Source: Anaeromicrobium sediminis
Lineage (GTDB): Bacteria; Bacillota; Clostridia; Peptostreptococcales; Thermotaleaceae
Length of the DNA: 64,000 nt
Reading direction: 5' to 3'
NCBI RefSeq assembly: GCF_002270055.1
Contig: NZ_NIBG01000004.1
Location: 54,782 to 118,781, forward strand
Position 1 is the stretch's first letter, and each line of letters starts with the position of its first letter. The position numbers and the translations under genes were made by a program. This document shows, one piece after another, positions 1 through 64,000 of the stretch. Below the pieces are notes generated by a model. It saw only the letters and a program-made list of their open reading frames with translations. It did no database searches and was not told the DNA's origin.

Positions 1-72
1 TTGTTCGATTAGACAATGTAATTGTCTTTTTAAGTGCTGTATCTGTAACGAGATTTCTTTTAAACTTGTCAT
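1..72 (-). CDS. Spo0E-like phosphatase, partial (C-terminal end outside window)
   Basis: The reading frame begins MTSLKEISLQIQHLKRQLHC and runs off the left edge after 24 codons. A GGGGGAG ribosome binding site sits just upstream of the ATG. The amphipathic helix with the Ile-x-x-Leu-(R/K)-x-x-Leu-x-x-Leu-Ile spacing resembles the first helix of the Spo0E family of small aspartyl-phosphate phosphatases, which dephosphorylate Spo0A~P and delay sporulation. Only the first helix is visible and the family's SxxLD signature would lie outside the window, so this is a family-level guess. It could equally be another small coiled-coil protein. Confidence 0.5.
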   Translation of the reverse strand, partial: MTSLKEISLQIQHLKRQLHCLIEQ

Positions 73-226
73 GTTCTCCCCCTGTTTTCTATTAAATAAA
101 ATATCAAATCGGACATCATTTTATCACTTTTTAGTAATGAAATTTGTCGATATTGGGTGAGTATGACAAATAAAAAAAAACACAGGGAAATAACCCAATG
201 GCGTATGTTACTTTTGTTCTATCAAA

Positions 227-385
227 TTACAATTTGCCTTGCAGGAACTTCTTCTTTAAGATTACATGCTTTAAATAATCTTCCTCACTTAATAAGCCTT
301 TTTCTTTAAGTTCATCGAACATACTAATAAGCTTAACACAGAACATCTTTAATTCTGTCTCTATATCATTTGATTCATCACACAT
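227..385 (-). CDS. small hypothetical protein, 52 aa, SHOCT-like
   Basis: A 52-codon frame starts at an ATG preceded by GGAGGG. The product is acidic at the N-terminus (MCDESNDIETEL) and ends in a basic helix. The stretch FDELKEKGLLSEEDYLKH (about residues 23-40) resembles the short SHOCT-type motif (leucine, lysine and glutamate around a Gly-Leu/Ile-(I/L)-(T/S)-x-E-E turn) found at the ends of many bacterial proteins. Two cysteines (2 and 16) are present and no membrane segment is visible. Its role is unknown. The good ribosome binding site and codon use support a real gene. Confidence 0.55.
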   Translation of the reverse strand: MCDESNDIETELKMFCVKLISMFDELKEKGLLSEEDYLKHVILKKKFLQGKL

Positions 386-545
386 TATCGAACCCTCCAA
401 AAAAGATATGTTAAATTATCAAGCAGTCTTTGTAATGCCATATTAAGATATCCCAATACTCCCTTAGAATTTTCCACTAATGTTTAAATATTCTGTGAAA
501 ATTCCTGTATTCCTTTATTTAATTTTTTTCCATTCTATCTGTTCG

Positions 546-806
546 TCACATAATAGCATCTAACATCATAATACTATTACTTGTTAGGGCCTCAATTTCT
601 GCATCTATTTCATCTAGTATATCCAACTGTTTTGCCATTTCTTGTAAAAATTTTTCTTCTTGAACTTCGACTTGGTATAGATTTCTTTTCAGGTTTTGTT
701 CTTTTTCATATAGTTTCTGCATGGCGTGCTCAATTCTTCGTAGCAATTGCATGTGCTGTAATCTCTTAATTTTTAATAATCTTAATATTCCTTTTCTATC
801 CAACAT
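546..806 (-). CDS. hypothetical coiled-coil protein, 86 aa
   Basis: The ATG at 806 follows a GGGGGG ribosome binding site at about 5 nt. The protein has a basic N-terminal third (MLDRKGILRLLKIKRLQ) followed by a long charged heptad-like helix (about residues 18-72) rich in Glu, Lys, Gln and Leu, ending in a short hydrophobic tail. It has no signal peptide, cysteine motif or membrane segment. The architecture resembles small regulatory or scaffold coiled coils, but I do not recognise a family. It lies in the same direction as two other short genes to its left (227-385 and 1-72), suggesting a cluster of small minus-strand genes. Confidence 0.5.
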   Translation of the reverse strand: MLDRKGILRLLKIKRLQHMQLLRRIEHAMQKLYEKEQNLKRNLYQVEVQEEKFLQEMAKQLDILDEIDAEIEALTSNSIMMLDAIM

Positions 807-1215
807 GGTTCCCCCCTAAATATTATCATATCTAAGAGTATTACCACTTTTGAAAGATTGTATTATCCAATGTGAAAAAACATAGGATGTTGTTTCGCAA
901 TAATTCTTTTTGTCCTTGTACTGGATATTATAGATAAAAGTATTACCATTTGGAAAAGGTTATATTACCTATGCAGAAAACCATGTATATTCATTGCATA
1001 ATCCATGTATATCGATGTATATTTTATCATTTCACTACTTAAAAAATAGAGAACATAGTATTTGCAATACGTATACCAGACTTTCCAATGTATCAGAATC
1101 TAATTTCAGATACATAACAACTTACAATATTTATAAGCTACTCTGCACTCTATGACAGCTACCATTCTATTACCTCAACAAGTACGCTCACCTTCATAGA
1201 CATTTGAATATAGAG

Positions 1216-1230
1216 TGATAATCATTATAT
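1216..1230. promoter_or_regulatory. candidate Fur box upstream of ferredoxin
   Basis: The 15-mer TGATAATCATTATAT matches the Bacillus-type Fur 7-1-7 consensus TGATAATNATTATCA at all but the last two positions. It lies about 65 nt upstream of the proposed ferredoxin -10 element. Iron control of this gene is an inference; in AT-rich DNA such a near match can arise by chance. Confidence 0.35.
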
Positions 1231-1293
1231 ATATGCATTTTTAGACAATTTTTTTTATTTTTTTGTTGTTCTTATATTTGTATTTTGTTACGA

Positions 1294-1299
1294 TATAAT
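1294..1299 (+). promoter_or_regulatory. ferredoxin promoter, -10 element
   Basis: A perfect TATAAT lies about 59 nt upstream of the ferredoxin ATG. No good -35 sits at 16-18 nt (CTTATA is the 17-nt candidate), so activation or a weak -35 is possible. The leader then carries AGGAGG at 1343-1348. Confidence 0.5.
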
Positions 1300-1342
1300 C
1301 GAGTTAAAGATGAAGTAAATACTTAATGAAAATAAATTTTAG

Positions 1343-1528
<186 letters not shown>

Positions 1529-1550
1529 TTTAAACGAATACATAAAATAA

Positions 1551-1589
1551 GATAGTGCCCTATTCTTTGGATTAGGGTATTATTTTTTT
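1551..1589 (+). terminator. ferredoxin terminator
   Basis: The stem ATAGTGCCCTA / TTAGGGTATTA contains some G-T pairs and is followed by TTTTTTT, 22 nt after the ferredoxin stop codon. Confidence 0.75.
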
Positions 1590-1733
1590 GCATAATATTC
1601 TCCAAATTCATCAGACGATGTAGAACCAGGAACCGTGTCACCAGACGCAATGCAAATGTTAATATTTTGTGATTTAGGTACTAACTATTACTCTAATATA
1701 TGTTTAGACTATAATTAAGTATCATAGATCAGA

Positions 1734-1762
1734 AGCACTTGGATTAATCCAAGTGCTTTTTT
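1734..1762 (+). terminator. rho-independent terminator with no intact upstream gene
   Basis: A near-perfect hairpin (AGCACTTGGATT / AATCCAAGTGCT) is followed by TTTTTT. The ferredoxin already has its own terminator, so this one may belong to a vanished gene. Confidence 0.8.
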
Positions 1763-1946
1763 AACTGTGCTTTAAAGATTAATTTAGAGACTAGTTACCT
1801 TTAAATGTGTTTTTAGAATATAGTTAAAAGTCCATTACAAAATAAATTTTTTATAATCAAATATCATTCCCATTGTGGTAAAATATTGGTAACGATATTA
1901 GATTTCATATGAAATGCATTTTCAATGCAACCAAGGAGGAAATACT

Positions 1947-2921
1947 ATGGAAAATATAAATAAATTCCAAAGCTTTATTATCTTATTTATGGTTGCAATA
2001 GGTATTTTAATAGGTCAAATAGAATTTATACAGACATATTCAGAATATTTAATAACGCCATCATTAATGATAATGCTATTTCTTGTGTTCATACAAATAC
2101 CATTAAAAGATATTGGTAGTTCATTTAAAAACTTAAAATTTACACTAATATCCGTAATTATTAATTTTATATGTACACCAATAATTGTTTTTATTTTAGG
2201 AAAGTTATTTTTAAATAATAATCCAGATTTACTAATCGGGTTTATTATGCTCATGGTTACACCTTGCACTGATTGGTATTTGATATTTACAGGAATAGCT
2301 AAAGGAAATGTTGCGCTAGGTTCATCTATACTACCTTTAAACTTGATACTACAGCTATTATTATTACCACTATATATATTCATAATAGGTGGATCTAGTG
2401 TAGATATAGATGTAATGAGCTTAACTCAAGGAGTTATATATAGCTTGATGATACCTCTTTTATGCTCAGTACTGGCTAGAAAATTTATTATAAACAAAAT
2501 AGGTAATAGCACATTTGAAGATAAGTTAGTTCCAAAGGCATGTGATTATCAAGGATATTTTTTAAGTTTAGCTATAATCTCTATGTTTGCTTCACAAGGT
2601 AAAGTACTTTTACAAAATATCCAGGTATTATTAATTCTATTAGTCCCGATATCATTATTCTTCATAATTAACTTTATAGTTGGAAGATTAGCAGGCAAAC
2701 TGATTAACTTGAATTATGAAGATAGTGTTGCGCTAAATTTAACTACTCTTGCTAGAAATTCACCAATAGCTTTAGCTATTGCTGTAGCAACATTTCCAAA
2801 TAATCCTTTAATATCACTAGCTCTTATAATAGGTCCTTTGATAGAGTTACCTATATTATTTCTAGTGTCTAAGATTTTATTAGTCATAAAATCAAAACAA
2901 CAAGCATGTCAATATAACTAG
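1947..2921 (+). CDS. ACR3/SBF-family transporter (arsenite exporter or bile acid:sodium symporter type)
   Basis: This 324-residue integral membrane protein has about ten hydrophobic segments and no soluble domain. The segment MLMVTPCTDWYLIFTGIAKGNVALG, with its conserved Thr-Pro-Cys-Thr-Asp, is typical of the ACR3 branch of the bile acid:sodium symporter superfamily (COG0798), which exports arsenite. A second conserved region lies around residues 260-285 (LTTLARNSPIALAIAVATFP). The start at 1947 is chosen because AAGGAGG lies 8 nt upstream; an ATG 33 nt earlier has none. No arsR or arsC is adjacent, so an arsenic role is not supported by context and the substrate is uncertain. Confidence 0.8.
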   Translation: MENINKFQSFIILFMVAIGILIGQIEFIQTYSEYLITPSLMIMLFLVFIQIPLKDIGSSFKNLKFTLISVIINFICTPIIVFILGKLFLNNNPDLLIGFIMLMVTPCTDWYLIFTGIAKGNVALGSSILPLNLILQLLLLPLYIFIIGGSSVDIDVMSLTQGVIYSLMIPLLCSVLARKFIINKIGNSTFEDKLVPKACDYQGYFLSLAIISMFASQGKVLLQNIQVLLILLVPISLFFIINFIVGRLAGKLINLNYEDSVALNLTTLARNSPIALAIAVATFPNNPLISLALIIGPLIELPILFLVSKILLVIKSKQQACQYN

Positions 2922-2953
2922 ACCTAAAATTTGAATTTAAAGAATAATAAAAA

Positions 2954-3009
2954 AGACCATGTGCAGAGTAAATTTATAAATATACTCTGCATTATGGTCT
3001 CTATTTTTT
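2954..3009 (+). terminator. terminator of the ACR3-type transporter gene
   Basis: A long stem (AGACCAT.TGCAGAGTA / TACTCTGCA..ATGGTCT, small mismatches) is followed by a run of T, about 30 nt after the stop codon. Confidence 0.85.
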
Positions 3010-3015
3010 TATTAA

Positions 3016-3228
3016 GTGTATTTTGGGAATGATGGATTAACTAACAGCCTTGAAAAAAGCCTAGGATCTCTTCATCTTAATAAATATAAAGCTAAAGATC
3101 AAACAAGTCAGAACTTGTTTTGTAAAATAGCTGATGTAATAAATAGAATTAATATACTAATAAGTTCTAGTAATGAGAGTTTTGATTTATTAGAGACACT
3201 CACTGAAAAAATAAAACAGATATCATAA
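3016..3228 (+). CDS. possible small protein or gene remnant, 70 codons
   Basis: This frame begins at a GTG directly after the preceding terminator's T-run and has no ribosome binding site. It contains FGNDGLTNSLEKSLGSLH and a hydrophilic helical C-terminus ending KIKQIS. Codon use looks coding-like and a terminator follows at 3306-3337. The missing start signals suggest either the 3' part of a decayed gene or a chance frame. I do not recognise a family. Confidence 0.3.
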   Translation: MYFGNDGLTNSLEKSLGSLHLNKYKAKDQTSQNLFCKIADVINRINILISSSNESFDLLETLTEKIKQIS

Positions 3229-3305
3229 TACTGTATAACGCAACACAATATTAATTATGTTGCATTGGGTGAAACCCACCAAACAATTGAAAATTCAAGA
3301 AAAGA

Positions 3306-3337
3306 AGGTGGTTTTTATAATCGCCTTTTTATTTTTG
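3306..3337 (+). terminator. weak terminator
   Basis: The stem AAGGTG / CGCCTT (one G-T pair) with an 11-nt loop is followed by TTTTATTTTT. It lies 78 nt after the 3016-3228 frame. Confidence 0.5.
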
Positions 3338-3344
3338 TTAGTTT

Positions 3345-3385
3345 GAATACAACATATAATACAATATATAATACAATATATCCAT
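3345..3385. repeat. short tandem repeat of ATATAATACAAT
   Basis: About three imperfect copies of a 12-nt unit lie between a terminator and the 3' end of the GT39-type gene. Low-complexity DNA with no evident function. Confidence 0.5.
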
Positions 3386-3505
3386 AATATGTTGCGTACA
3401 AAAAAGAATGATTTTTTGTATGAACTGAATTTCTATATTTAAATAGACTATAGCCTAAACTAACACTCAAAATATAAGTTCACATACCTTTAGCTTTGAC
3501 GTAGT

Positions 3506-5098
3506 TTATCTATATTTATAATGATCCTTTACTCTATATATTTTTATAGTCCATATACCCTCATCTATATATTTATTTATTCTAATACCATAAGTTGAAT
3601 CTTCAAACTCATCTATTAAAATACATTTATTCTCTAGAAAACTTTTCATATCTTCATAATAGAAAGATATATCTCCATACAAAGTATTAAACTTTGGTCT
3701 GTTTCTCATTATATAGTCCATTTCATTTGAATAAACTATATATTCTATTTCCCTTGAAATTATATATTCTTTAAAGACCATATTATTTTCTTTTAAATGA
3801 TTTAAATTCCTATAATCATATAATTGATTGTTGTTAAATCCATACTCTGTATTTAGATTAGCCAATACTTTTTTATTGTGTGGAATAGAACTACTCACTC
3901 TTTTTATATAGTCATAATAATTATTATAATTTATATCCTTTAAATTCATATAACTATTGACAGTAGTAGCTACAAATAAACACAATATAATATACACTAT
4001 CTTTTTTTCACTATTAGAATATAAACTTTTTAAGTTTATACTAAGTAGTAAAAACATGGATGGGTACAAAAATATTATGGATGTTTGATTGTATCTTCCT
4101 ATTAAAAAAGTGGCTAGATTATATCCAATTATATTTAGTAGCACTACTCCTAGGTGGATTCTAGTACTCTTATCTTTTAAGTAGTTATATGTACTCCATA
4201 GGATTAGTCCTATAAACAATATAAAATCCATCTTTATGCTGGGAAGATAATAAGTTCCTAAGGATCTTGTGAATAACTTCTTATAAAACATAATAATTCC
4301 CATAGCCCTTGTAACTGTAGGTGCATCTACATTAAGAGTTTTTCCATAGGACATGTAATTAGAAAAAAAGTTGGGATCTAGCTTTAAACTAATAAATAAA
4401 AATATAGCTCCAAATATTCCTACACCTATAAAATAAGTAAACATACTCTTAAAGCTATTTTTGTCTTTCATTAAAACTAAATAAAATAAAGAACATATAA
4501 ACATGGCCCCTACCACAAAGCTATTTGGGTGTACTCCTATTAATAGTCCAGTACTTATAGCCATCATAATAATGTTTATTAATCTATTTTCTTTAATATT
4601 TCTGAATAAAAATAAATAATTTATTATTATTCCTAGTAATATAATTGCCTCTTGTCTTGCAAAATGGGAAGCATAAATGAATTGAATATTTAATCCTAAA
4701 GTTAAAGTAATAAAAAAACTATAAATAGGTTTCATATTACTTTTTCTAATGATCAAATAAAATATGCATAGTCCTATAAGACTACTAATTAATGATATTA
4801 ATCTAAAAGTCCATATGTCATAGGAAAATATGCTCATGAAGATCATTTGGATTTTGTGAAATAGAATCTTTATTCCATGGGGATTTCTTGGATATAGGTC
4901 AAAAAAGGTTTCTGTAACCTTCAATGAATCCTTCTCAATCATATTCCTACTAAGGCCACTTAACCAACTTTCATCTGAATGAACAAAGGGAAATTTCACT
5001 AGATAAAAACCGCTTATGATTCCATATATTAATATACCCACATAAGAATGTACATCTACCCAATACGCTTCTATAGGCTTTCTTTTAAATAATTCCAT
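3506..5098 (-). CDS. GT39-type (GT-C fold) membrane glycosyltransferase
   Basis: This 530-residue polytopic membrane protein has about eleven hydrophobic segments and a C-terminal soluble domain from about residue 390. After the first transmembrane segment comes the loop HSDESWLSGLSRNMIEKDSL, with the acidic pair expected in GT-C enzymes (GT39, ArnT/PMT-like) that use polyprenyl-phosphate sugars on the outer face of the membrane. Neighbouring wecE-rfbB-rfbA genes make a nucleotide amino sugar, but they are 2 kb away on the opposite strand, so a link is only suggestive. The start at 5098 is preferred because GGAGGG lies 7 nt upstream; the ATG 15 nt earlier overlaps that ribosome binding site. 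Confidence 0.72.
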   Translation of the reverse strand: MELFKRKPIEAYWVDVHSYVGILIYGIISGFYLVKFPFVHSDESWLSGLSRNMIEKDSLKVTETFFDLYPRNPHGIKILFHKIQMIFMSIFSYDIWTFRLISLISSLIGLCIFYLIIRKSNMKPIYSFFITLTLGLNIQFIYASHFARQEAIILLGIIINYLFLFRNIKENRLINIIMMAISTGLLIGVHPNSFVVGAMFICSLFYLVLMKDKNSFKSMFTYFIGVGIFGAIFLFISLKLDPNFFSNYMSYGKTLNVDAPTVTRAMGIIMFYKKLFTRSLGTYYLPSIKMDFILFIGLILWSTYNYLKDKSTRIHLGVVLLNIIGYNLATFLIGRYNQTSIIFLYPSMFLLLSINLKSLYSNSEKKIVYIILCLFVATTVNSYMNLKDINYNNYYDYIKRVSSSIPHNKKVLANLNTEYGFNNNQLYDYRNLNHLKENNMVFKEYIISREIEYIVYSNEMDYIMRNRPKFNTLYGDISFYYEDMKSFLENKCILIDEFEDSTYGIRINKYIDEGIWTIKIYRVKDHYKYR

Positions 5099-5336
5099 AT
5101 ATATTCCCTCCAATTATTCCCTACTATAGTTTCTAGTATAAAATATTTTCCTCCTTAAAAGAAGCTAATCCTTTCATAACGAAAACATATGTTGTATCGT
5201 TATTACTTATAACAAAATATCAGAAAAATAAGTTATAATTTATATAAGGTTTGTAGAATTATTAACAAACTAACATAATATAAGTGAATTATTTCAATAA
5301 ATTTTCTAACCAAATTTAAAAAGGTGGTGATAATGC

Positions 5337-6254
5337 ATGAAAGTGTATAGGAAGAAACCAATATACGTTCTAGTAATAATATCAATCCTTTTTACTCTTT
5401 TATTTGCAGGTTGTAGTGAAAAAACTTCCTATGAGGGATCTTTAAGGATTATAGAAGCACAAGAGTTATCATCTCTCCTTGGTAAGGAAAACGTTGTAGT
5501 TGTAGATGCAAGAAGTGTGACCAATTATAAGAAAGGTCACCTGGTAAATGCAGTAAATATACCTACTGGCACCCTTACTACCAACAAACCAGCTCCAGCT
5601 ATGGTCATTGGTGACAAGGAACTTTCTAAAGTCCTTGGTTCAAAGGGCATTAAAAATGACGACTTAGTTATTGTGTATGATGACGACAAGGGAGTATCTG
5701 CTTCTAGGGTATTTTGGACTTTAAAGCTCTATGGACATGAAAAAGTAATGGTCCTAAACGGTGGAACAAATGCCATATTATCAAGTGGATTAAAAATTTC
5801 AGCTAAAAGTCCATCTATTAGTAACACTACATATGAGGCTAAACCATTAAACCAAGATATACTAGTGAGTTTAGAAGACATACAAAAAGTTGTTAATAAC
5901 CCAACAAAGAATGTAAAGATTTTAGACGTTAGAACTCAAGCAGAATTTGACGAGGGACATATTCCTGGGTCCATATTGTATTCCCATAAGGATAACATGT
6001 ATAAGGATGATACATTCAAGTCCTCTAGGAATATCTACTTGACTTATAAGGACTTGGGCTTAAACAAGGATGATTCTATTTATGTTTATTGTAAATCGTC
6101 ATTTAGAGCTACTCAAACCTATATTCTTCTTAAAGAAGCCGGCTTTAATGATGTGAAGGTCTATGACGGAGCATATTTACAATGGTCTGGTGAAGGTATG
6201 GAAATAGAAAGATTAGAAGGAGCTAATGTTCTAAGTGAACAAGACGCATCCTAA
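5337..6254 (+). CDS. lipoprotein with two rhodanese domains (sulfurtransferase)
   Basis: A predicted lipoprotein (lipobox LFAGC, Cys26) carries two rhodanese modules (about residues 35-155 and 172-295), the layout of thiosulfate/3-mercaptopyruvate sulfurtransferases. The second domain has the persulfide-forming Cys252 in the loop CKSSFR. The first has VYDDDKGVSASR at the matching place, so Cys is replaced by Asp and the domain is catalytically dead, as usual in this family. CDTY-like motifs DARS (57-60) and DVRT (197-200) mark both domains. The AAGGTGG ribosome binding site is 7 nt before the ATG. It is 24 nt upstream of a second rhodanese lipoprotein gene, probably one operon. The substrate is unknown; it acts outside the cytoplasmic membrane. 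Confidence 0.88.
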   Translation: MKVYRKKPIYVLVIISILFTLLFAGCSEKTSYEGSLRIIEAQELSSLLGKENVVVVDARSVTNYKKGHLVNAVNIPTGTLTTNKPAPAMVIGDKELSKVLGSKGIKNDDLVIVYDDDKGVSASRVFWTLKLYGHEKVMVLNGGTNAILSSGLKISAKSPSISNTTYEAKPLNQDILVSLEDIQKVVNNPTKNVKILDVRTQAEFDEGHIPGSILYSHKDNMYKDDTFKSSRNIYLTYKDLGLNKDDSIYVYCKSSFRATQTYILLKEAGFNDVKVYDGAYLQWSGEGMEIERLEGANVLSEQDAS

Positions 6255-6278
6255 CAATTTGATAGGGGGATTATTTAA

Positions 6279-7235
6279 ATGAGAAAAAAGTTTTTTAAAG
6301 GTTTATCCTTATTATTAATATTAATTTTATCACTTAGTTTTGTAGCATGTTCTAAGGAAGAACAGTCAAGTGTACCTGCACCACAAGAAAATGCTATGGT
6401 TGCTGCTGATGCTGAGGTAAATGTTTTAGAAGAAAAGGTTATGGCTTATTTTGCCAACATGCCAAAGGACATATATAAGGTAAAACATTCTAAAGCTGTT
6501 GAAGAAGTAAAAAATGGTGAAGATATTTTCATTTTAGATATAAGAAGTGCTGATGATTATGCCAAAGGTCATTTAAAGAGTGCTTATAATGCTCCTTGGG
6601 GACCTGCCATTGCAGAAGCTCTACCTATGATTCCGCAGGATAAAAAGGTTTATGTTTATTGCTACACTGGTCAAACTGCAGGTCAGGCTGTTATGACATT
6701 AAATCTTGCTGGATTTGACGCTAAGAGTATCAACTTAGGATGGATGTTAGGTATTTCTAAGGTTGAAGGTTATGAAGATGTAGTAGAAACTACTTCAAAT
6801 GAACTAGCAGATAAAGTTACTGATATTGACCCAGAAATCCAAGAAGCTATAACTGCTTATTATAATGGTTTAGCAGATGTTTCTGGCTCAATCTTTAAAA
6901 ACTATAAGGTATCTGAAAAAAGCTTAAAAGAACTTATAGATAACAAAGATGAATCTATCTATGTATTATCAGTAAGAAGTGCTGAAGACTTTGGTAAAAT
7001 GAAAATAGCTACAGCTAATAACATCCCTTGGGGAGCAGGAATGGAAAAGGAATTTGCCAATCTTCCAAAGGATAAAACTATCGTAGTATATTGCTACACT
7101 GGTCAAACTGCAGGTCAAACAGTTGCAGGACTTAGATTATTAGGTTATGATGCTGTATCCTTAAATGGTGGTATGGGAATGGATATTAACAAACCACACG
7201 GATGGCTTAATAAGGGATACGAAACAGTTAAATAA
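6279..7235 (+). CDS. lipoprotein with tandem active rhodanese domains
   Basis: The lipobox FVAC (Cys24) predicts a membrane-anchored extracellular protein of 318 residues. Two rhodanese domains (about residues 65-165 and 205-315) carry the same active-site loop CYTGQTAGQ, with Cys128 and Cys272. In contrast to its upstream neighbour, both copies keep the catalytic cysteine. The domains look like an internal duplication: both have PWG shortly before the active loop and DIRS or SVRS at the start. The loop Cys-Tyr-Thr-Gly-Gln-Thr is typical of single-domain extracellular rhodaneses. It is the second gene of a two-gene operon ending in a strong terminator. A role in handling external sulfane sulfur is inferred. 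Confidence 0.87.
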   Translation: MRKKFFKGLSLLLILILSLSFVACSKEEQSSVPAPQENAMVAADAEVNVLEEKVMAYFANMPKDIYKVKHSKAVEEVKNGEDIFILDIRSADDYAKGHLKSAYNAPWGPAIAEALPMIPQDKKVYVYCYTGQTAGQAVMTLNLAGFDAKSINLGWMLGISKVEGYEDVVETTSNELADKVTDIDPEIQEAITAYYNGLADVSGSIFKNYKVSEKSLKELIDNKDESIYVLSVRSAEDFGKMKIATANNIPWGAGMEKEFANLPKDKTIVVYCYTGQTAGQTVAGLRLLGYDAVSLNGGMGMDINKPHGWLNKGYETVK

Positions 7236-7246
7236 GATTTAATACT

Positions 7247-7295
7247 TGGTGTATTTACCCTTAATGATATAATTATCATGTGGGAAAATACACCA
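7247..7295 (+). terminator. terminator of the rhodanese operon
   Basis: The stem TGGTGTATTTaCCC / GGGaAAATACACCA has a large loop and lies 12 nt after the stop codon. The T-tract is interrupted (TTTATTTT). Confidence 0.75.
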
Positions 7296-7323
7296 TTTAT
7301 TTTAACTAATAAGGAGAGACTCC

Positions 7324-8454
7324 ATGATAGATTTTAATAAACCTTATATTACAGATAAAGAATATTATTATATGGCTGATGCCCTTAGTAGAAAGAGTTT
7401 GTCAGGAGATGGACATTATACTAAATTAGTCTCCTCTTTTATGGAAAATAAATTTAAAACTAAAAAAGCTTTACTAACTACCTCTTGTAGTTCTGCCCTA
7501 GATATGAGTACTCTACTTCTAGATTTAAAACCTGATGATGAGATCATCTTACCATCTTATACCTTTGTATCTACAGGTAATTCTGCCCTTTTAGGTGGTG
7601 GTAAAATTGTCTTTGCAGATATAAGTGAAGATACTCTAAATATGGATCCTAATAGTATTATTGAAAAAATAAGTAACAAAACAAAGGCTATAATTCCCGT
7701 TCATTATGGTGGAGTATCCTGTGATATGGACTCTATAATGCATATTTCAAGGGATTATAATGTTACCGTTATAGAAGATGCAGCTCAAGGAGTTAATGGC
7801 AAATATAAGGATAAATATTTAGGTACCATAGGCCATATGGGTTGTTATAGCTTCCATGAAACTAAGAACTACTCCTGCGGCGAAGGTGGTGCTCTACTAA
7901 TAAACCACAGTGATGAATTAGTCAAAAGAGCTGAGATTATTAGAGAAAAGGGTACTAATAAAAAACAATTTTTGAACAAAGAAGTAGATAAATATACTTG
8001 GGTAGATAAGGGATCAAGTTTTCTACCTTCAGATATTTTAGCTGCCCTTTTACACGCACAATTAGAAAAATTATATGAGATACATAATAAAAGAAAAAGT
8101 ATATACGAAACCTACTCTAGAGAACTTAAAGATCTTCAAGATAGAGAATTATTAAAGCTTCCTATTATACCTGATTATAGTACAAGCAATTATCATATAT
8201 TTCATATACTTCTAAATTCAGAGGAAGAAAGAAACTATCTTATGAACAAACTTAATGAAAGGGAAATTCAAGCATATTTTCATTATATACCCCTTCATTT
8301 ATCTCCCATGGGGAAAAAACTAGGTTATAAAATGGGTGATTTACCTAAAACAGAAGGTTTAAGTGCTAGACTCTTAAGACTTCCCATTTATTGTGACTTA
8401 GAAGATAAAGAAATTAACTATATTATTGAAAATATATATGAAATTCTTAGATAA
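7324..8454 (+). CDS. wecE: dTDP-4-amino-4,6-dideoxygalactose transaminase (WecE/RffA)
   Basis: This 376-residue PLP enzyme of the DegT/DnrJ/EryC1/StrS family transfers an amino group from glutamate to dTDP-4-keto-6-deoxyglucose, giving dTDP-4-amino-4,6-dideoxygalactose. The cofactor region IEDAAQG (about residues 152-158) and the PLP lysine in SFHETKNYSCGEGG (about 178-191) are present. The later motif KEVDKYTWVDKGSSFLPSD closely follows the WecE/RffA signature that separates it from other aminotransferases of the family. It is the first gene of an operon with rfbB and rfbA, which supply its substrate. A ribosome binding site AAGGAG precedes the ATG. Confidence 0.9.
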   Translation: MIDFNKPYITDKEYYYMADALSRKSLSGDGHYTKLVSSFMENKFKTKKALLTTSCSSALDMSTLLLDLKPDDEIILPSYTFVSTGNSALLGGGKIVFADISEDTLNMDPNSIIEKISNKTKAIIPVHYGGVSCDMDSIMHISRDYNVTVIEDAAQGVNGKYKDKYLGTIGHMGCYSFHETKNYSCGEGGALLINHSDELVKRAEIIREKGTNKKQFLNKEVDKYTWVDKGSSFLPSDILAALLHAQLEKLYEIHNKRKSIYETYSRELKDLQDRELLKLPIIPDYSTSNYHIFHILLNSEEERNYLMNKLNEREIQAYFHYIPLHLSPMGKKLGYKMGDLPKTEGLSARLLRLPIYCDLEDKEINYIIENIYEILR

Positions 8455-8475
8455 ATTAAATGACAGGGTGATTAT

Positions 8476-9555
8476 ATGAAAACATACTTAATAACTGGCG
8501 GTGCAGGATTTATTGGTTCTAATTTTACCTCTTATATTCTAAAGAAATATGATAAAAATTCTATGATTATAAATCTAGATAAACTAACTTATGCTGGTAA
8601 TCTTAACAATCTAAAATCTATTGAAAAACATACAAACTACAAGTTCATTAAGGGAGATATTTGTGATGAAACATTAGTAGATAGCATATTTAAAAATCAT
8701 ACCATAGATTATGTTATAAATTTTGCAGCAGAATCCCATGTGGATAGAAGTATAATGGATTCATCAATCTTCACAAAGACAAATGTGTTGGGAATTCAAG
8801 TTTTACTGGATAAGGCTAAGAAATATTGGCAATCAGGTGAATGTTTTAAACCTAACAAGAAATTTGTACAAATCTCCACAGACGAAGTATACGGCTCCTT
8901 AGATAGGGATGGCTATTTTAGAGAAGAGACCCCCTTATCTCCTCGTAATCCCTATTCGGCAAGTAAAGCTGCTGCTGATTTAATAGTTAATTCCTATTAT
9001 CACACACACAAAATGCCCATTAACATAACACGTTGTTCTAATAATTATGGCCCCTATCAATTTCCAGAAAAGTTCATTCCACTAATTATAAATAATTGTT
9101 TAAACAATAGAAAAATGCCCTTATATGGAGACGGAAAAAATATTAGGGACTGGATTCATGTGGAGGACCACTGCAGAGCCATAGATGTGGTTCTAAGCCA
9201 TGGAAAACCAGGAGAAACATATAATATTGGAGCTCATAATGAGAAAGAAAATATTGAAATTGCTAAACTCATTATAAAATATTTAAATGAAATTTTACCT
9301 AATTATAATTACTCTACTAAATATATAAGTCCAGACTCAATAGAATTTGTAAAGGACAGAAAAGGCCACGATAAAAGATATGCCATAGATTCATCAAAAA
9401 TTAAGAATCAATTAAACTGGCATAGTGAAATAGATTTTAATGAAGGCATTATTAAAACTTTAAAGTGGTACTTAGAAAATGAAAATTGGTTAAAGGATAT
9501 AACTTCAGGTGAATATATGAAATATTATAATTCTATGTACAATGGGAGGATTTAA
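8476..9555 (+). CDS. rfbB: dTDP-glucose 4,6-dehydratase
   Basis: This 359-residue extended short-chain dehydrogenase converts dTDP-glucose to dTDP-4-keto-6-deoxyglucose with bound NAD. The Rossmann motif GGAGFIGS is at residues 8-15. The segment AAESHVDRSI, the catalytic STDEVYG and the YSASK pair (within NPYSASKAAADL) are all present, as is the substrate loop RCSNNYGPYQFPEKFIP. It starts 21 nt after wecE and ends 5 nt before rfbA, so the three genes form one operon. No rfbC or rfbD is present, which fits a route that branches to the WecE transaminase and not to rhamnose. Confidence 0.96.
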   Translation: MKTYLITGGAGFIGSNFTSYILKKYDKNSMIINLDKLTYAGNLNNLKSIEKHTNYKFIKGDICDETLVDSIFKNHTIDYVINFAAESHVDRSIMDSSIFTKTNVLGIQVLLDKAKKYWQSGECFKPNKKFVQISTDEVYGSLDRDGYFREETPLSPRNPYSASKAAADLIVNSYYHTHKMPINITRCSNNYGPYQFPEKFIPLIINNCLNNRKMPLYGDGKNIRDWIHVEDHCRAIDVVLSHGKPGETYNIGAHNEKENIEIAKLIIKYLNEILPNYNYSTKYISPDSIEFVKDRKGHDKRYAIDSSKIKNQLNWHSEIDFNEGIIKTLKWYLENENWLKDITSGEYMKYYNSMYNGRI

Positions 9556-9560
9556 AAATT

Positions 9561-10418
9561 ATGAAGGGAATAATTCTAGCAGGTGGTCATGGAACTCGAC
9601 TCTATCCAATTACAAAGGCTATTAGCAAACAGATACTACCTGTCTATGATAAACCAATGATATACTATCCCTTATCCGTTTTGCTATTGACAAAAATAAG
9701 AGAAATACTTATTATTTCTACCCCAAGGGATTTACCTTTATTTAAAGACCTCCTAGGTGACGGTAGCCAACTAGGTGTGTCATTTACCTATTTATCACAG
9801 GATGAGCCACGGGGTATTGGAGATGTTTTTTTAATAGGAAAAGATTTCATAGGTAAGGATACGGTATGCCTAGTTTTAGGAGATAATATTTTTCATGGAA
9901 GAGGCTTTTCTTCCCTCCTTAAGGATTTAGCTAACATAACAGAAGGAGCCCATATATTTGGATACCAGGTAGATAATCCTAAAGATTATGGTATTGTCAA
10001 TTTAAATGATGAAGGACAAGTACTATCAATTGAAGAAAAACCATCACATCCAACATCTAATTTTGCAATCCCAGGTTTATATTTTTATGACAACAACGTT
10101 ATTAATATTGCTAAAAGTATTAAGCCCTCTTCCCGTGGAGAACTTGAAATTAGTCACATTAACAATATATATCTAAGGAATAATAAATTGAATATTAATT
10201 TCCTCAGTAGAGGCTTTATGTGGTTTGATATGGGTACTAATGAATCTCTTCTTCAAGGAAGTAATTTTGTTTACACTGTACAAAAAAGACAGAGATTATA
10301 TGTAGGTTGTATAGAAGAAATAGCTTATAAAAATGGATATATTAATAGGCAACAATTACATAATCTAGCTAACGCCATGATAAATACTGAATATGGTAAA
10401 TATCTTTTAAAGTTATAG
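9561..10418 (+). CDS. rfbA: glucose-1-phosphate thymidylyltransferase
   Basis: The first step of dTDP-sugar synthesis joins glucose-1-phosphate and dTTP to give dTDP-glucose. The 285-residue protein begins with the nucleotidyltransferase signature GIILAGGHGTRLYPITKAISKQ, where GGxGTRL binds the nucleotide and the later Lys is catalytic. LVLGDNIFHG provides the metal-binding Asp, and EEKP and RGELEI follow as in the RmlA short form. It is the last gene of the wecE-rfbB-rfbA operon, ending just before a perfect hairpin terminator. No glycosyltransferase for the finished sugar is in the operon. Confidence 0.96.
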   Translation: MKGIILAGGHGTRLYPITKAISKQILPVYDKPMIYYPLSVLLLTKIREILIISTPRDLPLFKDLLGDGSQLGVSFTYLSQDEPRGIGDVFLIGKDFIGKDTVCLVLGDNIFHGRGFSSLLKDLANITEGAHIFGYQVDNPKDYGIVNLNDEGQVLSIEEKPSHPTSNFAIPGLYFYDNNVINIAKSIKPSSRGELEISHINNIYLRNNKLNINFLSRGFMWFDMGTNESLLQGSNFVYTVQKRQRLYVGCIEEIAYKNGYINRQQLHNLANAMINTEYGKYLLKL

Positions 10419-10420
10419 CA

Positions 10421-10454
10421 AAGAGTTTATGACATTAATCATAAACTCTTTTTT
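10421..10454. terminator. bidirectional terminator between rfbA and the GTPase gene
   Basis: A 10-bp stem (AAGAGTTTAT / ATAAACTCTT) is flanked by T-runs usable in both directions, between two convergent genes. Confidence 0.85.
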
Positions 10455-10462
10455 ATATGATT

Positions 10463-12403
10463 TTACAAACAATGCATTTCTTCTTCAGCATTATCCCAAG
10501 GAACTACATAGGCCTGTCCCTTAGAACAGAATATGGAAGATGAAGTATACTCCATATCTATATTCTTATCATATCCTATTTTCTCTATAACCATATCTTG
10601 ATTATGGCATATATCATATCCACTAAATGCTAGACTTATGACCCCTTTTCCATGGGTATAGACCACTAGTTCCATAGGATAATTCATAAAGGTAGCCACA
10701 GGTACCCGTCCTGTTACAATAGTTTTATCCCCTACAGTTTCTGGTGGATTAAAGGTTCCACTAGCCTTTTGTACATCCGATAAAACCCTTCCCATATGGT
10801 CTAAATCTACCTTTATCTTAAAGTCATAATAGGGTTCAAGAAGTATATTTTCTGCCTTTTCTAGCCCCTGCCTTAATGCTCTATAAGTGGCCTGTCTAAA
10901 ATCTCCACCACTAGTATGTTTATTATGGGCTCTTCCTCTTAACAAGGTCACCTTTATATCTGTTATAGGTGAACCTGTTAAAATTCCTCTATGTTCCCTT
11001 TCATATACATGATGTTTTACTAGATTTTGATTTCCTATAGTTAAGTGGTCTGCATGACATAGATTTTCATACTTTATGCCACTATTTCTTTCTCCTGATT
11101 CTATTTTTAAATGTACTTCTGAATAATGGCCCAGAGGTTCAAAGTGACCATATCCTATTACTTCACCATTTATAGTTTCCTTATATAATATATTAGGTTC
11201 TCCAAATTCTACAGAAAAGCCAAATCTGTCTTTTACTATTTGTTCTAGTATTTCTAATTGGATAGGTCCCATAACATGAATATGAATCTCTTGTAGTTCT
11301 TCTTCCCAAGTTACTTTTAATGAAGGATCTTCTGAATCTAATATGTTAAAAGCTCTTACTACTTCTTTTATATTTAAAGAAGAGTCAAATATAACCTTAG
11401 ATTTTAAAGTAGGTATCATATTATAGGTGGCTTCTTCTCCTAGATTACCTAGGCCCTGTCCTGCCCATGTTTGTGATAATCCTATTACTCCAATTAGTTC
11501 ACCGGGATGTGCTTCATTTATGGTTTTAAATTTATTTCCGTCATATACTCTTATTTGTGTTATTTTTTCACTTTGCCCATTACTATAGGTTATCTCATCT
11601 CTCACTTTTAATTTGCCACTTAGAAGTTTCATATATGTTATTTTAGTACCGTTATTTTCATGACCTATCTTGTATACTCTAGCACTGAAAGTTTCTTCAT
11701 TATCATATTCCGTATATGTTAGAGTATGAAATTTATCTAAAAAATCTATTACTCCTACATCTTGTAATGCAGACCCACTAACACAAGGATATATGCGATT
11801 TTCTTTAATCATCTTTTTCATATATTTTAGCCATGTGTCTTTGTTGTATCCATCTTCCATATATTTTTCTAAAAGTTCTTCATCTCTCTCTGCTATGAAC
11901 TCTATTAATTCTTCATCCATATCATCATTAAATGAATCTGTAATGTCACATAGGTCTTCTGTTAAATTTAATTTTATCTCATTTAATACATTGTCCACAT
12001 TTGCTCCAACCCTATCTATTTTATTAATAAAAAAGAAGGTTGGTATATTATGTTTCTTTAGTAATTGCCATACAGTCTCCGTATGTCCCTGGACTCCTTC
12101 TACTGCACTTATTATTATAATTCCATAGTCCATAACCTTTATGGACCTTTCCATTTCTGGTGAAAAATCCACATGGCCTGGAGTATCTATTAAGTAGTAT
12201 GTTGAATCTTTATATTTCATTACAGCCTGATCTGAAAACACTGTAATGCCTCTTTCTCTCTCTATTTCATGACTATCCAGGTGAGAGTCCTTATGATCTA
12301 CCCTCCCCCTTTGTCTAATTGTATTTGTATGATACAGCAACCCCTCAGAAAAAGTAGTTTTTCCTGCATCTACATGGGCTAGTATTCCTATTGTCTTGTT
12401 CAT
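10463..12403 (-). CDS. translational GTPase of the tetracycline ribosomal-protection type (divergent)
   Basis: This 646-residue EF-G-like GTPase has the length and domain plan of TetM/TetO proteins, which dislodge tetracycline from the ribosome. GTP-binding motifs are clear: AHVDAGKT (9-16), RGIT (51-54), DTPGH (73-77) and NKID (127-130). Domain II, the EF-G III-like domain, domain IV (around LLRGRAHNKHTSGGDFRQATYRALRQG) and domain V follow. Its N-terminal sequence differs from classical TetM, so it belongs to a more distant branch (TetB(P)/OtrA-like or housekeeping). Resistance cannot be claimed from sequence. It is a single gene with its own short leader. No mobile element is adjacent, so a chromosomal origin is likely. 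Confidence 0.78.
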   Translation of the reverse strand: MNKTIGILAHVDAGKTTFSEGLLYHTNTIRQRGRVDHKDSHLDSHEIERERGITVFSDQAVMKYKDSTYYLIDTPGHVDFSPEMERSIKVMDYGIIIISAVEGVQGHTETVWQLLKKHNIPTFFFINKIDRVGANVDNVLNEIKLNLTEDLCDITDSFNDDMDEELIEFIAERDEELLEKYMEDGYNKDTWLKYMKKMIKENRIYPCVSGSALQDVGVIDFLDKFHTLTYTEYDNEETFSARVYKIGHENNGTKITYMKLLSGKLKVRDEITYSNGQSEKITQIRVYDGNKFKTINEAHPGELIGVIGLSQTWAGQGLGNLGEEATYNMIPTLKSKVIFDSSLNIKEVVRAFNILDSEDPSLKVTWEEELQEIHIHVMGPIQLEILEQIVKDRFGFSVEFGEPNILYKETINGEVIGYGHFEPLGHYSEVHLKIESGERNSGIKYENLCHADHLTIGNQNLVKHHVYEREHRGILTGSPITDIKVTLLRGRAHNKHTSGGDFRQATYRALRQGLEKAENILLEPYYDFKIKVDLDHMGRVLSDVQKASGTFNPPETVGDKTIVTGRVPVATFMNYPMELVVYTHGKGVISLAFSGYDICHNQDMVIEKIGYDKNIDMEYTSSSIFCSKGQAYVVPWDNAEEEMHCL

Positions 12404-12464
12404 ATCTACACCTCTATTTAGATTGTATAGATTAATTATATCAAAATAACAATAGATTTAAATA

Positions 12465-12490
12465 AAAGTGTTCTTAAACAAGAACACTTT
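12465..12490 (-). terminator. terminator of the Nudix gene
   Basis: A near-perfect hairpin, AAAGTGTTCTT / AAGAACACTTT, followed on the minus strand by TTTTATTT, lies 6 nt after the Nudix stop codon. Confidence 0.8.
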
Positions 12491-12495
12491 CTAAT

Positions 12496-12879
12496 TCAAT
12501 AATTCATTAACTTTTCTACAAACTTAACATCAGCTGGCGCTATTTTATACTTATTTAACTCATATTCTTTACACCACACATATTCAGAGTGGTCTTTCAA
12601 CTTTATATTACCATTTTTTATAATGGCCTCATATGCTTTTAATTTAATCTTCTTATCTGTATAATCATGTATATTTTCATCAAAATAACTTTTAACTTCT
12701 ATTTCTATATCCATTTCTTCTTTCAATTCCCTTATGAGGCTTTCTTCATCCCTTTCACCCTTTTCTATTTTTCCTCCTGGGAATTCCCAGAATCCTCCTA
12801 GACTTTTATCTTCTTTTCTCTTAGCTATTAAGATTTCATTTTTATCATTTCTTATAATTGCTGCTACTACTTCTATCAT
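12496..12879 (-). CDS. Nudix hydrolase, MutT type
   Basis: This 127-residue protein hydrolyses nucleoside di- or triphosphates. MutT-type members remove 8-oxo-dGTP or other oxidised nucleotides from the pool. The Nudix box spans about residues 35-57 (GGKIEKGERDEESLIRELKEEM), with the G-x5-E-x7-R-E-x2-E-E pattern that binds Mg2+ intact. GFWEFPGGK just before it is characteristic of the MutT/CTP pyrophosphohydrolase group. The C-terminal half has the usual short beta strands and a W (VWCKEYEL). Monocistronic with its own terminator. The exact substrate is not predictable. Confidence 0.88.
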   Translation of the reverse strand: MIEVVAAIIRNDKNEILIAKRKEDKSLGGFWEFPGGKIEKGERDEESLIRELKEEMDIEIEVKSYFDENIHDYTDKKIKLKAYEAIIKNGNIKLKDHSEYVWCKEYELNKYKIAPADVKFVEKLMNY

Positions 12880-13066
12880 AGCCTTCTCCTATAAAACTAT
12901 TTGCTCTACTAATCATGTTAGCTAGCATTTGTTTTTCTAGTCTCCATTAGAAACCCATTTTATTATAATTTAGTATATCTATATACTTCATCTTTTATAT
13001 GCTATTCATAGTATATTCTTTTAAATCCTTCTTTAACAAAAATCCTATTATAATTTTATGCAATGT

Positions 13067-13091
13067 AAAAGGGAACCCTATTCTGGCTCCC
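13067..13091 (-). terminator. spo0M terminator
   Basis: On the minus strand GGGAGCC pairs with GGTTCCC (one G-T pair) and is followed by TTTT, 16 nt past the spo0M stop codon. Confidence 0.7.
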
Positions 13092-13106
13092 TAATTTATT
13101 TAATTT

Positions 13107-13883
13107 CTATTTAATTATACAGTTTTTAATAGCGTTATATATTTTTTCTTGAATATAATCTGTTCCCTCAATTAACTCTTCCTCTGTTAGTTCTAACCAG
13201 GTTCTAGTTTTATCTGCGTTAATTAACTCTCTAAAAAGACCTGATCTTTTATCAATCTCCATAAAAACCCTTATCTTTCTATCTTTAATGAAAAATGCCA
13301 CTTTTAATTCATCTATCTCACCATTAAATGCCTTCGTTGGAATTATATTAAATGCTTGTATGAAATCAACATCCTTTACATATGTATTCTTCTCATTCTG
13401 TATTCCACTGTCAGTAAATCCCAGATCAATAAATCCATCTAATATAGGTTGAATATATGGATGAGCACTTACTTTAATATAGTCTAAATCTGTTGGATCT
13501 ATAGCTTTTTTTATGTCTAAAGATGTATCTATCCAAATTTCATTATTTTCAGTAGAAACAGGAGTATTAGGAGATAATTGAAATTTAAAGGGAACTTCAT
13601 ATTCATCTTTTGGTAAAATAACTTTTTCAAAGGGCAGTACTATATTTTGAATTGTAGCCGTATTTGTATACACTTTTTTCTTCCCATCCCTATACTCTAT
13701 CTCCTTATATTCTGTTCGAATATCCATGTATATTTCATCTACCTTTTGTTCAACCTTTCCCCCTCTGATAACAACTTTTCCTGTGACACTTGCCCCTGCT
13801 TGAACCCTTTCTGAATCTAGAACTGCATCTACTTTAGCGCTACCCATACCCATGGAAGCCATAGCTTTCTTAAAAAAACTCAT
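13107..13883 (-). CDS. spo0M: sporulation-control protein Spo0M
   Basis: This 258-residue cytoplasmic protein has the arrestin-like fold that influences early sporulation and cell-division control in Bacillus. The N-terminus (MSFFKKAMASMGMGSAKVDA) and the following strand with AGASVTGKVVIRGGKVEQKVD are the recognised Spo0M start. The middle has paired beta-sandwich strands (FKFQLSPNTPVSTENNEIWIDTSLDIKKA). Length equals the family norm. The ATG follows GGGGGA at about 10 nt. A perfect 17-bp inverted repeat lies immediately upstream of that ribosome binding site. Single gene, divergent from the GNAT pair. Confidence 0.93.
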   Translation of the reverse strand: MSFFKKAMASMGMGSAKVDAVLDSERVQAGASVTGKVVIRGGKVEQKVDEIYMDIRTEYKEIEYRDGKKKVYTNTATIQNIVLPFEKVILPKDEYEVPFKFQLSPNTPVSTENNEIWIDTSLDIKKAIDPTDLDYIKVSAHPYIQPILDGFIDLGFTDSGIQNEKNTYVKDVDFIQAFNIIPTKAFNGEIDELKVAFFIKDRKIRVFMEIDKRSGLFRELINADKTRTWLELTEEELIEGTDYIQEKIYNAIKNCIIK

Positions 13884-13911
13884 ATGTTAAATCCCCCTTT
13901 TGAACTTTAAC

Positions 13912-13949
13912 ATAAAATATAAACCCTATTTTTAGGGTTTATATTTTAT
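13912..13949. repeat. perfect 17-bp inverted repeat upstream of spo0M
   Basis: Two 17-nt arms (ATAAAATATAAACCCTA and its reverse complement) flank a TTTT loop. The element begins 29 nt upstream of the spo0M start codon, within its probable leader, between divergent genes. It could be an attenuator, an operator or a messenger-stabilising hairpin. No long T-run follows on either side. Confidence 0.85.
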
Positions 13950-14092
13950 AATTATTTTCTATTCATATCATAATATCCTCTATGAGTAATCTATGCGTGG
14001 CAATTTTCATTTATTCATATGTACATTAACATAATAAATTTCCACTTAATTTACCACTTAGGTTATAATAACTACAAAGGAGGCTATATTTA

Positions 14093-14584
14093 ATGAGCAG
14101 ACTAAATATACGAAATGTAGTATTAACCGATTTAGATTGTGTAAGCGAAATAGAATCTCTTTGCTTTCCAGCAGCTGAGGCTGATTCAAAAAATATTTTC
14201 CAAGAAAGAATTTCAGTCTTCTCAGAGGGATTTTTTGTAGCTCAATTAGATGATAAAGTTATAGGCTTAGTTAATGGTGGAGTTACAAATGATACTCACC
14301 TAAAAGATGCCTTTTTTAAGACTATGGATTTACACATACCTAACGGAGATAATATAGTAATCTTTGGCCTTGATGTACATCCTGATTATCATGGAAGAGG
14401 TTATGGTAAAGAATTAATGAATCATTTCATTGAAGCTGCACGAAAGTCAGGTAGAAAAAAAGTATTACTTACATGTAAAAAACATTTAATAAAATACTAT
14501 GAGCAATTTGGCTATATAAATGAAGGTTTATCCAAATCTACCCATGGTGGAGCTACATGGTATGACATGTATTTAGTACTATAA
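14093..14584 (+). CDS. GNAT-family N-acetyltransferase, first of a tandem pair
   Basis: This 163-residue protein has a full GNAT fold. The acetyl-CoA pyrophosphate loop is in DVHPDYHGRGYGKELM (about residues 101-116; Q/R-x-x-G-x-G/A pattern as HGRGYG), followed by the beta5-alpha4 segment LLTCKKHLIKYYEQFGYINEG. The N-terminus carries ESLCFPAAEA, typical of small-molecule GNATs related to arylalkylamine acetyltransferases. A GGAGGC ribosome binding site precedes the ATG. The next gene encodes a close paralogue (about 125 of 163 residues identical by my count), so they arose by tandem duplication. The substrate is unknown. Confidence 0.88.
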   Translation: MSRLNIRNVVLTDLDCVSEIESLCFPAAEADSKNIFQERISVFSEGFFVAQLDDKVIGLVNGGVTNDTHLKDAFFKTMDLHIPNGDNIVIFGLDVHPDYHGRGYGKELMNHFIEAARKSGRKKVLLTCKKHLIKYYEQFGYINEGLSKSTHGGATWYDMYLVL

Positions 14585-14620
14585 TATTTATTTAATAAGA
14601 ATAAAAGGGGGCAAAGTTTA

Positions 14621-15112
14621 ATGAGCAGACTAAACATACGAAATGTATTATCAAATGATTTAGATTGTGTATGCAAAATAGAATCTCTTTGTTTTCCGGC
14701 AGCTGAAGCTGCTTCAAAAAAGGCCTTTGAAGAAAGGATATCCGTATTCCCTAAAGGTTTTTTCGTAGCTGAATTAGATAATGAAATCATAGGATTTATT
14801 AATGGTGGAGTCACGAATGATATTCATATAGAGGATGACTTTTTTAAGACTATGGATTTACATATACCCGATGGAGATAATATAGTAATCTTTGGCCTTG
14901 ATATACATCCTGATTATCAAAGAAAGGGCTATGCTAAAGAATTAATGAGTCATTTTATTGAAGATGCAAAAAAGTCTGGTAGAAAGAAAGTATTACTTAC
15001 ATGTAAAGAACATTTGATAAAATACTATGAACAATTTGGATACGTAAATGAAGGTGTGTCTAGCTCTGAACATGGAGGAGCTAAATGGTATGATATGTAT
15101 CTTACAGTATAA
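14621..15112 (+). CDS. GNAT-family N-acetyltransferase, second of a tandem pair
   Basis: This paralogue has the same length (163 residues) as the preceding gene, from which it is separated by 36 nt. The acetyl-CoA motif reads DIHPDYQRKGYAKELM, so the middle glycine of the loop is Ala, still within the family pattern. Changes cluster at residues 10-60 and 133-160, outside the cofactor loop, which hints at altered substrate preference. GGGGGC serves as ribosome binding site. The pair is followed by a hairpin terminator and is probably co-transcribed. Confidence 0.88.
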   Translation: MSRLNIRNVLSNDLDCVCKIESLCFPAAEAASKKAFEERISVFPKGFFVAELDNEIIGFINGGVTNDIHIEDDFFKTMDLHIPDGDNIVIFGLDIHPDYQRKGYAKELMSHFIEDAKKSGRKKVLLTCKEHLIKYYEQFGYVNEGVSSSEHGGAKWYDMYLTV

Positions 15113-15122
15113 ATAATAAAAT

Positions 15123-15160
15123 AAGAGTGCCCATCTATTAATATATGAGCACTCTTTGCT
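15123..15160. terminator. terminator after the GNAT pair
   Basis: The stem AAGAGTGC / GCACTCTT is followed by TTGCTTTTTC. It lies between convergent genes and may serve both. Confidence 0.75.
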
Positions 15161-15166
15161 TTTTCT

Positions 15167-15721
15167 TTAAAATGCTGGTGGTGTAACAGCAAATACAACC
15201 TTCGTAACCTTATCATATGTGTTTTCCCATTTGTGTTTCATATTAGGAAGTATTCTCACACTATCTCCTTCATTTAATAGGATAGGGTCATCATTTAAAT
15301 ATAGGGTTACCTTCCCTTCCATTACATAGGCTGCTTCTTCTCCCTTGTGTGCCATTAATTCCTCTGACGAATGAGAGCCAGGTGTTAATGTCATAAGTAT
15401 AAACTCAATAGTAGTATTTAAATCTGGAGACAACAACTCATAGGCAAAGTTCTTATTCTCTGGAAATATGATTTTTTTACGACTATCTGCCCTTACAACC
15501 AAGTTATCTCTATTTACTGAATTCATGAAAAAAGTAAATAGGGGTACATCTAATGCCTTTGAAATTGCCTTTAATGTATTTATAGAAGGATTAGCCAATC
15601 CCCTTTCAATTTGACTAAGTAAGGATGGAGTCACTTCTACCATTTTAGCTAGATCCCTAATAGTTAGACTTTTGGCTTTTCTATATTCAAGTATCTTTTC
15701 ACCAATATTTATATCTTCCAT
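15167..15721 (-). CDS. XRE-family regulator with C-terminal cupin domain, probable dsdA regulator
   Basis: This 184-residue repressor/activator has an N-terminal helix-turn-helix (about residues 9-63; DLAKMVEVTPSLLSQIERG is the helix-turn-helix core). The C-terminal cupin (about 110-180) contains TPGSHSSEE, GEEAAYVMEGKV and GDSVRILPNMKHKWEN. Such proteins sense small metabolites through the cupin. It is divergent from dsdA, and three copies of a 23-bp motif lie in the shared intergenic region, one in this gene's own leader. Autoregulation plus control of dsdA, with D-serine or a related amino acid as effector, is inferred. Confidence 0.85.
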   Translation of the reverse strand: MEDINIGEKILEYRKAKSLTIRDLAKMVEVTPSLLSQIERGLANPSINTLKAISKALDVPLFTFFMNSVNRDNLVVRADSRKKIIFPENKNFAYELLSPDLNTTIEFILMTLTPGSHSSEELMAHKGEEAAYVMEGKVTLYLNDDPILLNEGDSVRILPNMKHKWENTYDKVTKVVFAVTPPAF

Positions 15722-15759
15722 CTATAAGCTCCTTTAATGTATATAATCCCATATTTATT

Positions 15760-15782
15760 GTTAAACTTTATTTAACAAATTA
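15760..15782. promoter_or_regulatory. operator copy 1 (regulator leader)
   Basis: First of three copies of one 23-bp motif between the XRE-cupin gene and dsdA. It holds a perfect dyad GTTAAA-N5-TTTAAC followed by AAATTA. It lies 38 nt upstream of the regulator's start codon, next to a minus-strand TATAAT at 15782-15787. Confidence 0.7.
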
Positions 15783-15813
15783 TTATAATCTTAAATATTT
15801 GTCTATTAGAATC

Positions 15814-15843
15814 ATTATAGCATAGAAATATACTCTTTTTCAG
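15814..15843 (-). promoter_or_regulatory. candidate promoter of the XRE-cupin regulator gene
   Basis: On the minus strand CTGAAA (15843-15838), an 18-nt spacer and TATAAT (15819-15814) form a fair sigma-A-type promoter. A second minus-strand TATAAT at 15787-15782 has a poorer -35. Confidence 0.45.
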
Positions 15844-15847
15844 TTTT

Positions 15848-15870
15848 GTTAAATGTGATTTAATAAATTA
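15848..15870. promoter_or_regulatory. operator copy 2 (upstream of dsdA -35)
   Basis: Second copy of the 23-bp motif, GTTAAA-N5-TTTAAT then AAATTA, ending 8 nt upstream of the dsdA -35 box. Confidence 0.7.
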
Positions 15871-15878
15871 AATATACA

Positions 15879-15907
15879 TTGACACAAGCTTTTTATATTG
15901 TTAATAT
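15879..15907 (+). promoter_or_regulatory. dsdA: dsdA promoter
   Basis: A consensus TTGACA at 15879-15884, an exact 17-nt spacer and TATAAT-like TAATAT at 15902-15907 form a near-ideal sigma-A promoter. Operator copy 3 covers the -10. Confidence 0.8.
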
Positions 15908-15922
15908 TTACTTAATAAATTA
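15900..15922. promoter_or_regulatory. operator copy 3 (overlapping dsdA -10)
   Basis: Third copy, GTTAAT-N5-CTTAAT then AAATTA, 52 bp from copy 2 (about five helical turns) and covering the -10 box, a position suited to repression. Confidence 0.7.
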
Positions 15923-15969
15923 AATACAATTGAATTATTTAATACTCATTAATAGTAAGGGGGATAAAT

Positions 15970-17334
15970 ATGAAGGATAAAATTGTTTTAGGCAAAACCA
16001 TAGATAAGTGGACAAAAGATTATCCACTACTAGAAGATCTCATATGTACAAAAGAAGTTTTTTGGACTAATCCTAAATATAGAAAATTTGATGAAGCTAT
16101 TAAAAATATCTCTTTATCTGAAAATCATGTGAAAGATGCGGAAGAAAGATTACAACGTTTTGCCCCATATATAGAAAAAGTATTTCCAGAAACTAAAGAT
16201 AAACAAGGTATTATAGAATCTCCTATAGTTGAAATTCCAGATATGAAAGATTATTTGGATGCCCATTGTGAAACAAATCTTTTGGGTAATCTCCTTTTAA
16301 AATGTGATAGCCACCTTGCCATTTCAGGTTCTATTAAAGCTAGAGGTGGCATATATGAAGTATTAAAGCACGCAGAGGATTTAGCTATTGACCATAGCAT
16401 GTTAAGTAAAGAAGATAACTATGCTATTTTAGATAGTGATAAATTTAGGGAATTTTTCTCCCAATATTCTGTAGCTGTAGGCTCAACGGGGAACCTAGGT
16501 CTTAGCATAGGTATTATGAGTGCTAAATTAGGTTTTAAAGTAACTGTTCATATGTCTGCAGATGCGAAAAAATGGAAAAAGGATCTCCTTAGAAGTAAGG
16601 GAGTTATAGTAGTTGAATATGAATCAGATTATAGTAAAGCAGTGGAAGAAGGTAGAAAACAATCAGATGCAAATCCAAATAGTTATTTTGTAGATGATGA
16701 GAATTCTATTAATCTGTTCCTAGGATATGCTGTTGCTGCTTATAGATTGAAAAAACAACTGGATGAACTAGGTGTAATTGTAGATAGAGATCATCCTTTA
16801 TTTGTATATCTGCCATGCGGAGTTGGAGGGGGACCTGGAGGAGTTGCCTTTGGATTAAAATTGGCTTATAAGGACAACGTACATTGCTTTTTTGCAGAAC
16901 CAACCCATTCTCCATGTATGTTAATTGGACTCATGACGGAAGAACATGATCAGGTATCTGTTCAAGATTTTGGAATAGATAATATTACGGCAGCAGATGG
17001 ATTGGCTGTTGGTAGGGCCTCTGGATTTGTTGGAAAGACGTTAGAGAATCTATTAAGTGGTGATTATACTATAGATGATGATAAATTATATGTATTATTA
17101 AGTGCTTTAGCTGATACGGAAAATATTTACTTAGAACCTTCTGCACTAGCTGGTGTTGGTGGCATAGTTGACTTATTTAACACTAAAGCAGGGCAAAAGT
17201 ATTTGAGAGATAGTAATTTAATAGATAAAATGAAAAATGCTAATCACATTGCCTGGGCCACAGGTGGAAGTATGGTTCCTAAGGAAGAAATGGATAAGTA
17301 TTATGAAAAGGGAATAGAATTATCACGTGAATAA
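15970..17334 (+). CDS. dsdA: D-serine ammonia-lyase (D-serine dehydratase)
   Basis: This 454-residue PLP enzyme deaminates D-serine to pyruvate and ammonia. The cofactor lysine is Lys123 in SGSIKARGG. The phosphate-cup glycine loop [12 protein letters not shown] (about 170-181) and the later [14 protein letters not shown] and ATGGSMVP segments match DsdA. The N-terminal EVFWTNP is also a DsdA hallmark, so assignment is specific within the fold-II PLP enzymes. It is transcribed from a near-consensus promoter overlapped by an operator and divergent from the cupin-type regulator. The pyruvate feeds the same fermentation end-point as the glutamate pathway further right. Confidence 0.96.
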
Positions 17335-17348
17335 TAATTTAGCTTAAT

Positions 17349-17387
17349 AAAAATAAGGAGATAAAATTCATTTATCTCCTTATTTTT
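17349..17387. terminator. bidirectional terminator between dsdA and recQ
   Basis: A 17-nt stem (AAAAATAAGGAGATAAA and its complement) with a short loop lies between convergent genes, with T-runs in both directions. Confidence 0.9.
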
Positions 17388-17395
17388 AAAATTTC

Positions 17396-19507
17396 TTACT
17401 CTATCATATTATGTTTACAAAGTACTGCCTTAATGGCCAAATAGCTAACGTCCTGAGGAAGAACTTCTTTTATAGGCTTTAATTTTTCAGCCCCTATTTC
17501 ATTAATCTTTTCTAGAATAATATCCTCATAACTACTTGGAATAAAATCATCTAAATCTATCTCTAATCCCTCTGATGCACATCTAATAATATGATTGTTT
17601 ATTGTAAGTATTTTCATATCCCTCTCTTCAGATATTTCTTTTAAGGATTTTCCCTCTTTATACATGTTTAGAGTTATAACATGGCTAGGAATCTTCTCTT
17701 CCTTTTCTACTTTCACCACTTCCGACGTTATGTCATTCTCCTGTACATAAGTTCTAATTGCACTTAAAAAGTCTTGTCCATATTTTTTTAACTTACCTTC
17801 TCCAACACCTTTAATTGTCAACATGGATTCTTCATCTAGAGGAAGGACTTTTCCCATTTCTCGAAGGGTACTATCGGAAAATATAACATATGGTGGAATT
17901 TTTTCCTTAGTCGAAATATCCTTTCTAATACCTCTAAGTATTTCAAACAATGTATTATCCACAAATACCTTTTCTTTTTTCTTCTGTATTTTTTGAAATA
18001 CCTTTTCTTTACTCTTTAACACGGGCACAGCCTTCTGCTGTAACTTTACTATAGGATATTGTCCCTCTGTAAGGCCAAGATATCCTTCTGCAATGAATAT
18101 GTTCATCATATCTTTTAATTCTTTTTCTTTATATTCTTTCATAATTCCATAGGTGGATAATCTATCCAGTCCAAATTGTAGAACTCTCTTGTTTTTAGAA
18201 CCCTTAAGAACTTGAGCCACCAGGGAAGTTCCAAATCTTTCTTTCATTCTATATATACATGAAAAAATCTTTTGTGCCTCTATAGTAACATCTGTAAGCT
18301 CACTGTCATCATTACAAGTGCTACAATTATCACATTTATCTTCCACATCTTCTTCACCAAAGTATTCTAATATATATTTTCGTAAGCATTTGGTCGTATG
18401 GCAATAATCAACCATTTCTTGAAGTTTCCTGTACTCATTCTTTTCCCTGTCTAAGGATATATTAGATTGTTCCATTAAAAACTTTTGAAGCAGAATATCC
18501 TGAGCTGCAAATAGTAGAATACATTCACTAGGTTCTCCGTCTCTTCCTGCACGACCTGCCTCTTGATAATAGGCTTCCATATTCTTCGGTATGTTGTGGT
18601 GGATTACATATCTAACATTTGACTTGTCAATTCCCATACCAAAGGCATTAGTTGCCACTATGATCTTTATATCATCGTATAAAAATGCTTCTTGGCTTTC
18701 TTTTCTTTCAGCAGGACTTAATCCTCCATGGTATTTACCTACAGCATATCCCTTTGACTTTAAATTTTCATATAGGCTCTCCACTTCTTTTCTAGTGGCT
18801 CCATAAATAATTCCCACTTCATCCTTATTATCTTCCACATAATTCATAATAAAATCTTTTTTATTAGCCCCTCTCATAACAGAAAAGGAGAGATTTTCAC
18901 GGTTAAATCCTGTAATATATGTGTTTTCATCTTTTAACTTTAAGAGCTTTACTACATCATCCTTTACCTGCTCTGTGGCAGTTGCAGTAAAGGCTGCTAC
19001 AATAGGTCTATTAGGTAATTCTTTTATTAACTCTGTAATAGACCTATAACTTGGTCTAAAATCATGACCCCATTGAGATACACAATGGGCCTCATCTACC
19101 GCTACTAAGGATATCTTTATTGATTTTAATAACTGGCAAAAGTCCCAGGATTGTAATCTCTCTGGGGCCACATATAAAAGCTTATATTCACCCTCTTTAG
19201 CCTTGTTAATCCTATCTTGAACTTCCCCATTATCTAATGAACTATTTATATAAGTTCCTTTAATACCCACACTTTCTAAGGAATCTACTTGATCCTTCAT
19301 AAGAGAAATCAAAGGAGAAATTACAAGGGTTAAACCTTCTAGTAAAAGAGCTGGTATTTGGAAACAAATAGATTTTCCTGCTCCAGTAGGCATAATAGCA
19401 AATGTATCCTTTTTATTTAATATACTATCTATAATATGTTCTTGACCTTTTCTAAAATTTTCATATCCATAATATTTTTTTAGTATGTGTCGTGCATTTT
19501 GTAACAT
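17396..19507 (-). CDS. recQ: ATP-dependent DNA helicase RecQ
   Basis: This 703-residue 3'-5' helicase acts in recombination and replication repair. Walker A is MPTGAGKS (39-46) and the DExH box VDEAHCVSQWGHDFRP lies around residues 136-151. GATRKEVESLYENLKSKGYAVGKYHGGL and the motif VI region QEAGRAGRDGEPSECIL follow. The zinc-binding cysteines are in CHTTKCLRKYILEYFGE...CDNCSTC (about 365-395), then a winged helix, an HRDC domain (about 515-595) and an extra C-terminal helical (RQC-like) tail of about 90 residues. The full-length architecture is intact. Single gene with GGGGG ribosome binding site. Confidence 0.96.
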   Translation of the reverse strand: MLQNARHILKKYYGYENFRKGQEHIIDSILNKKDTFAIMPTGAGKSICFQIPALLLEGLTLVISPLISLMKDQVDSLESVGIKGTYINSSLDNGEVQDRINKAKEGEYKLLYVAPERLQSWDFCQLLKSIKISLVAVDEAHCVSQWGHDFRPSYRSITELIKELPNRPIVAAFTATATEQVKDDVVKLLKLKDENTYITGFNRENLSFSVMRGANKKDFIMNYVEDNKDEVGIIYGATRKEVESLYENLKSKGYAVGKYHGGLSPAERKESQEAFLYDDIKIIVATNAFGMGIDKSNVRYVIHHNIPKNMEAYYQEAGRAGRDGEPSECILLFAAQDILLQKFLMEQSNISLDREKNEYRKLQEMVDYCHTTKCLRKYILEYFGEEDVEDKCDNCSTCNDDSELTDVTIEAQKIFSCIYRMKERFGTSLVAQVLKGSKNKRVLQFGLDRLSTYGIMKEYKEKELKDMMNIFIAEGYLGLTEGQYPIVKLQQKAVPVLKSKEKVFQKIQKKKEKVFVDNTLFEILRGIRKDISTKEKIPPYVIFSDSTLREMGKVLPLDEESMLTIKGVGEGKLKKYGQDFLSAIRTYVQENDITSEVVKVEKEEKIPSHVITLNMYKEGKSLKEISEERDMKILTINNHIIRCASEGLEIDLDDFIPSSYEDIILEKINEIGAEKLKPIKEVLPQDVSYLAIKAVLCKHNMIE

Positions 19508-19596
19508 GGTAATACCCCCTGATAATTGAAGTATTTATAGTATATCATTTGTCATAGTAAATATGCTTTAATAATAATCATTATTTCCATATTATA

Positions 19597-19636
19597 AAAC
19601 GCCTATCCCTTCATTTGCTTAGGAGATAAGGCGTTT
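19597..19636 (-). terminator. terminator of the HD-GYP gene
   Basis: AAAACGCCTTATC pairs with GATAGGCGTTTT across a 14-nt loop on the minus strand, 25 nt past the stop codon. Confidence 0.75.
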
Positions 19637-19661
19637 TGTAAATTTAAGTACTAATTTATTT

Positions 19662-21071
19662 TCATATTATTTCTAAAAACACATCTACTATTTTAGGAGA
19701 AAATTGAGTTCCTCTATTATTTTTCAATTCCTCTATACCTTCTTCTTTAGTTATTTTTCTTTTATAAGTCCTATCTGATGTCATTGCATGCCATGAATCT
19801 GCTACACATATTATTTGAGATATTAAAGGGATTTCATCACCTTTTAATCCCATTGGATAGCCAGTGCCATCCCAACGTTCATGGTGTAATAATACATATT
19901 TTGAAACCTCTCTTAAGGTATCTGCCTTAGATAATATATCGTATCCTATCTGCGTATGCTTCTTAACAAGTTCATATTCTTCTTTAGTCAATCTATCAGG
20001 TTTATTCAAAGTACTTGATGGTATTATTATTTTGCCAATATCATGTACCGTTGCAGCCCAATAAAGATCATTAAGCTGGCTATCATCCAGATTTAAAAGC
20101 TCTCCTATTTTAAGTGAATATGATGCAACAGCTTCAGAATGTCCCTTTGTATATTCATCATGAAGCTCTAAAGCTGAAATAAATGAGTGTACAATATCCC
20201 TTTGCACTAGGTTTTTTTGGTCATTTACCTTTTTAATCTTATAAAAACCATTAACAAGTTGTTGGAATGCTTCTAAGTTATGAATGCTTTCATCACTAAA
20301 TTCAACACCCTCATCTGCACCAATATCTAAACTAAATCCACCGTATAAGTTATCATCATTAGATATGCCCACATAAATTGACTGCTTTATTTTAATATTC
20401 TTATTTGAATATTCCTCATATTCATCATCACTTAATCTTCTTTTAATGTTATATTCAGGATTGTTTCTAATTTTTATATGGTTAAATGCAAATTCAAATT
20501 TATCAACACTAACTTCAAGACTTTTTAATGATTCCATATGAAAACCTATTGATTCTATGTATCTAATCTTTCCATTTTCAACAATATAAGCACTTCCGAA
20601 ATTAGATTCCTTTACTAGACTAAAGGCAATTTTAAATACTTCCCGTAATAACATTTCATCATCCACATGATTATTTTTTAATATTTTAGTTATTAACATA
20701 AAAAAATCATTTGTAACATTCATTGCCCTTTCTAGCTCTATATTCTTTTCTTCTATCAAAATTAAATTCTTTTTAGACTCCATTTTCTTATTTAGTAAAT
20801 CCGTATTTAATTCATTAATTTTCAAAAAATCATTAAGGATTAAACGATAAAGTATGATAGCTGTAAAAAAAACAAAAAACCAACCCTTAAAGGTCTGAAT
20901 ATTCATATATAAGTCCCTATTAACTACAACCATACTTAAAATACGATCAGAGAATAAAATCCAAAAACAACCGAATAATACATAAGTAGCTACTATTCTT
21001 ATAGGAGCTTTTCGAAAATCAATATTTTCTACTTTATATTTTTTATAAATTAAATCTATTATTTTCCTCAT
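19662..21071 (-). CDS. membrane-anchored HD-GYP protein (probable c-di-GMP phosphodiesterase)
   Basis: This 469-residue protein has two N-terminal transmembrane segments (about 25-45 and 60-80), a coiled linker, a GAF-like sensor region (about 110-270) and a C-terminal HD-GYP domain. The catalytic set is present: HD/HDIGK (ATVHDIGKIIIPSS), HTQIGYDIL, LLHHERWDGTGYP with the GYP signature, and VADSWHAMTSDRTYKR. HD-GYP enzymes degrade cyclic di-GMP to GMP. The following gene on the same strand encodes a diguanylate cyclase, so synthesis and breakdown genes are neighbours, separated by a repeat element and a terminator. Ribosome binding site GGGGG lies before the ATG. Confidence 0.9.
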   Translation of the reverse strand: MRKIIDLIYKKYKVENIDFRKAPIRIVATYVLFGCFWILFSDRILSMVVVNRDLYMNIQTFKGWFFVFFTAIILYRLILNDFLKINELNTDLLNKKMESKKNLILIEEKNIELERAMNVTNDFFMLITKILKNNHVDDEMLLREVFKIAFSLVKESNFGSAYIVENGKIRYIESIGFHMESLKSLEVSVDKFEFAFNHIKIRNNPEYNIKRRLSDDEYEEYSNKNIKIKQSIYVGISNDDNLYGGFSLDIGADEGVEFSDESIHNLEAFQQLVNGFYKIKKVNDQKNLVQRDIVHSFISALELHDEYTKGHSEAVASYSLKIGELLNLDDSQLNDLYWAATVHDIGKIIIPSSTLNKPDRLTKEEYELVKKHTQIGYDILSKADTLREVSKYVLLHHERWDGTGYPMGLKGDEIPLISQIICVADSWHAMTSDRTYKRKITKEEGIEELKNNRGTQFSPKIVDVFLEII

Positions 21072-21170
21072 ATTTCTATCACCCCCTATAATCGGACTTT
21101 ATCATTAATGTAAATATTCGACATTTTTTATGCTTTTCCTCCAATTTTAGGCACTATTAAATACTTGAAA

Positions 21171-21346
21171 TAAAAAAGGCATGCTCCGTATGCTTCGCTA
21201 GGAAACCCTATGGTTTCCTTCGACGATTGCTATTGCAATCTGAGCATCTTCCTTTAAAGAGGCAGGGGAATTTTTCCCCTACAACTCCTTATTTTTTTAC
21301 CTATCCACAGTTTTGAGAATGTTATAATTTCCTATAGCGTAAAAAA
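21171..21346 (+). repeat. intergenic structured repeat, copy A
   Basis: About 176 bp here recur at 51565-51737 in the same orientation as written. Four hairpins are visible in order: GCATGC/GTATGC (21179-21193), GGAAACC/GGTTTCC (21201-21218), GATTGC/GCAATC (21225-21240) and AGGGGAA/TTTTTCCCCT (21264-21280). A shared block CCTTTAAAGAGGCAGGGGAA precedes the last loop. Both copies start with TAAAAAAGGC and end with TAAAAAAA abutting a terminator. It may be a non-autonomous mobile element or a small RNA; no open frame lies inside it. Confidence 0.85.
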
Positions 21347-21379
21347 ATATGATTCACTTAAATAATAAGTGAATCATAT
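21347..21379 (-). terminator. terminator of the diguanylate cyclase gene
   Basis: ATATGATTCACTTA pairs with its perfect complement across a 5-nt loop, followed on the minus strand by TTTTTT. It abuts repeat copy A. Confidence 0.9.
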
Positions 21380-21389
21380 CAGCCTTTCA

Positions 21390-22778
21390 TTATTTTTCAA
21401 TTCTATCTCTTCCATTTTCCTTTGCTTCATATAAAAGGTGATCTGCCTTATTAACTAATTCCTCTGGACTTTCTGATTTAAGCTGAACAATTCCACCACT
21501 AATAGTAATTTTTAATTCTTCATGTTCAAAACTTAATTTTTTTATTTTATTTCGAATTTCTTCTCCTATCTCATATGCATCATATAAGTTTTGCTCAGGG
21601 AGAATAACTAAAAACTCTTCTCCTCCATATCTTCCCACTACACCCATGTGCCCTACATGATTTTTAATACATTCTGCAACTTTTTTTAAAACCATGTCTC
21701 CACACTGATGTCCATAAATATCATTAACTTTTTTAAATCGATCAATATCATACATGATAACGCATAACGATGTATTTTTTTCTTTTGATTTTTCCATCTC
21801 TTCTTCTATAGTTTCATACATATACTTATGATTATATAAACCTGTGAGACCATCTGTAATACTGAGTTTTTTCAGTTTATTATTTACTTCAATAATTTTA
21901 TTTTCCACTTTATTTCTCTCTTCAATCATGCGATTTAGAGAAATGGCCAACTCCTTTAATTCTGAATAATTTATTTTTCCTATATTAATATATACCTTTT
22001 CCTTTGAAGCTTTTTCAAAGAAAGAAATAAATACTTTTATATTTTTATTAATTTTTTCATTTGTTCTATTTGTAAGGAATCTTATAATAAAAATAATGCA
22101 TAAAAATATTATAATTGTCTCAATCATCTCTTCTTTATACTGATTTTTTAGTTCTTCTTTCTTTAAATTGATTACTTCTTCAATTTCGTCTATATATATG
22201 CCAGTTCCAACAATCCATTCCCAATCTGGAACTGATTTTACAAAGTACAACTTCTCAGAAGTTTTATTTGAACCTTTTCTTAGCCAATGCCCCTTAAAAA
22301 AAATACCTTCTGGGTTTTCTCTTCCAAGTTTTATTTGTTTTTGAATAACTTTTACACCATTGTCATCTTCTAAATCCCAGATATTTTTTCCTATAAATTC
22401 TGGAAATCCCCCAGATGCTACCTGGATGCCCTTATAATTTCCAATATACATGTATTGGTCATTTTTATATCCATAGTGAATTTGAGAAACCCATTTAGTT
22501 ATTTTATTCTGAAGAGTTTTTTCAATCTCATCTGTATATTCTCCATTTTCTCCTACCTGAGATCTTTCAAATTCAATATAATCAATAACTTTATTTACCT
22601 CATTTTCTATAAGTATCTTCTGTCTTTCTATATAATCTTTTCTTAACGATTCTGTCTCTGATATAAATTCAAAATATTCCTTAGTTACCCGTGTAAACCC
22701 TAAAATTAGGGTTCCAACAATAATGACTATAACCATATTCATAAAAATCGTATTTTCAATGCTTTTTTCAGCCTTCAT
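21390..22778 (-). CDS. Cache-domain diguanylate cyclase
   Basis: This 462-residue membrane sensor makes cyclic di-GMP. An N-terminal transmembrane helix (about 13-30) is followed by an extracellular single Cache domain (about 45-205; NDQYMYIGNYKGIQVASGG, PEFIGKNIWDLEDDNG and WEWIVGTGIYIDEIE are its typical strands). A second transmembrane helix (about 218-235), a linker and a GGDEF domain (about 305-462) follow. The active loop reads GGEEF at residues 385-389. No RxxD inhibitory site lies in the usual place just before it, so product inhibition may be absent. Single gene with its own terminator. Confidence 0.92.
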   Translation of the reverse strand: MKAEKSIENTIFMNMVIVIIVGTLILGFTRVTKEYFEFISETESLRKDYIERQKILIENEVNKVIDYIEFERSQVGENGEYTDEIEKTLQNKITKWVSQIHYGYKNDQYMYIGNYKGIQVASGGFPEFIGKNIWDLEDDNGVKVIQKQIKLGRENPEGIFFKGHWLRKGSNKTSEKLYFVKSVPDWEWIVGTGIYIDEIEEVINLKKEELKNQYKEEMIETIIIFLCIIFIIRFLTNRTNEKINKNIKVFISFFEKASKEKVYINIGKINYSELKELAISLNRMIEERNKVENKIIEVNNKLKKLSITDGLTGLYNHKYMYETIEEEMEKSKEKNTSLCVIMYDIDRFKKVNDIYGHQCGDMVLKKVAECIKNHVGHMGVVGRYGGEEFLVILPEQNLYDAYEIGEEIRNKIKKLSFEHEELKITISGGIVQLKSESPEELVNKADHLLYEAKENGRDRIEK

Positions 22779-23344
22779 TCTATCACCCTAATTTTATAAT
22801 ATAATGTCTAAATTTGTAGGATTTCCCATTTATGTGCCCATTATATCATATCTAATAAATTATTTGTCATTACTATTTCAATACAAAATTGTGCCCTGTT
22901 AAATAATAACCCCGTTCATAAGCATGACTTTTATATCAAAATGAAAATTGTTAATATATTAAAAATTAGTATTATAAAGTAAATTTATGTTATAAAATGT
23001 AAATATTGGGTAGATAGAAGGAGTATTTAAAAAACAACATATATTCTATTTGTAAATCTATAATTTAAATGAAAACAATATTAAAGTTTTGCTTGAAACA
23101 TTCAATTATTTAAACTTCATCCCTATATGAAAATGATGAGTTATTTTTATACGCAAGTATACTATAAAAAACATGAAAAGGAGGTATTGGCTTTGTATAT
23201 AAACCAGAAATATAAGCAACCTTGTTGATATAAATAGGCATAGGTAAATTATTACTAATAATGAAAAGTTATAAGCCTATATATTTACAATAATAAAAAT
23301 TAAGTTTTATGTGGAATTTAAAATTACAACTGGAGGTATTTAAT
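22779..23344. other. 566-nt AT-rich intergenic region before the chemoreceptor gene
   Basis: No substantial gene is seen. A strong ribosome binding site (AAAAGGAGG, 23176-23184) precedes a TTG at 23193 that opens an 11-codon frame (LYINQKYKQPC, then UGA). The sequence around it resembles the real start region of the chemoreceptor gene 150 nt further on. Between them ATAGGC (about 23235) can pair with GCCTAT (about 23275). I see no match to a riboswitch I know. Confidence 0.4.
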
Positions 23345-25051
23345 TTGTTAAAAATTACAAAATTGTCATCCCGCCTAATAGTATCTTTTCTATTAATAGT
23401 GATTTTAACTGGATTTTTAAGTTTTATGTCTATCAAAGACGTGAATACTTTAAAAAATTTGAATGTTAAGATGTATAAACATCCCTTTACAGTAAGCAAT
23501 GCTGTATTAGAGATACAAGTTAATATTGTCAAAATTCATAGAGAAATGAAAGATATTTCTACAGCAAAGAGTAAATCTCAAATTGATCAATTAGTAGCAA
23601 ATGTTGATAGATATGAGAAAGAGGTTTTTAATAAGTTTGAAGTTATATATGATCGATTCCTTGGAGATAAAAAGATGGTTGATGCTGCATATAATACTTT
23701 TAAGGATTGGAAAAAAATTAGAGACGAAGTAATAACGCTTACTATCCAAGATAAAAAAGAACAAGCAATTAGTATTACAAAGGGAAAGGGTGCTAAGCAC
23801 GTAGCATTAATTGATGAAGAAATAGGTAACTTATCAGATTTTGCTCAAAACAAAGCTATAGAATTCTTTAATAATTCTAATAAGCAAACCCAACAATCCA
23901 TAATCATGTTACTTGGTTTAGTGTCAATTATATTACTCTTAATCATAGTTATTGCATTTACAACGGTATTTAGTATTAAGAAGCGACTAGATTTAACAAT
24001 AGATATGATGAAGGACTTAGCTGAAGGTGATGGTGACTTAACAAAAAGATTAGAAGTTAAGACCAAGGATGAACTAGGTGAAATAGCAGATTTACTAAAC
24101 ACTTTCGTAGGAAAAATAAGAGCTACAGTTAGTGAAGTGGTGTCTGCTTCAGCAACACTTACCCAATTCGGCGGCACACTAAGTACAGCTATTACAGAAG
24201 CTAACTCAGGCATGGAAGAAATTGCAACATCTATTAATACTATAAGCGATAGTGTGCAAAATGTTGCAGGCGTTACTGAAGAAACAACAGCAAGCATAGA
24301 AGAAATGTCTAGTAGTGCAGAAACAATAAGTATTGAATCAAATAAATCCTTCGATAACTCAAAGCTAGTATTAGAATCAGCTAACCAAGGGGCTAAACTA
24401 ATAGAAGAAGTAGTTGATTCTATTGATAAGGTGAAAGACTCATCTTCCCATGTTTCACAGGTAATTAATGAACTTAAACAATCCTCAGGAAAAATTAGTG
24501 ATATAGTCTTAATTATGACTAATATTTCTGAGCAAACTAATCTACTTGCTTTAAACGCAGCAATAGAGGCTGCAAGAGCAGGAGATGCTGGAAAAGGTTT
24601 TTCAGTAGTAGCTGAGGAGGTTAGAAAGCTTGCAGAAGAAAGTAAAAAATCTGCTGATGACATAACACAGTTAATTTCAGGTATACAACAACAAATTGAA
24701 AAAACTAATAATATTATTATGAATGAAAATCAGCTTGTAGATACAAGTGTTAAAAAGGTTTATGACACAAATGACTCCTTTAAGAAAATACTTAATGTAA
24801 TTCAAGAAATCTCTATGAAGATAGAAATGATTGCCCAATCTTCAGAACAGCAGTCTGTAATTTCTAATGATATGACTAAAGCCATAGATAGCCTATCACA
24901 GGAAACCCAAACTAATGCAAGTGCAGCTCAACAAATTACTGCTGGCATAGAAGAACAGGTTGGAACATTCCAGGAAATTGGTTCAAATATTGAAGAATTA
25001 AACAATATTGTTAAGAACTTAAAAGGTCAAGCAGATAAATTTAAAATATAA
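23345..25051 (+). CDS. methyl-accepting chemotaxis protein
   Basis: This 568-residue transmembrane chemoreceptor signals to CheA/CheW. It has a transmembrane helix at about 10-30, a four-helix-bundle ligand domain (about 35-180), a second membrane helix (about 184-208), HAMP (about 210-262) and a long signalling coiled coil. The hairpin tip [38 protein letters not shown] is the family hallmark. Glutamine/glutamate-rich methylation helices flank it ([24 protein letters not shown]). The TTG at 23345 is chosen as start because GGAGG lies 8 nt upstream; the ATG at 23309 has no ribosome binding site. No che genes are nearby. Confidence 0.93.
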
Positions 25052-25110
25052 ACTTTTAATGTTATTTTGTAAAAAAAGGTTAAATATATTTATTCTATGT
25101 TCAGCCAATA

Positions 25111-25171
25111 TTGTACATAAAATAAGAGAAAATCCTTTATAAACCCAGAGGATTTTCTCTTTTATGTACAA
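25111..25171 (+). terminator. chemoreceptor gene terminator
   Basis: A very long stem (TTGTACATAAAA plus AAGAGAAAATCC with complements) has one bulge and ends in TTTTATG-rich sequence about 60 nt after the stop codon. Confidence 0.8.
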
Positions 25172-25325
25172 TATATACTATATTAAAAAGTGTGTTTGGT
25201 AATTGGATCATATAAATTTGAGATAACTTCACAATTTAAAGTTATGCATTACTATGGTAAATGCCATCCTCATCTATTTCACATGTTCTATTAAATAGCC
25301 TTCAAAAAAGCTCATTTAAATCACC

Positions 25326-26123
25326 TCATAATCTTATTTCAAAATCTCTCATGGAAATAAGCTTTCCTCTATATTGAAGTTTTCCACTCTCTATTAATTT
25401 TCTTACTCTAAAATCAATATACAAATCCCCAACAAGCTGATCTGATTTACCCATGGTTTCTCCAATAACCCTGGCAGCTTTTTTAAAGTCCAAACTACAG
25501 TTTGATAATATATCATTATCATAATAGGTTTCATCTACTCCTATAATTTTTTTACCCTTCCATATTCTCAAATTTTCTTTAGAATTTCTTAGAACCCGCC
25601 AGTCACTAATCAGATTATTGTATATTTCTTTATTTACCTTTGTTATTTTAGAAATGAAAGTGGGTATTTCTTCAGGTGAACACTGCCCTAAAGCTATGGG
25701 TCTATATGCCCTATTATCATAGTCTTTTATGTATGAATCAGACACATTAACCTGGTATAAATCCCTATTCTTTAATAAGGACATTAAATATCTTAGTCCT
25801 ACTTGATCATTAGTATTTTCACCGTACCATATTACTACTTTTGAATCTTGATCAATATTTCTTATGCATTCACATATTTTAATAAAATCTTTCTCAATGT
25901 CTCCAAAATACTCATAGGCTGAAACCTTTTTTAAGATGTCTATAAGATATTCTATTCTCTTTTTTAGCCCTGCTTCCTTATAAATTTCATAGATTGGTCC
26001 TATTGAAAAATCATCTCTTACACATATTACTTCTCCCTTATATTCACTTGGATTATTTTTAAAAAAGAATCTTAAGGTTCCACTGGCTGAATCACCAAAT
26101 GCTATATGCACATATTTACTCAT
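25326..26123 (-). CDS. DUF1835/DUF3658-type protein
   Basis: The 265-residue cytoplasmic protein begins MSKYVHIAFGDSASGTLRFF, the DUF1835 signature, followed by VICVRDDFSIGPIY. The middle has VVIWYGENTNDQVGLRYLMSLL. The C-terminal part (about 185-265) looks like the helical DUF3658 domain, with GKSDQLVGDLYIDFRVRKLIESGKLQYRG. Function is unknown; the family is common in Firmicutes. The start at 26123 is chosen for GGAGG 7 nt upstream; the frame is open 41 codons further up without a ribosome binding site. It is the last gene of a putative operon with a two-component system and a lipoprotein. Confidence 0.82.
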   Translation of the reverse strand: MSKYVHIAFGDSASGTLRFFFKNNPSEYKGEVICVRDDFSIGPIYEIYKEAGLKKRIEYLIDILKKVSAYEYFGDIEKDFIKICECIRNIDQDSKVVIWYGENTNDQVGLRYLMSLLKNRDLYQVNVSDSYIKDYDNRAYRPIALGQCSPEEIPTFISKITKVNKEIYNNLISDWRVLRNSKENLRIWKGKKIIGVDETYYDNDILSNCSLDFKKAARVIGETMGKSDQLVGDLYIDFRVRKLIESGKLQYRGKLISMRDFEIRL

Positions 26124-26214
26124 CCTTAGTCCTCCTTTTACCCTCATAGCTTTTATTCCCATTATTATACTACACCCTTTCATATTAGCATAATAAAAAC
26201 CTAGTTGTTTTAGC

Positions 26215-27312
26215 TTATTTAAAGGTAAGTATATGGACTGTATCAACTACCTGTTCATTCTCCTGTTTATCCATATTTATCATAATTTTCTTCCCTGAAG
26301 GACTCCATATGGGAGCACCGTATCCAAAATACTCTGTAGATACAAATGATTGTATTTTGTTTTTCATATCCATTATATAAAAACCCACATCTCCATTAGA
26401 GCCTTTATTTAACATGTATGCTAATTTTGTTCCATCGGGAGACCAATTAACACCATATATAAACCTTCCTTCAACTAAGATTTCTTTATTTTTTCCATTT
26501 AAATCTGTTAAGATTAACGAATCCTTTTGTTCCTTTACAAGATGTTTGCTTAGAATTAATTCCTTTTTATCTGGGGATAAATAAAAACCTGTTACATTAT
26601 CTTCAAATAATATCTTTTCTTTCATATTAATATCATAAACTTTCATTTTTTTATCATAGGTTTTATAGTACACCTTATCATTAACCTTAAAAGCATATTG
26701 AATCATATGGTCTTCCGCATTTTCTATCTTTCTTGTAGTCCCATCTACATTTACAAAATGAAAGTGACTACCCATAAATGGTATAATAATTTCATCATTA
26801 TTCACCCATTTAGCTTCAGTAAATTCCTGAACATAAGGAAGTGAAATTTTAACCTTTATTTTGCCATCCATATCTACAATATAGCCTGTTCCTTTATTTT
26901 CTAACATATTAACATATAGAATATGCTTTCTATCAGGTGATACAATGGGATATTCCTGATACTGTGATTTATCTGTGAAAATCTTTTCTTCTTTTGTTTC
27001 TACATCATACAAATATAAATTTCTCATGATAGCACTAACATGTCCATCTACCTTAGAATATAATTCTTTATTTTCCTTCCCAACAATTATTTCCTCATCA
27101 TTTACCCATTCAAAACCTTTCATTCCCTCATAAACTTTAATTTTTTCTATAGCAATATCTTCATATACTGCATCCTTTGTATCATCAATAACTATTATAG
27201 TTTTTTCTTCTTTCTCAATTACTTGACGTCCTTCCTTTTCAGTTTTTCCACATGCAGCAAATAAACTTAAGGAAATAATTAATGTAAATATATATATTCC
27301 TTTATTTCTCAT
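26215..27312 (-). CDS. lipoprotein with TolB/WD40-like beta-propeller repeats
   Basis: The signal peptide ends in a lipobox LFAAC (Cys21), so the 365-residue protein is anchored outside the membrane. The remainder shows repeated beta-propeller blades with the Ser-Pro-Asp signature of TolB/PD40 repeats: VSPDRKHILYVN (about residue 120), LSPDKKELILS, WSPDGTKLAYML and WSPSGKKIMINM. The TolB/DPP-type propeller fold is clear, but the partner is not. It lies downstream of a sensor kinase and response regulator, so it may modulate that sensor or be a target of the system. The stop codon is 92 nt before the DUF1835 gene. Confidence 0.83.
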   Translation of the reverse strand: MRNKGIYIFTLIISLSLFAACGKTEKEGRQVIEKEEKTIIVIDDTKDAVYEDIAIEKIKVYEGMKGFEWVNDEEIIVGKENKELYSKVDGHVSAIMRNLYLYDVETKEEKIFTDKSQYQEYPIVSPDRKHILYVNMLENKGTGYIVDMDGKIKVKISLPYVQEFTEAKWVNNDEIIIPFMGSHFHFVNVDGTTRKIENAEDHMIQYAFKVNDKVYYKTYDKKMKVYDINMKEKILFEDNVTGFYLSPDKKELILSKHLVKEQKDSLILTDLNGKNKEILVEGRFIYGVNWSPDGTKLAYMLNKGSNGDVGFYIMDMKNKIQSFVSTEYFGYGAPIWSPSGKKIMINMDKQENEQVVDTVHILTFK

Positions 27313-27397
27313 TTCTGAAACCCCCTATATTTTATATTAATAATGTACAAGACTATTTTTTCAAAAATATATATTTATGTTTCAAAATTGTAAACTT

Positions 27398-28864
27398 TTA
27401 TGAGAAAAGAGGAAAAACTATTGAAATGGTTGTACCTTTTCTTTTTATATCTAATATGGAGATATTTCCTTTTTGCTTTTCAACTAATTCCTTCACAAGG
27501 GACAAACCTAAGCCAGTACCAGCATATTCCTTTGATCTATCCCTGCTCACCGTATAAAAAGGCTCAAATATCTTTTCTCTTGCATGAACTGGAATTCCCA
27601 TACCCGTATCTATTACCTCAATAAACACATTTCCATCTTTTTTATAGCTATTAACAAAAACCTTTCCATTAGACTCATTGTACTTAATTCCATTGTCAAT
27701 CAAATTGATAAAAATATGCATTAGGCTCTCCTTGTCTCCTAAAATATAAGCTGATTGAAGGTTAGTTAATAAATCAATGTTAAATTTTTGAGCTTTTCCT
27801 TTCATACGATTACAAATTTCCTCTAAAATCTCTTTTATATTAATTTTTTCGGATTGAAGCTCAAAATCGTACTTTTCTAAAGAAGACAAGTACAATATTT
27901 TTTCTACCATTTCATACAACCTCTGGGCTTCCTTTGAAATATTAGACTTTGCATCTTCTAATAAGTTTGAATCGTCACTATACATCTCTAATAAATCAAT
28001 ATAAGCATTTATAACTGTAAGGGGCGTTTTGAACTCATGAGTAATATTTCCGATAAAGGTTTTTTGTTGCTTTTCTAACTCTTTTAATTTTTTTACTGCC
28101 AATCTTAGTTTCTCTTGCTCCTTTTCCATCCCCTCAATATGGTTTTTAATTTGATTACTCATATAATATATTCCCTGACTTAATTCTCCAAGTTCATCAT
28201 TTCTTCTTAATGGGAGAATTTCATCATAAAAACCCTTCTCAATATTTGATGCATCCTTATTAAGTTTCAATATGCCCTTTGTTAGATCATTAAAATAGAA
28301 ATAACCGCCTAGGAATGTTAGAGCAAATACTATAGTTCCTATGTTGAAAAATAGAGATTTAATGTTATTATAAAATTCTATATTTTTTCTAAGTGAATAT
28401 TCAAATTTAATAACTCCAATTTGCCCATTTATATCATGAATAGGTGCCACATAATCTAATTTATCATTTACAATTTGATATGCTATTTTATCATTTAATC
28501 CATGCACTAATATATCTTTAACATCTGTCCTAGTTCCAATGTTGATTGAGTTTCCAACCTCTCTACCTGACATATCATATATGGAAACCTGCATGCCACT
28601 CATTAAATCCAACTGACTAGCTATTTGATTACCCTTTTCCTTAAGAAACGCCCTGGGCTCTTTTATGGATCCCATAAGATAAATTTGTCTAACATATATA
28701 TTTGCAATTTTCGTCTGCTGAGCTAAATGTTCTTCATATTGCTTTTGTTGATCTCTTTCAATTCCTTTAAGAACTAAATAGCTCAAAAGACTTACTGTTA
28801 TAAATAAAAGGAGTGCTAAAAAAATGCTAGACTTAAGTTTTATGCTAATCTTCATAAATTTCAC
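27398..28864 (-). CDS. sensor histidine kinase (HAMP-HisKA-HATPase)
   Basis: This 488-residue membrane kinase has a first transmembrane helix (about 13-33), an extracellular sensor (about 35-165, containing MSGMQVSIYDMSGREVGNS), a second helix (about 170-190), HAMP, a dimerisation domain with the H-box GNITHEFKTPLTVINAY, and an ATPase domain. The N-box is NLIDNGIKYNE, G1 is DTGMGIP, and the F/G2 boxes are FEPFY and GTGLGLSLV. Its start overlaps the end of the response regulator gene by 20 nt, so the two are translationally coupled partners. The architecture resembles YycG/PhoR-like OmpR-partner kinases. The signal is unknown. Confidence 0.94.
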   Translation of the reverse strand: MKFMKISIKLKSSIFLALLLFITVSLLSYLVLKGIERDQQKQYEEHLAQQTKIANIYVRQIYLMGSIKEPRAFLKEKGNQIASQLDLMSGMQVSIYDMSGREVGNSINIGTRTDVKDILVHGLNDKIAYQIVNDKLDYVAPIHDINGQIGVIKFEYSLRKNIEFYNNIKSLFFNIGTIVFALTFLGGYFYFNDLTKGILKLNKDASNIEKGFYDEILPLRRNDELGELSQGIYYMSNQIKNHIEGMEKEQEKLRLAVKKLKELEKQQKTFIGNITHEFKTPLTVINAYIDLLEMYSDDSNLLEDAKSNISKEAQRLYEMVEKILYLSSLEKYDFELQSEKINIKEILEEICNRMKGKAQKFNIDLLTNLQSAYILGDKESLMHIFINLIDNGIKYNESNGKVFVNSYKKDGNVFIEVIDTGMGIPVHAREKIFEPFYTVSRDRSKEYAGTGLGLSLVKELVEKQKGNISILDIKRKGTTISIVFPLFS

Positions 28865-29534
28865 CTATGGCCTTATATCCTACTCCATGAATTGTTTGGA
28901 GAATATTTTGATATGATTCTCCTAGCTTTTTTCTCAGTCTTTGTATATGTATATCCACAGTTCTTGTTCCACCTGCATATTCCATTCCCCATACTATATC
29001 TAATAATTGATCTCTAGTATATACTCTTCCCATATGAGAAAGTAACAGAGTTAACAAATCAAATTCCTTTGGTGTTAAGTTCAAAGATTGTCCATGCAAT
29101 TGTACTTTTCTATGTTGTAAAATAACTTCTAAGTCTCTTATTGTTATCTTCTCTTGTTCTTCATCAGAATTTTTTTGTAACCTTCTTAATAGGGATTTTG
29201 CACGTGCAACTAATTCTCGCATATGAAAAGGCTTAGTAATATAATCGTCTGCCCCCAGTTCTAAGCCTAATATTTTATCAACTATATCATCCTTTGCCGT
29301 AAGTAGAATTATTCCTAATCCAGCTTTATTTTCTAATCGTTTACAAACTTCAAAGCCACTCATTTTAGGCATCATCACATCTAGTATTACCACATCCGGA
29401 TTAAAAGCAGATATCTTATTTAACGCATCCTCTCCATCATAAGCTGCTTCAACTGTGTATCCTTCTCGATCAAGGGCATAGGTAATTGTATCTGCAATTG
29501 TTTTTTCATCATCTACTACTAAAATCTTATCCAA
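28845..29534 (-). CDS. OmpR/PhoB-family response regulator
   Basis: The 229-residue regulator has a receiver domain with the acidic pair DDE near residue 8, phosphoacceptor Asp in VVILDVMMPKMSG (about residue 52) and conserved Lys in DDYITKPFHMREL. The C-terminal winged helix carries LTPKEFDLLTLL and RTVDIHIQRLRKKLG, which defines the OmpR/PhoB class. The start codon is TTG, preceded by AAGGTGG. It heads the operon of regulator, kinase, propeller lipoprotein and DUF1835 protein. Confidence 0.95.
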   Translation of the reverse strand: MDKILVVDDEKTIADTITYALDREGYTVEAAYDGEDALNKISAFNPDVVILDVMMPKMSGFEVCKRLENKAGLGIILLTAKDDIVDKILGLELGADDYITKPFHMRELVARAKSLLRRLQKNSDEEQEKITIRDLEVILQHRKVQLHGQSLNLTPKEFDLLTLLLSHMGRVYTRDQLLDIVWGMEYAGGTRTVDIHIQRLRKKLGESYQNILQTIHGVGYKAIGEIYED

Positions 29535-29627
29535 ACTTCCACCTTCTTTCCGTATACTGATTAAATCTTTTATATTTTATCACATTTGTTTTACTCACAA
29601 AGTTCTTTATTTTTCTTTGTATATAAT

Positions 29628-29668
29628 AAAGGCTACTTCCCTTTTTAATCTATTTGGAAGTAGCCTTT
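29628..29668 (-). terminator. orphan terminator left of the first SLH gene
   Basis: A perfect 13-bp stem (AAAGGCTACTTCC and complement) is followed on the minus strand by TTTATTAT. No intact minus-strand gene ends nearby. Its place matches the terminator at 31507-31538 after the 190-aa gene in the second copy of the duplicated segment. Confidence 0.75.
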
Positions 29669-29728
29669 GTACTTTTAATTATTTTATTCATTATAACTAT
29701 TATATACGGACAATACTGTATTTTTAGT

Positions 29729-29756
29729 TTTCATATATATTTTCTCTTCATGATTA
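29729..29756 (-). pseudogene. remnant of the 3' end of a copy of the 190-aa membrane-anchored gene
   Basis: About 70 nt at 29681-29752 nearly duplicate 31563-31636. There the sequence encodes the last codons (EEKNIYEN and stop) of the gene at 31616-32188. Here only this tail survives, with a small indel, between an orphan terminator and the upstream region of the first SLH gene. The rest of the gene (about 470 nt net) is missing. The remaining region up to 30096 shows no gene. Confidence 0.65.
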
Positions 29757-30096
29757 TGTTTAGCATTCAATATAGAAGGATCTTATTATCAAAAAGACTA
29801 CTAACAAATAGTTTATCAACAGTCTAAAATGCCTAACAATAGTTGAATATCTTATATGATCAATCTATTTATTTTTCATTGAATAAATACTAACTCATAT
29901 AAATCCTCTAAATAGTAATTTTGTGTGACTATATGAAAAGCTCCATAATAGGATTTCATCTCATGAAAATACACTTTATAGTTTTATTCTTTTCTAGCTT
30001 TTTCATAATTTATATTCATTAGAATAAATTCAATTTCTGCAATAAATGTACATATAATTAAAGAGAGGTGAAATTATTTATAAAGGAGGATTTTTT

Positions 30097-31371
30097 ATGT
30101 ATCTAAGAAAAATTTTCATATTGTTACTTGTAATTCTAATAGTATTACCTATAAACGTAAGCGCCAGAACCAAAGATGAAGCATCCAGTTGGCATTATGG
30201 AAATGTAAGTGACTGGGCAAAACCTGTGCTTGTATCTGCTGCAACAAAAGAGATTGCTAAAGATGAGAGTCTTTTTATAAATTGTAGTAGAAATATTACA
30301 GGAAAAGAATTTGTAACGCTCCTAGTGAATTTGTATGAATCATTAACAGAAAATACAATGAAACCTGCATCTAAAGTTAAATTTCCCGATGTTGATGTGA
30401 CTTTACGAAAAGCATATAAGTATGAACTTGCCCATGGTATAGGTAATGAAAAGTTTGCACCAGATGATTATGTTACACGAGAACAAATGGCTGTTATGAT
30501 TTATAATGAAATAAAACTCATACTTAAAAGGTTAAATATGGCTATTTATTATAGTGATGGTGTTCCTACTCTTAATTTTGCAGATAAGGCAAATGTTTCT
30601 TCTTGGGCCGTTGATGAAGTAGATTATATATTTGATAATAAAATTATTACAGGTGATGGAATCTATTTTAATCCGAAGGGAAATGTTTCTGTTGAGCAGG
30701 CAGTAGCAATATTAAATAACGTATACGATATCTATAATCCTCACTTTGAGGCAGGTGGAAAATCTAAAGCAGAAGTCAAAGCAGCTTTAGAAGCAATCAA
30801 TACAAAAAAATTCACTGTAGGTGATATGGTATCTTTTAACTTGGGATATTATGATGATGCTAAAATGGTTTCTTATGAAGATGGATATGTTTTTCGTTTA
30901 GACGGAGTTAACAGCAATACTGGTGAAAAAAGGGGCACATTAGTTTTTGATAGTGATATGAATGAACAAAATAATTGGTACACAGATGTTGACATGGAGA
31001 CTTATGTATTTATTGACAAAAAAAGCTGGTATTCTGATGTGGGTATAATGTTAAGAGTTAACGCAATGGAATTTGTAAATAATAGACATAGTGGATATTA
31101 TATATGTATTCAAGGTAACGGAGATGTCCGTTTTGAAGTCTATTCTATAAGAGAGGGCTGGAAAGAGCTAGAATATTTCCATACCAATGTAGACCCAACA
31201 ATTCCAAATAAATTACGGGTTACAGCCGTAGGGTCCAATTTCACTATTTATTTAAATGATAGAGAAATTGGTACTGTAAAAGATAGTACCTATTCTGCTG
31301 GTAACGTTGGTCTTAGCGCGTGGAACGAATACGCTTATTATTATGGCACTATAGTTAAAGATTTAGATTAA
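30097..31371 (+). CDS. SLH-domain surface protein with C-terminal jelly-roll domain (copy 1)
   Basis: This 424-residue secreted protein has a signal peptide (about 1-24, ending NVSA-R). A region with three SLH-like repeats follows (about 28-220): ASSWHYGNVSDWAKP, KFPDV...YELAHGIGNEKFAPDDYVTREQMAVMI, and SSWAVDEVDYIFDNKIITGDG...PKGNVSVEQAVAIL. SLH repeats bind pyruvylated secondary cell-wall polymer and hold proteins on the surface. The C-terminal domain (about 240-424), with GIMLRVNAMEFVNNRHSGYYICIQ and NKLRVTAVGSNFTIYLNDREIG, resembles the LamG/DUF1080-type concanavalin fold and may bind glycans. AAAGGAGG precedes the ATG. A close paralogue lies 1.1 kb downstream. Confidence 0.88.
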   Translation: MYLRKIFILLLVILIVLPINVSARTKDEASSWHYGNVSDWAKPVLVSAATKEIAKDESLFINCSRNITGKEFVTLLVNLYESLTENTMKPASKVKFPDVDVTLRKAYKYELAHGIGNEKFAPDDYVTREQMAVMIYNEIKLILKRLNMAIYYSDGVPTLNFADKANVSSWAVDEVDYIFDNKIITGDGIYFNPKGNVSVEQAVAILNNVYDIYNPHFEAGGKSKAEVKAALEAINTKKFTVGDMVSFNLGYYDDAKMVSYEDGYVFRLDGVNSNTGEKRGTLVFDSDMNEQNNWYTDVDMETYVFIDKKSWYSDVGIMLRVNAMEFVNNRHSGYYICIQGNGDVRFEVYSIREGWKELEYFHTNVDPTIPNKLRVTAVGSNFTIYLNDREIGTVKDSTYSAGNVGLSAWNEYAYYYGTIVKDLD

Positions 31372-31506
31372 TAAATATCTCTAAGATTTAGAAGAAAATC
31401 ATGAAAAATTATTAAACATGTTGTTAACATTAACTTTAATAATAACTATGCTTATATGTTGTGACTATAGTGGAAACTGTCAAAAATTTGTAGATACATA
31501 AAATAA

Positions 31507-31538
31507 AGGTGTTAGTATTTGGATAAATACTAACACCT
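31507..31538. terminator. terminator between SLH copy 1 and the 190-aa gene
   Basis: A perfect stem AGGTGTTAGTATTT / AAATACTAACACCT is followed on the minus strand by TTTATTTTA. It lies between convergent genes. Confidence 0.8.
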
Positions 31539-31615
31539 CACATACAGCCTGCACTTGTGGCTATTTTATTCAATATAACTATTATATATGGACAATATTT
31601 ATATTGATCTTGTCC

Positions 31616-32188
31616 TTAGTTTTCATATATATTTTTTTCTTCAGGTGCATCAATACTTTCAACTTTAGTTGCCTTAATTATTGGAATCATTTCTTCCCTA
31701 TTAGTATATTCATTATAATAACTAACTGCATCAATTATTCCCGTAACCTCTACCCATTCATTATCCTCAAATTTGCTGCCCTCACTCCATTCACATAATA
31801 ATCCAGTCAATTGCTCATGATAATGGTCACCATGGCGACTCATTAATAATCGAGAAATAACAAATCTCTCTTTAGGAAAATCTGATTCCCTGTGTACAGC
31901 ACCTGACAATGTAACTTCCTTACCCATCATTTCATCTGGATTCATATATACAGATTCTAGAGTTCTCTTAAACTTTTCCCCATCAGAATTAGGATCCTGG
32001 TCTTCAACATGATCCACTTTATCTTCATTAATATCTAAAGTTTCTTCTTGCTTAATAGGTTCTTTTTTATTTATTTCACTGTCACTAATCTCATTCTTCT
32101 GTCCTTTTTCAATTAATCCGTACGCAAAATAAATAAGGCCAATTGCTATTATAACCCCTATGAATTTACCTATCTGTGATTTCTTCAT
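31616..32188 (-). CDS. membrane-anchored protein with a DUF1980-like (YcgQ C-terminal) domain
   Basis: The 190-residue protein has one N-terminal membrane helix (about 8-26), an acidic, disordered linker (about 30-70) and a C-terminal OB-like domain (about 75-180). Segments YMNPDEMMGKEVTLSGAV, RFVISRLLMSR and LTGLLCEWSEGSKFEDNEWVEVTGII resemble the C-terminal domain of the TIGR03943/YcgQ family. Family members usually have a Cys-Cys pair after the RF(V)(V/I)xR strand. Here that place reads SRHGDHYHEQ, with three histidines, so a changed metal site is possible. No DUF318 permease, the usual partner, is adjacent. A decayed copy of this gene lies at 29729-29756. Confidence 0.65.
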   Translation of the reverse strand: MKKSQIGKFIGVIIAIGLIYFAYGLIEKGQKNEISDSEINKKEPIKQEETLDINEDKVDHVEDQDPNSDGEKFKRTLESVYMNPDEMMGKEVTLSGAVHRESDFPKERFVISRLLMSRHGDHYHEQLTGLLCEWSEGSKFEDNEWVEVTGIIDAVSYYNEYTNREEMIPIIKATKVESIDAPEEKNIYEN

Positions 32189-32454
32189 TTTATCTCTCCT
32201 TATACTGCTATATATACTATGACATTTATTAATTATTATTTTACCACATTTCTAATGTTATACTTTTTTACAAAAAATGTAATTCGATTAATCAGCTTCA
32301 TTCATATAGTACATAATTTATTATGTATTTCCGACTAGATAAATTGTTATTTCAACTTTTTGATAAATTATACTCATTGAAATAAATTCAATTATTGTAT
32401 AATATTTACATATAATTAAATTGGATAGAATTATATATAAGGGAGGATTTTTTT

Positions 32455-33729
32455 GTGAATGGAAAAAAAATTATAACATTGTTACTTGTAATTCTAATAG
32501 GATTACCTATAAACGTAAGCGCTAGACATAAAGACGAAGCATCCAGTTGGCATTATGGAAACGTAAGTAATTGGGCAAAACCTGCCCTGGTTTCTGCTGT
32601 TACAAAAGACATTGCTACAGATGAGAGCCTTTTTGTAGATTGTGCTAGAAATATTACAGGGAAAGAATTTGCAATTCTAGTAGTGAATCTGCATGAATCT
32701 TTAACAGAAAGTAAAATCAAACCTGCATCTAAAGGTAACTTTCCCGATGCTGATGTGAATTTACGAAAAGCATATACTCTTAAAATTATCAATGGTGTAG
32801 GAGAAGAAAAATTTGAACCCAATGCTTCTGTTACGCGAGAGCAAATGGCCGTTATCATATATAATGAAATAAAACTCATACTTAAAAGACTAAATATAGC
32901 TATTAATTATAGTGATGGAGTTCCTACTCTTAATTTTGCAGATAAGGCAAATGTTTCTCCTTGGGCTGTTGATGAAGTAGATTATATGTTTGATAATAAA
33001 ATTATTACAGGTGATGGAACAAATTTCAATCCGAAGGGTAATGTTTCTGTTGAGCAAGCAGTAGCAATATTAAATAGAGTATATGATAAGTATAAGCCTG
33101 AGTTTGAGGCAGGTGGAAAATCTAAAGAAGAGGCAAAAGCAGCCCTAGAAGCAAGCATCACAGAAAAGTTTACTGTAGGTGATATGGTATCTTTTAACTT
33201 CGGATATTATGATGATGCTAAAATGGATTCCTATGGAGATGGATATGTTTTTCATTTAGACGGAGTTAACAGCAACACGGGTCGAAAAGAAGGTAAATTA
33301 GTTCTTGATAATGATATGAATGAACAGCATAATTGGTATACAGATGTTGACATGGAAACTTATGTATTTCTTGATAAAAAAAGTTCCTATTCTGATGCAG
33401 GCATAATGTTGAGAGTAAATGCAATGGAAGTTGGAAATAATAGACACAATGGATATTATGCATGTATTGAAGATAATGGAGATATTCGTTTTGGAGTATA
33501 TGTTATGAGTGAAGGTTGGAAAGAACTACAATATTTTCATACCAATGTAGATCCAACAATTCCAAATAAATTACGTGTTAAAGCTGTAGGATCAAGTTTC
33601 ACTATTTATTTAAATGATAGAGAAATTGGTACTGTAAGTGATAGTACATATTCTGCTGGTAAAGTTGGACTTAGAACTTGGAACGGAGATGCTTATTACT
33701 ATGGTACTGTAGTTAAAGATTTAGATTAA
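32455..33729 (+). CDS. SLH-domain surface protein with C-terminal jelly-roll domain (copy 2)
   Basis: This 424-residue paralogue of the protein at 30097-31371 aligns over the whole length without gaps. It has the same signal peptide (IGLPINVSAR), SLH-like repeats (about 28-220) and C-terminal concanavalin-like domain. The start is GTG, aligned with the ATG of copy 1 and preceded by GGGAGG. Substitutions are spread over the protein, and the last 60 residues are the most alike. About 90 nt upstream of both genes are also similar, so the promoter region was duplicated with the gene. It is followed by a strong bidirectional terminator. Confidence 0.88.
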   Translation: MNGKKIITLLLVILIGLPINVSARHKDEASSWHYGNVSNWAKPALVSAVTKDIATDESLFVDCARNITGKEFAILVVNLHESLTESKIKPASKGNFPDADVNLRKAYTLKIINGVGEEKFEPNASVTREQMAVIIYNEIKLILKRLNIAINYSDGVPTLNFADKANVSPWAVDEVDYMFDNKIITGDGTNFNPKGNVSVEQAVAILNRVYDKYKPEFEAGGKSKEEAKAALEASITEKFTVGDMVSFNFGYYDDAKMDSYGDGYVFHLDGVNSNTGRKEGKLVLDNDMNEQHNWYTDVDMETYVFLDKKSSYSDAGIMLRVNAMEVGNNRHNGYYACIEDNGDIRFGVYVMSEGWKELQYFHTNVDPTIPNKLRVKAVGSSFTIYLNDREIGTVSDSTYSAGKVGLRTWNGDAYYYGTVVKDLD

Positions 33730-33760
33730 TAAATAGCCCTAAGTTTTAGGATAAAATTAT

Positions 33761-33790
33761 AAAACCGATGATTTTTTAATCATCGGTTTT
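33761..33790. terminator. bidirectional terminator between SLH copy 2 and the P-type ATPase gene
   Basis: AAAACCGATGAT pairs with ATCATCGGTTTT across a T/A loop; the sequence CTTT continues on the plus side. Confidence 0.85.
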
Positions 33791-33796
33791 CTTTAT

Positions 33797-35758
33797 CTAT
33801 TTATCATTTAATACTCTCATGGCATTTAGTATGGCAATAGTAGCAACACCTACATCACCAAAAACTGCACTCCACATATTTGCTATACCAACGGCCCCTA
33901 GAACAAGGATAATTCCCTTAACACCAAGGGCAAATATAATATTTTGCCATACTATCTTATTAGTATTTTTAGAAATACTTATGGCCTTAGGAATTTTACT
34001 GATTTCATCTGTCATTAAAACCACATCTGCCGCTTCAATGGCAGCATCAGATCCTAAACCACCCATGGCTATTCCCACATCAGCCCTTGCCAATACAGGT
34101 GCATCATTAATGCCATCTCCAACAAATACAACTTTTCCTTTATTATTCTTATTAAATAATAATTCAAGCTTCTCTACTTTTTCATGGGGCAATAGTTCAG
34201 AATATACTTTATCAATTCCTATCTTCTTTCCTATATGATCAGCCACATTCTTATGGTCACCTGTTAACATAATAATGTTAGAAATGCCCATCTTCTTTAG
34301 GGACTCAATTCCATCTTTAGTATCTTCCTTTAATTCATCTGCAATTATGATTGTTCCAATATGTTTATTTTCCTTTGAAATATATATATTAGTTCCAGCT
34401 TGGTTAACTGCTGATATATGTATGTTATTATCTTTCATTAGAGCCTTGTTTCCAACAAGTACTTGAATTTCTTCAAATTCAGCTGAAATACCTTTCCCTG
34501 CTATCTCATTAATATTTGAAACCTTTGATTCATCTAGACCTTTAGAATATTCTTCTACAATTGATTGAGCAATAGGATGATTAGAGAAATGCTCTATATG
34601 AGCTGCTATCTTTAATACTTCATCCTCTTTAAAACCTTCTTGTGCCATTATTTCTTTAACTTTAAACTTACCTTTAGTTAGAGTTCCCGTCTTATCAAAT
34701 ACAATAGTATCTACATCTTTTAGGGCCTCTATAAAGTTTCCACCCTTTATCAATATACCATTTCTTGATGCGGCCCCAATACCACCAAAGTATCCAAGTG
34801 GGATTGAAATAACTAAAGCACAAGGACAGGATACAACTAAGAATATGGCTGCTCTATACATCCAAGGTAAAAAAGGTTCCTTTAATATAAGTGGAGGACA
34901 AATAGCTAATAATAGGGCTCCACCTACTACTGCTGGTGTATAGTATCTTGCAAATTTCGTAATAAACTTTTCTGTCTTGGCCTTTTGTGCATTTGCCTTT
35001 TCTACTAAATCCAATATTTTTGAAACTGTTGATTCATTAAATAATTTAGTAACTTTAATAGTTAAGGCTCCCGTTTTATTTATGGAACCACTTAGTACTT
35101 CATTATCCACATCCACTTCCCTAGGGATAGATTCTCCAGTGATTACAGAAGTATCTATAGTGGACTGCCCTTCTATTACTATTCCATCAAGTGGAACCTT
35201 TTCTCCTGGTTTAACTAAAATAATATCTCCAATTTGAATCTTATCAGGAGAAACTTTCACATAATTATTATCCTTTTTTAAATTAGCAAACTCTGGTTTA
35301 ATATCTAATAGAGCAGTAATTGATCTCTTTGATCTATCTACTGCCATATGCTCAAATATCTCACCTACTCGGAAAAATAACATAACTGCCACAGCTTCTG
35401 GATATTCTCCTATAAGGAATGCTGCAAGGGATGCAATTGACATTAGGAAGTTTTCATCCAATAGTTGCCCTCCTAAGATCCCCTTAATAGCGTCAAATAC
35501 AATATTTCTAGCAATAACTATGTATGCCATTACAAATAATCCTAGTTGAATAGATTGATTAACCGGAGCAAGTAATGCAGCAGCAAATATGATTGCACCG
35601 ATAATTAGTTGAATTATATCACCTTTACTGGCTTCATGACTATGATCGTGATCATGGTGGTGATGATCATGGTCATGATGGTCATGACTTTTTTGAGCTG
35701 GTCCACAGCCACTAGAACAACCTCAAGAACTTTTAGCTTTTAATATTTTTTCACTCAT
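33797..35758 (-). CDS. P1B-type Zn/Cd-transporting ATPase with an in-frame UGA (candidate selenoprotein)
   Basis: This metal-efflux ATPase has TGES, a CPC membrane motif (VSCPCALVISIPLG), the phosphorylation site DKTGTLT, the HP motif in HFSNHPIAQ and the hinge GDGINDAPVL. This is the zinc/cadmium/lead class. The longest uninterrupted frame starts at 35530 and lacks the first membrane helix. Reading through one UGA at 35725-35723 (codon 12) gives 653 residues from an ATG at 35758. That ATG has a GGGGG ribosome binding site and lies 2 nt after the arsR stop. The added N-terminus reads KSS-U-GCSSGCGP, then a His/Asp-rich run, then the missing helix. No other start lies between the UGA and 35530. 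A hairpin suited to a bacterial SECIS follows the UGA. A nonsense mutation is the alternative. Confidence 0.85.
35696..35725 (-). promoter_or_regulatory. candidate bacterial SECIS element after in-frame UGA
   Basis: On the minus strand the UGA (35725-35723) is followed by 12 nt, then GGCUG (35710-35706), loop UGGAC (35705-35701) and CAGCU (35700-35696). That gives four Watson-Crick pairs and one G-U, with the loop starting 18 nt after the UGA and a G in its second place. Spacing and small G-containing loop fit the bacterial SECIS pattern recognised by SelB. The stem is short, so support is moderate. Confidence 0.5.
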
Positions 35759-35760
35759 TT

Positions 35761-36120
35761 CTATTTCCCCCTTTTTTCTAAAATGTGGTCTAACCCCATT
35801 TGGTAAATTCCCTCTACATGTTCATCATCTAAAGAGTAATATGACAACCTTCCTTCTTTTCTCATCTTTACTAATCTATGATTTCTAAGAACTCGTAGCT
35901 GATGAGATACGGATGATTGACTCATATTTAATAGATTTGCTATGGTCCCAACACATAACTCCCTTTTAAATAGGACGTAGATCAACTTGACTCTTGTCTG
36001 ATCTCCAAATATTTTTAAGAACTCAGATAAAGAGTACAATGTATCTTCCTCTGGCATATTTTCAATAATTTCTTTAATAGCTTTATCTTCATTTCCTTTA
36101 CAGCAAGCTTCTAAATGCAA
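35761..36120 (-). CDS. ArsR/SmtB-family metal sensor repressor
   Basis: This 119-residue winged-helix repressor has DNA-recognition segment ELCVGTIANLLNMSQSSVSHQLRVLRNHRLV. The C-terminal helix DDEHVEGIYQMGLDHI has the Asp-x-His and His spacing of the alpha-5 zinc site of CzrA/SmtB. Near the N-terminus EACCKG offers a Cys pair like the alpha-3N site of CadC. A TTG start at 36120 is preferred because a perfect GGAGGTGA lies just upstream; the ATG at 36141 would place that sequence inside the gene. Its stop is 2 nt before the ATPase start, so the two form an operon repressed until Zn or Cd is in excess. Confidence 0.9.
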   Translation of the reverse strand: MHLEACCKGNEDKAIKEIIENMPEEDTLYSLSEFLKIFGDQTRVKLIYVLFKRELCVGTIANLLNMSQSSVSHQLRVLRNHRLVKMRKEGRLSYYSLDDEHVEGIYQMGLDHILEKRGK

Positions 36121-36146
36121 ATAGTCACCTCCAAAACACATCTATA

Positions 36147-36175
36147 TATGTACATGTGTTCATGTGTTTGTTCAA
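36147..36175 (-). promoter_or_regulatory. promoter and operator of the arsR-ATPase operon
   Basis: On the minus strand TTGAAC (36175-36170), a 17-nt spacer and TACATA (36152-36147) form the promoter. The spacer region holds the dyad ACATG-TGTT-CATGT (36152-36165), in position for an ArsR-type repressor. Confidence 0.55.
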
Positions 36176-36365
36176 TCATAATTATATTACTTTTTAATCT
36201 AATTTCCAAGTGTTTATTGAAAATTTTTATCATTTACACTAAAAATTTGCTCCAGTGACTAGAAAACCTTCAAGTCTAAAGTAAACTACTTAAAATATCA
36301 TTTAGCTATTAACAACTAAACGTATTTTTATTTTACAGAACAAAATTTTAGTTATCAATTAATAA

Positions 36366-36394
36366 TTGTTTTTTGTTAAGTATTTTGTTATAAT
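36366..36394 (+). promoter_or_regulatory. promoter of the marR gene
   Basis: TTGTTT (36366-36371), a 17-nt spacer and TATAAT (36389-36394). A near-palindrome CAATTAATAATTG (36356-36368) overlaps the -35 and could be the MarR operator. Confidence 0.6.
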
Positions 36395-36438
36395 TGCATG
36401 TGCTTAATAAAAAGCAAATTAATTAAGGGGACAATACT

Positions 36439-36912
36439 ATGAATGAACAATTGATAAATAAATTAATCTCAAATATTGTACATTTTTATCCTTTATTCCA
36501 AAAAGAATTCTTGGATTTAAGGATTGATAATAATGTTAAAGAAATAAGCCCATTACTCTTTAGAATCTTAGATGAGATTCATATTGAAGGAAATACCACT
36601 GTTTCCACTTTAAGTAAACGGCTGTCTATTTCCATGCCAAATACTAGTAGAAGCGTAAATACCCTAATCAAACTTGGGTATGTAGATAAAAGACAAGATG
36701 AAGTTGATAAAAGAATTATTCATTTATACCTAACAATGAAGGGTCTAGATTTAGTTGAAAATTCTATTCTTGAGGCTGAAAAAAAGATTTTTACCAAATT
36801 TAATGTACTAGATGAAAAAGAAATAAAAGAGCTTTCAGATTCGTTCTATTTAATAAGAAACCTACTTATTAAAGCAAGAGATTTAAATGAAAATTCAAAA
36901 GGAGGACTATAA
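36439..36912 (+). CDS. MarR-family transcriptional regulator
   Basis: The 157-residue protein has the MarR winged helix. The recognition helix lies in NTTVSTLSKRLSISMPNTSRSVNTLIKLGYVDKRQDEVDKRIIHLYLT (about residues 50-97), with the Asp-x-Arg wing (DEVDKR) conserved. Terminal helices form the dimer interface. GGGGAC precedes the ATG. It is co-directional with, and 9 nt upstream of, a YwaF-type membrane protein gene, whose translation probably depends on coupling. Regulation of that gene and of itself is inferred from context. Confidence 0.9.
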   Translation: MNEQLINKLISNIVHFYPLFQKEFLDLRIDNNVKEISPLLFRILDEIHIEGNTTVSTLSKRLSISMPNTSRSVNTLIKLGYVDKRQDEVDKRIIHLYLTMKGLDLVENSILEAEKKIFTKFNVLDEKEIKELSDSFYLIRNLLIKARDLNENSKGGL

Positions 36913-36921
36913 TTTAATACA

Positions 36922-37698
36922 ATGATTAATCTTATAGATATGAATTTATTTTGGAAATTGTTTTGGACATCAACGGATAGACAAGGTTCTTTTAGTTTAT
37001 ATTCAATGGAACATGTACTTGCTTTGAGTATTATTTTAGGAATAATTATTTTTCTATTTATTCATAGAGAAAAATTGAAAGAAAATCATACTAGAATAAA
37101 AGTTGGACGAATCATAGCATCCATCTTATTTGTTCAAACTTTTTTTCTACATTTTTGGTTTTTTCAAAGTGGAACTTTTACACTTCAAGAATCTCTCCCT
37201 CTATACCTATGTAGAATAACTACTATATTATGTATTTTCATGATACTAAAAGAAGACTTTTCATTTTTTGAAATTGTTTATTTTTGGGGATTGGGGGGAG
37301 CATCTCAGGCGCTTTTAACTCCTGATACAGGTGGTTTTTTATTTCCTCATTGGATATATATTCAATTTTTTATTAGTCATGGAGGTATATTAATCTCAAT
37401 ATTTTTCATGATGATAGCTTATGAATATAAACCAAATTTTAAATCCTTAAAGAAAACATTTAAGTGGAGTTTTATCTACTTGTTCATTGTGTGGAATATT
37501 AATTATTTTGTTAATGGAAATTACTCTTATTTACGAAATAAACCATTAACCCCAACAATACTTGACTATTTGCCAGCCTTCCCTTATTATATTCCATTTA
37601 TGGTAATGGGCATGTTTTTCGTTTTCTTTATTCTATATATTCCATTCTTTGTATTAGGTATGAAAGAAAAGAACCTACAGAAAAGTATCAATATATAA
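36922..37698 (+). CDS. TIGR02206/YwaF-type membrane protein
   Basis: The 258-residue polytopic membrane protein has six to seven hydrophobic segments. It starts MINLIDMNLFWKLFWTSTDRQGSFSLYSMEHVLAL; FSxxH near the N-terminus, LPLYLCRITTILCIFMIL and GGASQALLTPDTGGFLFPHW match the TIGR02206 (YwaF) family of unknown function. NYxxNGNYSYLRNKP in the sixth loop is also conserved. The ribosome binding site GGAGG lies 18 nt before the ATG, overlapping the end of marR, so translational coupling is likely. Function unknown. Confidence 0.85.
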   Translation: MINLIDMNLFWKLFWTSTDRQGSFSLYSMEHVLALSIILGIIIFLFIHREKLKENHTRIKVGRIIASILFVQTFFLHFWFFQSGTFTLQESLPLYLCRITTILCIFMILKEDFSFFEIVYFWGLGGASQALLTPDTGGFLFPHWIYIQFFISHGGILISIFFMMIAYEYKPNFKSLKKTFKWSFIYLFIVWNINYFVNGNYSYLRNKPLTPTILDYLPAFPYYIPFMVMGMFFVFFILYIPFFVLGMKEKNLQKSINI

Positions 37699-37705
37699 TA
37701 AATAA

Positions 37706-37750
37706 AATGGGACAAACTTAAATGATTAAGTATTGTCCCATTAATTTTTT
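37706..37750 (+). terminator. terminator of the marR-ywaF operon
   Basis: AATGGGACAA pairs with TTGTCCCATT and is followed by AATTTTTT, just after the stop codon. Confidence 0.85.
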
Positions 37751-37963
37751 AGAGTGTAAATAGTCCTATAAACTGACCCCTTTCTAGTAGATATACAAAT
37801 TAGTTGAATTTTCTATTAGAAGGACCTATTTCATGAGAGATGTTATTTTATTATTTTAAAACAATTCATACATAAAAACCTTAGATTTTCCTTCAATTAC
37901 TGGGTTTAAAATTAATCTATTGTGGTATAATAATTCATATTAATTTTAAGAGGTGTTATTGAA

Positions 37964-38596
37964 ATGAGTATTAATTGGTTTGAATGGTTAGGTTATTTAG
38001 CTTCTCTCATTGTACTAATATCCCTATTAATGAGTTCTATCCTAAAACTTCGATGGATTAATTTAGTAGGATCTGGTTTATTTGCTCTATATGGATTTTT
38101 AATTGGCGCATTGCCAGTAGGATTTATGAATCTAGGTATTGCTGCTATTAACATATACTACCTTATAAAGATATATAGATCAAAGGAATACTTTAAGATG
38201 CTTCCCATTGAAGGGGATTCTAAGTATTTCAGCTACTTCTTAGATTTTCATAAAAAGGGACTAGAAGAGTATGCTGGTACATCTCAGTTTCATATTAGCA
38301 ACTCAGATGTAAATTTTTATATTTTAAGAAATATGGTACCAGCGGGAATTTTTATAGGCTCTAAATATGATGAGAATACTCTAAAGGTAGATCTTGATTT
38401 TGTTATACCAGAATATAGGGATTTTAAAATAGGAAGCTACATTTACGAAAATAGAAAGGAATATTTCCTAGATAAAGGCTACTCTAAGTTTATAAGTTTT
38501 TCATCAAAGGATGAACATATTAAATACCTTAAAAAAATGGGATTTGAAGAAAAAGAAGGAAAAGGCAAAAAATGTTTTGTAAAATCAATAATTTAG
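37964..38596 (+). CDS. YgjV-like membrane protein with C-terminal acetyltransferase-like domain
   Basis: The 210-residue protein has three N-terminal membrane helices (about 5-75; WLGYLASLIVLISLLMSSILKLRWINLVGSGLFALYG resembles the YgjV/inner-membrane family). The soluble C-terminal half resembles a GNAT fold, with VDLDFVIPEYRDFKIGSYIYEN and GYSKFISFSSKDEHIKYLKKMGFEEKE. The acetyl-CoA loop is atypical (YRDFKIG), so activity is uncertain. Single gene with AAGAGG as a weak ribosome binding site and a hairpin after the stop codon. A membrane-GNAT fusion of this sort is known in Firmicutes, but its function is not. Confidence 0.75.
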   Translation: MSINWFEWLGYLASLIVLISLLMSSILKLRWINLVGSGLFALYGFLIGALPVGFMNLGIAAINIYYLIKIYRSKEYFKMLPIEGDSKYFSYFLDFHKKGLEEYAGTSQFHISNSDVNFYILRNMVPAGIFIGSKYDENTLKVDLDFVIPEYRDFKIGSYIYENRKEYFLDKGYSKFISFSSKDEHIKYLKKMGFEEKEGKGKKCFVKSII

Positions 38597-38600
38597 ATAA

Positions 38601-38632
38601 TTTTAGCATCTATGAAATCATAGATGCTAAAA
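38601..38632. terminator. hairpin after the YgjV-like gene
   Basis: A perfect 14-bp stem (TTTTAGCATCTATG / CATAGATGCTAAAA) with a 4-nt loop. The T-run lies on the minus side, so it may serve the convergent gene at 38745 as well. Confidence 0.7.
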
Positions 38633-38744
38633 CAGTCTATAGTTCCTGTCAATTTATAATAAAAATAAATTTTATTCTGGATAATATATGAACATACTCA
38701 CTCTTGTTAACTCATTCCCTAAATTCTTCTTATAGGCTAAAATA

Positions 38745-39725
38745 TTATACTATATTGCAATATTTTATCTCTAAATTTGCCATCATAAATTTTGATTTAA
38801 TCTCAATAAAGTAAACCAAATCATTGAAATATTGATATAGAACAGCTCTATTTTCAAATTCTTCTCTTGTTTTTGGTAATTCAGTGTCTTGGTAATGCTT
38901 TTTTATGAAATCTGCCTTTACTAAAAGGTGTTCTCCCGTATTGCACTCATTTAATTCGTTAGCTAGGTTTTCAGTAAACTCACTTAATAGCTTAGCTTTG
39001 TCAACAGTAATAAACATTTTTTCAAAATGTTTTTCCATATTTACAAGAATTTCATATTGTTTCCTTCTCATCTGAAAATATTTAATGAAATAGCTATTAT
39101 CTTTCAATATGAAATTATTATTAAAGTTGATAGCATGATCAAAACCCTTTGATATAATACGATCTAACCTTTCTAAGGAATCTTCTTGTTCTTCTATAGA
39201 ACATTGATTTAATAGTTGCAACTTCATGTTGTGTAGAATGGTTTTTATTAACTCTTCTACTTCCAATTGTATATCTCTTATTTCCTTTTCTTTGTTAGGT
39301 ATATGAAGATTCATACCTAAAGCTACTATGACACCAGTTAATAATAACCCTATCTCATTGAGCATAATATCTAAGCTGAGACTTTGAATATTATAAATAT
39401 GACTTACTAAAACTGTACTAACTGTCAGCCCTTCTGTAACTTTGAAGATTGTTAATATTGGTATAAATATAATCAAAAAAATACCAAGTACAGTTAAATT
39501 ATGACCACCCACTTGAAATAAAATAGTGGCTAGAATTATTGCAGCTATAGATGTTATAAGCCTCTTTATACCTACGACATATGTTTGAAGTCTTGTATCT
39601 AAAATACTAATCATACATATCATTCCAGCTGAGGGACTATACTTTAGACCAAAGAAATCTGCTATAAATATGGATAGTATAAAACCTATGGCTACCTTTG
39701 TACCTCTATAAAATAAATTTTTCAA
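38745..39725 (-). CDS. aromatic-acid-exporter-type membrane protein (DUF939/FUSC-like)
   Basis: The 326-residue protein has five to six N-terminal membrane helices (about 8-150). MKNLFYRGTKVAIGFILSIFIADFFGLKYSPSAGMICMISILDT is the typical start of the Gram-positive DUF939 (ArAE_1) family. The long helical C-terminal cytoplasmic domain (about 155-320) is charged and contains AVLYQYFNDLVYFIEIKSKF. By family relation it may export aromatic acids or similar compounds; the substrate is unknown. Single gene; the ribosome binding site (GAGGTGAAG) is acceptable. Confidence 0.82.
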   Translation of the reverse strand: MKNLFYRGTKVAIGFILSIFIADFFGLKYSPSAGMICMISILDTRLQTYVVGIKRLITSIAAIILATILFQVGGHNLTVLGIFLIIFIPILTIFKVTEGLTVSTVLVSHIYNIQSLSLDIMLNEIGLLLTGVIVALGMNLHIPNKEKEIRDIQLEVEELIKTILHNMKLQLLNQCSIEEQEDSLERLDRIISKGFDHAINFNNNFILKDNSYFIKYFQMRRKQYEILVNMEKHFEKMFITVDKAKLLSEFTENLANELNECNTGEHLLVKADFIKKHYQDTELPKTREEFENRAVLYQYFNDLVYFIEIKSKFMMANLEIKYCNIV

Positions 39726-39861
39726 TCAACTTCACCTCAACCTCTTTATTACCCCATTTTTTTTATAATATTCACTGTTTTTTTATCCAAAATATTGTAT
39801 TAGACAGTTAAAGTTTTTAATCTTATACATAACTTATTTCATCTCTAACTTTTAAAATATA

Positions 39862-39896
39862 AGACATCTAACAGAGAAATACTCTATTAGATGTCT
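39862..39896. terminator. terminator downstream of the merR gene
   Basis: AGACATCTA with an inner CAGAG/CTCT stem pairs with TAGATGTCT; T-rich sequence lies on both sides. Confidence 0.7.
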
Positions 39897-40019
39897 ATTT
39901 ATTTTTATATCATTTACATTGTTGAATTTAATTTCATTTTCATACCATTTAATTAACGCTCTATCATTTTACTTAAATTCAATAGCTTCAGCAACTTTAA
40001 TACATCTTACATAAAATAG

Positions 40020-40877
40020 TTAAATACTCTTCATATCCATAACTTCATCACTGATTATAGGTACTTTTATTTCTACCAAATACTCATTTTCATTATTCAC
40101 TATAAAGCTACTAATAATTGATGTTTTAATAATATCTCCCCTTATCTGTAATTGTTTCTTATTAATATATTCTCTTATTCTTGAAAAAGTATCTTCCATA
40201 TTGGAATATGGACCTTCGTGGTAGGCTATAATACACTTTCCAAGTGAATACTCCTGAACATTTAAATCCTTAATAAATTCCTCATCTGTAGGCATTATTA
40301 CTTTTTCCAGGTATTCAGTTTTAGTACAATGTAAATATTTTTCATTATATATAAATGAAATACCATGATTATGTCCAACTTCAGAATAGTTAGGATAACG
40401 CTCTGTTAGTTCAAGTAATTTAGTTTCAAATTCATACCAATCATTGACTGTTTGACAATCACCAATAACACCATAAATTGGATTGCAACTTTTAATCTCT
40501 ATTTGGTTTTCAATTGTTTCATAGCGTATACTTGTTTCTTCTATTGTTTCAATAATAGACTCAAGTTTTTTTGCCACAGCTTGCATTTTCATTATTTTAT
40601 TTTCAAACTGTTCTTTTTGGGATTTAAGGGTTTTTAATGCCTCATCTAAATGATGCATTTCTTTAAATTTTTTTACTTCTTCCAAAGATAATCCTAACAT
40701 TTTATAAAACTTTATTCGATCGACCTCAATAAATTGTTCTAGTGAATAATATCTATAAGAATTTTGCTCATCAACTATTTCGGGCGATAATATGTCCATT
40801 TTATCGTAATATCTTAGGGTTTGAGCATCAATATTTTTAATCTTAGCGATTTCCCCTATTCTATATTTTTTCTTCAT
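40020..40877 (-). CDS. MerR-family regulator with GyrI-like effector domain
   Basis: The 285-residue activator has an N-terminal MerR winged helix (about 5-75: YRIGEIAKIKNIDAQTLRYYDKMDILSPE...YRYYSLEQF), a dimerisation coiled coil (about 80-120) and a C-terminal GyrI-like ligand-binding domain (about 125-285). This is the BmrR-type layout, which senses lipophilic drugs. It is divergent from a MATE exporter gene. The exporter promoter has a 19-nt spacer with a dyad, the classic MerR target. Induction of the pump by its substrates is inferred. Confidence 0.9.
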   Translation of the reverse strand: MKKKYRIGEIAKIKNIDAQTLRYYDKMDILSPEIVDEQNSYRYYSLEQFIEVDRIKFYKMLGLSLEEVKKFKEMHHLDEALKTLKSQKEQFENKIMKMQAVAKKLESIIETIEETSIRYETIENQIEIKSCNPIYGVIGDCQTVNDWYEFETKLLELTERYPNYSEVGHNHGISFIYNEKYLHCTKTEYLEKVIMPTDEEFIKDLNVQEYSLGKCIIAYHEGPYSNMEDTFSRIREYINKKQLQIRGDIIKTSIISSFIVNNENEYLVEIKVPIISDEVMDMKSI

Positions 40878-41019
40878 AATATCTCTCCAAAATTTTATTT
40901 AGCTTCCTATGCTACTTGAATATCAATAATAGGATACACCCTTTTTTATTAAAGTATAAACTCATCTTTTATACTATCTCTATTTATATGGTTCTATAGC
41001 ATAAATCTAATGTTTCCTA

Positions 41020-41050
41020 TTGACTTTATAGTTACTATAAGGTTTATAAT
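41020..41050 (+). promoter_or_regulatory. MerR-type promoter of the MATE exporter gene
   Basis: TTGACT (41020-41025) and TATAAT (41045-41050) are separated by 19 nt, longer than normal, and the spacer carries a near-perfect dyad CTTTATAG-TTA-CTATAAGG. MerR activators untwist exactly this kind of promoter. Confidence 0.85.
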
Positions 41051-41086
41051 ACTATTTATCAATTATAGTATACAAGGAGGAAGTAT

Positions 41087-42415
41087 ATGAATAAAGATTT
41101 TGAAAACATTAACTTTAAAAATTATCTAAAGTTTGTACTACCTACAATTTTTTCTATGGTTTTTATTTCTATATATACAATGACCGATGGTATTTTTGTA
41201 TCTAAAAAATTAGGTAGTACTGCTCTTGCAGCTCTTAATGTAACACTTCCTGCTTTTAACTTTATTTTTGGAAGTATTTTTATGATTGTCATTGGTGCAT
41301 CAGCAATTATTGGTATTAATATTGGTGCAAAGGAAGTTGAAAAAGCTAATAAAAACTTTAGTAACATGATTTATGCACTTGCCTTTATAGGATTGTTTTA
41401 TTTTGTAATCGGCTTGTTTTTTACTAAATCCATTGCTTCATTATTAGGAGCAAAAGAGGATTTATTACCTTATGCAACAGATTATCTATTTATATTATTT
41501 ATAGGATCTATTGGATTTGTTATTAAACTTTTTACAGAAATATTTTTAAGGTTAGAAGGGAAATTTAATCTTTCTTTATTTGCTACGGTTGTTGGCGGTG
41601 TTGCAAATGTTATTTTAGATTATTTATTCATTTATGAACTAGATATGGGCATTAAAGGTGCTGCTCTTGGTACAATTCTTGGTGCTTTCATTAATGGTTT
41701 GTTTGGTGTTGTTTATTTTGCTTTCAAGGAATCTAAAATACGCTTTATTTTTACTAAAATCAATTTCAATTTTCTAAAGGACTCTATGATTAATGGTTCA
41801 TCTGAAATGGTATCTAGTTTATCTACTGGCATTACAACCTTTTTATTTAATACAGTACTTTTAAATTCAGTTGGAGAAATTGGTGTATCTAGCATATCTA
41901 TTATTTTATATGTTAACTTTTTATTATCTTCTATTTTCATTGGGATTTCCATGGGTATACAGCCATTACTTAGTTATAACTTTGGTGCAAATCACTTTAA
42001 TAATATTAACAAGCTTGTAAAAATGTCTTCTATACTTATTGGTACTATCAGTATCATAGCCTTTGCCATATGTAATACTTTTAAATTTCAACTTATATCT
42101 TTGTTTAATACAGATAATATAACACTTATTCAGATGACTGCACAAGCCTTTACTATTTTTAGCTTTACATTTTTTATTAGTGGCTTTAATATCCTTGGAT
42201 CTAACTTTTTTACATCCCTAAATAACGGTAAATATTCAGCAATTATTTCATTTAGCAGATCTATTGTATTTAAATCAATTATTATTTTAACCTTACCATC
42301 TATTATCGGCTTAAATGGTGTATGGTTAACAATTCCATTATCAGAATATCTTTGCATTATAATCACACTTTACTTTTATACGAAAGTAAAGAAAACTCAG
42401 CTATTGCCTGCATAA
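41087..42415 (+). CDS. MATE-family multidrug efflux transporter
   Basis: The 442-residue membrane protein has twelve hydrophobic segments in two homologous halves (about 10-220 and 235-440). It starts with FKNYLKFVLPTIFSMVFISIYTMTDGIFVSKKLG, typical of MATE proteins of the MepA/DinF group. GSIGFVIKLFTEIFLRLEG and GISMGIQPLLSYNFGA are the corresponding half-repeat motifs. MATE pumps export cationic drugs using Na+ or H+ gradients. The gene sits behind a MerR-type promoter, divergent from the merR gene. GGAGG lies 8 nt before the ATG. Confidence 0.93.
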   Translation: MNKDFENINFKNYLKFVLPTIFSMVFISIYTMTDGIFVSKKLGSTALAALNVTLPAFNFIFGSIFMIVIGASAIIGINIGAKEVEKANKNFSNMIYALAFIGLFYFVIGLFFTKSIASLLGAKEDLLPYATDYLFILFIGSIGFVIKLFTEIFLRLEGKFNLSLFATVVGGVANVILDYLFIYELDMGIKGAALGTILGAFINGLFGVVYFAFKESKIRFIFTKINFNFLKDSMINGSSEMVSSLSTGITTFLFNTVLLNSVGEIGVSSISIILYVNFLLSSIFIGISMGIQPLLSYNFGANHFNNINKLVKMSSILIGTISIIAFAICNTFKFQLISLFNTDNITLIQMTAQAFTIFSFTFFISGFNILGSNFFTSLNNGKYSAIISFSRSIVFKSIIILTLPSIIGLNGVWLTIPLSEYLCIIITLYFYTKVKKTQLLPA

Positions 42416-42464
42416 GTAAATAATTAGTTACTTGTTTTACAATTCATTAGATACATTCTTTATA

Positions 42465-42520
42465 AAGATTATAACTAATTGCATTCTTAACAATACAATT
42501 AGTTATAATCTTCTTTTTTT
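42465..42520 (+). terminator. terminator of the MATE gene
   Basis: A 17-bp perfect stem (42465-42481 with 42496-42512) is followed by CTTTTTTT. Confidence 0.9.
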
Positions 42521-42642
42521 GTATCTTTCTATGCACCACTTATTCAAATAACATGCACAACATTAATCAATATACATATTATATAGTGCAAAATAGACAA
42601 GCCCATAATAAAAAAACTATATAATAATAGGAGGATAAACAC

Positions 42643-44250
42643 ATGATCCAAGAAAGTGATCAAAAGGAAACTTGTAAAAAGAAGATGAACGAGAGACAAG
42701 TTACAAATACAAACTCAAATTTAGGAAAATGCTGTGAAACTGGACCATTAACTCCACTGCAACGTCGGGAAGAGGCATTTGAAATTCGTGAGAATGCGGC
42801 ACAGTTTCAGAAGGATCTCCCCCTTCCAAATCATCCATGTAATGGGGATGAAAATTTATATGCAAATAAAATCGGCAACTTCTCTAAGACCTTACCACAC
42901 AATGGACTAGGAGAAGTGGACATTAATGCATATAACATCTTTATTAAAGCTTTAACCACTGGTAATCCAGATATTTTTGAAGCTATTCCTTTAGGAGGTG
43001 TTATGAAACTTGCTAATCCTCAAGCTTCCTATGCATATGATTTGATAGGACCTGATTCTCATCATTTGACCACTATGATACCTCCAACCTTTAGTAGCGC
43101 TTGGCGTGCCAGCGAAATGGCTGAAGACTATTGGAGTGCTCTAACCCGTGATGTGCCTTTCATAAATTATAATACGAACTACCTTACTATTGCTGCTGCT
43201 TCTGATCTATCAAAGTTTTCGGATTTTCGAGGACCTAAAGAAGACGGAGTTGTTACTACACAAACATTGTTTAGAGGGAATTTACCTGGCGATTTGATAG
43301 GGCCTTATATTTCACAATTTTTTTATAAAGATGTACCATTTGGCAACAAGACAATAGTACAACGATATGACAGTCCAATGGCTGGGGATGATTTTATGGT
43401 CTCCTATGATGAATGGCTTAATATCCAAAATGGAGGGCTGCCAAATAATTCAATAACCTTTGACTGTCTTCCACGTTATATTCGAAATGGTCGAGATTTG
43501 GGACAATGGGTTCATGTAGATTTTACCTATCAAGGTATGCTAACTGCTTGCTTGATTCTACTAAGTTTCGGAGATAAAGCATTAGACCCACGAAACCCCT
43601 ATCTTAATTCTAGAACTCAGGTTGGTTTTATCACCTTTGGAGCAGCCCAAATTTTAGACTTCGTTGCAAAAGCAGCACGGATAGCACTAGAAGCTGCTTG
43701 GTATCAGAAATTTTTAGTACAGCGTGTCCTTCGACCTGAAGCCTTTGGCGGATGTGTTGAGAACAATTTAACAGGAGCAACCCGCTATCCCATTAATCCA
43801 GAATTATTTAATTCTAAGGCTCTTCCTAAGGTATTTAGTAAGTATGGGACTTATTTGTTACCTATGGCCTATCCGGAAGGTTGCCCTACCCATCCAGCCT
43901 ATCCAGCTGGTCATGCTACTATTGCTGGAGCTGGTGCCACTATGCTGAAGGCATTTTTTAACGAATCATTTATAATTCCTGACCCGGTTGTAGCTAGTGC
44001 AGATGGTCTTTCCTTACTTCCTTATTCAGGAGCGGCATTGACAATAGGTGGGGAATTAAACAAACTTGCTTCTAATATATCTATTGGTCGAGATCTAGCA
44101 GGTGTCCATTGGCGTTCAGATTCCAGTGAAGGTTTAAAGTTAGGTGAATCAGTAGCTATCCAAATCCTTCAGGACTACAAAAATACCTACAATGAGCACT
44201 TTAGCGGATTTACCCTAACTAAATTTGATGGAACCACTATAATAATCTAA
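42643..44250 (+). CDS. vanadium-dependent haloperoxidase-like protein (PAP2 fold)
   Basis: The 535-residue soluble protein has no signal peptide. The vanadate/phosphate site of the vanadium haloperoxidase/PAP2 superfamily is intact. The first motif is Lys in KFLVQRVLRPEAFGG (K-x6-RP), the second HPAYPAGHAT (P-x-GH) and the third SIGRDLAGVHWRSD (R-x5-H-x3-D). The rest (WRASEMAEDYWSALTRDVPF, a long helical core) fits bacterial vanadium haloperoxidases and not lipid phosphatases. Halide specificity, or acid-phosphatase activity instead, cannot be told from sequence. Codon use is richer in G+C-ending codons than its neighbours, a possible sign of acquisition. Single gene with AGGAGG ribosome binding site. 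Confidence 0.85.
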   Translation: MIQESDQKETCKKKMNERQVTNTNSNLGKCCETGPLTPLQRREEAFEIRENAAQFQKDLPLPNHPCNGDENLYANKIGNFSKTLPHNGLGEVDINAYNIFIKALTTGNPDIFEAIPLGGVMKLANPQASYAYDLIGPDSHHLTTMIPPTFSSAWRASEMAEDYWSALTRDVPFINYNTNYLTIAAASDLSKFSDFRGPKEDGVVTTQTLFRGNLPGDLIGPYISQFFYKDVPFGNKTIVQRYDSPMAGDDFMVSYDEWLNIQNGGLPNNSITFDCLPRYIRNGRDLGQWVHVDFTYQGMLTACLILLSFGDKALDPRNPYLNSRTQVGFITFGAAQILDFVAKAARIALEAAWYQKFLVQRVLRPEAFGGCVENNLTGATRYPINPELFNSKALPKVFSKYGTYLLPMAYPEGCPTHPAYPAGHATIAGAGATMLKAFFNESFIIPDPVVASADGLSLLPYSGAALTIGGELNKLASNISIGRDLAGVHWRSDSSEGLKLGESVAIQILQDYKNTYNEHFSGFTLTKFDGTTIII

Positions 44251-44254
44251 TATA

Positions 44255-44289
44255 ACCCCCTTAGAAAAAATAAAATTTTCTAAGGGGGT
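44255..44289. terminator. terminator between the haloperoxidase and aminopeptidase genes
   Basis: ACCCCCTTAGAAAA pairs perfectly with TTTTCTAAGGGGGT across a 7-nt loop, 4 nt after the stop codon, between convergent genes. Confidence 0.85.
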
Positions 44290-44358
44290 CATAATTTATA
44301 GAAAAGATAAATAGTCCTTAACTTATAATTTGTATTTTAACTTCATTTAGAGTACCTT

Positions 44359-46152
44359 TTACACTTCTCTAGTATATTCTTTTAACCATGCTCTCTCATC
44401 CTCATTTAAGTAAGTATATATCTTGTCATAGACTAACTTATGATATGAGTTTAAATAGTCCTTCTCTTCCCTATTCATTTCAGCCACATCTATAGCATCT
44501 AAATCTATTGGCGCAAAAGTTACAACTTCAAATTCCATAAATTGCCCATATTCATTCTTCTCAGCTTTTCTAGTGACTAGTTCATTTTCTATTCTAATAC
44601 CATGGGACCCCTCTACATATATACCTGGTTCATTAGTTGTTACCATACCTTCTTCTAAAACAGAACTATCGAATATGTCAGGCCTTATCTTCCATCTAAA
44701 TCCATTCCCATCTTCATGAACATTTAATAGATATCCTATACCGTGACCTGTTCCACACTTGTAATCTATACCTAAATTCCATATTGGTCTTCTAGCTAAT
44801 ATGTCTAAATTGTATCCTCTCACTCCATGTAAGAATTTTGCCATGGATAAATTTATCATCCCCCTTAATACGGCTGTAAAGTGTAACTTTAGTTCATCTG
44901 TTAACTCACCTAAAGCTATAGTTCTAGTTATATCTGTAGTTCCATCAAAATATTGTCCACCTGAATCTATTAAAAATAGATGTTCTGGTTCCAATTTATA
45001 ATCAGATTCTTCAGTTGCACTATAGTGCATCATGGCTGCGTGTTCCTTATATGCGGCTATTGTACTAAAGCTTGGCTCTATAAATCCTTCTTGCTCTCTT
45101 CTCAACTCTTCTAACTTTTCAGCTGCACTCATTTCAGATATTTCTATCTTTCTTATATTTTTCTTTAACCAATACATGAACTTAGTAACAGCTACCCCAT
45201 CTTTTATATGACTATTTCTTATATTTTCTATTTCTATTTCATTCTTTTGTGCTTTAAAAAATATGGTTGGGTTAATCTCATCTATCTTTTCTACTCCTGC
45301 TGGTATATTATTAACTATGGCGTAATTTACCTTACTTCTATCTAATAGTACTCGTTCATTTTCATTTATGCTTTTTATAAATTCATATATATGACCATAT
45401 GGCTTTATCTGAACATTTTCTGTATTTAATACCTTTAATATTTCATCATTCAATTTACTTTCATCAACAAATAAGAATACTTTATCTAAGGTTATTAATG
45501 TATAAGAAAGTATTACAGGGCTATATAATATATCTCTACCTCTTATGTTAAACAGCCAGGCAATATCATCTAGGGAAGTTAAAATATGAGTGGTAACATT
45601 TTTTTCTTTCATCTTCTCTCTTAATCTAGATAGCTTAGAACTAAAGCTTTCTCCTGAATACTTAATATCTAATAAAAATGCTTTGCTATGGGGTAGTGAT
45701 GGTCTATTTTCCCATATATTATTTATTAAATCATATGCATAAGATATTTTTATGCCTTTCTCGGCCAACTTATTTTCTAAGTTTACACCCTCTTTAGCTG
45801 ATATTAATCTTCCATCAAAACCTAGTGTTCCACCTGTTGGTATAGATGCATATAAATATTCATCAGTAGTTGGTACCCCTTCTTCTCCCATCTTAAATAG
45901 TTTTACACCACTTCCTTCTAACTGCTTTTCTGCTTGTATAAAGTATCTTCCATCAGTCCAAAGCCCTGCTTCATCTTCAGTTACTACTGCAGTTCCTGCT
46001 GATCCAGTAAATCCTGATATAAATTCTCTAGACTTAAAATAATCTCCCACATATTCACTTTGATGACTATCAGAAGATGGAATTATATAGGCATCCATAT
46101 TTTTTTCTTTCATATGTTTTCTTAATTGAATTATTCTGTCTTTAATGTTCAT
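44359..46152 (-). CDS. pepP: Xaa-Pro aminopeptidase (M24B, long form)
   Basis: The 597-residue metallopeptidase removes N-terminal residues before proline. It has two N-terminal creatinase-like domains (about 1-300; SSDSHQSEYVGDYFKSREFISGFTGSAGTAVV) and a pita-bread catalytic domain (about 310-530). The dinuclear metal ligands are Asp in LIDSGGQYFDGTTDITRTIALG, His in TGHGIGYLLNVHE, and two Glu in TNEPGIY and IRIENELV. The extra C-terminal domain (about 535-597) is typical of the roughly 600-residue class. It supplies amino acids from peptides, in line with amino-acid fermentation. The gene begins 52 nt after preA and may be co-transcribed with it. Confidence 0.93.
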   Translation of the reverse strand: MNIKDRIIQLRKHMKEKNMDAYIIPSSDSHQSEYVGDYFKSREFISGFTGSAGTAVVTEDEAGLWTDGRYFIQAEKQLEGSGVKLFKMGEEGVPTTDEYLYASIPTGGTLGFDGRLISAKEGVNLENKLAEKGIKISYAYDLINNIWENRPSLPHSKAFLLDIKYSGESFSSKLSRLREKMKEKNVTTHILTSLDDIAWLFNIRGRDILYSPVILSYTLITLDKVFLFVDESKLNDEILKVLNTENVQIKPYGHIYEFIKSINENERVLLDRSKVNYAIVNNIPAGVEKIDEINPTIFFKAQKNEIEIENIRNSHIKDGVAVTKFMYWLKKNIRKIEISEMSAAEKLEELRREQEGFIEPSFSTIAAYKEHAAMMHYSATEESDYKLEPEHLFLIDSGGQYFDGTTDITRTIALGELTDELKLHFTAVLRGMINLSMAKFLHGVRGYNLDILARRPIWNLGIDYKCGTGHGIGYLLNVHEDGNGFRWKIRPDIFDSSVLEEGMVTTNEPGIYVEGSHGIRIENELVTRKAEKNEYGQFMEFEVVTFAPIDLDAIDVAEMNREEKDYLNSYHKLVYDKIYTYLNEDERAWLKEYTREV

Positions 46153-46203
46153 AATAAAGCCCCCTCATTTAGGATAGTTTATTTTACTTAAATGATATAT
46201 TTA

Positions 46204-47322
46204 TTATTCTTTCCATATTAGCTTAAAGTTTTTGTGCGAACAAATGCTAACACATAAACCACAGCCTGTACATCTTTCTGTATCAACAATTACCTTTTTT
46301 CCTTCTTTTTTAATAGCATTATATATACACCCTATTTTACACTTTTCACAATGAGCATTTACACATTCTTTTTCAGTTTGAGCTATATATGGCTCTATCT
46401 TCATTTCATCAAAGGATTTTAAAGAAGTTAAGGCCTTTCCTCTAATCTCTTCAAAATTTTCATATCTATTATCTATCATCCATTTTTCCAAATCATATAT
46501 GACTTTGCCAATATGGTCAAATCCATTCAGAATAATAGACGTACCCATTTGGATCGTGGAAGCACCTAACATCATATACTCTAATATATTATAATAATTT
46601 TCAATTCCTCCAATACCACAAACCTGCAGATTAATAGCTTGTGAAATTGAAGCAACAGCTGCAAGTCCGATAGGACGTATGGGCGTACCAGAATATCCTC
46701 CATAGGTAGGTAATAGTGGCTTTCCAGCTTTAACATCCACTCCTATAATTGAACGTACCGTATCAATAGCACTAATAGCAGAGGCTCCAGCTTTTTCTGC
46801 CACCTTTGCTAACTTTGCCACATTTGTCACATTGGGAGATAGTTTAACCATTACTGGTATTTTTACTCTCTCAACTACACGATTGGTAATTTCATATAAC
46901 TGATAAGGATTAGATGCCAGTACTTCTATCCCTTCTCCGTGGGGTGATGCAACCCCAAGTTCAATTGCATCTGCACCGAACTTTTCCACTCTACTTGCAA
47001 TATAGGCCATCTCCGAAGGAGTTTGAGCCAAAATATTTGCAATTACAACTCCTCCCTGCTCTTTTACATAACCAATCTCATTTTCCCACTCTTCTAAAGT
47101 AAATTCGCTGTAGAGTCCAATATTTTGCATTCCACCTTCTTTTTCTACTAATCGAGGCCTTACATTAGCTCTTATTTCATTAACAATAGTTTCAGTAACT
47201 ACAGCCCCTACGCCAGCATCTACTGCCTTTTTCATCATCTCTCCGTTACGAGTCCAAGGTCCTGCTGCAATTATAAGTGGATTTTTCAATTCTATTCCCA
47301 TAAAATTAACTGACAAGTTCAA
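46204..47322 (-). CDS. preA: dihydropyrimidine dehydrogenase-type subunit PreA (dihydroorotate dehydrogenase family)
   Basis: The 372-residue FMN TIM-barrel protein (about 1-300) has KNPLIIAAGPWTRNGEMM, SPNVTNVAKLAKVAEKAGASAIS and a phosphate-binding CGIGGIENYYN. The C-terminal ferredoxin domain has CEKCKIGCIYN and CTGCGLCVSICSHKNF, for two [4Fe-4S] clusters. The plan matches PreA, which with PreT reduces uracil or thymine. No preT is present, so another electron donor (perhaps ferredoxin) is likely. The start is TTG with GGGGGAG 6 nt upstream. The gene follows lacI by 14 nt and lies beside codBA, supporting a pyrimidine role. Confidence 0.85.
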   Translation of the reverse strand: MNLSVNFMGIELKNPLIIAAGPWTRNGEMMKKAVDAGVGAVVTETIVNEIRANVRPRLVEKEGGMQNIGLYSEFTLEEWENEIGYVKEQGGVVIANILAQTPSEMAYIASRVEKFGADAIELGVASPHGEGIEVLASNPYQLYEITNRVVERVKIPVMVKLSPNVTNVAKLAKVAEKAGASAISAIDTVRSIIGVDVKAGKPLLPTYGGYSGTPIRPIGLAAVASISQAINLQVCGIGGIENYYNILEYMMLGASTIQMGTSIILNGFDHIGKVIYDLEKWMIDNRYENFEEIRGKALTSLKSFDEMKIEPYIAQTEKECVNAHCEKCKIGCIYNAIKKEGKKVIVDTERCTGCGLCVSICSHKNFKLIWKE

Positions 47323-47336
47323 TGTTTACTCCCCCT

Positions 47337-48365
47337 CTAATTGAAAATTTCTCTTAGTCGATCTTCATGGCCACAGGACTTTCGTACCTTTAATTTTGAC
47401 TGTAAAAATATTTCTTGCTGAACATTTTCTTCTTCGTCATTACTTTCAATATTATCAAATAAAAGACGAGCCGCAATTAATCCCATCTTATATACTGGCT
47501 GGGATATGGTTGTTAATTTAGGTTCCACTAATGCTGACATGTCTATATTGTCAAATCCTACAATAGCAATATCTTGTGGAATTCTAAGTCCCATTGTTTT
47601 AATTGCATCCATGGCTCCAACAGCCATTAAGTCATTTGCTGCAAAAATAGCCTCAGGAATTTCCTTTGATTGAATCAGTTTTTTTGCTGCTAAATATCCT
47701 CCCTCAATGCTATTATTTCCTTCTATTATGTATTTTTTTTCTACAGGAAGACAAAATTCTTTTAATGCTTTTTCATACCCTATTTGTTTTTCAATATTTT
47801 CTATTTGGTGTTTCACCCCGGAAATATACGCTATTTTTCTATATCCAGTCTCAACAAGATGTTTTGTAGCTTCATAAGCACCTACTATATAATCTGTAAA
47901 AACCATATTTTCCTTTGCGCTACTCTTGTTTTTCCCAATCATCACCAATGGGGTTTCTCGTTTTTTAATTTTATTAATATCTTTTTTATTCAAAAGGCTA
48001 GCCGTTAATATTAATCCATCTACTTTTCTCTTTAGTAACATTTCTATATACTCTCTCTCCTTACTCTCATTTTCTTCAGTATTACATAAAAGGATGTTAT
48101 AACCTTTTTGATGGGCTATATCCTCCACTCCTTTTGCAATTTGAGTATATATAGGATTTAATATATTGGGAATTAATAAAGCTATTACATTTGTTTTATT
48201 AAGGTTTAACCCCCTAGCAAACCAATTTGGAGTATAGTTTAGTTCTTTCATGATGGCTAATACATGTTCTTTGGTAGTAGGAGATACAGTATCTGGATGA
48301 TTTAATACCCTTGATATGGTAGCAACAGAAACTCCGGCTTTCTTGGCCACATCTTTAATATTCAT
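47337..48365 (-). CDS. LacI-family repressor of the pyrimidine genes
   Basis: The 342-residue regulator has an N-terminal helix-turn-helix (NIKDVAKKAGVSVATISRVLNHPDTVSPTTKEHV), a hinge helix (NWFARGLNLNKTNVI) and a periplasmic-binding-protein-like core (about 60-335) with IFAANDLMAVGAMDAIKTMGL and IPQDIAIVGFDNIDMS. A dyad TGTAAC-CC-ATTACA lies 21 nt upstream of its start, and two like it lie upstream of codB. It therefore probably controls itself with preA, and codB-codA. The effector may be a pyrimidine base or nucleoside. Confidence 0.93.
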   Translation of the reverse strand: MNIKDVAKKAGVSVATISRVLNHPDTVSPTTKEHVLAIMKELNYTPNWFARGLNLNKTNVIALLIPNILNPIYTQIAKGVEDIAHQKGYNILLCNTEENESKEREYIEMLLKRKVDGLILTASLLNKKDINKIKKRETPLVMIGKNKSSAKENMVFTDYIVGAYEATKHLVETGYRKIAYISGVKHQIENIEKQIGYEKALKEFCLPVEKKYIIEGNNSIEGGYLAAKKLIQSKEIPEAIFAANDLMAVGAMDAIKTMGLRIPQDIAIVGFDNIDMSALVEPKLTTISQPVYKMGLIAARLLFDNIESNDEEENVQQEIFLQSKLKVRKSCGHEDRLREIFN

Positions 48366-48385
48366 TATTTCTTCACCTCACTTGA

Positions 48386-48399
48386 TGTAACCCATTACA
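48386..48399. promoter_or_regulatory. LacI-type operator upstream of lacI-preA
   Basis: TGTAACCCATTACA, a dyad with two central mismatches, lies 21 nt before the lacI start. It matches the operators upstream of codB. Confidence 0.65.
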
Positions 48400-48564
48400 T
48401 TACTATATTTGATTATATCCTTTACAAATCCTTTCAAAAATTAATAAACTTTTTGATTAAAAACTTCTACATCCTTTAAATAATGTTTATTGGAATTGTG
48501 AACCAAATTATTTTTACTAACCTCTAATAATTTTCTAACTTCCTTTTATAACCATAAAATAAAA

Positions 48565-48591
48565 GACTATGAGTAATTACTCCTCATAGTC
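48565..48591 (-). terminator. codBA terminator
   Basis: GACTATGAG pairs with CTCATAGTC across 9 nt, followed by TTTTATTTTA on the minus strand. It separates codBA from lacI. Confidence 0.8.
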
Positions 48592-48637
48592 CAATGGTTA
48601 TTTATCTATTTAATTAAATTATTATATGTATTCAATT

Positions 48638-49915
48638 CTATTTTCTTATTTTAAAATCAATATTTTCTGCTGCTCCTTTAAAGGTTACTACTCTTTCAGA
48701 AGGTTTAGTAGTTGCCACAATATTTCCTCTTCTAATTACATATATACACTCACTCATTAATCTTATCGCATCCATTTCATTATCAGCATCTAATACAATC
48801 ATATCTGCAGGTTTTCCAACCTCTATTCCATATTCATCTTCAATGTTCATAGTTTTGGCAGAATTAATAGTAATCATATCAAACAAATCAGAAATTTGAT
48901 CATATCCACTTAAGTGGGCAGTATGAAGTAGTAAGTTAGCAGCTTGTAACATACTACCCTTACCTAGTGGATACCATGGGTCCATAATAGAATCATGCCC
49001 AATACTAACATTTACTCCTCTAGCTATTAACTCATCTACTCTAGTATGCCCTCTTTTTCTTGGATAACCATCAGTTCTATTTTGAAGAACAGAATTATCA
49101 AATGGATTTGTAATCATATTCATTTCTGCTCTTTTTAAGATACCAATAAGTTTAAAGGCATAATCATTGTTGTAATTGTGCATGGCAGTAGTATGACTGG
49201 CTGTAACTAATCCTTGCATATTATTATTTATTGTGAGTTTTGCCATTACTTCTAGAAATCTAGATTGGTCATCTCCAGTTTCATCCACATGTATATCAAT
49301 TAGTGCATTATATTTTTTAGCTACGTTAAAGACAAACTCAACATCTTTTACTCCATCTTCTCGAGTAAATTCATTGTGAGGGATACCACCCACCACATCA
49401 GCTCCCATTTCCATAGCTTTTTCCATTAACCTTTCTCCATCTTCAAATGTATAAATACCATCTTGAGGAAAGGCAACTATTTGAATGTCCACTAAATCTT
49501 TCATTTCTTCTTTAACCTCTACTAATGATTCTACTGTAAGCAATGTGGGATCAGTTGTATCTGCATGAGTTCTTATTTTTAATGTTCCATTAGCTACTTC
49601 CCATTTAATAGCTTCTATTGCATTTTTTTTAATAATTTCTTTCGTTAAATGTGGCTTTCTCTCTCCCCAAATCTGAATCCCTTCTAATAATGTTCCAGAC
49701 ATATTATATCTTGGATCTCCTACACTTAAAACTGCATCTAAGTGTAGATGTGGATCTACAAAAGACGGTGTCACTAAATTTCCATCTGCATTAATTTCTT
49801 TACTTCCATTAACGTCCATCTTCTCTTCTATAGCTACAATTTTGCCGTCTTTTATTGCAATATCTACTAACTCTTTTTCCTTTCTAAGTTTAGCATTTCT
49901 AATTACTAGATCCAA
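48638..49915 (-). CDS. codA: cytosine deaminase (amidohydrolase)
   Basis: The 425-residue amidohydrolase converts cytosine to uracil and ammonia. The metal site is in FVDPHLHLDAVL, the metal-ligand His in IDIHVDETGD and later SHTTAMHNY, and the final Asp in GVNVSIGHDSIMDPWYPLGKG, which matches CodA. A C-terminal beta strand region (GKPADMIVLDADNEMD) closes the fold. The start is TTG with GGGGG upstream. The gene is 26 nt after codB, forming a transport-and-deamination operon. Other amidohydrolases in this group act on isoguanine or creatinine; the codB context favours cytosine. Confidence 0.92.
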   Translation of the reverse strand: MDLVIRNAKLRKEKELVDIAIKDGKIVAIEEKMDVNGSKEINADGNLVTPSFVDPHLHLDAVLSVGDPRYNMSGTLLEGIQIWGERKPHLTKEIIKKNAIEAIKWEVANGTLKIRTHADTTDPTLLTVESLVEVKEEMKDLVDIQIVAFPQDGIYTFEDGERLMEKAMEMGADVVGGIPHNEFTREDGVKDVEFVFNVAKKYNALIDIHVDETGDDQSRFLEVMAKLTINNNMQGLVTASHTTAMHNYNNDYAFKLIGILKRAEMNMITNPFDNSVLQNRTDGYPRKRGHTRVDELIARGVNVSIGHDSIMDPWYPLGKGSMLQAANLLLHTAHLSGYDQISDLFDMITINSAKTMNIEDEYGIEVGKPADMIVLDADNEMDAIRLMSECIYVIRRGNIVATTKPSERVVTFKGAAENIDFKIRK

Positions 49916-49940
49916 AATAACTTCCCCCTTTTATTAATGA

Positions 49941-51224
49941 TTATTTAATGTGAGTTTCTGTTTCTACAGTCTTTCCATAAATAAAGTCATATGCAATCAC
50001 ATGTACAACAATGGCTGTTATAATTGCATTTAGTGGTGTAATACTAAATATACCTGCTTCAGGAGATATGCTAGATGCAATAATTGCAACAATCCAGGCA
50101 ATCATAGCCGCCCAATTTACTTGTTTAAATTCATATTCTTTTGGAGAAGGGTATTCTCTTTTACATCTTAAATAAAAATCTGCAATGATAATTCCACCTA
50201 TTGGAGGTAAAGATACACTTAAAAAGGTCAACCATCCAACAAAGTTATTATATAAAAATATGGAAAAAACAGTTCCAACAGTTCCAGCAACTATGGTTAA
50301 ATGTTTCCTCTTTAGTCCTGTAATATTGGCAAGGCCAAGTCCTGAAGCATAGAGTGCATTGTCATTTGTCGTCCATATATTTAAAGCCAACAGGGCAATT
50401 CCAGCTCCCAGTAGTCCCTGAGCTGCCAAAACTTCTGAAATATCTGAAAGACCTGTAGCTATGGCACCAATAGCTCCAAAGAGAAACATTAAACTATTTC
50501 CGAAGGTAAAACCAATAATTGTGGCTTGAACACCAACTTGTTTTGTCTTAGCAAATCGTACAAAATCTGGAGTCAAAGTGGCACCACTAATAAAGGACCC
50601 TACTGTTAATGCAGTTCCTACTGCTACCGTCAATTTCTGCTCTGGCTGCACTGCCAACAACGATTGTAAACCTCCTCCACTGATAATAGCCTTTCCAACA
50701 GACATACACCCTAAAAGAATAATAGCAGGTACTGCAATCTTACTAATCCACTCGATGGCCTTAAATCCAATTACCACTGTGGCAGTCATTAATATACCGC
50801 CAATTATAATCAAAGGAATAATAGATACCCCAGTAAATTTATTAATTGGATAAGCAAACATAGCAACGCCTACACCAAACCATCCAATTTGGGTAAAAGC
50901 TAACATAAATGATGGTAATTTTGATCCTTTTATTCCAAAAGCATATCTGGCTAATATATGGGTTGAAAGATTTGTTTTTGCAGCAGCATAGCCTAAAAAA
51001 GCTCCATAAACTCCAAGAATTAAATTCCCAAGTGTTATTACTAAAATAAGATCTGGCCATAATCTAAATCCCATTCCTAAAGTTCCACCAGTCCACATGC
51101 TAGCCGCAAAAAATGTGAATCCAAGCATAACTGTAGACATGGAAATTAGACCTCTTCTAGCACTCTCTGGTACGGGTTCTAAGGCATAATCATCATGAGC
51201 TACTGACTTTTCTTCTATTGACAT
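49941..51224 (-). CDS. codB: cytosine permease
   Basis: The 427-residue NCS1-type transporter has twelve membrane helices. It has LISMSTVMLGFTFFAASMWTGGTLG, the family signature GNLILGVYGAFLGYAAAKTNLSTHILARYAFG, and FISGATLTPDFVRFAKTK with a conserved proline. The conserved NIWTTNDNALYASGLGLANITG segment is typical of CodB. It imports cytosine with a cation. The start at 51224 (second ATG) is preferred, with GGAGG 7 nt upstream; the ATG at 51230 nearly touches that site. Two operators for a LacI-type repressor lie upstream. Confidence 0.92.
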   Translation of the reverse strand: MSIEEKSVAHDDYALEPVPESARRGLISMSTVMLGFTFFAASMWTGGTLGMGFRLWPDLILVITLGNLILGVYGAFLGYAAAKTNLSTHILARYAFGIKGSKLPSFMLAFTQIGWFGVGVAMFAYPINKFTGVSIIPLIIIGGILMTATVVIGFKAIEWISKIAVPAIILLGCMSVGKAIISGGGLQSLLAVQPEQKLTVAVGTALTVGSFISGATLTPDFVRFAKTKQVGVQATIIGFTFGNSLMFLFGAIGAIATGLSDISEVLAAQGLLGAGIALLALNIWTTNDNALYASGLGLANITGLKRKHLTIVAGTVGTVFSIFLYNNFVGWLTFLSVSLPPIGGIIIADFYLRCKREYPSPKEYEFKQVNWAAMIAWIVAIIASSISPEAGIFSITPLNAIITAIVVHVIAYDFIYGKTVETETHIK

Positions 51225-51245
51225 TTTCATTCCTCCTTATTCTTC

Positions 51246-51267
51246 ATTATGTAACTAGTTACATAAT
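51246..51267. promoter_or_regulatory. LacI-type operator O1 upstream of codB
   Basis: A perfect 22-bp palindrome centred on TGTAACTAGTTACA lies 22 nt before the codB start, between the promoter region and the ribosome binding site. Confidence 0.8.
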
Positions 51268-51325
51268 CGAGAAAAAAAATATAATGTATAAGTTAATATG
51301 TGCGATAATTATGTGATTTTTCTGT

Positions 51326-51339
51326 TGTAACTAGTTACA
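51326..51339. promoter_or_regulatory. LacI-type operator O2 upstream of codB
   Basis: The same 14-mer TGTAACTAGTTACA recurs, centred 76 bp from O1. This spacing of about seven helical turns would allow looping by a LacI tetramer. Confidence 0.75.
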
Positions 51340-51388
51340 TTTATATTTGTATTCTATTACACAAATTTTTATACCTCTTATCTTCAAA

Positions 51389-51531
51389 GTGTTCATAGAG
51401 AATGAAAATGATAATTTGATTAAAAAAGGAAATGTAGAAGGAATGTTTGACTATATACATATTTAGAAATTAGTGATGAAGACCTTCAAAATGATATGAC
51501 ATGTTTACATCAGAAGAGTTTAGACCTTTAA
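51389..51531 (+). pseudogene. possible coding remnant
   Basis: Two adjacent short frames, VFIENENDNLIKKGNVEGMF and ISDEDLQNDMTCLHQKSLDL, are in different frames separated at about 51464 and without a ribosome binding site. They look like one frameshifted gene fragment. I do not recognise the family. Confidence 0.3.
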
Positions 51532-51564
51532 GCCACTTAGTTATAATTATATAAATCTTTATGG

Positions 51565-51737
51565 TAAAAAAGGCATACTACGTATGCGACCTTATGGAAC
51601 TCTATGGTTCCCGCGGGCGTATGCTAACGCAATCTGTCCCCTCCTTTAAAGAGGCAGGGGAATTCTTCCCCCACACCCCCTTCATTTTTTTACTTATCAA
51701 CAGTTTCAAAAATTTGTAATTTCCTAGGAAGTAAAAA
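51565..51737 (+). repeat. intergenic structured repeat, copy B
   Basis: Second copy of the element at 21171-21346. Hairpins are GCATAC/GTATGC (51573-51587), GGAAC/GTTCC (51596-51611), GCGT/ACGC (51617-51630) and AGGGG/CCCC(C) in the last loop. Stem sequences differ from copy A but keep pairing. Both copies share CCTTTAAAGAGGCAGGGGAA. The element abuts the terminator of the citX operon, as copy A abuts that of the diguanylate cyclase gene. Confidence 0.85.
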
Positions 51738-51779
51738 AACCTAGATATGAATAGTATGATATCTATTCATATCTAGGTT
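51738..51779 (-). terminator. terminator of the glutamate-fermentation operon
   Basis: AACCTAGATATGAATAG pairs with its perfect complement across an 8-nt loop, then TTTTT on the minus strand, 33 nt after the citX stop. Confidence 0.9.
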
Positions 51780-51811
51780 TTCTACAACTTTTAATACATT
51801 CTTATAATACC

Positions 51812-52312
51812 TCATATATGAGGTAGATCTTCTATCAATCCATTAATGGAATCTAGTACCTCATGTAAATCGTGCTTCTTCATAATCATACAATTATAAA
51901 CTAAATCTCCACATACAACACATGACCTAGGAGATGCATTTTTATCTAGTCTGGATAGGGGCATTCCTTCTTTCGTATAAACATCTATGTCAAATACCCT
52001 TCCAAGAACATGTTCATGTTCCAGCTCCATGGCTTTTTCTTTAATAATATGATCTTCCTCATCTAGGATTAAGATGAATGAAGGGCCATCATAACCTTGT
52101 CTAGTTCCTTTGTATGAGATTTTTTTAGTAAATGTATTATCCAATAGTTTCTCAAGATACTTAAAAGCCTTCAAAGCATAATAGTTATTTTTATCTGAAC
52201 CTGGATAATTGATTCTTCCACATATTAGAGTTTTCTTGTGATAATGGATTAAGTCCATTAAATCTTCAAAACGCTTTTCCCTATCTGATAATATTCTATC
52301 TATACTATTCAA
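51812..52312 (-). CDS. citX: holo-ACP synthase CitX of citrate/citramalate lyase
   Basis: The 166-residue enzyme attaches the phosphoribosyl-dephospho-CoA group to the acyl-carrier subunit CitD. The segment GRVFDIDVYTKEGMPLSRLDKNASPRSCVVCGDLVYNCMIMKKHDLHEV, with its GR.FD.DV and R.C..C pattern, is the CitX signature. It is the last gene of the operon, 11 nt after citC. The start is TTG with AGTAGGTG upstream. CitG, which makes the prosthetic group precursor, is not in the window and must be supplied from elsewhere. Confidence 0.9.
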   Translation of the reverse strand: MNSIDRILSDREKRFEDLMDLIHYHKKTLICGRINYPGSDKNNYYALKAFKYLEKLLDNTFTKKISYKGTRQGYDGPSFILILDEEDHIIKEKAMELEHEHVLGRVFDIDVYTKEGMPLSRLDKNASPRSCVVCGDLVYNCMIMKKHDLHEVLDSINGLIEDLPHI

Positions 52313-52322
52313 TCATATGCAC

Positions 52323-53342
52323 CTACTCACTTAAAATCTTATTAATGATGCTATCTAATTCATCAGATACTAAATACTCAAATGTTGATTTAGGTACGAG
52401 ATTTTTTAAAATATCCATGTTTCCTTCCCTTAAATACTCCCTAACCCTTGTTGCACTTATGGGTTTTTCATTAAAAGTTCTTCGATCAACAACTTTTAGC
52501 TCAACATCATATTTACTCAGAACCTTCATCAAAGAATTATTGTAAAGATTTGTGGTTTGACAATAGGGCTCTGTACCAACATATCTTCTTGTTATATCTA
52601 TTGATTTAGCTATAATAGACCCAAATATGTGGGCATCCAATTCTGCACTTGCTTCCGCTCTCACTGAAGAGTCTTTTATGAAATACTCAGGAAATGTTGC
52701 CGATGAAACCATATAGGGACCACTAGGTATAACTTTTATATTACTAAGATCCTTAATACCATCTTGTACTAATTTCATACGAACGTTAAATGGAAATATA
52801 GATTTGTCTTCTTCAAGTACAAATACAATAACCTCGTCACTTTCCCTAGAAGCCCTTTCTATTAACATTCTATGACCTAGGGTAAAGGGGTTGCAATTCA
52901 TCACAATGGCACTTCGTGTACCCTTGTATTCGCCTAAAGTTTCTTTTAAGGATTTTATATAAGATTCTATGCCTATGAAAGAGGACTCCATAAGAATAAC
53001 TTTACCCGTATCACATATACAATTAAACTGAAATGATTCAAATATGTGCCTGTTTTCCGAAGAACTAAAGAGCTTCATATTATAAATTCCCTCGTCAAAC
53101 ATCCTATTTATAATATGGGTAAGTAAAATAGCTGCACCACCTGAAGCCCTATAACAAGGCCTAATTGCAAAGGATTTTATAACATCTCCCTCAAAGGAGC
53201 ATGTTCCAATTGGAGTATCACCATGCTTTAACACAGCCGTATATGTCATACCATCATTAAGAACTAAGTTTGAACTTTTTAAAATATTAATCACATGATC
53301 TAAATCATTATTATTCATTTCAGATACGGAATAATTAGTCAT
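52323..53342 (-). CDS. citC: citrate/citramalate lyase ligase
   Basis: The 339-residue enzyme acetylates the thiol of the lyase prosthetic group using acetate and ATP, turning the lyase on. It has an N-terminal GNAT-like domain (about 1-125; IKSFAIRPCYRASGGAAILL) and a nucleotidyltransferase domain (about 140-335) with NCNPFTLGHRMLIERAS (the HxGH-type motif TLGH) and KPISATRVREYLREGN. This is the CitC layout. The gene lies between citF and citX. Confidence 0.93.
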   Translation of the reverse strand: MTNYSVSEMNNNDLDHVINILKSSNLVLNDGMTYTAVLKHGDTPIGTCSFEGDVIKSFAIRPCYRASGGAAILLTHIINRMFDEGIYNMKLFSSSENRHIFESFQFNCICDTGKVILMESSFIGIESYIKSLKETLGEYKGTRSAIVMNCNPFTLGHRMLIERASRESDEVIVFVLEEDKSIFPFNVRMKLVQDGIKDLSNIKVIPSGPYMVSSATFPEYFIKDSSVRAEASAELDAHIFGSIIAKSIDITRRYVGTEPYCQTTNLYNNSLMKVLSKYDVELKVVDRRTFNEKPISATRVREYLREGNMDILKNLVPKSTFEYLVSDELDSIINKILSE

Positions 53343-53347
53343 ACAAT

Positions 53348-54883
53348 CTACACCCTTTTCACTAGGTCTATTACAGTACCATCCCTATACTCAACAATTG
53401 CAACTATGTCATCCTTTTGTTCTATTTTTTCAGGTTTACCTGCTATTTTTTCTGCCATTTCCTTTAACTCTTTTATGGATACCACATTTAACCCTGCATC
53501 CTTTAGCTTTTCAGCTAAACCTTTATTTTCTGGATTAACTGCAATACCTCTCTCTGTTACTAATACGTCTATTGACCTCCCTGGAGTTGTAACGGTAGTA
53601 ACATTATCCTTTACAATTGGAATCCTACCTTTTATCAACTGAGTCACCACAATTGCTAGTTTTGAACCAGCTGCTGTATCACTATGACCTCCCGATCCGC
53701 CCATTATACGGCCATCTGAACCTGTAGTAACATTAACATTAAAGTCTAAATCAATCTCTGTAGCCCCTAATATCATTACATCTAATTGATCTACTACGGC
53801 TCCCTTGTTGTGAGGATTACCATATTTAGATGCTGACATTCCTTGATGATTTCTATTTTCTTTATATGAATTAATGGCATCTAAATCAAAACACTGAACA
53901 TCAACAAGTGTTCTAAAATATCCTTCATTCAACATATCTACCAAATAACCCGTTATTCCACCTGAAGCAAAACTTCCCTTTATATCCTTTTCATGCATCA
54001 TCTTTTTTAAGAAATGGGCTACAGCTAAAGACGTACCTCCTGCTCCAGTTTGAAAAGATAATCCATTTTTCAAAAATCCAGCGGCCTCAATTACTTTTCC
54101 TGTGTCACATGCAATCTTTAAACCTATTGGATCTTTCGTAATTTGGGTTGTACCAGATACAATACCACTTGGATCACCAATACTTTCAAGAGTAGTTACA
54201 TAATCCACATATTCCTGACTAATTTCCACGTATTCAGCTGGATATTCAACTAAATTATCTGTAACTGCAACTACTATGTTTGCATACATGGCATCAGCAA
54301 CAGCATATCCTAAAGTGCCGCATGCGGAAGTTCCTTGTACTCCATTTATGTTACCATAAGTATCACAAGTGGGCGCTCCTATAAAAGCTATATCTATATT
54401 AAGGTCTCCACTTTCAATGGATCTAGCTCTACCTCCATGGGTATGCATAATAGCAGGATATTTTAGTTTTCCTGATGATATGGCATCAGCAACTGGTCCT
54501 GATATGTAATTTGCCATAACTTGTGTTACTACACCATCTTCTATTAATTTTACTAATGGTTTGTGAATAGGGAATATGGAACTAGCAGCTACTTTAATAT
54601 CCTTAATACCCATGTTTGCAACTTCTTGTAAAACATGATTAAGTACCTTATCACCATTTCTTAAGTGATGGTGAAAAGAAATAGTCATTCCATCTTTAAT
54701 ATTTGCTTTTAATAAAACTTCTTTTATACTATTTACATATTTTCCTTCACTTGATTTATTGTATGTATTAAGTATATTTTTCCTTTTTATAACAACATCA
54801 TTATCTAAAGCATATTGAAAAGGCTTTACCTGACCATATCCTTCAATATACTCAGGTAACTCTCTTCCTACTTCGTTAATCAT
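53348..54883 (-). CDS. citF: citrate/citramalate lyase alpha subunit (CoA/ACP transferase)
   Basis: The 511-residue alpha subunit exchanges acetyl for the substrate acid on the acyl-carrier protein. Features include SFHHHLRNGDKVLNHVLQEV near residue 70, GGRARSIESGDLNIDIAFIGAPTCDTYGN, and GSDGRIMGGSGGHSDTAAGSKLAIV toward the C-terminus, all strongly conserved in CitF. The ATG overlaps the citE stop by 4 nt and is preceded by GGGGGTGA. In this operon the substrate is probably (S)-citramalate and not citrate. Confidence 0.95.
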   Translation of the reverse strand: MINEVGRELPEYIEGYGQVKPFQYALDNDVVIKRKNILNTYNKSSEGKYVNSIKEVLLKANIKDGMTISFHHHLRNGDKVLNHVLQEVANMGIKDIKVAASSIFPIHKPLVKLIEDGVVTQVMANYISGPVADAISSGKLKYPAIMHTHGGRARSIESGDLNIDIAFIGAPTCDTYGNINGVQGTSACGTLGYAVADAMYANIVVAVTDNLVEYPAEYVEISQEYVDYVTTLESIGDPSGIVSGTTQITKDPIGLKIACDTGKVIEAAGFLKNGLSFQTGAGGTSLAVAHFLKKMMHEKDIKGSFASGGITGYLVDMLNEGYFRTLVDVQCFDLDAINSYKENRNHQGMSASKYGNPHNKGAVVDQLDVMILGATEIDLDFNVNVTTGSDGRIMGGSGGHSDTAAGSKLAIVVTQLIKGRIPIVKDNVTTVTTPGRSIDVLVTERGIAVNPENKGLAEKLKDAGLNVVSIKELKEMAEKIAGKPEKIEQKDDIVAIVEYRDGTVIDLVKRV

Positions 54884-55767
54884 ATAAGGTCACCCCCTGT
54901 TTCCAATTCAAGGCCCGCTTTTTTCAAAGTATTCTTTGCTCTAGATAAAATTGGAGCATCAACCATTTTTCCATTAAAGGAAAATACTCCTAAACCTTTA
55001 GCTTTAGCCACTTCCCATTCTTTAAGTACATCCGTTGCCCACTTTATCTCTTCCTCAGTAGGAGAAAATACTTCATGGACAATATCTATTTGACGAGGAT
55101 TTATTAAGGCTTTTCCTGTAAATCCAAGCTTAACTGCAAGTTGTGAATCACTTCTTAATCCTGCATTGTCATTTACATCAGTAAATGGCGTATCAATAAC
55201 CTGTTTATTAAAGGCCTTAGCAGCCATAACAAGTCTTGTTCTCCCATAAAATATTTCATCACCTTGAAGTGTTCTATGAACACCTAAATCAGCAGTTAAA
55301 TCTTCTCCTCCTAATAAAATTCCTTCAACTCTATCAGATATTTGAATTATATCTGAAGACTTTTCTACTCCGTATGCAGTCTCAATTAATGCGATTATCT
55401 TAATCTGTCCATGATTATAGTTCATTTCTTTTTCAATATTATCTAACATTGAACAACATAGTTTAATAGACTTTTCATCTGCCTTTGGAACTAATATAGC
55501 ATCAGGTTTCGCCTTTGATATGAAAGATAAATCTTTAATACCCATATGCGTATCTAGAGGATTTATCCTAACTACTTTTTCAGATGCCCCAAAGTCCAAA
55601 GCCATTAATCCATTGTATACTAAGTTTCTAGCCGAATCCTTCTCATCCATACTCACTGCATCTTCAAGATCAAGGATAACACTATCCGCACCAAATACAC
55701 CTGCATTTTGAATCATACTAGGGTTATTCCCTGGTATAAATAACATACTCTTTCTTATTCTACTCAT
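54880..55767 (-). CDS. citE: citramalyl/citryl-ACP lyase beta subunit
   Basis: The 295-residue TIM-barrel lyase cleaves the acyl-ACP intermediate: citramalyl-ACP gives pyruvate and acetyl-ACP. It has RIRKSMLFIPGNNPSM, DSVILDLEDAV (metal-binding Glu and Asp), VRINP, ALIETAYGV, GGEDLTADLG and GFTGKALINPRQIDIVHEVFSP, the full HpcH/CitE set. The start at 55767 is chosen because GGAGG lies 5 nt upstream; the frame is open further. It overlaps citD by 8 nt and citF by 4 nt, so the three are translationally coupled. Confidence 0.95.
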   Translation of the reverse strand: MSRIRKSMLFIPGNNPSMIQNAGVFGADSVILDLEDAVSMDEKDSARNLVYNGLMALDFGASEKVVRINPLDTHMGIKDLSFISKAKPDAILVPKADEKSIKLCCSMLDNIEKEMNYNHGQIKIIALIETAYGVEKSSDIIQISDRVEGILLGGEDLTADLGVHRTLQGDEIFYGRTRLVMAAKAFNKQVIDTPFTDVNDNAGLRSDSQLAVKLGFTGKALINPRQIDIVHEVFSPTEEEIKWATDVLKEWEVAKAKGLGVFSFNGKMVDAPILSRAKNTLKKAGLELETGGDLI

Positions 55768-56038
55768 GGGAACCTCCTTGTATAGATCTTTCAATAGCTG
55801 TAGTAACTCGTGCTCTAATTGTATAATCTAGTGCACCACTATCTTTAACAATAAAGTGACCATGGGTTATATTTAATTCTTCTATAGTAGCCTTAATAAC
55901 TTCTAAAATTCTCTTACCATATTGATGATATACCTTACTTTGTAAGTCAATCTTTATCCCCTCATTGCTTGGGTGAACCATTACAAAGATATCATTTGAT
56001 TCCAGGGAACCAGCCCTTGATGGATTAAGGATTTTCAT
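55760..56038 (-). CDS. citD: citrate/citramalate lyase acyl-carrier subunit gamma
   Basis: The 92-residue carrier protein holds the CoA-like prosthetic group. The modified serine is in the N-terminal AGSLESNDIFV (Ser14 as in CitD). The rest (IKIDLQSKVYHQYGKRILEVIKATIEELNI, then DSGALDYTIRARVTTAIERS) matches CitD along its length, including the normal size. The ribosome binding site AGGTGAAG lies 5 nt before the ATG. First of the citDEF genes. Confidence 0.95.
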   Translation of the reverse strand: MKILNPSRAGSLESNDIFVMVHPSNEGIKIDLQSKVYHQYGKRILEVIKATIEELNITHGHFIVKDSGALDYTIRARVTTAIERSIQGGSHE

Positions 56039-56042
56039 AACT

Positions 56043-56600
56043 TCACCTACTTTTCATTTCTAGATAGTTTTTTCTACCTAATTTATAATAATCTTCACCC
56101 TTTGATGAAACAGCAACTATTAATGGCATATCCTCAACTTCAAGCCTACGGATAGCCTCCGTCCCTAAATCTTCATAAGCAATAACTTCACATTTTTTAA
56201 CACATTCTGCCATTAAAGCAGCCGTACCACCTACGGCTGCAAAGTATACAGCACCATTGTTCTTTATACTTTCAATCACATAATCTGATCTTTTTCCTTT
56301 TCCTACAGTTCCAAGGATACCTTTATCCAATAAAGTTGGAGTAAATTCGTCCATCCTATAGCTTGTTGTAGGTCCAGCTGAACCTATAATAGCCCCTTCA
56401 GGAGTTGGAGTAGGCCCCACATAATAGATTAACTGACCTTCTAATTGAAAGGGAGCATTTTTATTATCTTCTAGTGATTTTATTAATCTTTTGTGAGCTG
56501 CATCCCTTCCTGTGTAAATCACACCACTTAGGAGGATTTTCTCACCAACTTCTAAAGTACTGAGTATTTCTTTCGTTAATGGTGTTTGAATCTTTTTCAT
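56043..56600 (-). CDS. mesaconase (class I fumarase-like) beta subunit
   Basis: The 185-residue subunit corresponds to the C-terminal half of iron-sulfur fumarases (FumA C-terminal domain): LLSGVIYTGRDAAHKR, YVGPTPTPEGAIIGSAGPTTSYRMD, GKGKRSD and YFAAVGGTAALMAECVK. In this operon it most likely hydrates mesaconate to (S)-citramalate and not fumarate to malate. Many such enzymes do both. It follows the alpha subunit gene by 10 nt. The ribosome binding site is AGGAGGAG. Confidence 0.92.
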   Translation of the reverse strand: MKKIQTPLTKEILSTLEVGEKILLSGVIYTGRDAAHKRLIKSLEDNKNAPFQLEGQLIYYVGPTPTPEGAIIGSAGPTTSYRMDEFTPTLLDKGILGTVGKGKRSDYVIESIKNNGAVYFAAVGGTAALMAECVKKCEVIAYEDLGTEAIRRLEVEDMPLIVAVSSKGEDYYKLGRKNYLEMKSR

Positions 56601-56610
56601 ATTTCTCCTC

Positions 56611-57453
56611 CTAAATTGTTACTTCCATATGTCTATAGGCATGGCAGCCAATATTTATGGCAACGGGTAAACCTGCAATATGGGTAGGTGCAGTCTCAAT
56701 ATGGACTTTTAAAGCCGTTGTTTTTCCTCCAAATCCCTGGGGTCCAATACCTAAATCGTTTACTTTATTCAAAATAGTTTCCTCTAACTGAGCATAGTAA
56801 GAATCTTCGTTACTTGATCCAAGGGGTCTAATTAATGCCTTTTTAGCAAGAAGTGCTGCTTTTTCAAAGGTTCCACCAATACCAACTCCCACAACAATGG
56901 GAGGACAAGGATTTGGACCTGCTATTTCAACTGTTTCCAAAACAGACTCAATAACACCCTGAACACCTTGAGATGGCTTTAGCATATATATTCTACTCAT
57001 GTTCTCACTTCCAAAGCCCTTGGGAATTACAGTGAGTTTTACTTTATCTCCTTTAACAATCTTATGATGTATAATGCAAGGAGTATTATCTCCCGTATTT
57101 TCTCTAGTAAGAGGGTCACGAACCACTGACTTTCTTAACTGTCCTTTATCATAACCTCTTCTAACTCCTTCATTAATTGCATCTTCAATGTATCCACCCT
57201 TAAATTGGACCTCTTGACCAACTTCTAAAAATACCACAACTAATCCCGTATCTTGACACATGGGAACATGTGTATTTGAGGCTGTTTCAGCATTTTGAAT
57301 AATTAGTTCTAAAATGTCCTTTGCACTTGGCCAAGTCTCTTCATCCTTCATTTTTTCCAAACACGTCACCACATCTTTGGATAAATGCTTGTTTGAATGG
57401 ATACACATCCTTTCAACTTCATCTGTTATAAGTCTTACATGAACCTCTCTCAC
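56611..57453 (-). CDS. mesaconase (class I fumarase-like) alpha subunit
   Basis: The 280-residue iron-sulfur hydro-lyase subunit has cysteines in PMCQDTG (first cluster ligand), [13 protein letters not shown] and [12 protein letters not shown], with [14 protein letters not shown] between, as in fumarate hydratase alpha subunits. With the beta subunit it should form mesaconase (2-methylmalate dehydratase). The GTG at 57453 is preferred as start: AGGAG lies 8 nt upstream and [18 protein letters not shown] aligns with family N-termini. An ATG 9 nt earlier directly abuts that site. Confidence 0.92.
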
Positions 57454-57473
57454 CTTATTCATCTCCTATGCTT

Positions 57474-58709
57474 CTAACGATTAGCTAATGTTAGTACTCT
57501 ATTCATTTCATTGAATACAATCATATAACCTTCATCTACACCCATACCTGGCTTTGCTAGACACTGATCGGCTCCACATGCAATGGCAATGTTAGTACAA
57601 ATTTGAGCAGATCTTTCTGTCTCGTTGCATGTTCCTCCACAATAAGCTCCAATGCCTCTTTCTTTACAATAAATAATAGCTTCAACTATATTGTTAATAC
57701 CACCAAGGTCTGGAGTCTTTATCTGAACCATGTCTGCAGCTTCATTATCAACAAAAAGCTTAATATCATCAAAAGTATTACACCATTCGTCTGCAACTAG
57801 CTCCACTTGGCATCCTTTTTCTCTTAATGCAAATCTTAAGTCCTTTAATGCCTTCATTTGAAGTTCTCTATCTTCCACATCCATAGGTCCTTCAATTCTT
57901 AATTTAAAAGGTTTTGCCGCTTCTTCAAGTAATAGAAAATAATCTACCATTTTCTCTAAGTCATTGTCAAAGGCAATACCAATTGTTCCGTATACATCTA
58001 TATGTAGTACAGGGTTATAATCATCACTAGTACCCATACTACTAATTCTATTCTTTAACCACTTCACATAATCTAATAATTTACTTCCGTCCTTGCCTAA
58101 TTTAGTTTCAACGTGATTTATAAGACCGTGTGGTAATACATCTGAACCTTTAATAATCATCTTATCCACATTATTGTATCTGTCATCTCCAGATTGAGTA
58201 AATATTGGTACTCTCACTAATTCACTATTGATGTCGTACTCTTCTTGAATAACTTCTGCCATAGTTTTTCTTCTTGCCTTAGCTGAAGCATCTAATAGGG
58301 CTTGAGTTACACCATATCTAATTGCCGTATGAAGATTCTTACCAGCAATAGAAAGTCCATCTATCATTTCAGCTAAATTTCTAAATTCCTTAGAGTCTTT
58401 TCCTATTAATAGGGGCTTTATATCCTCTTGGATTACTGGTATAAAGTCCTTTGCCAAAAATAGCGGGTCCCTTCCACCTGCGCCTGAATACTGAACAGCT
58501 GCACAATCTCCATAAGCCACTTGACCATCTTCAAGAATAATCATAACTGATATGGATTCTCCTGCCTGTCTAATTTCAGTAAATCCTTCCGTTTCTGTTT
58601 CTCCAACATACGCAAAACCATCAGTTTTTGCACCCTTTTTAATAGCTCTCTGATCATCAAAGTAAAAGCCCGTTCTTCCTTCTGAACATATTATATCTAT
58701 AATTTTCAT
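57474..58709 (-). CDS. mal: methylaspartate ammonia-lyase
   Basis: The 411-residue enolase-superfamily enzyme removes ammonia from (2S,3S)-3-methylaspartate to give mesaconate. Mg2+ ligands are expected from HIDVYGTIG (Asp), LRIEGPMD (Glu) and VADEWCNTFDD (Asp). The catalytic lysine lies in VQIKTPDLGGINNIVEA, and GTCNETERSAQI follows. Start MKIIDIICSEGRTGFYFDDQRAI matches the clostridial enzyme. AGGAGG precedes the ATG. Second step of the pathway, just after glutamate mutase. Confidence 0.97.
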   Translation of the reverse strand: MKIIDIICSEGRTGFYFDDQRAIKKGAKTDGFAYVGETETEGFTEIRQAGESISVMIILEDGQVAYGDCAAVQYSGAGGRDPLFLAKDFIPVIQEDIKPLLIGKDSKEFRNLAEMIDGLSIAGKNLHTAIRYGVTQALLDASAKARRKTMAEVIQEEYDINSELVRVPIFTQSGDDRYNNVDKMIIKGSDVLPHGLINHVETKLGKDGSKLLDYVKWLKNRISSMGTSDDYNPVLHIDVYGTIGIAFDNDLEKMVDYFLLLEEAAKPFKLRIEGPMDVEDRELQMKALKDLRFALREKGCQVELVADEWCNTFDDIKLFVDNEAADMVQIKTPDLGGINNIVEAIIYCKERGIGAYCGGTCNETERSAQICTNIAIACGADQCLAKPGMGVDEGYMIVFNEMNRVLTLANR

Positions 58710-58723
58710 TTTATTTTCTCCTC

Positions 58724-60172
58724 CTAATTTGAATTACCAACTAGCTTACCTGCAGAAACTGCAAATATATCATCCACTACCATTTGGAAACTAACTTCTC
58801 TATTTTCATTCTTTGCTCTTATATCTAATAACTTATTATTAATTTCTTTTAATTCATCGCTTATTGGTAAATTTCCATAGGATAAATATCTAACTGCTCC
58901 ATTCACATCCCTTGCTGGAAGAATCTTACCTGCATTATGTATAGAAGGAGCAAATGGAATATCTAGCATACCGTTTTTAAAGGCTCTAACTGTTCCAACG
59001 GCTAAGTCACCTTCTCCAACTTTTAATACATTATCTATTAAGCATTTAACTTCTTTCTTTATAAGTTGAATTTCATCAGCTACACCCTTTGAATTTTCCA
59101 TGTTTTGTTCTCTTAATAAGCTTAGCATTTGTTTTGTAGCTTTCATTCCTTGTGCATTCGCTTCCTTTGTTGGAATACCTATTGCCTCATGGGGTGTTTT
59201 AACTATAACCTTTGTAGCTCCTGCTAATGCTGCTGTAGCTGCTCCCCATGAAATAACTGCAAATGCCTTTGATTCATCTTCTGGGAATCCACCCATCCAT
59301 TGATGTAGTACTGTAGTTAATTCCACATCGTAACCATACTCTTTAAAATATTCATTGGCTTGTTCCTCTAAAGCCTTTATAGCTGCCACATCTTGAGTTA
59401 AGTTTCCACACTGACCATATCCTAAAGTAATATGCTTAACCCCTTGTTCAGCTGCTAATAATCCTTCTATTATGGCAATGGTATTAGAAATACTTGGTGG
59501 AACTAAAGTACCCGTTAAAGGACCAAATGGCTCCCTATTAATATCTATTCCTCTTTCTTGATAATATCCAGCAAGTCTATCGCAATATTGCCAATCTAAA
59601 AGGGTCTGCTCTAGTGTTACACTCTTAGCATAGGGAATGTTGTAAGAAATTCCTCCACCCTCATTAGATGTCCAACCACTTGCGTGTATAATTTCACTAA
59701 GAAGTCTTGCATCTGGTGTACCATGTCTAGCCTGTAGAGGTATATGTACAGATTCTAATACTTGCCTACAACCTGAAACTCCGTGATTTACAGCTGGGAA
59801 TCCATTTAACATGGAACGTCCCGCCTTTTTACTTTCTTCTATTCCCTTTTCACCTTCTTCGTATCTGTTTTGTCTTGTGTAACTATCAATTGTAGAAGGT
59901 AATAAGTCCGCTCCACCTTCATCTTGAAGATATTTAAGTAGTTCTATATGTTCCTCAAGTAAAGCAACTCCCGCACGAGGCTGTAATAATGTTTTATTAT
60001 TTCTTTTAGCATCTATCAAACGTTTAGCAAAATTTTTATGTTCTGGAAGTGATTTTAAATACTCTACAGCGTCTTCTAAATTAACATCTTCACCAGTTTT
60101 CCACTGACCTAATACCTTTTTTCTTTCTTCTAGGAATCTTTCTTCAGACCATTTCTTATTTTTCAGTTCCAT
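58724..60172 (-). CDS. glmE: glutamate mutase epsilon (large) subunit
   Basis: The 482-residue TIM-barrel subunit of adenosylcobalamin-dependent glutamate mutase holds the substrate and, with the S subunit, converts glutamate to 3-methylaspartate. Conserved stretches include [56 protein letters not shown] and [23 protein letters not shown]. An ATG at 60172 with GGGGGAG 6 nt upstream is preferred to the TTG at 60187. The gene start overlaps the mutL end by 17 nt, so translation is coupled. Confidence 0.97.
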
Positions 60173-61568
60173 TTGTCGCTCCCCCAATTTCTATTAAATG
60201 TTCATCCATAATTTTTATAGCAGTATTAGGATATTTTTTAGATAACAATCCTGCTGCCGAAAGGATATAATCTTTATCTATCATAAGTTTTGGATTAATA
60301 GGTTTTAGAATATGTGGTTCCTTTTCATCATAAAGGCAACTCTTTAATATAGTCTCTGGATCTTCGTTGTGAACCAATATTCCTCCTGTTCCAATTAATA
60401 ACTTCACATTACTTAAGTCTTTTCCCCTTTGAAACATGACAGATCCCATAGGGTAATAAACCTTTTCTAGTATTCCCACATGCCTAGACATAGCAACTTT
60501 AGTTGCTAAAGATGCCATGGCTCTATCAAAGGATTTATCTTCTTCACAAGTAGATATATTTTCTGGATTTATTGTTAGTTCTCTACACTTTTCTTTTATG
60601 TAATTTTCATCCTTTGATCCTTCTTCAATTAATGCTCCTAAAGCACTAGGACCTACCGTTTCTAATAAGGATAAGGCACTAACTCGCATACCTAAATCAC
60701 CCTCAACAGTACGCTTTAAATATGGCTCCTTTAAACCTGTTAGGGTAGCACCAACCTTAGTTGGCCCACCATCACAAGCAGAATGAATATCCGTTGTTGC
60801 TCCACCAATATCCACAACTGCCACATCTGCTTTATTATTTGCTTTTGCATATAATTCAACAGCCCTTTGAACTGCTAAAGGTGTAGGAATAACTTCCTCA
60901 TTAAGGTTTTCTTGAATATTTTTAAGACCCTTAGCTTCAACTATTTTTTCCATAAAGATTTCTCTAATGGCTTCTCTAGCCGAATCAATATGAATAGTAT
61001 TAAGCTCAGGCATTATATTATCTGTTAACTTATAATGTATTCCTTCTCTTTCTAAAATTTCTTCAATTTCATAATGAGAATCTTCGTTTCCTGCGATAAC
61101 TAGTGGTATATCTTTCATATGGGTACTTATGATTTTTGCATTATGGACAATACAGGATACATTTCCTCCATTAGTCCCACCTGCCAAAAGAATCATATCT
61201 GGATTTTGTTCAATGATCTTTTGTATCTTTCTCTTTGAAAGTTTTTGATCATATACATCTAGTACTTTTGCTCCTGCTCCTAGTACTGTCATCTTAGCTG
61301 CCTTGGTAGTTAAATCCTTTACTAGTCCTGATGCTACCATATTAAGTCCACCAGCCGCACTACTACAAACTAAAATATCTATAATTTCTGGGTTATTTAA
61401 ATCTACACTATCATCTAATATAGATTTAGCCTCATAATAACCCTCCATAATATTTGTTTTTACAGTTGTTGGCGCCTTTGACGTTCCAATGATTACATTA
61501 TTATGAATATCTACTAATGTTAATTTTGTAAAGGTGCTGCCAAAATCAACTAATTGAACGCATTTCAT
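60156..61568 (-). CDS. mutL: glutamate mutase-associated MutL (reactivating ATPase type)
   Basis: The 470-residue protein has an actin/Hsp70-type ATPase fold: [18 protein letters not shown] as phosphate-1 loop at residues 4-21, and [16 protein letters not shown] as phosphate-2 (about 248-263). [14 protein letters not shown] and [11 protein letters not shown] follow. MutL accompanies MutS and MutE in glutamate fermenters and is thought to reactivate the mutase after cofactor damage; direct evidence is limited. It overlaps glmS by 23 nt and glmE by 17 nt. The ribosome binding site AGGAG lies 6 nt before the ATG. It is not the DNA mismatch-repair MutL. Confidence 0.93.
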
Positions 61569-61992
61569 ATTGTTCTCCTAAATCTTCAATGCCTAAATCT
61601 TCTCTTATATGTCTAATAGTTACCTCTGGTTTTGTTCCTGGAGGATAAACTCTGTCAAATCCCATTTCTTTAAATCTTTGTTCTACAGGTTCCCACTCTT
61701 GTTTACCAACTACTAAATTCCCACCAACATATAACTTTACATCTTCTAATCCTGCTTCAATACATTTTTCTTTAAAACCTCTACAGTCCAGTTCTCCGTG
61801 ACCATATAAAGATGAAACAACAATCATATTAGCATTTGTTTCTATTGCAGCGTTAATAAATTCTTCTTGTGAACTTAAAACACCAATATTTGTAACTTTA
61901 AACCCTTCTTGACTAAATGCATAATCTAATATTTTATTACCTACTGAATGACAATCTGCCCCAATAACTCCAAGTACTATTTTCGCTTCCAT
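61546..61992 (-). CDS. glmS: glutamate mutase S subunit (B12-binding)
   Basis: The 148-residue Rossmann-like subunit carries the adenosylcobalamin. The cobalamin-ligand motif D-x-H-x-x-G is [10 protein letters not shown] (Asp13, His15 and Gly18 region), followed by [14 protein letters not shown] and [12 protein letters not shown], as in other mutases with base-off/His-on binding. Its length equals the known subunit. It is the first gene of the 11-gene operon, with GGAGAGGG before the ATG and a regulated promoter 58 nt upstream. This is not glucosamine synthase, which shares the symbol in other organisms. Confidence 0.97.
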
Positions 61993-62049
61993 GTTCCCTC
62001 TCCTTATACAATCATTTTTTGGACCCTTTTAAGAATCCAATTTTTATTT

Positions 62050-62079
62050 ATGATACCACCACAGGGTACCAATCGTCAA
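62050..62079 (-). promoter_or_regulatory. promoter and operator of the glutamate-fermentation operon
   Basis: On the minus strand TTGACG (62079-62074), an 18-nt spacer and TATCAT (62055-62050) form a sigma-A-type promoter. A dyad with arms TGATACC and GGTACCA (62051-62071) fills the spacer and -10, a position for repression by the neighbouring GntR-family regulator. Confidence 0.6.
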
Positions 62080-62138
62080 TATAATCCGCCAAAATAAGTG
62101 CCATGAATGTTTTCCTACAAAGATATTGGTATAACTGC

Positions 62139-62155
62139 ATACAAAACTATTGTAT
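62139..62155. promoter_or_regulatory. second dyad upstream of the glmS promoter
   Basis: A perfect inverted repeat ATACAA-N5-TTGTAT, centred about 84 bp upstream of the main operator. Outer TGC/GCA extend it partially. It may be an activator or secondary site; function is inferred. Confidence 0.4.
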
Positions 62156-62267
62156 ACACATGCATTTTATGACTGCAAAGACATAATTCCATACTAATAA
62201 GAAAGGGAATTGGCCCCCTTTTATGCACCATTAAAACAATTTACATATAATAACTTTCCTAATAAGC

Positions 62268-62303
62268 AAAAAAGCCTAAAGGATTATAATCCTTTAGGCT
62301 TTT
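62268..62303 (-). terminator. terminator of the gntR gene
   Basis: AAAAGCCTAAAGG pairs perfectly with CCTTTAGGCTTTT, followed by TT on the minus strand, 13 nt after the stop codon. Confidence 0.9.
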
Positions 62304-62315
62304 ATCTATATAAAC

Positions 62316-63275
62316 TTATTTTTCTTCTATGAGATGAGACATAATTGATTTTACTGATCCCTTGTCTAGTGCATAATCAAAGGGAATAACATCTTTTTCC
62401 CCATCAACCAATTGATTAATCTCCATTTGTCTTCCTGGAGATACAATAACAATATCCACTTGATTAATAAAGTTTTTTAATTCAAGTTCATCTCCACTTA
62501 TAGTTGAAACTATATTAATATTGTTAAGGCCTGCCATACTTAATGCATAATCTACCTTGTGATAAAACTCCTTTGATAAGGAAATGAGTCCAAATTTACT
62601 TCCTTCTCCGTACTTGGCAATCTTTACAATGGTCTCTAGGTTTGGATTTATTGCCACTCCAACAATTTTCTTATCATAACCTTCCAACAAGTCTGCAACC
62701 TCATTAACATGATTAAAGGTTGGAATTATGATTTTTGCCTTATTTATAATATCTTTAATTTGAAGTGTCATATTATTTAACTCTGCCACTGTTATGGGAA
62801 TAACTTTAAATCCAGTAATACCACTTAATTGATCAGCAAAACCCCTTGCCTGTTCAATATTACACTCTACAAAAACGGCAGTAGTTTTGTATAACAAGTT
62901 TTCCTTTTCTCTGGCTCTAGTTCGCACCATATCAAGAAATTCAATTGTGGATATATCATTTTCAAATGCTGATTCTATGGCTAAATCTATAAACTTATTG
63001 ACTTTTTCCTTATCTGAATCTTGTTTCCAACTATTTCTGACTTGTGCCACATAGGTACCTCGTCCTTGATGAGAAACTAAAACACCTTCACTTTCTAGTT
63101 GTTTATAGGCATGAGAAACGGTTTTTCTACTGATGCCAAGACTTAAAGCAAGATCCCTTTCCGTATCCATCCTATCGCCAATATTATATTCGCCATTCCT
63201 TATAGCCCTTAAAATTTCATTTTTAAGTTGTATATAAAGTGGAATCCCACTATTTTTTTCTATGTTTATAGGCAT
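62316..63275 (-). CDS. GntR-family regulator, probable controller of the glutamate operon
   Basis: The 319-residue protein has a GntR winged helix (about 1-75: IPLYIQLKNEILRAIRNGEYNIGDRMDTERDLALSLGISRKTVSHAYKQLESEGVL, then GRGTYVA). The C-terminal domain is longer than usual (about 95-319), with Rossmann-like strands (VIPITVAELN, IIIPTFN, VGVAINPN, IVIVSPG) that resemble a sensor of the receiver or periplasmic-binding type and not the UTRA or FCD domains. It is co-directional with, and just upstream of, the operon, with its own terminator. A dyad sits in the glmS promoter. Control of glutamate fermentation is inferred from position. Confidence 0.82.
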   Translation of the reverse strand: MPINIEKNSGIPLYIQLKNEILRAIRNGEYNIGDRMDTERDLALSLGISRKTVSHAYKQLESEGVLVSHQGRGTYVAQVRNSWKQDSDKEKVNKFIDLAIESAFENDISTIEFLDMVRTRAREKENLLYKTTAVFVECNIEQARGFADQLSGITGFKVIPITVAELNNMTLQIKDIINKAKIIIPTFNHVNEVADLLEGYDKKIVGVAINPNLETIVKIAKYGEGSKFGLISLSKEFYHKVDYALSMAGLNNINIVSTISGDELELKNFINQVDIVIVSPGRQMEINQLVDGEKDVIPFDYALDKGSVKSIMSHLIEEK

Positions 63276-63472
63276 GCTAAACGCTCCTTAAGTTTAATTA
63301 ACTATAATTATAACATAAGTACTCTACATATGAATCCAAATCCTCACTGTACAAGAAATAGAAGTACCTAAATTCCTGAATAACATCCATATAAAACAAT
63401 AGATACAATGAAAAATTATTTTTATGCTTCCCCTTACAAATATAATTTTATTTTCTTTAATAATATATGTAT

Positions 63473-63524
63473 TTACTTTTGAATAATTATAGTGTAAAAT
63501 TACACTATAATTATTCAAAAGTAA
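63473..63524. repeat. perfect 25-bp inverted repeat
   Basis: Two 25-nt arms starting TTACTTTTGAATAATTATAG, separated by AA, form a 52-bp palindrome. It lies between the divergent gntR gene and the membrane protein gene at 63561, 36 nt before the latter's ATG. No T-run of terminator type follows. Confidence 0.9.
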
Positions 63525-63560
63525 TATTTCATTGAAACATAGGAAGGGGTTATCACCAAC

Positions 63561-63962
63561 ATGGATTTAATAAAAAAAACTGCCTATATAGCCTTGCATG
63601 TAATAGAATTATTGGTTCTTGGGTTTTCTCTAATCATTTATACATCTTTGAATAAACAATTACCTTGGTATGAATCATGCGGAACACAATTCTTAGCAAT
63701 ATTCATGCTTAGTATTCCTTCATTAATTTTTATTGGGATTGGGTTTATTATTTTAAATAAAAAGTATGAATTAAAAAAATTAAATATAAAGATACCTTTT
63801 TATTCAGCTATAGGACTTGGACTTCCAATTCTTATAGATGGTGGATTATCAAAGATTACAATTACAATTGGAACATTTTTATGTGTTATGTCTATATTAG
63901 TGACGATTGCTATCATGTTAGTCCATTTTGGAATAGTGAACTTAAAGAGTGTGAATAAATAG
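63561..63962 (+). CDS. hypothetical small membrane protein, 133 aa
   Basis: Four membrane helices are predicted (about residues 8-28, 45-66, 79-97 and 103-125), with short loops and basic ends (ELKKLNIK, LKSVNK). The first outside loop has NKQLPWYESCG. There is no recognised motif. GGAAGGGG lies about 12 nt before the ATG. A long palindrome lies upstream. Function unknown. Confidence 0.7.
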   Translation: MDLIKKTAYIALHVIELLVLGFSLIIYTSLNKQLPWYESCGTQFLAIFMLSIPSLIFIGIGFIILNKKYELKKLNIKIPFYSAIGLGLPILIDGGLSKITITIGTFLCVMSILVTIAIMLVHFGIVNLKSVNK

Positions 63963-64000
63963 ATACTAATTAAAAAAGTTGTATAATAGAAATTTCTACT

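Follow-up and report, generated by a model that had tools for sequence, protein, structure and literature searches.

A putative selenocysteine in the N-terminal tail of a heavy-metal export ATPase of Anaeromicrobium sediminis

An in-frame UGA in a metal ATPase gene

The question raised by this locus is whether a UGA codon close to the start of a heavy-metal ATPase gene ends translation or is read as selenocysteine (Sec). The gene lies in the stretch of 64,000 nucleotides that we analyzed (the window), which is part of the genome of Anaeromicrobium sediminis (G000; 4.7 Mb, 55 contigs). An earlier note on this DNA proposed the gene as a candidate selenoprotein. That reading is supported; the observations named in the note as able to refute it were looked for, and none refuted it. 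The features of the locus are as follows.

33797..35758, minus strand: P1B-type metal ATPase, as translated through UGA codon 12 (matches to TIGR01525 and TIGR01512; 653 residues plus a TAG stop)
35723..35725, minus strand: in-frame UGA, proposed Sec 12 (from the sequence; TGA also at the same codon in genome G134 and in the same motif in genome G149)
35630..35758, minus strand: N-terminal tail predicted to be disordered, roughly residues 1-43, containing U-G-C, C-G and His/Asp repeats (from the sequence, and pLDDT below 50 for residues 1-43)
35696..35710, minus strand: hairpin GGCUG-UGGAC-CAGCU, proposed SECIS (arm from nucleotide 13 and loop from nucleotide 18 after the UGA)
35761..36141, minus strand: arsR-type metalloregulator gene directly upstream (open reading frame; NF033788, 91.1 bits against a cut-off of 55)
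36134..36169, minus strand: imperfect palindrome overlapping the arsR start, a possible operator (18-nt arms, 78% complementary)

The gene arrangement given in the earlier note was confirmed in the sequence. The ATPase ATG, at 35758 on the minus strand, is coupled to the arsR stop, lying two bases past it; 11 codons lead from there to the TGA (35725-35723), and the same frame continues with GCSSGCGP and a run rich in His and Asp. The frame beyond the UGA has 641 codons and is closed by the TAG at 33797. Within codons 1-90 of the ATPase, ATG, GTG, TTG or CTG occurs only at codons 1 and 77. Because there is no usual start among codons 2-76, the standard open reading frame begins at Met77 (577 amino acids). 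The predicted structural model (mean pLDDT of 75.0) has helices at residues 45-63 and 68-95, so that a start at Met77 loses the first helix and cuts the second. Two further claims of the note thus held, namely that no alternative start lies between the ATG and the first helix, and that this helix is absent from the 577-codon downstream frame. Standard calling of open reading frames starts the gene 3' of the UGA, and the product so annotated lacks the putative metal site as well as a membrane helix.

We also determined how often a TGA splits two open runs in the window, requiring each run to have at least 25 codons and one of them at least 100. There were seven such places, and the ATPase UGA had the longest partner, at 641 codons. 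The runner-up, at 23847 with 294 codons, has a 580-codon open reading frame opposite it, and the split at 34236 sits opposite the ATPase gene itself. The presence of the same TGA in other genomes, described below, is stronger evidence than this chance count.

The family of the pump is indicated by its scores against three models: 586.4 bits for TIGR01525 (cut-off 346.25), 535 bits for TIGR01512 (cut-off 313.5) and 401.5 bits for the copper model TIGR01511, barely above its cut-off of 397. The CPC site (C311-P-C313) and DKTGT are present and, in an alignment of 18 rows, K614 is invariant and D635 nearly invariant; we take this Lys/Asp pair of the last helices to be a hallmark of P1B-2 ATPases. 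An N-terminal HMA domain is common but not universal in that group. A Pfam search with the ATPase gave two domains, neither of them HMA. The nearest solved structures are of pumps with cadmium or zinc in their titles (7qbz, cadmium translocating, 5.1e-107; 4umv, 3.2e-103). The ZntA/CadA P1B-2 ATPases (4umv) likewise have CPC, DKTGT, the Lys and Asp residues and an ArsR-type partner; the window pump differs from them in having no HMA match and in the proposed Sec in its tail. Taken with the ArsR-type partner and the palindrome at its start, these matches make metal-induced export the likely role of the pump, of the Zn/Cd/Pb type judging by family.

A second pump of the subfamily is encoded in the same genome (L027; G000:C5:55315-57195). 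It is 53% identical and without TGA, and its Cys/His-rich units precede a stretch that looks HMA-like by eye. In a search of plasmids, 1320 records matched the window pump, every one at less than 60% identity. Because the 15 matches listed all start at query residue 65 or later, they are uninformative on the tail.

Selenium machinery and the TGA in other genomes

The genome check for selA, selB, selC and selD suggested in the earlier note was positive. G000 has a tRNA-Sec gene (selC; 70.8 bits, the only one of 14 matches above the cut-off), SelA (549.6 bits, above the cut-off) and SelB (391.6 bits, the only one of nine matches above the cut-off). The selA, selB and selC genes are clustered on contig 1 with selD just upstream of selA, and selD carries an in-frame TGA of its own, in the context MTKELVKLTQMARTSG-U-AAKIGP. 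SelA was found in 23 of 26 genomes in all (21 of 24 when G134 and G149 are set aside), and for this reason the machinery by itself is weak evidence and a shared codon is better.

Such a codon was found outside the family of G000. Among the 16 genomes of that family, G000 alone has a TGA in the pump. An order-wide search covered 297 genomes, with a member of the pump subfamily at an E value of 1e-200 or better in at least 138. In G134, which belongs to the same order and another family, the pump is 76% identical over residues 1-652, its TGA falls at the identical codon, and a similar arsR directly precedes it. The pump of G149 is 50% identical and has a stretch that is HMA-like by eye, followed by GGGG-U-GCSSHCGDGHEHNHGHHH, with the UGA at codon 94. 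Both genomes contain selA and selC, and selD of G149 also has an in-frame TGA. A sequencing slip in the window, which the earlier note had named as a possible refutation, is unlikely because the TGA recurs, at the identical codon in G134 and within the shared motif in G149. The G149 locus (L108; G149:C28:2400-8400, TGA at 3992-3990) represents a second build of the putative Sec pump, in which an HMA-like domain is followed by a U-G-C/His linker.

There was no TGA in the pumps of the one other genus-mate of G134 or the two of G149 among the genomes compared. We built a profile from the three UGA-pump N-termini and searched overlapping sets of genomes for further cases. There was no true case besides G134 and G149 in 71 genomes of the family of G134, no further true case among the matches listed for 391 genomes of the class (G633, with two TAA codons, was left aside) and, at a stricter limit, none besides G000 in 398 genomes of the phylum. 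Several flagged stops were rejected. For the in-frame TGA flags in G265, G471, G615 and G499, the alignment overruns the likely pump start into other sequence, and for G123 (TAG), G170 and G173 (both TAA) there is no stop within the stretch before the first helix.

The comparison bears on the possibility that the UGA is a true stop, either with a short leader peptide ending there and re-initiation of the ATPase further along, or because the gene is broken. Standard annotation, with its start at Met77, agrees with such a stop. In 126 distinct relatives, we followed the reading frame back from the first helix as far as the first stop, and in 122 of them an ATG, GTG or TTG lay on the way. The four exceptions were G000 and G134 (TGA in both), L021 (contig end) and L156 (open in another frame), leaving G000 and G134 as the only intact, uncut rows without a start codon before the first helix. 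Codons 2-96 of G134, like codons 2-76 of G000, contain no ATG, GTG, TTG or CTG, and the absence of a usual start ahead of the first helix in both pumps argues against re-initiation there. G149 is counted among the 122 because an ATG sits just before its helix, a position that would suit a true stop.

Selection between G000 and G134 speaks on both sides of the same alternative. The pN/pS ratio was 0.31 for codons 13-45, 0.64 for codons 46-76 and 0.21 from codon 77 on, with 0.21 also for arsR. With a gene body under selection at 0.21, the ATPase gene is not decaying. In codons 1-11 there were nine non-synonymous changes and no synonymous ones, and the excess of changes at third positions over codons 13-76 was not significant (20 of 50, p = 0.20). 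Purifying selection that is weak or not significant in codons 1-11 and 13-76 is what a true stop would allow, and this comparison of two sequences is a weak test for the tail itself. On the other side, the TGA and the flanking U-G-C and C-G codons are retained in both genomes. Taken together, we consider a true stop very improbable.

A different possibility is that the UGA is read through with another residue, for example by a near-cognate tRNA. The comparisons speak directly to read-through, and the identity of the residue is a further step. The genome has full Sec machinery, and the residue would fall within a Cys-type motif. In addition, arsR of G134 ends with TGA, so TGA is the default stop in that genome. 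Insertion of a residue other than Sec therefore seems scarcely credible, and insertion of Sec at UGA codon 12 is, from sequence comparison, very likely.

A candidate SECIS hairpin

The earlier note described a SECIS-like hairpin after the UGA, and the case for it is weaker than the note has it. The hairpin is present with its loop beginning 18 nt after the UGA, and related positions are occupied in G134 (GGCUGU-GGA-ACAGCU, loop from 19 nt) and G149 (CCAUU-GCGGA-GAUGG, loop from 17 nt). A published model of the bacterial SECIS gives a loop of 3-9 nt, a stem of 4-16 bp, a G in the first two loop positions, a spacing of 16-37 nt and an energy of -7.5 kcal/mol or lower (as stated in PMC13188914). 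All three hairpins agree with it in the size of the loop, the length of the stem, the loop G and the spacing. Against the model's -7.5 kcal/mol, the energies of the hairpins alone were -4.5 (G000), -5.5 (G134) and -3.0 (G149); those of a 39-nt stretch were -8.1, -7.7 and -8.9, respectively, with the G000 value coming from a different fold.

Of 300 synonymous recodings for each gene, 87 for G000, 31 for G134 and 216 for G149 reached an energy as low or lower, as compared to one of 300 in the selD control. Hairpin energy was rejected as proof of a SECIS, being ordinary relative to these recodings. From its position and shape, a SECIS downstream of the UGA is plausible.

Cysteine-bearing relatives and the role of selenium

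If Sec is inserted, relatives might have Cys at the equivalent place, as the earlier note anticipated for codon 12. For 126 rows, we counted motifs over the 60 residues that precede the first helix, judging a Cys match at the level of the motif and not by a strict alignment column. U-x-C was found in three rows, C-x-C in 16, CC only in eight, and neither in 99. Two of the C-x-C rows are spurious (L026, where the motif is upstream of the start, and L156, where it is in a shifted frame). The expectation was borne out by the 14 remaining rows with C-x-C and does not hold in general. Because 99 of 126 relatives have neither C-x-C nor CC, the U/Cys site is optional.

The Cys-bearing pumps include close relatives of the putative Sec pumps. 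Two members of the genus of G149, G185 and G206, carry CGC or CNC together with His, and Cys-Gly-Cys/His units recur in close kin of G149. L121 (PGCACAHAHTHDHH) and L133 (HSCNCSTGHCHDH) are HMA-less pumps with a short tail like that of the window's gene, containing Cys-x-Cys and His, which supports a Sec at a Cys-type site. In a tree of 157 rows made with a quick method, two changes are required to explain the Sec label, a number that stays the same if the count is limited to starred branches. G000 and G134 form a group (support 100) that adjoins four pumps of the family of G000 with Cys-Cys/His linkers (96), and G149 groups with its own genus (100) on a separate branch. Sec in these pumps may have originated by two gains, or by one gain and many losses.

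We propose that the pump exports heavy metal as a P1B-2 ATPase of the ZntA/CadA type and is made as a selenoprotein. The ribosome would read UGA codon 12 as Sec with SelB and tRNA-Sec, probably with the short downstream hairpin. The flexible tail, which carries U-G-C-S-S-G-C-G and His/Asp repeats, would stand in for the HMA domain and would most likely catch a cytosolic soft metal (Zn, Cd, Pb or Hg) and deliver it to the membrane CPC site. The ArsR-type regulator would turn on both genes as the metal rises. We estimate a probability of roughly 0.85 that Sec is inserted and that the pump exports metal.

What the selenium does is less certain. Selenium in the tail would be expected to favour soft ions, and the odds that the selenium of Sec 12 is itself a soft-metal ligand appear about even. 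In well-studied selenoproteins, Sec serves mostly for redox catalysis, and U-x-C pairs can form selenenylsulfides. Sec could accordingly have a redox or regulatory role here, with a U-G-C selenenylsulfide gating the pump, or with the UGA tying synthesis to selenium supply. The general capacity of U-x-C pairs fits the gating version, and a UGA at codon 12, ahead of nearly the whole protein, fits a role in regulation. On the other hand, the UGA of G149 comes only at codon 94, and the His/Asp-rich tail and the Cys-Gly-Cys/His repeats in the kin of G149 look metal-binding. We regard a redox or regulatory role as rather unlikely. Metal binding is the reading we prefer. In its full form, Sec is a soft-metal ligand and not a redox site in a disordered tail, a state reached twice independently within one Clostridia-like order; we offer this tentatively, at somewhat less than even odds. 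The same caution applies when it is joined to the suggestion that each proposed gain took place in a U-G-C/Cys-Gly/His-rich unit, where some relatives use Cys-x-Cys. If true, the optional Sec in the tail, the Cys-bearing kin and the TGA-less paralogue would together offer a clean test of selenium as a metal ligand.

Publications already list E1-E2 cation ATPases that are selenoproteins (PMC13188914, PMC9312934, PMC2398784, PMC5029168), so the kind of protein is known. The printed cases are given as 32 proteins (the count in Table 3 of PMC5029168) in 25 organisms with the motif UxxC, and the first listing is in a 2007 paper, as cited in PMC13188914. The window pump shares with them the TIGR01525 domain with one Sec (inferred here). 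By listed motif alone, it is set apart as a variant, having UxC (U12-G-C14-S15) where the listed proteins have UxxC. The SO_0444 family Cu/Zn efflux transporter (NF033936) is also an efflux protein with a listed UxC motif (PMC13188914); it belongs to a different protein family and is listed there as GenBank annotated. The word 'ATPase' is absent from the main text of PMC12013277. From the portions of this literature available, the position of the UxC site, within a disordered Cys/His tail and on two separate branches of the tree, looks new.

Other features were observed around the pump. Two similar 424-residue open reading frames on the plus strand, at 30097-31371 (with an S-layer homology domain) and 32455-33729, flank an opposite-strand gene for a DUF1980_C protein (31616-32188, minus strand). 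The latter shares its strand with the pump and follows it, separated by one of the 424-residue frames. There was no Pfam match at 1e-5 for the plus-strand frames at 37964-38596 (210 residues) and 42643-44250 (535 residues). Rfam gave a single match in the window, a Clostridiales-2 small RNA at 21213-21296 on the minus strand (74 bits, gathering score 58.6).
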